DNA of 64,000 nt from NCBI RefSeq assembly GCF_032854445.1, contig NC_088303.1:14517501-14581500 (forward strand), written 5' to 3'. Position numbers and translations under genes: made by a program. Positions within the stretch are counted from its first letter, which is position 1; every line of letters starts with the position of its first letter. The notes under the pieces are model-generated. The model had not been told where the DNA came from. It saw only the letters and a program-made list of their open reading frames with translations, and did no database searches. Of the stretch, positions 1 through 64,000 are shown piece by piece. Origin of the DNA: Liolophura sinensis. Its lineage: Eukaryota > Mollusca > Polyplacophora > Chitonida > Chitonidae.

Positions 1-78
1 GACATTTGGCAAGTTAAACTGGTGAACTTCAGAACAGCATACACCTTACTCGACCAAGACCCGCACCTTCCTCTACAT
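1..78 (+). CDS. possible plus-strand exon fragment at the left edge
   Basis: Twenty-six codons are open from the first base of the window and are followed directly by a consensus donor (CAT then GTGAGT at 79). The peptide (ends DPHLPLH) has ordinary amino-acid composition, but I do not recognise it. It lies on the strand opposite the TRPC exon beside it, so it could end a gene to the left or belong to a gene nested in a TRPC intron. A 78-base open frame next to a GTGAGT can occur by chance, so this is weak. Confidence 0.22.
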
Positions 79-248
79 GTGAGTAAACACGTTCTGCGAA
101 AGAGGTAAGGATTTTATATGGATAAAACATGGCGTCGTACAAACATAATACTTGCGCCATAATATCAATAGATCATATATAAAAATAGCAATACAACAAT
201 AAATGAGAAAATAAATAAATAAATAAAGAAACAAAATGTTGTTTGTAC

Positions 249-1049
249 CTTATATTCAATTTCAATATCCGAAAGTTTTCGGAACTTGTAGCTCAGCTGA
301 AACGAGCCAACAATAGGGTCCTTTTCCGTGATAGAGATATAGGCGGGGCTGGCCAGAGCTTTGAAAGTGTCTAACCGTAATTTTGTGTACTGCATCATGT
401 CGGAAGCCTTTTGTGTGGTACAAAGGGTACACAGGCAGAAGTAGTCGTGAGGCGGGTCTATATAGGCCCCCCGAAGGACCAGCGTTCGCACAATGGAAAA
501 GTTACACTCTCTGGCAGCTAGGGTGAGAGCTTCCCTCAGCAAGGAACTGCGATCCTTTGGAATGTCCCCCTCGGGGTCCTTGTTTTGAAACGTTTTATTT
601 TCATACATGGTGTCCTGTTGTAGTTCCTTGACTACTTCTGTACCTTCCTCCTGATACATTGGGTGTTCCAGGATTTTCTCAAAGATGACATTGCGATCAT
701 TCTCAACGGCGCAGAGGAGCGCTCTGTGGACAGTGGAGTGGGAACACTTAGGGAGCAGATACTCCACGATTTCCATGTTATTTCCATCAACGGCCAGATC
801 TAGAGCGGTTCTCCCGGAAAGATTCAATGCCTCCACGCTAACATTCTCGGTCTCCAAAACCTCGATCAGTACATCCTTGTCACCCACTTCAGCCGCGTCC
901 AAGAATTTCCTCTCAGACTCGGAAGAGTCGGCTTGTAATCGCTCCTCCACCAGTTTCCGCCGCTTGTTAAATTCCTTCCTGGAATCCGGCGCTGGCGCCT
1001 TTGAAGCAGACATCTTGAAATTTCTTGACAAGAAATCCGAAATACCCAA
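249..1049 (-). CDS. TRPC-type cation channel, N-terminal exon (partial gene)
   Basis: This 267-codon exon encodes the cytosolic N-terminus of a canonical transient receptor potential (TRPC) channel. TRPC channels are tetrameric calcium-permeable plasma-membrane channels opened downstream of phospholipase C. In order it shows a basic start, ankyrin-like repeats (KFLDAAEVGD, then GRTALDLAVDGNNMEIVEYL, then a diverged pair), and the family segment PHDYFCLCTLC followed by LASPAYISITEKDPIVGSF. The His and three Cys of PHDYFCxCxxC are conserved; they form the zinc-binding knot of the family. The exon ends in AAG with donor GTACAA, and the pore domain lies off the left edge. The start can be the Met at 1049 or the Met twelve codons further on (MSASKAP). 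A stretch of about 45 residues between ankyrin units (residues ~125-170) is acidic and variable. I am sure of the TRPC family but cannot choose the subtype. Confidence 0.85.
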
Positions 1050-1884
1050 ACCAACCTCCTAAACTTTCTGATGTGTTGTCCGTACTTTAAACTTTATCAA
1101 CAAACTTCCTGTACAAACACTTTAAAGCCTGAATATCAACACATCCAGAATGTAGTCTAGCTGATTTGAGCTCATGTGTCATCCGTCATCAGAGTCGATT
1201 GACGTCGTTCAGTACGAATAACCGCGTCACATTCCCCCCCGTCCTTAAGATGTCCTTGGGCTGACCTTCTCTTGACTCAGATACCTGTAATAAATACAAA
1301 GAGTGCATACCGCTTCTCATGTCTTTGTCACAGCTCAATACAGATATCCAGAATCTTGTAATGTGACTCTAAGAGTTTTAGACTAAGACACTATTTCCAT
1401 AGTGGAACATTTCAGAGACTTTACCTCTTTCATACTTTGGAGGGTTAAATAGTCTTCAACGTTCGATAAGTTCAAAAACTGCATTTGTGCACTCCGTCAT
1501 TCTAATATCAGCGAGATGCCCACCTGTTGCACCTGCTAGCGACGATTGATCGTGATCTCAAATACACTCTAGTGGATGTAACAAGTGCGGATGTCTCCGT
1601 TATGCGATCTGCATACAGCTGACAGCAAAGATCAATAAGTCTACTACAGGCGTTCATTTTGACGGTGTATCCCGTATTGTTAGTTATGCTTATTGATAGT
1701 GGTATTAACATGAGGATGAAAAACATTAACATAATGTCGTAACCACAGGTGTTACACCACGTGTACACAGTTTTAAAATGTTAGCTCAGGGCAACCTGAC
1801 CCTTTGACCAAATGAACACATGGGGAGGTTGTGTTCGTACAACTGGTTAGAAAACAACACTGTGAAAAGCTCTCATCATAGGCT
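1050..1884. other. upstream flank of the TRPC exon, no gene seen
   Basis: This stretch would hold the TRPC 5' untranslated region and promoter or an upstream intron. I found no convincing coding exon; the 86-codon minus-strand frame at 1508-1768 resembles no family I know. Confidence 0.4.
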
Positions 1885-2310
1885 GACCTGATGCTCCTGC
1901 CCTAGTTTCACCCTTGACGAGACCTCTCATCCTAAACTGACATGTTGCTCCTACCCTGGTTTCACCCTGTTATCCTAAGCTGACTTGACTTTCCTACCCC
2001 AGCATTACCCTTGATGAGATCTCTCATCTTAGGCTGACTTGATGATCCTGCCCTAGCTTTACCCTAGATGAGATCTCTCGTCCCAAGCTCACTTGATGAT
2101 CGTGCCCTAGCTTTACTCTAGATGAGATCTCTCATCCTACGCTGACGCTGTTCCTACCCCAGCATTACCCTTGATGAGATCTCTCATCCTAAGCTGACGC
2201 TGTTCCTACCCCAGCATTACCCTTGATGAGATCTCTCATCCTAAGCTGACGCTGTTCCTACCCCAGCATTACCCTTGATGAGATCTCTCATCCTAAGCCC
2301 ACTTGATGAT
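1885..2310. repeat. 52-bp tandem repeat, about 8 copies, older copies decayed
   Basis: The unit contains CAGCATTACCCTTGATGAGA followed by TCTCTCATCCTAAGCTGACG and a pyrimidine-rich linker. The last three units, roughly 2130-2290, repeat exactly at 52-bp spacing (AGCATTAC starts at 2161, 2213 and 2265). Copies to the left vary in length and sequence, as expected if the array grows at its right end. Confidence 0.85.
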
Positions 2311-2449
2311 CCTGAACTGGCTTAACCCCACATTTGGTACCACATTTTTTTAAGCTCACATCTTGCAAACCATTGGGTGTAAAAATTTAACATTCTACAA
2401 GGGTAAATCAGGCCTAATTTCCTAAAAGTTCAGGAAATTATGGGGTTCT

Positions 2450-2575
2450 GGGTGATTTCACACAGAAGGAGCCTTAAGCAAAACTGTATCTGGGTGATTT
2501 CACACAGAAGGAGCCTTAAGCAAAACTGTATCTGGGTGATTTCACACAGAAGGAGCCTTAAGCAAAACTGTATTG
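2450..2575. repeat. 42-bp tandem repeat, 3 identical copies
   Basis: Units start at 2450, 2492 and 2534 with GGGTGATTTCACACAGAAGG. Because 42 is a multiple of three, an 83-codon frame runs through them, but it looks incidental. The identity of the copies points to a recent duplication. Confidence 0.9.
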
Positions 2576-3524
2576 CTCAGTTGAGTAACTTATGTCTTGT
2601 AAAGAAGTTCTTTCGCAAACATTCAATGCTGGGCTTAAGAAAAAAACTACTCACTTGTTTACTGAACACAGGAAGTAGCCAGAAACCCTGACCCAAGAAA
2701 TGAACTGACAAACAGCCCAGCTATATAAGCTGAAATCTGTCGTGAATGGCCCAAGAACTCAACCTCTGTAAAAACTTGGCGTTTTCCTCCATGTAAGTAG
2801 ATGAAACTCTTGCAATAACATTATAACATTAACATAGGTACACCCACCAATACACAGAGGTATGACCATGTTCATACCTCTGAGACAAAAGTGCAAAAGT
2901 ACATGGATAAAACAAATAAAAAGAACCAAACCCTCATTTATGAAGACTTGTTTTGTGTTTATTTTTTCATTTTTTGACTTTACATACATTGGTAACCACA
3001 TTAAATAACATAAACATGGCATAAACCCTTTTTGTCGGCACGAAAAACAGATATTTTCACATCTTCATTTCTTTATCATACATGTAACTATAAAATCACA
3101 ATGTGACATATCCTGTTTCATTTCTGGCAAAGATCTGCATGTTGAATTAACCCAAACATTAAGCCAAAGAATAACACTGGATATCGTCCATATTCCACAT
3201 TTAAAATCTGCATGTAAGACAAAGTTGAAATTGTCCGTCAATCAAAGCTGTGTTGATTTCACTTTATACCATATGTGCATCATCAGGTAAATCACATGGA
3301 TCAAAGCATAGTAAACAGAGTCACACATGTATATGTACACTTATGACAGAGCATCACCTGTGGTCATGTCCATGTAGCACTCTGACTCCAAGCATATGGT
3401 AAATCAGACTAGTCTATTCCAGCTAACAGATGTACTCTGTCATGGTCAAATTTTAAAATTTGCATAAATAAAAACCTTATCTATCAATATCACAGTAGGT
3501 TTTGACTGTTTCTGTCACTTAGGA
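2576..3524. other. DUS2 3' untranslated region and downstream flank
   Basis: No gene is seen here. On the minus strand an AATAAA hexamer (TTTATT at 2958-2963 on the plus strand) lies about 560 bases beyond the DUS2 stop codon and is a candidate polyadenylation signal. Confidence 0.35.
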
Positions 3525-21984
<18,460 letters not shown>

Positions 21985-22381
21985 CTAGCTCTCTGAGCAC
22001 ACCAACGTGTACCTGTCTACATTCACCTGATCTCTGGCATGTTGTAGTCAACCTATCTGAGGTACAGTTATACCCCATAGGTCCCATCCTAGCTCCCTGA
22101 GCATACTTCTGTGTACCTGTCTACACTCACCTGAGCTCTGGCATGTTGTAGTCCCTCCTCCAAGGCTCTCAGGGCCAACCTATCTGAGGTACAGTTACAC
22201 CCCATCAGTCCAATCCTAGTTCCTTGAGCACACCTCTGTGTACCTGTCTACACTCACCTGAGCTCTGGCATGTTGTAGTCCCTCCCCCAAGGCTCTCAGG
22301 GCCAACCTATCTGAGGTACAATTACACCCCATCAGTCCCATCCTAGCTCCCTGAGCACACCTCTGTGTACCTGTCTACACT
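21985..22381 (-). repeat. 127-bp tandem repeat copied from the last visible AGXT exon
   Basis: On the minus strand each unit starts near GATGGGACTGATGGGGTGTA, runs through the end of the AGXT exon (CTACAACATGCCAGAGCTCA) and includes its donor GTGAGTGTAGACAGG plus about 40 intron bases. CACCTG marks the same point at 22382 (the exon itself), 22255 and 22128, exactly 127 apart, and at 22024, where about 23 bases are missing. The copies keep an open AGXT-like frame (LMGCNCTSDRLALRALGEGL). Confidence 0.88.
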
Positions 22382-22384
22382 CAC

Positions 22385-25300
22385 CTGAGCTCTGGCATGT
22401 TGTAGTCCCTCCTCCAAGGCTCTCAGGGCCAGCCTTGCATTATCTGGGGTACAGTTATATCCCATCAGTCCCACCCTCCAGATTTTTCCTGCCAGATCAC
22501 CTAAACCACCAGCAATCTCAGTATTGTACCTGGTAAAAATAAAGTCCATCCTTTCATTCTTTTGATTTATTTCATTAATATTTAACAATGTATTCAAAAT
22601 TATTCCACTAATTCTTGTCAAATTTAGTTATATGGTTCTAAGCCACACACAAGATCATTTGTCTGAACACAATGATATTGTGGATCACTGGTCTGGGAAA
22701 GCATGGCAACTCACCGGGTACCTGATAAACCTCCCTACATAAAACCCCAGCCAACCACAATGGTTTTAGATGAAGTTCTATTCAGTTGTGTACCCTCACT
22801 GGACAAGGGCTAGTGGCCTGAATTCAGAGAGTCTCAGAACCCATTAGACTGCTCATCATTCTGGTTTCAAGGCAGGTTTACAGTAGAATGTCCAATCTAA
22901 CATCAAAACTAATCTCGTTTTTAACTTACTCTTTCATGGCAAAGTCAGACACAACTTTCCAGTTTACATCATCTGGGACTTTAATACCTGTCACTGTTGG
23001 CAACTGAATTGACTGAAACAAAGAGCAGAGTTACTGAATAAGAGGTGGGAAGTACCTTGTGTCATTTAAAATAAGAAGTATTTCTAAAGACTACATTACC
23101 ACACTTTCTGTACAAAGGGAAGGTAACAAACTCAGCACAAGACTATATCCGATTACCATTTTAACCTCCGTCTTATAAAACCTTTTTTTTTTGCAAATGG
23201 TGCACACAAAATAAAATTACTATAAAAATGTGATGACCAGTGCCTAAATACATTCAGCTGCACAGTATCTTAGCATTGTTTAAAGCATTGGTAAAGGACA
23301 ACAGTCGCTCTGGTTTCCTTTACACATAAACCTGACAGTAATCATGCAGGTCAAAACAACATCAAACATTAAACACTACCAGTAATCAAATAACTTGATA
23401 CATCAAAAAGGACAGTATTTTTCTTCTTCCTGTGTGTATGTTGCTTACTCTTTCAGTGTTTTAATAACAGTGACTTTAATATATATCGCCCCAGAATATT
23501 TGATTTCTTAAACACTGGAAGTGAAGCCTATCCTAAAAAGACGACCAGTACAGTGTGAGTACCACCTGTGTTTTCACCTACCTTATCTTTGACCAGCAGC
23601 TCCAGTCCTAGCCTCTCCAGTCCGTCATACAACACCTGAGTTACTTCCCTTTGTTTGGCCCACATGTTTTCTAATCCCTGGAGAAAAAAAGCATTTACCA
23701 TTTCTTACTTTGACCAAAAAAAAAAAAAAAATAACAATAGTTCTACAATACATGTGCTGTCTGAAAACAAGTAGATATGTGCCACAATCCAACCTACTTG
23801 TACATGTTAATCTATCTTTTCTGAAGTTTGTCTTGCACAGCACAATTCGAAAAAAACAACACATGCAGACACTGCCAGTTAGTGACAGGATTTACTTGCA
23901 CAGACATGGAGGTCAGCATGGGAGCTAATACAAAACTCTGCATCAAAACATAAAACCAAAACTAGGTTTTGTTCACAATTTATGTATGTTATGTAGGCCT
24001 TTCTGTTGCCTTAAATTTCCAGTTGTTATCATAAGTTTCTGTGAACTTTTGCTGATATAATTGTAGTGAAAATACAATAATATCATCCCTGGAACTAACA
24101 GAGCTACATGCACATACCTCCTCAGCTACTCTGGCCAGGCCTTCTCGGATAGCAAATATTGTACTGATGGGTGCAGTGTGGTGGTATCTAAAACAGAAAG
24201 TAAGCAGGTCACCAAATAGTAACTAATTTTAAACACAGCCACTGACTTATAGGAATTACTGCATATACAATGTCTTTATATTAGCCTGATTAAAAACAGG
24301 TAATACTTGAGATCCCCTTGCCGCCAATATCCCTATAGGCCACAGTGGAAATGAGAGGTTGATGGTTAGATGCATGGTCTTACATGAAGTTACCTCACAC
24401 CATTACGGCAGGTTGTTAAAAATCTATCTTTTACTTGCCCATGTTTGCTCCTCAAGCAAAACACATACATCTTAAACTGAATGCAGTTGTTTAGGTGAAC
24501 AGTTCTGGAGAACAGGGTCAAACATCAGTGAAATATGTAAAAGTAGTTGTAGAAGCCACATACAGAGAGTTTACCAAATATATAAAAAAAACATTTACCA
24601 GTTTCCTTGTTTTTGTTGGTAAACAATCCCAGGCAAGCACTGTACACAACATGGTATCAAGAATACGTTTGCACTCTGTTATGGCATGATGTTTAGAAAT
24701 TTTGAACACTAGTTTTCTTGTGACTATTTTCAGAATGGGAGTCTCTCCATGGATGAGGAGGCACGCATTGTAAGCGCGGCGCAATGACCAAGGAGCCTCC
24801 TCTTCCAGCTACCTGCAGATGGTTGTGCATTTTCCCGTGGACTCTTCCTGGTATCCTCTCACCATAACGCTAACCGCCGGCGTATAGGTGAAATGGTCTT
24901 GAAAACGGCATAAAGTACTAATCATATAAATAAATATTTTCAGAAATGGCGTTGTAAACCATCTATAAAGAGATTCTTGTTAAAAGTCAGTTCTGTAAAG
25001 TTTTGTCAATATGAACCATGATTCAGAACAAGACAAAAAAGATCTTTGGGACAATTTACTTCACCTAGACAAAGCTTCCAAATATATTTTTTCCTCACTT
25101 AATGATAAGTAGTATTACCTCCTTGGTTTGTCATCACAGCCCCAATAATTGGCTAATTCCATAGCATCAAAATAATATGACCTTGGCTTTGTTTTTCTGT
25201 TGAGAACCTTTTGTCTGCAGTCAAAATAAAGGTAGACTTTATAGCATCTCAGCAACAACAAAACCACCAAGAAAATGAGTTATCAATACAAGAATTTCAA

Positions 25301-28300
25301 TAAAACATTTAACACTTTGTCTTCTATACCTATGATTCTTATAAATATCAACTAGGTAGGCCTGTCAAATGCATGTTTGTTTATTTGTTTGCTTTCTTTA
25401 TCTTTGTTTTAAATTCCCTTAAATTTTTTAAAATTACAAATAACAATTCAGGAAACACCAGGGCCTCATCACATAAGTGAAAAATGATTCCTCATCCGTA
25501 GGTTTACATTTAAATGTCTGTCTCTTGTATGCCTGACATATGAAGGTTCTTAGCATTATTGTAACACCACGTTACTCATCTGTTTTCATGGAGTGCTTCA
25601 CTGTTCTAGGCATCACAGGCCTGCCACATTAACATGTACAGTAGTACAAATACCTGGCTCTTTCACTGTAGGAGATTGGACTAGCCCCAGGGGGTGAGCT
25701 GAGAACTTTCTGCGCCCCGGAGTAGAGACAGTCAATACCTGACAGGTTAGGAAACAAATAAGACAGCATCATCAGTTTTATATTATTTGTTTTTCCTTTG
25801 ATTGTTGTTTGATACCTAGATCAAGAATTCTTCCCATATACATCACTAACCTTTTATAGCGAGGCACTGACAAACTTTCAAACATGTGACGTAATGGTAT
25901 GCACACCATATTGGTGGAAGACAAGATAGTGTTCAGTGAACGCTAGACTGCAAAATGGCCACATGATTGACTTACCCCAAGCATCCATGAAGAGAGGGAC
26001 TCCACCCAAGGCTGCGACTGAGTCTACCACCAACAGGCAGTTATGTCTGTGAGAAAAATAACAATATTATATTAATGCTTTCTCAAAGTCTGAAGTACTT
26101 AGGCAAAACTATGTGATGCTCTAAAAAAATCAAACAGAAAAAAAGCAACAACGGGGAAAATCAGGGCAAAGCTTAACCAATGTTCATATAAAAACAACTT
26201 TTTGTAAAGTGTAAAATAACAAAGGGGTATGTCTAGACAAAACAATGCCCATCAAAACAAATTTAGAAATTCTGAGAGTCAACTCCATAATCTTCAAGGT
26301 AAACTGACCAATTTATAAAGGCCAAACAATGGCAAAACAAAACTAAGAAATGGCTAGAGTGGTTCAGTTGTAAATTCCATTCATAAAGTATGATCATCTT
26401 TTAAGTCAAACCTTTCTCAGAACCGTGTTAATCCATAATCAAACAAATATATAATTGTGTGGTCAAATATAGTTGCAACTAAAATGATTAACACAATACT
26501 CTAAGTAAACACAAATTTCAGTGACACAATGACAAGTCCCTCATTGATACACTGTAATTGCTTGGCAGTAACCCAGTATTCCAATTAACATATTCACATT
26601 CTTTTCAAATTTTTAAACTTTGTATTGTTCATGGTTATTTATAGAATATTCCCTGACCTATCCGTGCAAACCTTCTACTCACTTGTGACACAACTCCCCA
26701 ACCCCCTCCAAAGGGTGACAGGTGGACCCTGATGATTCCCCCCTGGGTCAGAAACAACGCCGCTGGCTTGTGCTCCTTCAAGCCCTGGTAAGATTTAAAT
26801 TCGCAGGTTTTTCATTACTCAGTCTTAAATTATCAGTATCCTTTATTAAATTGCAAATATCTGTATTGTTATTACATGACTGTACACAGGGTCAGCTGGT
26901 CTGCACTTCTTGTCACTCTCTCTGTTGAATACATTTTCCGAAAGCAGAAAGACTTTGAAAACGCTATGAGTTCTTTCTCTTGAATCCCTGGATATCCCAT
27001 GTATATTACTGCTAATTACTAATGTACCAAAGGATTTCCAGTTTTTAACTGCACTAGAGGCTAGTTTGTAGCAAAAAGCCTCCTTAATTTTCCAATAATA
27101 ATCCGGCAGATAAAAGGTTTTGGAAATATTAATGCCACAATTTGTTCTTGTCTGAACATTATCATTATTAAAGTTAATTGAGGAGTTTCGAGTTTGAACT
27201 CTTTTGTCGCTAAAATAAAAATAGTCCTTTCATATCATATAACTTGTCAAATATGTTAAGTAACATTTGTTGACATTAATTTACTTATCAGCTGTCTCAT
27301 CATTTTTTAGATACACAACTGACATCGCTATTCTTCAGGAACTTCTAAAGCTCACAAAATCTTTCTTCCTCAATCCTCTTCGTTGTTTGTTTATTTTAAA
27401 CCCTTTTTCAGGTACCCATGTTATAATAAATATAATCAAAAATAGTTGTCTAACATTTTCTACCTGTTCTATTTCATCCATACTAAACACATGTCCCTGA
27501 GGTTTGGTCATTCTTTGAACCACACAACCTGCAAAATTAATAAGATGTATTCAGATCTAGCATATTTTCCATTTTATTTATTGTCAGGATCAGGGGAGAT
27601 AACCCAAAACACAAGTGGCAATCAAGGGGAGACAACTTAGCAACCTTAGATCTCCCACAATGAATAGTGTCAAATTGTGACAATAACAAAGTAAATTGTA
27701 TTTCATGAAAAACATTTCTGTCAAAGCATGTGATAAAGCAAAATTAGGAAATTAATGTTGAATATTTCCAACGATGGAAAGTACAAAGTAAATCAGCTTT
27801 GGAACTTTTAGATGTACGAAATAGCTAATTAGCATGACAACAAAGCCATGAGAATCTGGGATCAATACTGAGAAAAATAATTACTTATCTATATATATAT
27901 GTGTTGATATTAATAATACATGTATATTGAATCTGTTTAGACACACACAGAACTCACCATTTCTGTCTGCCATTTCTGCAAACCTTTGCCCCCAGAGCCC
28001 ATTAATACCTACAAGCGCCACCTCCCCAGGTTCTAATAGATTACAACATGCGGCTTCCATAGCACCATGACCTGTTATCAAAAGACATTAACAGCTTAAA
28101 CACAGGTGATTCAATCCTTCTTAAACTTCAAACGTATGTGAGACATCTGTGAGCAGTCGACGGGTGGTCGTGGGTTTTTCCCAGGCTTTCATCCCAGAAT
28201 ATTGTTGTCATCCTATAAATGGAATATTATTCTGTACGGTGTAAAACATGAATGAAATAAATGAATACAACTCAAACAACAGTTGCTTGATGCAACTGTT

Positions 28301-31300
28301 TACTCATCAGCATGAATGGATATCAGTATTTAGGCATTTAATGTATGAATATGAAATCAAAATGTTGAATTCTAAATAAATATGGATATGACATTTCTCA
28401 ATTAGTGGAACCGCTGAAATGTTACAATAAAATGGCTGAATAACGAAAGTAACAGTCTTTTGTTTTCGGTTTGCTATACACTTGTCACATACAAGAGTAG
28501 GTTAGTTTTATATGGAAACGACCTATTAACCAAACTGAGACAGATATTTTGTAGGTGATATCGTAATTTTCTGAGAGCTGCTGCACATGACATATGTTCA
28601 TTCGTCCTTACCTGCAGCAGATATGACATATGTCCATTCATTCTTACCTGCAGCAGATAAGGCATATGTCCATTCATTCTTACCTGCTGCAGATATGGCA
28701 TTTGTCCATTCATTCTTACCTGCAGCAGATATGACATATGTCCATTCATTCTTACCTGCAGCAGATATGGCATATGTAAATTCATTCTTACCTGCAGCAG
28801 ATATGGCATATGTAAATTCATTCTTACCTGCTGCAGATATGACGTATGTCCATTCATTCTTACCTGCTGCAGATATGGCATATGTCCATTTATTCTTACC
28901 TGCAGCAGATATGACATATGTCCATTCATTCTTACCTGCTGCAGATATGGCATATGTAAATTCATTCTTACCTGCAGCAGATATGACATATGTCCATTCA
29001 TTCTTACCTGCAGCAGATATGGCATATGTCCATTCATTCTTACCTGCTGCAGATATGGCATCTGTCCATTCATTCTTACCTGCAGCAGATATGACATATG
29101 TCCATTCATTCTTACCTGCAGCAGATATGGCATATGTCCATTCAAAGCTTACCTGCAGCAGATACGACATATGTAAATTCATTCTTACCTGCAGCAGATA
29201 TGGCATATGTAAATTCATTCTTACCTGCTGCAGATATGACGTTGTCCATTCATTCTTACCTGCTGCAGATATGGCATATGTCCATTTATTCTTACCTGCA
29301 GCAGATATGGCATATGTCCATTCATTCTTACCTGCTGCAGATATGGCATATGTAAATTCATTCTTACCTGCAGCAGATATGGCATATGTAAATTCATTCT
29401 TACCTGCAGCAGATATGGCATATGTAAATTCATTCTTACCTGCTGCAGATATGGCATATGTTCATTCATTCTGACCTGCAACAGATATGGCACACGTCCA
29501 TTCATTCTTACCTGCAGCAGATATGACATTCTTACCTGCTGCAGATATGGCATATGTCCATTCATTTTTACCTGGAGCAGATGGGGCATAAGTAAATTCG
29601 TCCTTACCTGCAGTAGATATGGCATGTGTTGATTCATTCTTACCTGCAGCAAATATGGCATATGTCCATTCATTCTTACCTGTTGCAGATATGTCCATTC
29701 ATTCTTACCTGCAGCAGATATGACATATGTCCATTCATTCTTACTTGCTGCAAATATTTCATATGTTCATTCATTCTTACCTGCAGCAGATATGGCATAC
29801 GTCCATTCATTCTTGGTCTGGAAAACATACTGAATTCCGGCTTTTGTTTCATCAAGAATCTGAAACATACATTTCACATATTGTGTATTTAAGGGTTTAA
29901 CTGAGTCAAATCTTGAGAATGCGCAACATGCGAGAGACTTGATGAGGTACGAAACAAGGTTCAGCGATATCGGGCTACGCAACAAACACCAAGACAAAGA
30001 TGTTAAAGTCTATTCTACCCCAAAATTGAAGAAAATGTGGGAAAAACTGCATATTTCATGATGCCATTCTGTTTTACTTCCTCCTCAGAGGTCATGCATT
30101 TTAGACCAATCAACGGCAAGCTTAGGCTGTAGCAGTTGACCAATATAGCGTATGTATGACACTGTGTCTCATTGTCGCGTGACGTAGGAATGTAAAAGTT
30201 TACTGTACATGTATTATGATGTCATACTGCTGAGCTCAGATTGGAAGGTCTTGAAGCAAATATCTATAAACTGTGCGAGATAATACTTTCGTCACTGAAG
30301 GAAATTCCAACAGTTCAATCTAACAAGTAAACAAACTCAAATTATTTTACTTGTAGACATAAACAGATTGAAATGATATTACCCAGGGTGGTAAACGTAC
30401 CGCCAGGTGTGTTGCTGACACACTCGATGTTGTTTGAATGGTCATCTCAATTTAATATGTATATTTGCACACGGCCCTTAATTAATAGCGTGGTAGAATT
30501 ATATAGAAATTACCTTCAATATTGTTTTCAACATCATTTGTGTCATGCCCCATAAGTGTTTTCTTCTATCCGCCTAGTCTTATAGGTGCTTTATGCTTGG
30601 TGCAGTATCACTAGAACACCATGCTAAGAACACCCAGTAAAACAACAATGACACCAACTAGTTCATGGCAAATCACTTTATGATCACTTTAAAATAATGA
30701 AATACCTATTTTTTTTTACAATTTTGAAGTCTTTCATCCAATCCAACCGAAGATTCTGCCTCTCACAAGCAATGCTTTGACTATATGCAGTGAGGTCAGA
30801 TACATGCATCAATATTTGCTATATTAAACACATCGGCATTTCCTGTCAGACTGTTATGCCTACTGTACATCCATATACATTATGAGCAGTTAATCTATAA
30901 CGTAGACAGGCAGTAACATTTCTTCTTAGATCCAAAAATGCAATTATCAGAGAAATATCAGGGTCAGATGTTCATTTTCTAGACAAAATTGGGGTATAGT
31001 TAATACAAATGAACTGACCATTACTTACCTGTTTTATTTCATGCAAGCTCAACACTTTTCAGGTTTAACAATGATGGATCAATTTTGCAATGACAATGAA
31101 AGAATTTGTGATAAATACAATGTGATAAACACACTTTCATATCAACCATAGATATCAGTCTGAGATTGTCATACCAAAGATACAATGTCTGATATTAAAA
31201 TGGGTATATAATAATCTCTACAATGTACTGAATAACAACAAACAACAAAAAACATCACATCAAAACAAGTTGCTGGAACACAGTAATGTGAAAGAGGATA

Positions 31301-33151
31301 TTACAAAAAATCCTCAACAACATAAGCAAAAATTTCATAGAAGATTCTTTTCTTTATTACCACCAACAATTCATACCAGAGTGGTATTACACTAGTACTA
31401 GTGGTAGAAAGGAAACAAACATCTGTGACATTTTACATACTTTTGCATTTTCTTTTTATGTGTACCACATATGTTCAATTGGAAATGATCCATCCTAGAC
31501 TGCAGAAACGGTCATATGAGCAGTGTTAACATGGATGACTTACATGTGACTCCCCACAGGTGCATGTAGAAGTGATATACATTGAAGTCAATAAAGATAA
31601 AATCTATGCCATGCCCATATGTTTGATTAGAAACAGATGAGATAATCATAAGTTCATGCAGTGTGTGTGTTTGCTGGGAACAGTGTAAGCCCATATATAA
31701 ACGTAGCAAGTATAAAATAAATATCATTATTAATTAATCATGAAGAAAGTTGCCCTGAGCTGTTACAAATAATTCATTTACCTAAGATTTCTATTTTAGT
31801 TAGAGTGTTCAAGTTTTAGCACCTTGGTTCTTTGCAGGAGCAGGTGGTGACAAATACAAGGATATATACATGGGCAAAATGCTGATTTTTGCAGATTTCT
31901 CCAGTTTTATACACTATTACTCTTCCAGAAAGAATTTCGTATCTAAAAGCTTCATTTTTCTTTTATGGTAAATTCTTATTCAAGGCCTACATGACTTGGG
32001 TTAAGTTGGCTTTTTTTTACATCTCCAGTACTCTCCTCCCCTAACCACAGATGGTGCCAATGCTCTGCTCAGAGCAGCTATAACATTGCTGCAAAATTAT
32101 GATATTCAGCAGCTAAAGCAGAGATTTAGTTTCCTTGATTAGATCTACCCTGTACATCTAAATAATGAAAAATATTTAATTTTCATTTTTGGGTAGCTGT
32201 ACCAAAGGCTTGGTAAATATTAACACTGAAATTTCTTATGGATTTGACATTTCACACAAAAGGTTAATGAATTAATTACATCGAGTGAATGTCCAATATC
32301 CTGCACGTGTGTAAGTGGGCGTCACCATATGGATGGTAAATACATGTAAACAAAATTAACTAACCTCAAAGAAATCCGTGTGCATATGCCCAAGAAGTGG
32401 CAAAGCATTGGCTGCCAGGACCCGAGGGGAAACGTTTGTTGGCCCTGGTCCCAAAAGATGCTTCAAGGGGAAATTCAAACGTTTCTTCAAGCATTCTGGT
32501 GGTGCTGTGATAGATGACATCTTTCTGTTTCCTTTGGTGAACTGTGAAGAGCCAGATAACACATGTTGTCAGTTTATAATCCATCTATACATCAAAAGGT
32601 CAAAAGTGATACACGTAAAATTTGATTGGATGTACGCTGACATCCCGTGACCTCTAGCGACTCCGCCCACCAGCGCGAGCCATTCTGCGCCAAAACACTG
32701 GCGTCGACTAAACATCATGTGACAGGATAAGCTGGTGTTAGAAGTTATATGACATTACAGTTATCCGACAGACAAGCCCTCCTCAATTATAATCCTATCA
32801 AACGGATTACAAACCAAATGGACAGAAGATAAGACAATTACAGGTAAGAGACTGACATAGAAGGTTTTTAGAAGGGTATTTCTTGTCGGACGGCCTTGAA
32901 CTTTAAGTTTTACTGTTTTAGCAAAATCACAGTTCTGGATTCGGTAGGCTACAAGCGTGACCAAGCATATCATATGACATAAATTCGTGTCCGCGCAACT
33001 CTGGTGGCAAACTGAAAGCGGCTTGTTTTCATGGTAGGGCTTGCACTTAGATCTCATCATGGCGAATTCATAGTATACTTACGCTGTTGGGCTTCAACTG
33101 TCCCGATTTCGAAGCCACTATTCGCAGTCGGCTTGCAGATGCAGTGGCCAT
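22385..33151 (-). CDS. AGXT: alanine-glyoxylate aminotransferase (serine-pyruvate aminotransferase), 13 exons
   Basis: This PLP enzyme transaminates glyoxylate with alanine (or pyruvate with serine) and acts in peroxisomes, mitochondria or both, depending on the animal. Coding exons: 33083-33151, 32365-32541, 29781-29859, 27958-28071, 27464-27528, 26683-26784, 25976-26046, 25654-25738, 25119-25214, 24118-24187, 23582-23677, 22930-23012, 22385-22529. Family marks: [43 protein letters not shown] (PLP aspartate), [13 protein letters not shown] (PLP lysine, residue ~206 from the internal Met), [31 protein letters not shown]. From the internal Met it is 387 codons against 392 in human. The sixth exon has one base too many (separate entry). 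The final exon either splices on at GTGAGT, to an exon I could not find, or reads through to a stop at 22343. No peroxisomal C-terminal tripeptide is visible. Confidence 0.93.
22930..25214 (-). CDS. AGXT: AGXT C-terminal domain exons 9-12
   Basis: Four exons (25119-25214, 24118-24187, 23582-23677, 22930-23012) encode the part after the PLP lysine: [60 protein letters not shown] and [20 protein letters not shown]. Splice phases 2, 0, 0 and 2 join without a break to each other and to the last visible exon at 22385-22529, which carries the C-terminal barrel-like segment. Confidence 0.88.
24745..24935 (+). mobile_element. SINE family A, internally deleted copy
   Basis: It begins with a diverged head (AGCGCGGCGCAATGACCAAG), skips most of the B-box region, and continues with CTACCTGCAGATGGTTGTGC, CTCACCATAACGCTAACCGC and an A/T-rich tail (ATAAATAAATA). 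It is inserted in an AGXT intron. Confidence 0.7.
26683..26784 (-). CDS. AGXT: AGXT exon 6 with a one-base insertion in a G run
   Basis: The exon starts in frame as [16 protein letters not shown], but from there the family match ([19 protein letters not shown]) lies in the next frame. The cause is a run of six G (six C at 26738-26743 on the plus strand) where the conserved T-Q/H-G-E-S-S motif needs five. The exon is 102 bases, while the phases of its neighbours (0 before, 2 after) need 101. Either the run is an assembly or sequencing error, or this allele is broken at the catalytic-core ESSG motif. All other exons are intact, which favours the error. Confidence 0.85.
27306..27460. repeat. dispersed repeat family C, copy 1
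   Basis: The sequence beside the AGXT exon 5 donor (CCATGTTATAATAAATATAA then TCAAAAATAGTTGTCTAACA) matches 51100-51195 in the ARHGEF10 gene (GCCCGTGTTATAGTGAATGT then GATCAAAAATAGTTACCTAA). The similarity covers at least 60 bases. The class is unknown. Confidence 0.55.
28150..28265 (+). mobile_element. SINE family A, 5'-truncated copy
   Basis: It begins at GTGAGCAGTCGACGGGTGG, with GGTCGTGGGTTTTTCCCAGG, then ATTCTGTACGGTGTAAAACA and a GAATGAAATAAATGAATA tail. Only the 3' half of the SINE is kept. It lies in the AGXT intron that also holds the 36-bp array. Confidence 0.7.
28590..29780 (-). repeat. 36-bp minisatellite made from the AGXT exon 3 / donor junction, about 33 copies
   Basis: On the minus strand the unit is GTAAGAATGAATGGACATAT followed by GTCATATCTGCTGCAG. 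Its last 34 bases are the 3' end of AGXT coding exon 3 (29781-29814, encoding [12 protein letters not shown]), and its first two are the GT of the donor. Each unit thus remakes the end of the exon and a near-consensus donor, GCAG|GTAAGA. Because 36 is 12 codons, the AGXT frame passes through as [12 protein letters not shown] repeats with W/F, Y/N and A/V variants. The copy next to the exon has TGA in place of the Trp codon, so read-through from the exon stops there. Long frames on the other strand are by-products of the unit length. Confidence 0.95.
29781..29859 (-). CDS. AGXT: AGXT coding exon 3, source of the intronic array
   Basis: This 79-base exon (acceptor TTTCAG, donor GTAAGA) encodes [20 protein letters not shown] then YAISAAG. 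It matches the human segment with GIQYVFQT and joins the next exon (GHGAMEAA) through a split Gly codon. Its last 34 bases are repeated about 33 times just downstream, so the true donor is the first of a long series of look-alike donors. Confidence 0.92.
29860..32364. other. AGXT intron 2, no other gene seen
   Basis: About 2.5 kb of AT-rich intron. Apart from short simple-sequence stretches and a small palindrome around ACTAGTACTAGT near 31392 I see no structured element. The small open frames on either strand show no family resemblance. Confidence 0.5.
33083..33151 (-). CDS. AGXT: AGXT first exon encoding a probable mitochondrial presequence
   Basis: The ATG has a strong context (GAAAATGGCC). 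Twenty-three codons encode [20 protein letters not shown] then PNS and end at donor GTAAGT. The next exon begins after TTCACAG at 32541 in the same phase with FTKGNRK and the internal Met (MSSITAPPE) from which family similarity starts. The joined leader is rich in Arg, Lys, Ser and Ala with no acidic residue, as in cleavable mitochondrial targeting peptides. Starting at the internal Met would give a form without it. Confidence 0.72.
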
Positions 33152-35029
33152 TTTCGCCGTGTTCACACCAACGTTCACTTCGATCTGTTTCACGAAAGAA
33201 AGTTTGCAACAAGACCTGGCTATGTTTTATCAGTGGCTTACATCTTACTGAGATATGTCGGTCATCAGTCCGAGTATTCCACCGAGTTCAAATCGGCTCA
33301 GATTTCTTATCAAACCACTTCTTACTGGTTAAAGTTTTGGCGGTTGGGCTGACGGGATTCCCGGGCGCAACATGATCAACCTTCGCTGTAGACTCAAAAC
33401 TCTCAGGGGAGAACACTCTGCACAACGTGCCGTACTCCCTTCACCGAAGCAGTTGATCACAATTCATGTCCACGTCTATACATGCACACGTATGCCGCTG
33501 GTCGGTTGGTAAATTTACCTGTGGTTTGGTTGTGCTTAGATGGTCTTATAAATGCTTGAAATCAGTATGTTTTAGCCTTGACCTCCCAAAGGTTATAGTT
33601 ATAAATGATACCTGTGCATATACAAATAGTGATCTTTGACTCGATGGAAGCATGTATGATATACAAAACAGGTGATAGAATGACCTTTTACTGGGTCGCC
33701 ATGTTAGTCACTGGTAGCAAACATTGACATTTGGGGTGAAAAAGGCAAATCTCAGGAAAACAAGTATTGCAATCAGATATCTGCCTAGATAAAAGAATTT
33801 AGCTATGTGTTGGCCTACATGTAGATCTATGCGTCATCACATATTAAACTTTAAGGCTATGCTGGAATTGCTTCATGTGAAGGTGGATAAATCCTTATTA
33901 AGATGAAAGAAATTTTGATAGAAGACAGCATTAAATGATTTCTTGATTTCCCAATATATGCAGTAGAAAAAATGTATATATCCAACACATATTTGAAATG
34001 ACATTTGAAATTATCATAGAAACATTTCTTTGACTATTGACCATTTTGTGTGTAATATTGATACTCACCGTTTAGGCTGTTGTGACTGTATTGTCAGAAT
34101 AGCAGGATCTGTCTCTGGCTGTAAGGCCAGACAAGTAGTACGTAATACTTTTGAATTCGGTAGATCGTAGTGCTAAGATTTCATAATGCACTTTGATAAT
34201 TTTGGTTGTCGTTCAAAGGTTGACTGATCTAGTTTACTGCCCTTTAGAAGACTTGCATGCGATCATCTAGTATGAAGCAGTTTTGAGAGGATTTAACTAG
34301 TTGTCTCTGGGGCTTGATGTTTGTTGCAGATATTTTGACCTACATGTACATTTTCATTTGTTCTGAAAAATGGTGCCTCATTTAAACACGCAAGGCTGTG
34401 GGGGAGATATAGTAATATCTGATTGTTTTTAGATTCATTTCAGTGGATTATTTATTTGATTGCTATATGTTTTAACTATTTAGAATATGGAAAAAATGAT
34501 TTTATGAGCATGTATGCATTTACACTTAGAAATGATGATTGAAAAACTAAAGTGAGTTATTTTATTGACATTCATGACAATAATATGTAAGTGCAGTCAT
34601 CAGAATGCATGTACATTTATTGTAGATCAATTTCCACATTAAATTAATTCTGTAAAAATTGTTGAAGTTATATCAGATAAAGGACAGAAAAAGGGTTAAG
34701 TTACGAAACACTTTAGCTGTGTTATTCTGCCATATAAATTGAACACATACAAATGTAGATGTATCTTGTATTTATGTGTGACATTAGAGTGTTTGTTTAA
34801 ATAGTGCAGTCATATATGTAAAAACAGAGAGAAAACCTGTTTAAAATCACAGATGACATGATAAAGTAAGATGAAACCAAGATAAACCAGTTTGCTGTAT
34901 CTTATTTGCCAGAAGATGGCTCATGTGATGATACAATGAATGAATATGTTTACATGTATTCTGACAGGGGAATGCTACTCTGGTTTTTACAAGTATCCTT
35001 AACCATTTCACATGTAAAAGAGCAACTTT

Positions 35030-35215
35030 CAATGCAGTTTATGCACATTTTTAATTTGATTTTGGAGACAAATCTACATTGATTGGATTGACCAATTCAA
35101 AGACTCCAAAAAAGCATAATTTTAGCAATCGACAAAGAATAATGCCTTCAGAATAAGATTAAATAAAACACCTTGCAAATATGTGAAAAGCTTGAAGAAT
35201 TACACTAGTTAAAAT
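35030..35215 (+). repeat. dispersed repeat family B, copy 2
   Basis: It contains GATTTTGGAGACAAATCTAC, ACCAATTCAAAGACTCCAAA and GTGAAAAGCTTGAAGAATTA in the same order as copy 1 at 20865-21075. Confidence 0.68.
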
Positions 35216-36280
35216 GCCTTGTCTTTAGAAATGCCCAATGTAATTGTCCTTGACAAGGGTATTCTCATGTGGCCGTCATACATGGAAGTCATGGGAATTT
35301 GTGTAAATAAAAACACAGTGTTTAAATGGATATATTGCTTTTTTTTAAAGTTTAGGTTAATAGGGTACCAGTATCCAAATTTGATAAATATTAAGCAGAT
35401 TAAAAAATTTAAATCAGTGAGCCTAATAATAGCTGAGTCAGAGTAGGATTCTGCATCGTGTAGGAAAGAGAGAAAAAGCAACATGTGTTAACTTTTGTGT
35501 TTATAATTTATGTCACTCTTATGTTTTCCACTATTGATTTAGCTGCATGCTAACTATGTTAATCTTATAGAAACGCCAAGTGTTAGATAATCTCTATCAT
35601 ATTGCTTGTCACTAAGGCCATAAGCAACAAAGGTAAAACATGTCTTTGTCCACAGGCAGTATTGGTACATTAGATCTACATGTTTGCACATATACTGTGG
35701 ATATATTACAGTTATCTAGATTTTTGTACATATAAATAGGACTTACATATATTTTTTTGTTATCATTTGTTCTTGATGGAGAGCATGTTACTTATACACT
35801 GTAGATGCACATGTAGTGTTTCACCTAATTATAGATAATACAATGTATAGCTTACTTGTTCAGGTAAGCAATAGCCCATTGTCATACAGCAAATTCCATG
35901 TATGTGCATGTATGTAGTTATTAGAGAATGTTGTCTTCGACCTGTATGAAAGGACACTTTTATTTCACCTCCCACTTGTACTGTCTTAATTATGCCTTCA
36001 TTAGAATAAGAGCATGGATAAATTAAGAGCTTAATGATGTTCTAAGATGATATAAAGGCATCATCTAACGCAAGCGTAGCTCATCATTCGTGTCATATAC
36101 TTAAGTGCTTATAACATGCACAAACTTTGTGTAGGATAACATGAGTCAGGGCAATATACAGGCTTGTGACTAGTACTCGGTGTACATGTAAAGTTCTGAT
36201 GGCCAAATTCAGCTTAGAGGATAAAAAGATGTTCATGGTCACTCCAGGAGGACTGAAAATTTCAAATATGCTTGATAACT

Positions 36281-36352
36281 GTGATGTTAAAGATGTTTTA
36301 ACATATGTTGCATGCCATATGTGATGTTAAAGATGTTTTAACATATGTTACA
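36281..36352. repeat. direct duplication of about 39 bp
   Basis: GTGATGTTAAAGATGTTTTA followed by ACATATGTT occurs twice, at 36281 and 36320. Each copy itself contains a short inverted pair (GTTAAAGATGTTTTAAC). Confidence 0.7.
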
Positions 36353-36394
36353 CGCATATGGCATGTATTTATCAATTCCTTGTTTATGAGTTTC

Positions 36395-36640
36395 ATGGGA
36401 ACTCGATGGCAGAGTGGTCATGATGGTTAGGGAGATAGCACAGCACAATGACCCTTACCAATGCAGTAGCAGTGAGTTCAAGTCCAGCTCATGGTGGCTT
36501 CCTCTCCAGCTGTATCTGGGAAAGTCTAGCTGCCATGAACTTGCCGATGGTTATGGGTTTCCCCCAGGCTCTTTTTTGTTGCACCATAATGCTTGAAGTA
36601 TGAATGGTGGCACAGAAGTCTTCTTGAGTATGTTTTATGA
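36395..36640 (+). mobile_element. SINE family A, full-length diverged copy
   Basis: The tRNA-like head (GGGAACTCGATGGCAGAGTGG), a B box (GTGAGTTCAAGTCCAGCTC), the body (GGTTATGGGTTTCCCCCAGG, GCACCATAATGCTTGAAGTA) and a degraded A-rich tail are all present. Confidence 0.78.
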
Positions 36641-36713
36641 AAAAAAAACAATCAGATAAAGATGATGAGTTTCACATGTAGCTTAACATAAAGTATATTT
36701 CAGCACTTCCTGT

Positions 36714-36985
36714 GGGCCTCCGTGGCTCAGTTGGGTAGTGCGCTAGCGCAGCATAATGACCAAGGAACCTCTCACCAATGTGGTCACTGTGAGTTTAAGT
36801 TCAGCTCTTGCTGGCTTCCTCTCTGGCCGTACGTTGAGAGGCCTGCAGCAACCTGCGGATGGTCATGGGTTTCCCCTGAGCTCTGCCCGGTTTCCTCCCA
36901 CCATAATGTTGGCCGCCGTCGTATGAGTGAAATATTCTTGAGTACAGTGTAAAACACCAATTAAATAAATAAATCAATCATCACT
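36714..36985 (+). mobile_element. SINE family A, full-length copy with tRNA promoter boxes
   Basis: The head GGGCCTCCGTGGCTCAGTTG has an A box (TGGCTCAGTTGGGTAG), and TGTGAGTTTAAGTTCAGCTC supplies the B box, the internal RNA polymerase III promoter of a tRNA-derived SINE. The body continues with CTGCGGATGGTCATGGGTTT and CCCACCATAATGTTGGCCGC, and the tail is an AAAT run. CACTTCCT at both ends is a candidate short target-site duplication. Confidence 0.85.
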
Positions 36986-38408
36986 TCCTCAATTTTAGTT
37001 TTTATTAAGCTGTCAGAATTTAGCTTTTTTTTCTCTTACTCTGTGTATGTATATGAAAATTGCCAGTGTTAGTCAGATATACATATAGCATGTTAGTGTA
37101 CAGAATAAAATAAAATTGCCTGCATGGGATTATGATATTTTCAAACAAATTTCAGTGTGTATAATTATGAACAGCATAATATTGTGAAAGTACATCTGAA
37201 CATGTAGATGAAACATCTGTCATGTATGTTATGATTTAACTGGAGGCTTTTCATATATGGTGCATGAAGGAGCGAATTGAAAGTGAAACCTGAAGCTTTC
37301 AAACATGTACAGCGTACATTTACAACAAAAAAGTCTGTAAGACTCGGCTGACTTTGTGTGAACTATCTGGGACATTTGATTTGATGGTGATTCACTTGCT
37401 TGTGCGATATCATTTTCCTAAATATCATAAAGGACAGTCATGTGAGCTTCACAGCAGTATCCGTAGGTTTTGTTCGGGCATTTGTGTCTTGTCACCCACT
37501 GGCTCATAGAGACCTTGAATCCCCAGTTACACCTGTGGTTGAGGAATATATCCATTGTGAACCTTGTCACCTGTAATTCTTTGTTTGATGCAGTTAATTC
37601 TCCCAGCAGCTTTTGTGTGTTTGTTATACTGTACTGATTAGACAGCAATGGTTGATTCAAACTGTCAGGTGCTCAAACTATTAATGACTGCATGAGCCTG
37701 CAAAAACTGAAATAATTCTGAATGATTTCAGTGAAGGCATGAACACGTTTTTGTATGTATATATGTCACACTGTCATGACTGTGCAGTGCATGGTGCAGC
37801 TTTCTATATAGAGCGGAATATCTACATGTAGGAAAAACTGGACAAAGTAACATACATCTGCATGCATATCTCGATCAATATCAGGATTAATAAGAACAGG
37901 AAACTTATGTGGTCAGAAATTTCAAGTGGCATCTACATTGTACATGTACATGTATATTCTGTTACACACTTAACTGCTTGATGAAAACATAATGCATTGT
38001 GGGAGTTAAGCATGCTACGGTGGGTACTAGGGCTGTATGACTACATGCAGCATGCAATCCCTAATGTTTGAATTTTTGTGGCTGATGTACAGTGGCCTAA
38101 CTTTCAAAGCCTGGTCTACTTTTTGTAGCGCTTGAATAGGAGAGTAATCGAATGCCAGAAGCTGCCTACTTGTGTGTGCATAAGTCTCGGTCTGTACATA
38201 TGATGACACACATTTAAGTTTACAAGTATATGTGCGTGGACATGGTGAAGGGTAACAGTGCTAAAATATATAAAACTAGGTGCTAATTCTCAAGCAGGAG
38301 TAAAACTCAGTTTGCTGTTGGAAATAACACTTTTACTATTGTTTTAGTGATATAACAATATGAATGTAAGAATCAAGTTTTCAAAAAAACGTATGCATTT
38401 ACATGAAA

Positions 38409-38412
<4 letters not shown>

Positions 38413-38472
<60 letters not shown>

Positions 38473-38473
38473 A
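38413..38473. repeat. (TA)n(TG)n microsatellite
   Basis: About 17 TA dinucleotides lead directly into about 14 TG dinucleotides. Confidence 0.95.
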
Positions 38474-38854
38474 GCTTTTGGAAAATCAGATTTTGATTGG
38501 AAAGTGGAAGTTGTTAATGATGTTCAGGAAACTACATTTCGCCCTATATGGCTTATGACGGCTCTCAAGTAGTACATGTCAGCCAGCCCCGTGATGGTTT
38601 ATAACTGCATTTTACATGTATGTAGCTGAAACAAACTGATACTAAGAATGAATTTTATTTTCAATTGTCCAGTGTCACATCTGAATTTTAAATGGAATTA
38701 TTATTCTGGACCCACTTTCACAAAGCTTTGTAAATTAGATTTTCTAGTTAATCATGGTGCCTTGAGGCATGTGTCCACTACAATTATAAATTTTTTTTAA
38801 AATCTTGCTGGAAAATGGATTGTGTGACAGTGAGGTACATCTGTTTCCAAAAGA

Positions 38855-39065
38855 TATAATCAATGGGCACTTGTCAAAAGCCCAGCAGTACGACTTTGAC
38901 GCTATTTTATTGATGTCAAACGTTCATTCCCCAGTTGATCATTCTTGTCAATATGACGTTATAAAAGTCAACCTTACAGTAGAAATTAATACCATACACA
39001 ATTTTTATTGACGAAAAAAAGGCTCGAGGTTCAGCTTCGCATTAGCACCACCTCATGGGATTAAA
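38855..39065 (+). repeat. dispersed repeat family D, copy 1
   Basis: CAGCAGTACGACTTTGACGC followed by TATTTTATTGATGTCAAACG, and later CACCACCTCATGGGATTAAA, recur in the same order at 44515-44880. The class is unknown. Confidence 0.6.
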
Positions 39066-39668
39066 GGATTAAAAAATATGTCATGTTCCCATTGCATATG
39101 GCAGCAGCAGCTTGGACAAGGAATTTGCCTGCTCTCAGCTCAGTGGTTGTGTGCTAGACAGTATGACAGACAGTGAAGCATTGGAATTTTACATTCAGGT
39201 TGTTTGAAGAACGCTTGTCATGATAAGTCTGTAGGTCACAGGTGGAAAAATTGATTAGTACCTTGCCAAGGTCTGGCATTTTTTGCTAACCCTGAACTTT
39301 CTGATTTACTCCACTCATAAATTTAAACTGACTTCCATTACATGTATGTAAGTGGAAATTCCTTGAATACATCAAATCATATAAGAAAATAATATATCAC
39401 CAATGTCCACGTTATCATACTGACACATACTAACAGGTATTGATTTGCGGAACCCTGGTTTATTGAATAGCAGTTGTCCAAATAGAAAATATATGTAAAT
39501 TTTTTTCAAGATATTTCTTTTCAGTTGTTATATTATGACCAGAGAATATAGCAACATCTGTTACTTATTGCTCATGGCGTAGGCCCACATATTTGTGCAT
39601 ATATACTGTGTATTGTCAACACTGAGAGAAAGGTATTTGTACTGGCAAGAGCTAATGTGTGGGAGTCA

Positions 39669-39714
39669 CAAGCCACGGTTTATCATAAAGGCAAGCCACG
39701 GTTTATCATAAAGG
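39669..39714. repeat. 23-bp direct duplication
   Basis: CAAGCCACGGTTTATCATAA plus AGG occurs twice back to back, at 39669 and 39692. Confidence 0.9.
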
Positions 39715-41151
39715 CATTGAAGTGTTTTTATAAAAGTGTTTAGGCATATATGTATTTAACTCCTCAGAATATTTTTTAAAAATATTTCATTGTGTGAAAA
39801 TTTTCAGTTGAGTGGAGGACACAGAGCCTAAAGGAAGTTGCCTCACCTATCTGTAGTATCTCTGTCACCTCACCACAACCTTTCCACTTGACCAGGTACT
39901 TGTAAATGACACCTTTTAATAACATGCATGATATTAACTCATAACTAAAACAATGGCAGCTTTATTGATTCAAACATGCTGTCTGATTAGTCAGCGACTA
40001 GTTGCTTCGTATCTGCAATATGGCCCCTTTATTATGATACATTTATAATTACTACAATCCATCTGGCTTGCTGAAGGTCTGCTAGTTGCAGTTATCAATC
40101 ACTTTGACCATCATAGCCGGCAATTATTGCTTGTTGAGACTCAAGAATTTTTCACTTAAATGATGGCCGTCAGATTTATGGGTGGAGAAAATCCTAACAT
40201 AAACCACAGACCTTTGGCATGTTGCTGATGAAATTTCACACACATTACATACAGCCTGTGCTGATATGGGCACCATATTGGTGGAAAGCCAGTGTTACTC
40301 AATAAATGAGCATTATGACCGCTTACGGTCAGCAGGGTCACACAAGCATTGAGAGAGCAGGAGAAATCTGTACAAATTCCCACTCTAAGGCCGTGACCTA
40401 CAGTAATGTACATGGATGAAATGCCACACTTATTATACTATACTATATTATACATACGAATTTATACGACTTAATTTGACATGTGAGCATTTAGTGACTG
40501 TGCAGAGTTAAGCTATAAAAGCAGCTGTGAGGTCTTCATATTGGCATTTCACCATACAGTAGCCACAAATTGATAGCATCTACCATATCTGTTAACAGGG
40601 CTGACCTATTGTGTTTCAGCATAGGGCTATGTCCTGGTTTTATAGGCAACTGTTGAGGCTCAGTGAGGCTCAATAGACCACCCCCTTTAGATGTAAATAT
40701 AGTGTAAGTCTTTGTCCCTTATACTACATACACTGTATATATAAACTCTTCCAATCATATATTTGATACAGTACAAAGTTTGGCCTTAAAAAATGCATTT
40801 ACTTTTGATGCCAACATTTGTGTTTTTCTGATAAGAAGAAATATTTTTTTCACAAAAAACACTGGTGGATGAATTAGTCAGAATCAATCAAAATATGTCA
40901 TTTTAATGAAGAAAGGTAAACTTTAGGTGAAACACAGTATTTAAACTGGGATGTGTATCCATGCTGATACAATAATAGGCCTATGCCAGGCAGTACATGT
41001 ACATGCATGTATGTTTCATCCATGTATATTTCAATATATTTCAAGAGGCAGTGTGTTTGTCAGTCATGTTAATATAGGCCAGGGCTGCAAAGTACCAGTG
41101 CCTTTTCTTAACTGGTTGATGCGAGCAAATAGTCCTGTGGGCCTGCTTTAT

Positions 41152-41340
41152 ATCATTGTGTACTAAATACCATTGCGTACTAAATATTATTGTGTACTAA
41201 ATATCAGTGTGTACTAAATACCATTGTGTACTAAATACCATTGTGTACTAAATACCATTATGTACTAAATATCATTGTGTACTAAATACCATTGCATTCT
41301 AGATACCAATTCGTACTAAATACCATTGCGTACTACTTTG
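41152..41340. repeat. 17-bp tandem repeat, about 11 copies
   Basis: The unit is GTACTAAATACCATTGT with point variants (TATCAT, TACCATTGCG). Spacing is mostly constant; one copy near 41295 has diverged (TTCTAGATACC). Confidence 0.9.
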
Positions 41341-41651
41341 TACCACATGTACATGACATTTTAGTAGTCCTTTTAAGTAGCCTCATATGTCCCCGAAATT
41401 TGCATGCTGGTTTTCATGTAGCTTTTGTTTTCATTGTAGCACTAATTTTTTTGTCATTGTCATTAGGAAGTACTAACTGGTAAGATAATGTGTGTACAAA
41501 TTATGAGGTCAGTTAAGATGTATATGCTGTAAGAGCATCCACATGTTAAGTTATCTTGGTAAAACCTACTATTGCAGCTAAGTGTATATGTATGTCTCAA
41601 GTTACATGTGTCTGAAATTACATGTATCTCAGTTACCAGACTAAGATTTCT

Positions 41652-41697
41652 TTATTTGTTTATTTTATTGATGTTTTATACGGTACTGACGAAGATT
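41652..41697 (-). mobile_element. short SINE family A fragment
   Basis: TTTATTGATGTTTTATACGG then TACTGACGAAG matches the start of the reverse-complemented SINE (TTGATTGGTGTTTTACGCCG then TACTCAAGAA). Only about 45 bases are retained. Confidence 0.45.
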
Positions 41698-42645
41698 AGA
41701 TGAGGTAAAAAATTACAGTATTAACCAATAATATACAGTAATGTATTTAGACTGAGATTGACCTATAGTTACTAGTTATGATCCATTTCTTTTTTTGCAT
41801 ATATACATGTACATTGTACATTGTGAGCTTTTTTAACTGGTGATCCATGGCCAGCCAGTGTTTGTGTCTGCATGTAGGTTAGTACCTTGAGTAAACATTA
41901 CCTGTGCGAAATTATTTGCAACTCATCTCCGCTATCATGATAATGGGATCGCCCTTCCTTGTTGAAGGTACATGTACCTTTCAGTGTCTGTAAGGAGGAA
42001 TTGATCACAAACATCCTTCGTATGTAATAAGTGCATTTTTATTTATGTGTTTTAGTTCATGTGTGACTTAAGAATTAATTGCCAAAAGTGAATGAAAAAG
42101 CTGCTGGCCTAGTCCTACAAAGTACACAAATTTTAATTTAACAAGGTTTGTGGCCTGTGATCATATAAATGTTAGTTTGAGTAGGAAATGGTGAACTTAG
42201 TCAGGTGCATGGTCACATCTGAATTATTATCGAGCGATCAACAGGTGTTGGATTCAGAGTGCCTAAAACACCCCCAGAATATCCTCACAACACTTCCAGT
42301 GTCAATAATTTCCCAAGCCATGGCAGGCCAGAGAAGTTTACTCGAAATTTCATGTTGTGTGAAGCCTGTCATTCACATGATGAGGAACATGAAGTATGAT
42401 CATTGTGGTACATGTAACAGTTACATGCATGTGCCTGATACAGGCCATGACACAGCAAGGAGCAAGAATTGGACAAGTAGTGGTCAAGTACATGTTGTCT
42501 AAGTCAAGATGTTTTTATTAGCATGATTGTGTTTTATTTGGCTGTGGATTGAATCAAAAAATTAGAAGTGGCATATTAATTACAGGTACATTATAGGCAT
42601 ACTAAGTCATTGTGAGGATTGTCATGATGGCTACTTTTATCAGTT

Positions 42646-44328
42646 GTCGCAACCCCTATTGAAATAAACTACACCTATTAAAACAGTTACTTCAATAGGG
42701 GTTGCAGTCATAACCCGTATTTCATTAGGGGTTGCATTTTTTCAACAGGTGTTGCGACGGCGGCAACCCCTATTGAAGTAAAGAAGATTTATTTCAATGA
42801 GACACTTTTGCACATATTCTACTCGCCATTTGAAATATTTCACACCTTTGTAATATTATAGTTTCAAAGGCATTATCTCTCTAATTGATAGAATACCACG
42901 TATTCAAAATATCAGAAACTCATTCATTTTCTACAAATATTTTGAGCTGTTGATGATTTTTCCATGACGGGTAAGTGGCATTGGGTTGGGGTGGTTTAAA
43001 TGTTACTGAAAATCCTGTTTTATGGTAGTTCTGTTCTGTTCACAAGACTTGCTGAATTCCGGGTAACATGTAGGAACCTCATAATTCTTACTCAAGAGGC
43101 TTCTGACCAGTGCAATTGTGAGTTCAAACCCAACTCATGTTGGCTTTCTTTCCGGTTGTACGACAGCAACCTGCAGATGATCGTTGGTTTCCCCCAGGCT
43201 GTAGTCCGTTTCCTACCACAATAATAATGGCCGCCGTCGTATAAGTGAACTGATATATATATATATATATATACATGTATATATATATATGTGAGTACGG
43301 CGTAAAACACCAATCAAATAATGAAATAAATAAATATGATTAAATAACATTTTTGTGGCAACATTTGTAGCCTTAACTGTACTAAACCCTTATGAACCAA
43401 TTGATCAATCTACCAACTAAACCAACTTTAGTTTCATGTTGTACGACATACTTTATTGAGACGTCAAGCGAAATGAAGAAACTGGATTTCTCAGGTCTAT
43501 TGACGCCTTTTCAACCTCATGCTCATTTATACTTAAACAAAGCAATACAAAGGATTTGCACAGTTGGTGAAGTCTTTCTGCTGTCAAGTCACCCTTTAAA
43601 TTGCACAAATAAACAGTCATCACTAATGTTGTTCACAAATAGAAGAGATCATTAAAATGATGCACCTCATCAACAATCAAGAATAGTTATTTAAACACAG
43701 AATGCAACAGATGGACTGAGGTCTGAAGAGGGCCAAATTTGTAGTGGGAGTCTCTGGAAAGCATAAGATCTACTGCAAGTCATTCAGTGGCTGTTAGAAG
43801 CCATTGGATATTAAAATGGAAATTACTCTATGCTATGGAGCAGACGATGGAAGGGCGAATATTGAAATTGTTCACTGATCGCATGCACCTCAGTGGTTTA
43901 CTCTTTCAAAAGACAGAAACAAATGAGACCCAAGAAACAACAATACTACATCTAAAGGTATTAAAAATGGAACGACATGTATCTGGACATCTCTGTTACA
44001 CAGCACAACTTTGTAATAATTTTCTGTTTCAAAAGAATTCGTATAAAAATACTCATCACCCTGAATTTACGTACAAACTCCTTTGAATATCAAACCTAAC
44101 AATATTACAGTTTTACACAGTACTAACAAATAGAACATTGAAATGAACATAACTTGGGGTCTAGTCGACTTATTTCAATAAGGGTCATAAATGTTAAACA
44201 AAGTGCTTATTGAAACAACATTGTTTCACGAGGGGTTGCAGTTGCAACCATTATTGAAATATTTTTTCATTAGGGGTTGCGAAGTAATTGTTTCAATAGG
44301 CGTAGTTTATTGCAATTGGGGTTGCGAC
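42646..44328. mobile_element. 1.68-kb TIR DNA transposon (non-autonomous) with subterminal GGGGTTGC repeats
   Basis: The left end, GTCGCAACCCCTATTGAAAT onward, and the reverse complement of the right end, GTCGCAACCCCAATTGCAAT onward, agree at 43 of 48 positions (42646-42693 against 44281-44328). Just inside each end the motif CAATAGGGGTTGC recurs in both orientations: about five times in the left 140 bases and five or six in the right 140. This resembles an array of transposase-binding sites. The interior has two open frames (43392-43655 and 43787-44086) with no transposase motif I can recognise, and a SINE is inserted at about 43.1-43.3 kb. No target-site duplication is evident. Confidence 0.85.
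43075..43335 (+). mobile_element. SINE family A inside the TIR transposon, split by a TA run
   Basis: GTGAGTTCAAACCCAACTCA (B box), CAACCTGCAGATGATCGTTG, TAATAATGGCCGCCGTCGTA, a (TA)n stretch at 43253-43292, then GAGTACGGCGTAAAACACCA and an A-rich tail. The SINE inserted after the transposon arrived. Confidence 0.8.
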
Positions 44329-44514
44329 ACCAGTCAAAGAAATATTGAGATCTACAAGTAAGTAAATATGCTCCTGGAAATTGGCTGTTAATTGGATTGT
44401 AAGGCAACACATAATACTTGTGTTATTTTTTAGGTCCAGGTTTTTAGATCTTTTGGTATTTGCGCTCATTTTCTTTCTGCCAGCTGTCATAGGTACATGT
44501 ATCTAATTTCATAG

Positions 44515-44880
44515 TGGGGACCAGTCAGCAGGACTTTGATGCCATTTTATTGACGTCAAACGTGGCTTCCCATATCATCAAAATGTCCTCATAATAAAGG
44601 CAGAATGATGTTACAATAGAAACTGATGCATTGTGGCATGTCACAGGTATTGATTAGGGTCAGTTTTTGATGTAACAGTTGGTGGGTGAGTGAGTGAGTC
44701 CTTGGGGTTTAAGGTCATACTTAACAGTATTTTAGTCATATGACGACAAAGGAATCCGTAGAGTGCATGTGATGTGCTTGTTGCAGGACGGATTTCCACC
44801 ACAGTTGGTTACTCAAGATCCATCTTCACATAAGTGCCACCTCATAGGATTCAAAAAATATGTTCACAGGAAAATATTAA
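44515..44880 (+). repeat. dispersed repeat family D, copy 2
   Basis: CAGCAGGACTTTGATGCCAT then TTTATTGACGTCAAACGTGG, and AAGTGCCACCTCATAGGATT further on, parallel the copy at 38855-39065. About 160 extra bases lie in the middle. Confidence 0.6.
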
Positions 44881-45019
44881 ACTGCTTATCCGCAAGGATA
44901 TAAGTCCATTCCTTGACTTTAAGGTTAATAAAGTTTATGTTTGATCTTCCATATTGTGCGTCATATACATATATACTTCATCATTAAGTATTGATTGTCA
45001 CACTGTGATTTTGTTTTAG

Positions 45020-45860
45020 GGAAAATTAACCATTGAAGAAATTGCAAACGTCCGTCAAGAGATTGATGATGGAAGGTCACAATGAAATGTCATGGTCAGC
45101 AGGGTGATGAGCTCGGAGAACAGGAAATCCACAGGAGGACAACATATCTCAGATACCAGTTACCATGGTAACCAGGGCTCTTCTGGCTCAAAGGTCAAGG
45201 TCAAAGATCGTATCATCACTTTTGAAAAAATTAAGGATGCAGTGACGCATGCTGATGACAGTAATGATCACCAAAATGTCTATAGTGACGCATTGTCTTC
45301 AGTGGAAATAACTGACGATGAAGGAGTATACAGCGATGCATGGTCAGCAATGCCCATATCAAAGGGAGATCACCTCACAGAGAGATATAATACATATAAG
45401 CAAAATGGAAACATAATGGCCAATGAAATGCCGGAGACTTCAGAAATCACATTAGCCAACACCCAGCTGGATCCAATGCAAACACCTGGTGCATCAGGGG
45501 GGGAAAACGTGTCTGGTAGTCCAGTACATGTAGCAGCTGAAAGCTCACCAGTGCAAAGTGTTGCGTCCTTAGCCGATTCGACAATATACGACGAGGTTCC
45601 ATCCAAAGATTCATCCTTGGACTGCTTTACAGAGTCACTTCCTGACAAACATGGCAGGAATTTGTCTGACAGAGAATCTGCCTTTATTTCATATACACAG
45701 TCTCTGCCGCCAAACTTCAGTCTGGCGGACAGGCCAGAAAGAGCAAGTCTGACAGGGGAAAATGACTGGGGTAGTGCGGAGAATATAAGGGCTGCCAAGA
45801 ACAAATCTCTGACGCTGAGACGACGGTCTGCAGAGGACAAAAACAGAGGCAGCGGAGAAG
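45020..45860 (+). CDS. first visible ARHGEF10 exon (start codon at 45092)
   Basis: The acceptor is TTTTGTTTTAG. The ATG at 45092 opens 256 codons of a Ser-, Asp- and Glu-rich, low-complexity N-terminus with short motifs repeated around NVYSDALSS and GVYSDAWSA, and later TIYDEVPSK and [17 protein letters not shown]. The exon ends at a poor donor (GAAG|GTTCTA) that keeps phase 1 with the next exon. Between the acceptor and the ATG the same frame encodes GKLTIEEIANVRQEIDDGRS and then meets TGA at 45083, so this part is 5' untranslated unless the sequence is wrong. Confidence 0.75.
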
Positions 45861-48800
45861 GTTCTATCTTTTTGACATTTATACATTGTAGTTACAGCAT
45901 TATTTGTTTGAGATTCTCTTAAGTATATTTCAATCCACTTGAAAATATGTACATACAAATAGCCAAACACTTGTCAATATACATGTATACCGGCTTGCAT
46001 TGTGTATTGTATTAGTTGTGGTTTGATTTTTCTCTGTTATAAAGTTCTACTGTTGAAGTACATGTACCTGTATTTAACTTACTGGCAATGTGATGTGATG
46101 TCTGAATTTTGAATAATCGAATAATGGTAAGTTAAAAACTGCATAAAACACTAGGGCGCCATCTCTCTAACATTTACATCTCTAGATAAATCTTTGAATT
46201 GTTTCTTTGTATTAAAATCATGAATGCATGCATATTTATGATCAGAGACTTAAGGGTACCGTTTTGACTTTATAGCCGATATTCCACTTACATGTACATG
46301 AAAAAGTCATTGTATTGCTAATATACCTTTTCCTTCTGTTTGACAGGACAAGAATTTTATGCTGGGGACCAAATGGGTGAGTCTTCATGCTATATGGATC
46401 ACCTATGAAAAGTTATGATGTACTGGCATCGCGGGTACATGAAGATTTCTGAATCGTGATCAAACCTCTGCTCAGTCCAGGGCGACTTGCACAAAGCCTA
46501 AGTTGATTGTAAATAACTAAGATCTCCATCGTACTCTTAGCTGACAATGGACACCCCCTTGCACAACGTTTTTCTCTGTTGTATTTTGGTTTAGGTGAAT
46601 TTGATGAAGATGAGAACATCTATGAGTCAATGTACCTTCAGCCTCTGCCAGGTGATAATGAGTATGATTCTGATGACATTTCATGGAGCAGTGACGAATT
46701 TGAGTCCTACGAGGATAGCATTCACAATGAGGCTGTCCCTAAGGTCGCGCCTGAGGTCGCACAACCAGCGACAGTTATTATGGGACCTCCTGCGTCTCGA
46801 GTCCGCAAAATTCATATTGCTCATGGTTTGGAGGAACCTCAGGTGAGCTTGATAGTTAATGACAGATGTGTATGTGGAAATGTGTAGTGCCCTAATTCCT
46901 CAACCTTTTCACATATGCAACTGCAACTTTAAGTGCAATTTATTCAGATTTATAATTACATTTTGGAGACAAAACTACATTGGCCAATGGAAGGGCTTAA
47001 AACAAGTGTAATTTTGTGAGTCTACACAAAGTAATATTTTCAGAATATGCTTGAAAAACACCATATGTATCATGCGAAAAGATTGAAGAATTACACTGGT
47101 CACAGATGTCTGTGAAGAAATGTGTAGAAGTTCTTTCATCAAATTTACATCAGTCATTTATTTTGAAGCTGAAGATTTTGAAGATTGTTCACAGGAAGGC
47201 TAATGTACATGCAAATAAAGGTAGAGAATACGACATTTTCAGTCTGTGTTGTCGGAAATGAAAGGTGGCAGTAGGTCATGGCATAGATATATTTTTCAAA
47301 ACAGGGTTAAATAGCTTTGACCAGATGCACCAGGTGCTGGTCAAAGCATATCCTAAATTACTGAACAAATTTGGCTAGTTGATTGTAACTTTTGATGCAA
47401 TTTGAAAATGAAATTCATAAGACTTTGAGAAGTAAAATATATTGTTTAGGAATGGACACATATTTGCTTACCAGAAATTATGAAATAGCCTGTCCAGGTA
47501 ACATTGCACAAATACGCCAAAACATGCTCTACATCTGTGGTTGAATTTGTTGAAGATTTAGGGTAAGGCCTTTCCGTGAATATCCACTTGTTTGATGTGG
47601 ACTTCAGGGACATTCAGAGTTCTTTCCCTTGTCTTGTATTTCAAGGCAAACTTCTGGGAGCCATAACTATACATACTAGATGCATGTGTACGTATGTGGC
47701 CAATGAGGTTTGAATGTACAAAGGCACAAGATCTGTTCAGGGGGTGGATGAAGAATACCTGAACAGTAGAAATCAAAAGCATGTGTATTCCACATTTTCA
47801 TTTTTTTCATTTCATTGATTTCATGTATCACCTGTTACACTATAGCTTTCACTCATGTCCGTGATTGAATTACACTTGTATCCGTCATTGTTGGTAGATT
47901 TGTCACCTTAATTATTCTTGATCTAATTTATGACATCATGACGTTATTTTCTCTTCTGATGTACAGTACCCTAGCTTGCTTCGTAGACTGAAGGAGAGTT
48001 TTAAAGGTTCAGCTGATTTATCCAGTGGGGAAGAAGACAGCCCATGTTTACCTGTGGAGATTTGTGACATCAAGCATCCACCACCTGTCCTGCCCCCTCT
48101 GCCAAGTGGACTCACCACAAACCAAGTAAGTTGGCTGGAAATACAAAGAGTCAATTAATATCCAATTAAATCCTGTTAAAACTAATAGCTGGTGAATAAA
48201 AGTTAAATCTGCAACAAAGTATATTTTTAATGGGGTACCGGCAGATTTTCCTCTCATAAAATTAGAACTTGCACGTCACAAGTCCTTTGTTGCATGACGC
48301 AAAACATGTTGCGTTCTGCACTTTCATCTGTGACATATTTGGTCTACCTGCTGTGACATATTTGGTCTGCCCACTGTGATGTATTTGGTCTGCCCACTGT
48401 TACGTATTTGGTCAGCCCGCTGTGATGCATTTGGTCAGCTCATTGTAACGTATTTGGTCTGCCCACTGTGATGTATTTGGTCTGCACACTGTGACGTATT
48501 TGATCTGCCCACTGTGACATATTTGGTCTGCCCACTGTGATGTATTTGGTCTGCCCACTGTGACGTATTTGGCCTGCCCATTATGACCTATTTGGCCTGC
48601 CCAGTGTGAGGTATTTGGTCTGCCCACTGTGACGTATTTGGTCTACCCACTGTGACGTATTATTTGATCTGCCCACTGTGACGTATTTGGTCTGCTCACT
48701 ATAACGTATTTGGTCTGCCAAGTGTGAAGTATTTGGTCTGCCCATTGTGATGTATTTGGTCAGCCCACTGTGACGCATTTGGTCTGCCCACTGTGACATA

Positions 48801-51800
48801 TTTGGTCTGCCCACTGTGATGTATTTGGTCAGCCCGCTGTGACGCATTTGGTCAGCTCGCTGTGACGTATTTGGTCAGCCCACTATGACGTATTTGGCCT
48901 GCCCATTATGACCTATTTGGTCTACCCAGTGTGAGGTATTTGGTCTGCCCACTGTGACGTATTTGGTCTGCCCACTGTGACGTATTTGGTCAGCCCGCTG
49001 TGACGCATTTGGTCAGCTCGCTGTGACGTATTTGGTCTGCCCACTGTGACATATTTGGTCTGCCCACTATGACATATTTGGTCTACCCACTGTGACGTAT
49101 TATTTGATCTGCCCACTGTGACGTATTTGGTCTGCCCACTATAACGTATTTGGTCTGCCCACTATAACGTATTTGGTCTGCCCAATGTGATGTATTTGGT
49201 CTGCCCACTGTGATGTATTTGGTCTGCCCACTGTGACATATTTGGTCTGCCCACTGTGACGTATTTGGTCTGCCCACTGTGACGTATTTGGTCAGCCCAC
49301 TGTGACGCATTTGGTCAGCTCGCTGTGATGCATTTGGTCTGCCCACTATGACCTATTTGGTGTGTCCAGTGTGAGGTATTTGGTCTGCCCAGTGTGATGT
49401 ATTTGGTCTGCCCACTGTGATGTATTTGGTCAGCCCACTGTGACATATTTGGTCTGCCCACTGTGACGTATTTGGTCTGCCAACTGTGACGTATTTGGTC
49501 TGCCCACTGTGATGTATTTGGTCTGCCCAGTGTGATGTATTTGGTCTGCCCACTGTGACGTATTTGGCCTGCCCACTGTGACGTATTTGGTCTGCCCACT
49601 GTGACGTCACGCTGTTGATACTGCAGTGGAATGTTCAGTGCCACTGAAATGATGTAAGATGTCCCACTTCGGACTTCTGCGGGTATCACATTAACAGTGT
49701 TAAGTGTGTTTATTTTCAAAATTGACATCTGATAATTACTGCTGCTATTATTACTTTTGTCATGGGAAGACTTTTGTGTAATAGATGCACCTGTGCATGT
49801 CAAGTTGAAACAGTTTATCGGAAAATTCATAACGTTTATATTTATTTCTTGTTTTAGGTGAAGAGACGACATGCTATTGGTGTGCTAATTGACAGTGAGA
49901 AATCATACATTGCCTCATTGCAGCGTCTGCTTGATGTAAGAGGTTTTTTTGCATTCAGGCTCTAAAATTTTTAAAAAGTTTAAAAAGTACTTAAGAAATA
50001 TTGCATGGATTGAGCTCAGGTATTGCAGACATTCAGAGCAAATTAGGGGGAGATGGGGGATGTTCCATCATTGATTCGTGGTGTGCATATTAAACACCAT
50101 AAATTACAAAATTCATGACTTAGTGTTTTGTGTATTAGAATCAATGTTAAAGTAAATGGTAGGGGTGGAAGTTGAAAAAAAGACCTGTTACTCACAAGGT
50201 GTGTATTTAATTTCTAGATTCTTTTGCAGTCATTGGTCATTCTATCTTGATGACAACAAGTGGTCAACATTGCCCATTTGCATACATGTACGTGTAATCT
50301 GACGTTAAGTTACAACTTGGCTTCCAAAAATGTTGTGAATATTATATCTCTACGTCACATGTGGCAAAGTTTTTCTGTACATGTAGCTCGCCACTGGCTA
50401 GTAGTTTGTTCCGGGCACTCTCCTTTGATACAACTGAATGCCATGGTGTAAGTGAAATATTCTTGAATAATGTTGAACTACAGTTAAAGAAGTATATTTC
50501 TGGTTGGTACTGTACGTGTGAAGTTTTTTTGATCATTTCACAGTGTGGGACTACTATGGACCAATCAGTCACTTGTATGTGTATTTGTTTATTGGTTTCA
50601 GGACTTTAAGGAGCCCCTGTTGGAAATCCCTTCCTTACAGCGAGGCAAGGTACGAGTCGAGCTGGTGAAAGCAAAGGATATCCTCCAGTACCATCGTATG
50701 TTCCAGATAGAACTTGCGGAACAGGTGAAGATGTGGCACGCCCAGGAGAAAATTGGAGATGTCTTCACAGCTTCGGTAATGCACTCCACATATTTCCCCT
50801 TATACCCTTACTTTCATTGTTCATGGGGCCTTTGTGGCAAGAAATGTGGGACGATGTATGTGTGGCCTGACATGATGTTTCCAGGAGACTGATTTAATAG
50901 GGGAGTTTTAAGTTGGAAGTCTTTGTTATCAAAGGTAAAAACCGTCCTACTGTGTTGTGTGGTGAAAAATGTTAGGTAACCTTTGCTGACAATAATATGC
51001 CGATCACCTGTTTCACCTTTTTCCAGGAGCACAAATGACACCTCTTTCCTGTATGAACTTGTCAAGTTCATCAACATTCAGATTCTCAATCTTGTCTATC
51101 ATTCCTCCTTTCTAAAGTACTGTTTATGACACTTTTTTCAGATGCCCGTGTTATAGTGAATGTGATCAAAAATAGTTACCTAACATTTCTGTCAGGTCAC
51201 ATGATAGAGTTGGACTTTTTGTACCTTCGACGATAAAAGTTCCAACTTGAAAGGTGAGAAAGTAAGCCAGTACCTTGCCAAAGTTTTGGGGTTTACTCCC
51301 AAGACCCATGAATTTCCTCCGCTCACAGGACATGCCATATACATCACAAGTGAAGAAGTAAATACCGGTATACATATAAAGGAATCCAGTGAGAAAATTG
51401 TGAGTGCTGGCTACTGTAGCCAAAGTGAAATGGTTAAAATGTAATAAACATATATCTCTACAGTACATAGTAAATATCTTCAAAATGTTGAATGATATTT
51501 CACTTTCGTTGTAGTTCTCCAAAGCCATAGTCTTAGATGCGTACAGCGAATATGTCAACAATTTTACTGCAGCAATGGAGGAGATAAAAAAAATGACACG
51601 ACAACGAGCATCCCTCAGGGACTACCTCAAGGTAAGATGACCTGTAGAATTAAGGAGGGACCACCATGTTATGAAACCTCTCTTTGCAAGTTTAAGCTAT
51701 AAGATACTTTTTTTTTTTGTTTTTCATCAGCAAAATTGGATAGGATACCTAATATTTTTCCTAGTTCCTATGTTTTTTGAACCTTGGTGTTCTTACCATT

Positions 51801-54800
51801 TATTGTCATTTTAAGGTTGGGAAGGTGTGTTTCTTTTTATTTATTTATATAATTGATTGGCCTTTCAAACCATACTCCAAAATATTTCACTGATATGATG
51901 GCGGCCAGCATTATGGTGGAAGGAAACCTCCGCAGAGCCCAGGAGAAACTCACGACCATCCGCAGGCTGCTGGATTGTTTCTTTTTATGAAGACTTGTTA
52001 ATGACCGAAGCACCTGAAATCTGAGTGCTGATCACTAAACTCTTACTTAATACTGATTTTTTGTAAAGATACATGGAAATACTTTTTTCTTTTTCAATAA
52101 ATTGCCACCATTTATCTGTTACTTACTGGCTGTTATATAGGATATGGTTAAAAGTCCAAGCTGAATTATTCACACAGTGAATCTGCATAAAACAAGAGTA
52201 CAACTGTGACCAAGACATGAGATATAACCTGTGATCTCTGTGTAGCCAATCAGCAGTGACTTTGTCTTAAGAAGGAATTGTTATATTATGATCCCTGAGA
52301 AATTCTCCAAAAGGGTTCTAAAGATGGTTTATGGCTTGTCATAAATGTTCATTTGATTTTAATTATTTTGACCTAGGAGCCTGCATCGGGAAGTTTACCT
52401 AGCCTACTGTATTTCTCCTACGTTTAGAATTTTTAAAGGAAAACATGTTGTTTGATTCTGATTGGTTTATCTACCTTACTTAGCCACTTCAACTTTTTTG
52501 TGAAGTTTGATTAATTTCTTATCAGAAAGACTTGAGTCGTGGTGTTCAAAGCATGATATGTGGGACTTTGTGTGCTTCTGAAAGTGCATTTTTAAATAAT
52601 ACACACTGGATGAAATAGAGTAATATTTGCTCACAACAAGCACGAACATTTCTTATACTTACAGGCAAAAGAGATGAGTAGTCCTGACAGACTGGGATTG
52701 TTTGGGCTGATGGTCAAGCCAGTGCAGAGGTTCCCTCAGTTCATCACCTGTCTACAGGTCAGTGACCAGATTCTAATGTACCATGATGACATGTGACGCT
52801 TGTCGTCACAAACATTTTATTTTCCCTTATCACAAATATCTGATGTTTAAATAGCTGCTTTTTGTCCATGAGTAAATAATACATAAGAGATTCATCAGGT
52901 GAAAATAAATATTTTTTTATTTCAAATGACTGCATCCAAAATAATTGATATAGTCTGTAAAGCCCAGCATAGAATTTCAGCATTCAATCAAAACACTAAT
53001 CTAAAAAAATTAGTCTTTTGTTTATAATTTTCAAAATGCTCTTTTCACTGACACCTACTCATTTTTTTCCTTCACTTAATTTGATATTCATCATACAAGT
53101 TTGATTTTTTGTTGTTGTAGGATTTGCTGAAATACACTCCTCATGATCATCATGACAGACTTGGTCTTCAGCGCGCACTGACTGAGCTGGAAAACATTGC
53201 TCATAAACTGAATGAAAGGAAACGTGAAAGTGAACAAAAACTAGAAGCCAAAGCTATGCTGGCCAACTTTAAGGAACACATGATAACCAAAACAGGCCAT
53301 GAACAAAACCGCAAAATGATCCGTGTTGATGATTTAGACCAGGTGGTAAGTGGATAAGTGGAGTGGGCTTTGATTTGTCCTGGTGATAAGATGCTGGATA
53401 TTGCATTTAGTTAATAGGTTTCTTTAAAGAAAACATCAATTTGGATATGTGCAGCACTTTTTTTGTTTTATTTTTACAAAAAAATATTTTTGCTTTTTTA
53501 CAGAAGATCAGATGAGATGTGCACTGTTTAATGAAACATGTGATTAGTTTACACATGGTGTTCAGGTTACATATCTGAAAAGTTTTCTGCGCTTTCTTTA
53601 TGTTCAGGTTGAAGCATCAAACAAATTCAAGAAAAGACGCCTTATCTTGCTAGATGATCTCCTCATTTTGACAACAGTTATTCCAAGGTTTGTGTTAATA
53701 TTAGTGAATTTTAGCTCTCCGGTTGGAATTTAAAAGACATATTCTTGTATGTATAATACAATAATATAATGTGTGATAAATTTGACGTAATTTTTATATA
53801 TTTTCTGTGTTGGTTGAAGTATTAGCTTTTATTATGTAGAGACTGAAATCATGAAAGAATTTAGGAACTTCAGTTGATGGCCGGTTGAATAGGAGAAAGA
53901 TTAGCATGGGTGGTCTTGCCTTATGGCGATAGTTTTACATTTGGCTTTCTAGTTACTTCCATCTGTAAACCTGGTCACCATTTCTCTGAAAGTGAAAAGT
54001 GGTTTTGTACCCTGAAAATCTGGGATCAAAGTGACAGTTGTACTGGATATTTCATTGTTCCTAGTGCAGAGATTGCTCTGATATTGACTGTCATTCTGTA
54101 GGACAGTTAGCTGTAACTCCATGAGTTTTAAGAATTATCCCCTTAGGTGTAAGGGGATCACATATATTTCAACTAGGGATTAAACTCACCATTGCAGAGA
54201 AGCAACAACAGTCTTCAGGCAGGATGAATGAGTAAATTTGACCATTTTTTCTCTGGCAGTCGAGATGGTGTCGAGCCAGAGCGTTACAAGCTGAAGTGGT
54301 GCTGCCCCCTGTCAGAGGTGGAGCTTAAGGAGAGCTCACTGTCATCCAGCATGCAAAGCTCTGTACGAGGTGAACCAGGCAAAATTACCGTTGTTTTTGC
54401 TAAACCAGGTGAGTATTATTAATGGACGTTGTTGTCACTAAAGTTTTTTGTATTTTATTTCATTGGTGTTTTTTGTGAAGTTTAGGAATATTTGTGGTGA
54501 GGTAGAGTTTAGAGTAAGCCAGTGTAGCCACCACACCTTGCCAGGTGTCTGATAATCATCATGATTTATTGTGTAGCTTGGCCAGCAAAAGCTGAGAACA
54601 TAAAACCCTCATTAGTTAGAGTGTAATCATCTCCCAGGACAACCAATCAGAATGCTCTGTATGTTGTTATTGCTTTGTGGGCTCTTTACATGCATTTTTA
54701 TGTTAAGGTTTGAATTTAAACTGACAGGTTTATAGATTGAATAAACTGAATAGGTTCAAGGGAATATGCGATGTACAGAGGAGAAAGGTCATCATTAACT

Positions 54801-57800
54801 GCCCATGGAAAACCTTGATTGTTAGGAAATTTAGAAAACGTACGAAAATACATCTGTGTAGTTCCTTGCTGTTGGAATATGTGTATCCGTTCAAAATTGA
54901 TACATTTGTGGAAGATCATTTGTATTCCCTCAATCATTATGGCAAGCAATTCTGTATTTACTAATTTATTTATTTGATTGGTGTTCAACATCGTACTCAA
55001 GGATATTTCACTAACATGACGGCGACCAGTATCATGGTGGGAGGAAACCTGGCAGAGCCAGGGGGAAATCTACAGCTAGCCCCAGGTTGCTGTCAGGCCT
55101 CCCCATGTATGCGAGTAAGAATGTTTGCCATATGTGAAAAAGTTTGTGAGTAAATTGCCAGAGGTTGGTGGTCTACCTGTGGCACTCTGTGGTTTTCTCC
55201 ACTTGTAAAACTGACAGCCATTAAAGAAGTGAAAAATTCAAGGAAATGCATTAAACATCTACCAAATTAATCATACTGGTAACCCATAATTGAATGTTTG
55301 CTATCTTTGTAAGATTTTTAATGCTGTGTTTTGTACAGAGAATCCTGATGAAGATCCCTTTCATCTGGTCACAGATTTGAGTGAACTTCATCATGACTTC
55401 AGCGTCCTGAGCAACGTTGTTGCACTGGTCAGCGCCCTGAAAAGGTCTTACACGGTAAGTACCAGTTAATTAGTTGTTAAAAGGCCATGGATTTCTAAAG
55501 TTTGGCAAGTTTTTGAAAGGACATGTTTTAGTTTAGAGCTATTCAGGGTGCAAAATGTTCACATGTTAAGCTGTAAATTTCGCTTGTGACAGGTTGAATG
55601 AAAACTTACCTGGCACATGTCATAAGTACAAAATCCAGATACTCATCAGTGGAAAATAAATAATGTATATTTAACGTGCATATCACAGTGAGTTATGTAT
55701 GGACTTTTATGGGCTCTCCCTACTTGGCTGAACATGTAGGTCTTATTCATATCTGCAAACACTTATGATATAAACATGTAGATTTTATACATCAAAATGG
55801 CATGTATGACAAGATGGTGCTTGTCATTATTCTGTCACCGTGTCCACTGTAGGGGTTGTCGGAGGAATCTGTCCACGCGCTGATCCGAGACCTTCAGCGG
55901 ATCATCCACGTGAAAGACGAACAGCTGAGACTGGTGAAGAGCTGCTCCATTACATTGTCGGTGCCGTGTAGGACCGTTACTGGGGGGTGAGTGCTGTTTG
56001 GGATCTTGACGGGGGAGGTGAAGATGTACATGTAGGGGATGATCACTGGTATACGATGTTAAAGAGAGGCGTATCTTATTATTATTTATTTGATTAGTGT
56101 TTTATGCTATACTCAAGAATATATCACTTACATGTCTACGACAGCAGCCACCATTATAGTGGGAGGAACAGATGGAAGCATAATAAAGTGTTATGTAGAC
56201 TGATAACAGTGTAGAATGGTAGAAAGGGAGTAAATCGTGTTTTAATGGAGAGATAAAAGTGGAGTATTAATGATGTGTAGAGGTGAAAGGGGTGTACAGC
56301 ACCGTGGCTGAGGTGGGGTGAGGGAGTGTATCTCAAAATGGGCGTGTACAATATGGATTGGTCTAGGGAAGATAGAAGGTTAGGTCAGAAATAACGCACT
56401 GATGTCTGGAAGCAAAAAATTTAAGTTTGAATGCATTTTAAAATCCCTGATTTTCCAATGGTGGATATTATTTATTTATTTATTTATTTATTTATTGGAT
56501 GAGTGTTTTATGCCATACTCAAGAATGTTTCACTTACACGCCGGTAGCCAACATTATGGCAAAGCCCCTGGAAAACCCACAACCATTCCCGGCTTGCTGA
56601 CAGATCTTGCCATATACGACTGGAGACGAAGCCATCATGAGCTGGATTTAAACTCACAGCAACCAAAACAGGATATTAAACTACATGTATGCTGTAAAGG
56701 TGTGAAATATGTTTTATAATTTTTTAATTCTAGGGATAAAAAATGGCTCGGGCGCTATGCCAATTCAACATTGTATGACTGAAATTCTGTGAGTAATGTC
56801 TGTCTATGATGCTATCTATTGTCCAGGATGGGCCGAACTAAATATGTGTTCCACACTCAGTCTCCATCTGCTCGGGAAGATTGGTGTTTAGACCTACAGA
56901 TTGCAAAGATGGGTTTAGGTGAGAAATGTGATCTGATGTAGATTATAAAACTGGTAGATGGCATTACACTCTTCAAGGCTGTTTATCTTGCAGTGTTACC
57001 TGTTGTGAATTTTACTCCTTGAAGTCTAACTTCATGTATGAGTCGAATCTTAAACAATCCTTTAGAAACTTATCAAAACTGCGATCTTTTTTAACCTTTT
57101 CATTTGTTCACAAAACTTAAATCTAATGACTAGAGGTGATCACCAGTTGACTTGTTAAATTTCCATCTTGACACGGATGTCCCACATGTTGAATGGCTTG
57201 ATACAGATGTCCCACATGTTGAATGGCTCAATAGGGATGTCCCACATGTTGAATGGCTTGACACGGATGTCCCACATGTTGAATGGCTTGACACGGATGT
57301 CCCATATGTTGAATGGCTTGACACGGATGTCCCACATGTTGAATGGCTTGACACGGATGTCCCACATGTTGAATGGCTTGATACGGATGTCCCACATGTT
57401 GAATGGCTTGATATGGATGTCCCACATGTTGAATAGCTTGATATGGATGTCCCACATGTTGAATGGCTTGATACAGATGTCCCACATGTTGAATGGCTTG
57501 ATATGGATGTCCCACGTTGAATGGCTTGATACAGATGTCCCACATGTTGAATGGCTTGATACAGATGTGCCACATGTTGAATGGCTTGATACGGATGTCC
57601 CAGATGTTGAATGGCTCGATAGGGATGTCCCGCATGTTGAATGGCTTGATACGGATGTCCCACATGTTGAATGGCTTGATACGGATGTCCCACATGTTGA
57701 ATGGCTTGATACAGATGTCCCAGATGTTGAATGGCTTGATACGGATGTCCCACATGTTGAATGGCTCAATAGGGATGTCCCACATGTTGAATGGCTTGAT

Positions 57801-60800
57801 ACGGATGTCCCAGATGTTGAAGGGCTTGATACAGATGTGCCACATGTTGAATGGCTTGATACGGATGTCCCAGATGTTGAATGGCTTGATAAGGATGTCC
57901 CACATGTTGAATGGCTTGATATGGATGTCCCAGATGTTGAAGGTCTGATACGCATGTCCCACATGTTGAATGGCTTGATAAGGATGTCCCAGATGTTGAA
58001 GGTCTTGATACAGATGTCCCACATGTTGAATGGCTTGATAAGGATGTCCCACATGTTGAAGGTCTTGATACGCATGTCCCACATGTTGAATGGCTTCATA
58101 CATGTACATATACATCTACAACTGTACACGTTTTTTGACTTGGTTCAATCTTGTACAGTGTTTCATAGAGGCCCATACATTATGACGGCAGTCGTCATTA
58201 TTGCATAATGTTTTGTATTTTTGCTTACATTTAAGTGTGAATTAGAGCATTTCTATAATCTTTTACAGAGGCCCGTAATAACCCTGGCTGGGACATCCCC
58301 CATGCTGTGAATGGGATCTCGAGTGTGATGCCAGCACTGTTCATTAAGGCTTTACCTGTTGACGTGGTACGCCATTATACTAAGGTAACTAATCATGTGT
58401 TTTTAGAAGTGTTTTTGAGACTGTTTCTAATGTTGGGTTTTGTCAATAGCAGAATGCCCTGCCTCTGAATGAGATTGTCCATAAAGCACATGTATGTACA
58501 CTTAAAATCTCAGATTTTTGAAAATATGTGTAACATTTCATAATTGGAAAGTTTGCCAGAATAATTTGCCACAGGTCATTGGTGCATGTACACTGGCTTC
58601 TCTGCTTTCCTCGACCCACGATATACTGGCAAAGGGATAGTGCTCTGCATCCTGTCCTACGTGTATCTGTCAAGATGTTCAATAATTCCTGAACCCGCGT
58701 GTAATACGGATCACATCGAAAATTCATGGGATTTCTCCTTTACAGCCAGTCTGTAAAACGTCAGCAAATGCTCTCTGGGCAGTGGTAAGTAAGAAGAGAA
58801 TGACACTCTTTCTGTGAGTGCCTGAATGATTTCTGATATCTATTTGTTGTACCAGGTGCGTTGTGCTGTCCCTGTGTTTTTATCAACCCCGTCAAACATA
58901 GGTGTGGGGATGCAGCACCTGTGGGTCTGCAACACGACGGCCACCAGGGGGCAGGTCTCCATCGTATCCATCCACTCCAACCGTCCTCGGGTCATCGAGT
59001 CGTACCAGGCGTGTGACTGTGAGATCGTTTGTGTTGAGAATGTTCCTGGCTACTCTGCAGAGAATGATCCGTACTCATTCAAAATGGACACTGTGTGGAT
59101 GGTCACTGTCAAGGCTGAGTATGTGTCTCAGATGTGGGAAATATACAGTAATACACCAACCTACTTTCCAAACTATTGCGTAAAGGCAAAAAAGTGAACT
59201 TTTTTCCCCTAAATTTAATTGATTGGGGTGACCAAAATGTCATGTTGGGTAATGAGAAAATTTGCATTAAATCATGAATTAATTGTACATGTACACATTT
59301 TGATGTATGCTGTAACTGACAGCTAATCAGTAGTTTTCAATACCAAATGTATTTTCCAATAATAATGCAATTTATGGAATAGAAACTTGTACCAATAAAT
59401 TTGTTTTGTTAGAGCTAAATTTATTTGTTCGTTGTGTAAGTAGTGTGAGAAAATTCAACCAGTAATTGAAATAGCTTGAAATGAAATGAGATGTGTACCA
59501 TTATGTTTTGATCAGGGTGTTAATCTATCAGCTCACAAGTTCTGACGGACTCACAAAACGCCAGCCCTCTGCCACATTTGCCCTGCCCTCACCGTGCTCC
59601 TATCTGAAGTACGTAGATGAGTGTGTGTTTGCTGCTCTGGACAATGGTCAGATGGCTGTGTACACCAGAGATATTGGTGAGTGAAATTCACGTGTGGGTG
59701 GTTGTGTCTAAGCTATGCTCCTAAATTTGTGCCTGCTGTAATTATCAAGATGATCTTCACCTGCCAGTGCCTAACTTCTGGCCCTGATGTTTGCTGTTTT
59801 CATATCTTGTCCTGCCTTAGTTTACTATTCTAATCTTGACAAGGAGAAGATGGTGATCTCTATGCTTATAATGTGTATTATTCCAAAGGCAGTGTATTTC
59901 AAGATTACAGGAATAATCTGCTCTAGTAACACAGAGTTTATTTATATATTCAATTGGTGTTTTACGCCGTACTCAAGAATATTTCACTTATACGATGACG
60001 GCCAGCATTATGGTATGAGAAAAACGGGCAGAGCCCGGGGGAAACCCACAACCATCCACAGTTTGCTGACAGACCTACCCAGCATGAGCTGGACTTGAAC
60101 TCACTGCATTTGCGAGAGGCTTCTGGATTAGTAGGTTGCGCTAGCCAACTGAGCCACAGAGACCCCCCAGTAACACAGAGTTATAGGTTCCAAATGTATT
60201 GGTTAATAAATATGTATATGATTGAGGGTTAACACTGTAGGCTTACTCGAGATGATTTCACAGGTTTGGGCTGTGGTGAGGTTTATGTCGTGGAGAAATA
60301 ATGATCTACAGTTGATTCTTGAGAAAGAATTGACAAGGCAAAGAGATGCGGAAACGTGTTTGTAGTAACATAACAACTATCGATTCTTTTTAAAGAATCT
60401 CAGGGTAGCATGGTTGATCTGTCGTGACATGAAGTTTTAGTGTAAGAGTGTTAGAGCTTTCAGTCACTGGGAGTCCAGTCAGTTGTAGTCTATATAGATT
60501 ACTACTGGGTGTGTAAGATTTTGGGCAGTGATTAAGTCTATGATTAGTTATGAGGGAAAGTAAATCTGAATTGATTGAAGCTTACATATAATCTAATAAT
60601 CTAATATATAATCATATAATCTAGTCTGACAGTAGATTATACAATCTCTGTCACATTGACATAACCTGGCCTCGAGATTTCCATGTGCGTAATCAGAATG
60701 CCACAAATAAGACCCACCAGTTCACCTTGCTGTTCATATTTGTGACTAAGAGAATTGATGACGCTACTCTGCCTCTTCTCATACTGGCAGCATTTGGTGT

Positions 60801-63800
60801 ATTTGAAATGAAGGCAAAAAACGAAACTGTTAGAATACGAAGTTCACACTGATGAGAAACAAATGGACCCTTCATCTATAACATTCTTATGATCGGTTAG
60901 ACAAAGGATTGACTTCACAACACACGTTTAAATTTGTCCAGAAGGAGGAGGTTGCATGGTCTTCGCGAATAGCTGAGTGGGATATTGGAATGTTTTAAAG
61001 CCTTGTGTTCATGAGATCAAATCCATCTCTATGGTATACCAGTCAAAAGTGCACTCAGGTGGTACAAGTCGTCACCCATCACCATCAAACCACAAACTCG
61101 CAAGGGTGGATTCTTGAAAAATAATTGACTGTTCAGCCATTAAAGTGACGTCACAGCAAATGTTTAAAGTGCGAAGAGCCTGGAGAAAATCAAACCTCCT
61201 TAAAGCTAGAAATGAAACTATAACATTGTTTTGTCTTGACATTTGTAATGGGCTAGAATAACAGTCCTGGTTAGACAAGGCCTTCATATAACAGATGTTC
61301 ACTTATTTCAGCAGTCTCTAATTACAATTACATAGACCATACCATTTCTTATTTCCTTTTGAAGAACATTGCGTTCATAAACACAGTATTACTGCTAAGC
61401 GGAAAAAAAAATCATATGTTAAGTCAGTGTTCATTAGGGAATAAGACAATAAATTGTGAGATAAAAAATAATTTTCTACTTCTAGCTATTTGTCTCTGAC
61501 TGCACAGGCTTTCAGTCAGTTGAAATACATTCACAACTGTGCACTATGCCTTGTATGAGGATAAATTTAGAAGAATTATTTTCTTTTGAATTTAACAAGC
61601 TTGGTTTTGAAGCTTTAGATAAAACCAAATTAAATCATTCTGAATTGTGTTTCTGTTGATGACAGCTGGAAAGTGGAATGTCACCTCCCCCTTGTACTTG
61701 AACCTGGGCACTAAGCCTGTCAAATGTCTGTTTCCTTTGGAGAATCACCTGCTGTGCACATCAGGAAATGTCATCCATTTTGTCAGCTTAACAACACTGG
61801 AGGTGCAGGTTTGTTCCCATGCTTTTTCTTTATTTATAAAATAATATATAGAATGAAAGTTTGATACATAGTTTGAGCAACTTATTTAAGATATATTGGA
61901 GTTAGGGATTTAAGATGTTGGGATTCAGCTACATTGAAACTTTGTCAGGTAATGGAGAAGCTTTCCTTATTAAAATTATTAGGGTCCAAGCTGTGTAGTC
62001 TATTGTTCATTGCTTGCTGTTGTGATGATGATGTGTGAGCAAACTCGTAATGTATTACTCATTTATTGCAAGAAAACAAAGGGCATTTCAGCTTGGACCC
62101 AAATAACCATTTGACAGGAAAAAGTACTTAAAGCTTTTTTCACCCATAAGATGACGTCTCTGTCTGCTTTAAAGTAGTATTAACTATGGTATGAAAAAGT
62201 TAGAAATAAATTTGTATGTTTTAATTATTAATGGACACAATGATGAAAAATTTGAATTTAACAAAATTAGAAATCTAATGGAAAAGAGGGCAATATGTTG
62301 TCAAATTTTGGAATGAAGGTAACATCATGTTGTCATGTTAGGGACGTGGAAATGGACTGTCAAACTGCTGGTAAAATTTGCAGTCGCAGGTCTGGAAATA
62401 ACTTCTTGAGGCAGGGCTGACAAATCTCAAAGCCCAGCTAAAGGTCTCTGGTTTTGAAGACTCCCTGTGTTACTTGCATGTTAAGTTTGTCAGGCACCAT
62501 TTAGTTTGTACCTGACAAGATGGGTTTTTATGCCTGACTGTCTTTGTCACACTGCTTATTTGCAGTCTTGTAATAGGCTGGGTGTAAATGCTGTTAGGAA
62601 GTACAACAGTGCTGTCATGCTGGTGGTAAAGCGAGGAGTCTGTATATACTAACATTTCTGTTACAGAAGTCACACAAATTGTCACCAGATGATGATGTGG
62701 TGATTGGTCATGTGACCAGAGCAGGCGTGGGATTGTGGGTATCATACGAGGACCAACCTTTGATCCATGTGTATCATCTGGAGACATTAAATCAGCTACA
62801 GGATGTAAACGTCTCATCAGCTGTCCAGAAAGCTCTAACAGGTATCTACCTTTTCCTTAAAGAGTTGGAACCTGTGAACATATGCCTACATGTATGGTAT
62901 TGATTTAGGGTATGTTTTATGTGACAATGTTTTATACCATTTATTTTAGACTTGCTTACTTTAGAAAGAACAAAAAACAAAGAACTTAGATTGTGTTGAC
63001 TTACCTGGGCGTACAACATGTCCACTGTGGTCCGTGCTCTCATTGTCATGGTTTGTTAATGTGTAATACTTCAGTTAATGTGAACTATTTGAAAACTTAA
63101 CAGTTGCATGTTGGTGTGTTTACTGTGGACAAAGCAGGTTTGCTAGACTACATGTACAGTCAAATTATTTAGTATAATGAGACTTAGTATGGGTATTTTT
63201 TCTCTGTGTACATGCATCAGTGCCTCTGGTTACGTCTATACAAATGGAATGTAAAACACAGTCTTTACTCACAAGGATCATAAAAATCACTAGAATTCTC
63301 TACAGGTTTGTAAAATTCTGGTAAAAAATATATATAATGAATAAATTAAATTTGTGTAACTCTGAAGAATCTCCTGATGGTTATAAAATGAAAATTATTG
63401 AGTGACAATGAAGTCTTGTTGATGTTACACTAGTTGTTACACATATCAGTGGCACCAAATGACTAAATATAAATTAATTGCCAGTGAAAACTTTATTGAT
63501 TTATCTAGTTGCTTTGCCATAGTGGATGTTGGAGTTTACCATAAATTCTCAGAGAGACTGAAATTAAGATAAGTTTTAAGAATACATTCATAGTTTCCCA
63601 TCCATCTGTGTGTTGATCTTTCTTAATACCTCTCCGTTATGTCCCTGTTCCAGGGCAAGTTCCAGAAGATATTCTGTCCTCAATTACCAAAGACATCCAG
63701 GTATCCTGTCTTCTGGCAAGCAAGGGTCTACTGTGGATTGGCACTTGCAAGGGAGTTATTTTGACTCTACCGTTGCCTCGGTTACGTGAAGGTGTCCCTC

Positions 63801-64000
63801 AGATCGTCAGTAGACCGTGTGTCTCCTTCCACGGACATTGCGGACCAGTCAGATTTCTCCTGCCCATTTACTTCCTCACACCAGAAGTGAGCACTTTGAA
63901 AGCCAAGACTGCTCTCAGAGAATATGACTATGTGCCATTTAAACCTTCAGTTGAAAAGCAAGAAACTCAGTCTGCTAAGGAAAGTGCAGAGGCAAATCCT
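45092..64000 (+). CDS. ARHGEF10: Rho guanine nucleotide exchange factor, ARHGEF10/10L family (21 exons, 3' partial)
   Basis: It is a cytosolic activator of Rho GTPases: the DH domain opens the nucleotide pocket of RhoA-type proteins to swap GDP for GTP. Exons: 45092-45860, 46347-46376, 46595-46842, 47967-48125, 49858-49935, 50602-50775, 51515-51631, 52665-52757, 53121-53345, 53608-53687, 54260-54408, 55339-55454, 55853-55986, 56827-56918, 58269-58384, 58746-58784, 58856-59118, 59516-59676, 61666-61808, 62667-62841, 63654-64000 (open at the window end). They give 1236 codons with no break. Order: acidic N-terminus (1-~402), DH domain (~403-631), atypical PH region (~632-821) and WD40-like C-terminal propeller (822 on). 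The DH part ([56 protein letters not shown]) fits ARHGEF10/10L better than ARHGEF17. I cannot say which vertebrate paralogue it equals. Confidence 0.9.
46347..46376 (+). CDS. 30-base microexon of the ARHGEF10-family gene
   Basis: After TTTGACAG the exon encodes QEFYAGDQM between two split Gly codons and ends at GTGAGT. It is flanked by phase-1 introns on both sides and its length is a multiple of three, so including or skipping it leaves the frame intact, as expected of a cassette exon. Confidence 0.7.
46595..48125 (+). CDS. ARHGEF10-family exons 3-4: acidic/Tyr segment and linker
   Basis: Exon 3 (46595-46842) encodes [20 protein letters not shown] and [16 protein letters not shown], dense in acidic residues and Tyr, then a basic patch ([11 protein letters not shown]). 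Exon 4 (47967-48125) encodes [20 protein letters not shown] and a Pro-rich stretch ([12 protein letters not shown]) just before the DH domain. The order of acidic, basic amphipathic and Pro-rich parts is what I see; I know no assigned function for them. Confidence 0.8.
46915..47115 (+). repeat. dispersed repeat family B, copy 3
   Basis: ATTTTGGAGACAAAACTACA, GGGCTTAAAACAAGTGTAAT and CGAAAAGATTGAAGAATTAC follow the same order as the copies near 20.9 and 35.1 kb. It lies in ARHGEF10 intron 3. Confidence 0.68.
47314..47347. other. perfect 11-bp inverted repeat with 12-base loop
   Basis: GCTTTGACCAG and CTGGTCAAAGC face each other across ATGCACCAGGTG, giving a stable hairpin in ARHGEF10 intron 3. 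No function is evident. Confidence 0.6.
48333..49613. repeat. 23-bp minisatellite, about 55 copies, in ARHGEF10 intron 4
   Basis: The unit is GTGACGTATTTGGTCTGCCC plus ACT, with variants TGATGTATT, TGACATATT, TGACGCATT and AGCCC/GCCTGCCC. A few units carry short insertions (TATTATTTGATC). The right end, at 49602-49609, closes with a perfect TGACGTCA. Frames on the minus strand read through parts of it ([20 protein letters not shown]) only because of the repeat. Confidence 0.95.
49858..53345 (+). CDS. ARHGEF10-family DH (RhoGEF) domain, exons 5-9
   Basis: Five phase-0 exons (49858-49935, 50602-50775, 51515-51631, 52665-52757, 53121-53345) encode the catalytic DH domain. The first helix (CR1) is [20 protein letters not shown]; the middle is [20 protein letters not shown] and [22 protein letters not shown]3 is [20 protein letters not shown]; the last helix is [20 protein letters not shown]. 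The Glu of DSEKSY and the KPVQR core, both needed for exchange in the family, are present. Confidence 0.92.
51100..51195. repeat. dispersed repeat family C, copy 2
   Basis: GCCCGTGTTATAGTGAATGT then GATCAAAAATAGTTACCTAA parallels the copy at 27306-27460. It lies in ARHGEF10 intron 6. Confidence 0.5.
51835..51980 (-). mobile_element. SINE family A, 3' half
   Basis: It has TTTATTTATTTATATAATTG, CAAAATATTTCACTGATATG, GGCGGCCAGCATTATGGTGG and CTCACGACCATCCGCAGGCT, the SINE in reverse complement. The tRNA head is missing. Confidence 0.78.
53608..56918 (+). CDS. ARHGEF10-family PH-like region, exons 10-14
   Basis: Exons 53608-53687, 54260-54408, 55339-55454, 55853-55986 and 56827-56918 follow the DH domain. 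Strand-like pieces [18 protein letters not shown] and [18 protein letters not shown] begin a PH fold; ITVVFAKPG and the later [20 protein letters not shown] then DLQIAKM supply the last strands and helix with the usual Trp. About 90 residues with a helical segment ([20 protein letters not shown]) lie between the halves, as in the interrupted PH region of this family. Confidence 0.82.
54960..55115 (-). mobile_element. SINE family A, 3' half
   Basis: TTTATTTATTTGATTGGTGT, ATATTTCACTAACATGACGG, TATCATGGTGGGAGGAAACC and CCAGGTTGCTGTCAGGCCTC follow the reverse-complemented SINE, which then stops before the tRNA-like head. Confidence 0.78.
56080..56172 (-). mobile_element. SINE family A, 3' end fragment
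   Basis: ATTTATTTGATTAGTGTTTT, CTCAAGAATATATCACTTAC and CACCATTATAGTGGGAGGAA cover about 90 bases of the reverse-complemented SINE. Confidence 0.7.
56466..56672 (-). mobile_element. SINE family A, most of the body
   Basis: After a (TTTA)n run it has GGATGAGTGTTTTATGCCAT, TTTCACTTACACGCCGGTAG, ACCCACAACCATTCCCGGCT and GAGCTGGATTTAAACTCACA (B-box complement). The head is missing. Confidence 0.75.
57166..58097. repeat. 30-bp minisatellite, about 31 copies, in ARHGEF10 intron 14
   Basis: The unit is GATACGGATGTCCCACATGT plus TGAATGGCTT, with variants at a few fixed positions (ACAG/ACGG/ATGG, CACATG/CAGATG, GAATGG/GAAGGT). The length is ten codons, so several frames stay open on both strands for 200-346 codons ([10 protein letters not shown] on the plus strand). 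None has a credible start or family match. Confidence 0.95.
58269..64000 (+). CDS. ARHGEF10-family C-terminal WD40-like propeller, exons 15-21 (partial)
   Basis: Exons 58269-58384, 58746-58784, 58856-59118, 59516-59676, 61666-61808, 62667-62841 and 63654-64000 encode repeated blade-like units ending in W-x-C/T or similar: [80 protein letters not shown] and [20 protein letters not shown]. This is the propeller found behind DH-PH in ARHGEF10, 10L and 17. The frame is still open at 64000, so the last blades and C-terminus are outside the window. Exon 16 is only 39 bases and phase 0. Confidence 0.85.
59939..60168 (-). mobile_element. SINE family A, full length with a 14-bp target-site duplication
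   Basis: AGTAACACAGAGTT stands on both sides (59925-59938 and 60169-60182). Between them is the whole SINE in reverse complement: A/T tail, GGTGTTTTACGCCGTACTCA, GACGGCCAGCATTATGG, GGACTTGAACTCACTGCATT (B box) and AACTGAGCCACAGAGACC (A box and head). The perfect duplication fits a recent LINE-driven insertion into ARHGEF10 intron 18. Confidence 0.92.
60960..61150 (+). mobile_element. possible second tRNA-derived SINE (Ser/Leu-like head)
   Basis: GCGAATAGCTGAGTGGGATA fits a Pol III A box (TAGCTGAGTGGG), and about 50 bases on CATGAGATCAAATCCATCTC resembles a B box. The sequence does not fold as a proper tRNA and differs from family A. Only one copy is seen. A TGACGTCA palindrome lies just behind it at 61146-61153. 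Confidence 0.3.
61982..62100. mobile_element. small inverted-repeat element, possible MITE
   Basis: GGGTCCAAGCT at the left and AGCTTGGACCC at the right are perfect 11-base inverted ends around 97 bases of AT-rich DNA in ARHGEF10 intron 19. There is no clear target-site duplication and no second copy in the window. Confidence 0.4.

Follow-up and report, generated by a model that had tools for sequence, protein, structure and literature searches.

The third intron of an AGXT gene in the window, by which we mean the whole stretch of 64,000 nucleotides analysed, opens with a long tandem array whose units carry copies of the donor of the preceding exon. This raises the question of whether the extra donors serve splicing, whether the intron itself arose from the repeat, or whether the array is merely carried along. 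We consider it probable that it is a tolerated "mirage", a by-product of tandem duplication of a sort that occurs more widely in this mollusc genome.

An exon end copied in tandem

The protein assembled from this minus-strand gene proved to be kin of serine-pyruvate and alanine-glyoxylate aminotransferases (381 residues aligned without gaps in a PDB search), with E values of about 1e-135 against PDB alanine/serine-glyoxylate or -pyruvate aminotransferases, in agreement with the AGXT identity proposed by a sequence-only reading that preceded this analysis. We take PDB entry 1h0c to be human AGT (AGXT). AGXT was found at one locus in the assembly, all 14 matches of a protein search of its 609 Mb lying inside the window. 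The exons were set by hand from splice signals and reading frame, giving a putative gene model in which the positions of exon 1 and of the last exon are guesses. Exon 6 (26683-26784, 102 nt) contains a run of six G at 26738-26743 and is one base over frame, which points to an error of the assembly or to a broken allele of AGXT. The features around intron 3 are as follows:

29781..29859, minus strand: AGXT exon 3, 79 nt, with acceptor tttcag and donor CAG/gtaaga, placed by splice signals, frame and the homology of the assembled protein
29781..29814, minus strand: last 34 nt of exon 3, the exonic source segment, with 35/36 identity to the unit consensus when GT is included
28587..29780, minus strand: mirage array in intron 3, 34 head-to-tail pieces, mostly of 36 nt (TRF and segmentation)
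29767..29769, minus strand: in-frame TGA in the first unit, replacing a Trp codon (segmentation)
28072..28586, minus strand: rest of intron 3, with no recognisable unit and an acceptor unlike the unit
28126..28270, minus strand: dispersed-repeat fragment, SINE-like by appearance, with other copies 70-82% identical among the matches listed
27958..28071, minus strand: AGXT exon 4, beginning GTCATGG

Exon 3 is entered in phase 0 and left in phase 1. TRF described the repeat as a 36-bp period in 34.6 copies over 28587-29814, the exonic copy included. When the stretch 29780-28560 was cut at donor-like sites, 34 pieces resulted. A length of 36 nt is shared by 29 of them, four others measure 24, 29, 35 and 37 nt, and the last is decayed. 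The pieces start with a donor-like GTAAG, save for one GTAAA and one GTCAG. The existence of the array was thus upheld, while the earlier figure of some 30 decoy donors had to be corrected to 33 extra donors. As the data come from one haplotype, the pieces of 24, 29, 35 and 37 nt point only indirectly to length instability.

The consensus of the 29 units of 36 nt departs at a single position (ACG to ACA) from the sequence formed by GT and the 34 bases that end exon 3, so the statement that the two are equal was right at 35 of 36 positions and wrong at one. A realignment of the unit to 29781-29814 had been named beforehand as a check on its origin; with GT included the match stands, the donor register is exact and the array adjoins the exon, which bears out the derivation of the unit from the end of exon 3 and its donor. 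The last 60 nt of exon 3 scored 32 when aligned with the initial 1500 nt of intron 3, against a maximum of 14 in 100 shuffles. Matches to the exon number 29/36 in the unit beside it, 28 in the sixth unit and 28 at the far end, and inner units are nearer to the exon sequence than some units near the edge. That the exon 3 copy itself lies near the consensus is expected if coding constraint holds it. All 14 matches of a unit-dimer search, which skips very common words, fell within the array.

Judged from its letters, the array is clearly a mirage, that is, a minisatellite-like duplication of an exon/intron boundary in high copy number: it is a minisatellite-like tandem repeat, its unit is a duplicated boundary with the splice site (34 exonic nt and GT), and in our gene model it adjoins the authentic boundary, the first unit beginning at the exon 3 donor at 29780. 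An assembly artefact, or an ordinary satellite resembling exon 3 by chance, is scarcely credible as an alternative. The surplus base beside the six G of exon 6 does make small errors, or a broken allele, possible in this region; against both readings, however, stand the variation of the units in sequence and length, the unit-dimer search, which revealed no second locus carrying the unit, and a likeness to the exon well beyond that of the shuffles.

The array would have been seeded by a tandem duplication that began within AGXT exon 3 and ended shortly beyond the 5' splice site of that exon, and we infer that it then grew to about 34 units inside the intron by slippage or unequal exchange. Each junction between copies would rebuild a donor, because GT is followed there by AAGA, the opening of the duplicated exon segment.

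Extra donors, reading frame and the first-unit stop

Of the 33 extra donors, 27 are identical to the true one; the other six comprise two CAGGTAAGG and one each of CAAGTAAGA, CAGGTAAAA, CAGGTCAGA and CAGGTAAGC. The claim that all units offer CAG/GTAAGA accordingly stands for 27 of them and fails for six. Such equality would suit a regulated or copy-number-dependent splicing switch, in which distal donors add peptide units or trigger decay, the role that the sequence-only reading had offered as one possibility. The same equality means that a preference for the first donor could not be put down to the nine-base motif; the likely reason for such a preference is the position of this donor beside the exon.

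The decoy donors had also been described as in frame, which turned out not to be the case: the distance from the true donor is a multiple of three for only 2 of the 33, the frame being lost because the units of 29, 35 and 37 nt shift the phase. The TGA expected in place of Trp in the unit next to the exon is present, starting at 29769, upstream of all extra donors. As the distal donors are mostly out of frame and the stop lies ahead of every one of them, splicing from any of them would meet that TGA and give a truncated protein rather than one with added peptide units. The stop would thereby turn distal donor use into a decay switch, a variant of the same proposal. However, among eight exon-end arrays in this genome, a stop precedes the second donor in six, near the roughly five expected by chance (our own arithmetic).

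The nine columns that form the donor count among the least variable of the unit, with four variants; four or fewer are found in 3 of the 36 rotations, the donor rotation included (random-column p 0.0495). This could hint at constraint and would suit a switch, and human repeats at exon-intron boundaries can indeed give alternative splicing, according to the available part of PMC2812944. On the other hand, the amphioxus mirages seemingly splice normally, as far as the accessible text of PMC3087553 goes. No clear bias towards unit lengths divisible by three was detected among nine arrays of this kind in the genome, three of them based on an open frame only: units of 36, 39, 93 and 78 nt are divisible, versus those of 127, 83, 44, 85 and 91 nt, which are not. 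With 2 of 33 donors in frame and a stop before them all, the switch is unsupported and we regard it as very unlikely.

The other half of the functional idea, in which the array is tolerated only as long as the first donor prevails, is the better one, and the tolerated by-product that we favour builds on it. The array would persist since exon 3 keeps a donor of its own from which splicing can proceed; we infer the choice of this donor and the neutrality of the array.

Intron 3 and a second exon-end array

The ends of 13 AGXT exons were scanned against the first 1500 nt of their introns, and copies were found after exons 3 (score 32) and 13 (score 49) only, the scores of the other 11 exon ends remaining within those of shuffles. 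The latter array and its source are:

22385..22529, minus strand: AGXT exon 13, from which the second array derives (gene model and exon-end scan)
22049..22477, minus strand: second exon-end array, 127-bp period, 3.3 copies, repeating the exon 13 end with CAG/GTGAGT (TRF and exon-end scan)

Reading through past exon 13 leads to a stop at +39 nt, so that this array may sit in the 3' UTR; in our gene model it lies in an intron, or in the 3' UTR if its donor is unused. When exon starts were compared with intron ends in the reverse scan, the sole exon to rise above shuffles was the last one, whose position is a guess (13 versus a maximum of 12). The motif CACAGAAATGAAGCA occurs twice in 21490-21700, near the possible last AGXT exon, as a possible duplicated acceptor.

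In human numbering, and with exon 6 taken one base below its 102 because of the frame surplus, the mollusc introns from the one after exon 2 onwards lie at c.165, 244, 358, 423, 524, 595, 680, 776, 846, 942, 1025 and 1170. We take human AGXT to have boundaries also at 358, 524 and 1071, and to our knowledge it has no introns at c.1025 and c.1170. Boundaries at 423, 595, 680, 776, 846 and 942 are implied by the variants listed in the available part of PMC4299716, and one at c.166 by Table 2 of PMC9508166, the part of that source used here, which places c.166, c.188 and c.292 all in exon 2. By our own count, with c.358 and c.524 taken as human boundaries, 9 of the 12 mollusc introns occupy human positions to the base. 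Intron 3, at c.244, is absent from human AGXT, since c.166, c.188 and c.292 all lie in human exon 2.

This position bears on a further possibility, that intron 3 was born from the duplication. A coding segment of 36 bp with CAGGT at its end would have doubled in an uninterrupted exon, the junction giving GTAAGA as donor and the second copy giving the acceptor, and the array would have expanded afterwards. The place of intron 3 inside human exon 2 (PMC9508166, Table 2) agrees with this, and so do the two arrays, which occupy 2 of the 3 introns counted as unshared with human (chance 3/66 = 0.045). However, the second array may belong to the 3' UTR, the count presumes that human AGXT has no intron at c.1025 or c.1170, and the human lineage may have lost intron 3. 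Exon 3 ends in CAG and exon 4 opens with GT, in keeping with such a birth; a GT opening is nevertheless common in this gene (4 of the 12 exons E2-E13). The donor side of the published route to intron gain is present, with a duplicated segment containing AGGT and with CAG/GTAAGA at the junctions. An acceptor derived from a downstream copy was not found: the acceptor of intron 3 scored 3 against the unit, while the other acceptors of the gene scored 3 to 8; nor did the 515 bp left in the intron show a relic of the unit, their best score being reached by 194 of 500 shuffles. The dispersed repeat within this part has at least 40 other places in the genome (525 first-look candidates).

As the 3' part of intron 3 lacks the unit and contains a diverged dispersed repeat, birth by duplication is at most a hypothesis, although a mirage-to-intron model has been published for amphioxus globins (PMC3087553) and novel introns from tandem repeats are reported for human genes (PMC2812944), each according to the portion of the paper available. 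We think it unlikely that intron 3 arose in this way. A broader form, in which minisatellites at exon boundaries keep supplying this mollusc with new introns and intron 3 began as the 36-bp duplication of coding sequence that even now occupies most of it, its original acceptor later replaced by inserted DNA, seems equally doubtful.

Donor-carrying arrays elsewhere and known systems

To see whether such arrays are general in this genome, we looked for triplets of consecutive donor motifs at set gaps, with reversed or shuffled motifs as controls. The matches numbered 559 for CAGGTAAGT at gaps of 60-90 (146 reversed), 682 for CAGGTGAGT at gaps of 95-125 (55 reversed) and 1090 for CAGGTAAG at gaps of 16-46 (321 reversed); a shuffled 8-mer control gave 196 (240 reversed). 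For CAGGTGAGT and CAGGTAAGT the whole-genome excess over the reversed controls is stronger than the ratio of single 9-mers, with the proviso that matches within one array are not independent, and arrays were therefore counted on contig 1 instead. At least 14 CAGGTAAGT arrays were present there among the matches listed, which reach 94.4 of 96.4 Mb, versus 7 reversed-motif arrays when matches within 3 kb were grouped (9 ungrouped). As this ratio is close to that of the single 9-mers (9837 CAGGTAAGT versus 4862 reversed), a special attraction of arrays to donors is not needed, and we rejected special seeding at donors. Uniform, tolerated seeding at exon ends suffices for these small numbers, the array counts coming from contig 1 only.

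The 14 CAGGTAAGT arrays listed on contig 1 were then taken as a sample, with PDB searches for all except L015, L016 and L025 and Pfam searches for all except L016. In 3 of the 14, the array adjoins an exon identified by homology and the copied stretch ends on its last base; a fourth is of the acceptor-side form:

contig 1: DNA-PKcs exon-end array (Pfam 1.4e-15, PDB 1.2e-12), 66/71 nt
contig 1: RPC1 exon-end array (PDB 3e-9, no Pfam match), 32/32 nt
contig 1: GH31 (glycosyl hydrolase 31) exon-end array (Pfam 3.5e-13, PDB 9.5e-25), 28/28 nt
C1:17654700-17658000, other strand: L019, acceptor-side array of a cryptochrome-like gene (PDB 1.2e-23)

In L019 the intron end with its acceptor and the first exon bases are repeated at a period of 91 (33/36 nt in the alignment). 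Three more arrays, L015 (53/56 nt), L021 (58/60 nt) and L022 (26/30 nt), show a copied end with an open frame and an acceptor, without firm homology: the L021 exon matched a kinase weakly (Pfam 0.13, PDB 0.02), and the L022 exon, for which PDB and Pfam returned nothing, presumably resembles selenoprotein O. An exon end was not seen at four of the 14 (L011, L013, L014 and L024), and no call was made on it for three (L016, L023 and L025). The unit of L025 (C1:94386200-94388900, about 28 copies of 91 bp) is EGF-like (Pfam EGF_2 0.0022, below the cut-off) and ends in a donor.

An earlier batch of ten contig 1 stretches, taken from the CAGGTAAG matches listed, all within 4.3 Mb of one contig end and sharing L011, L013 and L014 with the sample, yielded no clear exon end (L010 was marginal, 19/22). 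L009 (C1:1373500-1383400), near the contig 1 end, is a minisatellite with a 54-bp unit in about 123 copies; the locus contains 99 CAGGTAAG, and no exon was seen there. None of five control arrays (L026-L030; shuffled motif, contig 1, among the matches listed) was shown to be a mirage. L029 is a repeat within an open frame, and L028 (C1:67159700-67163000), which adjoins a long open frame and has GTGAGT in its unit, is possibly a mirage; its exon-copy test failed (17/21, off the exon end), with the exon start set arbitrarily. Within the window, TRF arrays of period 10 or more cover 5471 of 64,000 bases, and long minisatellites occur at 9711-10360, 48328-49607 and 57167-58101, their TRF consensus lacking CAGGTAAG.

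Arrays would thus arise often in this mollusc, occasionally over an exon boundary, and be tolerated where a working splice site is left. That mirages occur in several mollusc genes suggests that a high rate of tandem duplication, not chordate biology, lies behind them. The AGXT array offers material for studying the choice that the spliceosome makes when dozens of donors are equal, and the arrays together for asking whether exon-boundary repeats feed intron gain. Among the open-licence papers listed in our literature searches we saw no mollusc report under the name mirage or with such anatomy, and the available part of a Conus paper (PMC3862624) contains nothing on exon boundaries.

The closest relatives are the amphioxus mirages, minisatellite-like duplications of intron/exon boundaries, described in the accessible parts of PMC3087553 and PMC3902484 for Adh3, the globins BflGb6 and BflGb9, troponin C and others, with PGBD5 similar but imperfect. 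There, too, many tandem units bearing splice signals adjoin a true boundary, and donor-side and acceptor-side forms are both known; RT-PCR suggests that regular splicing is undisturbed, and a route to intron gain was proposed by the authors (PMC3087553). In contrast to them, the present host is a mollusc, the AGXT array has 34 pieces versus 6 and 3 in two BflGb6 haplotypes, and its unit is almost wholly exonic (34/36 nt). The host was assigned to the molluscs through PF14830, a haemocyanin domain known as molluscan, of which the assembly has 8 matches in a single contig 8 cluster and 14 control genomes have none; amphioxus was thereby rejected as host, and a lancelet-type fluorescent protein also drew no match in the assembly, which is weak evidence taken alone. 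In human genes of segmental duplications, variable tandem repeats at exon-intron boundaries accompany novel introns and alternative transcripts (PMC2812944, available part). Minisatellite units of about 30 bp occur at exon-intron boundaries both in that set, which includes 27 intron modifications, and in the AGXT array; the human set, however, is defined by copy number between recent paralogs, averages about 4 repeats and often has alternative transcripts, whereas AGXT lies at one locus. As in the potato RdRp case (PMC4974935, available part), the duplicated exon segment ends in CAGGT and gives a junction donor, but the AGXT acceptor is not copy-derived and birth of intron 3 is no more than a hypothesis. 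With ordinary intronic minisatellites the array shares its tandem units, edge decay and length variants; it differs from them in that its unit was copied from the adjoining coding exon together with the donor.
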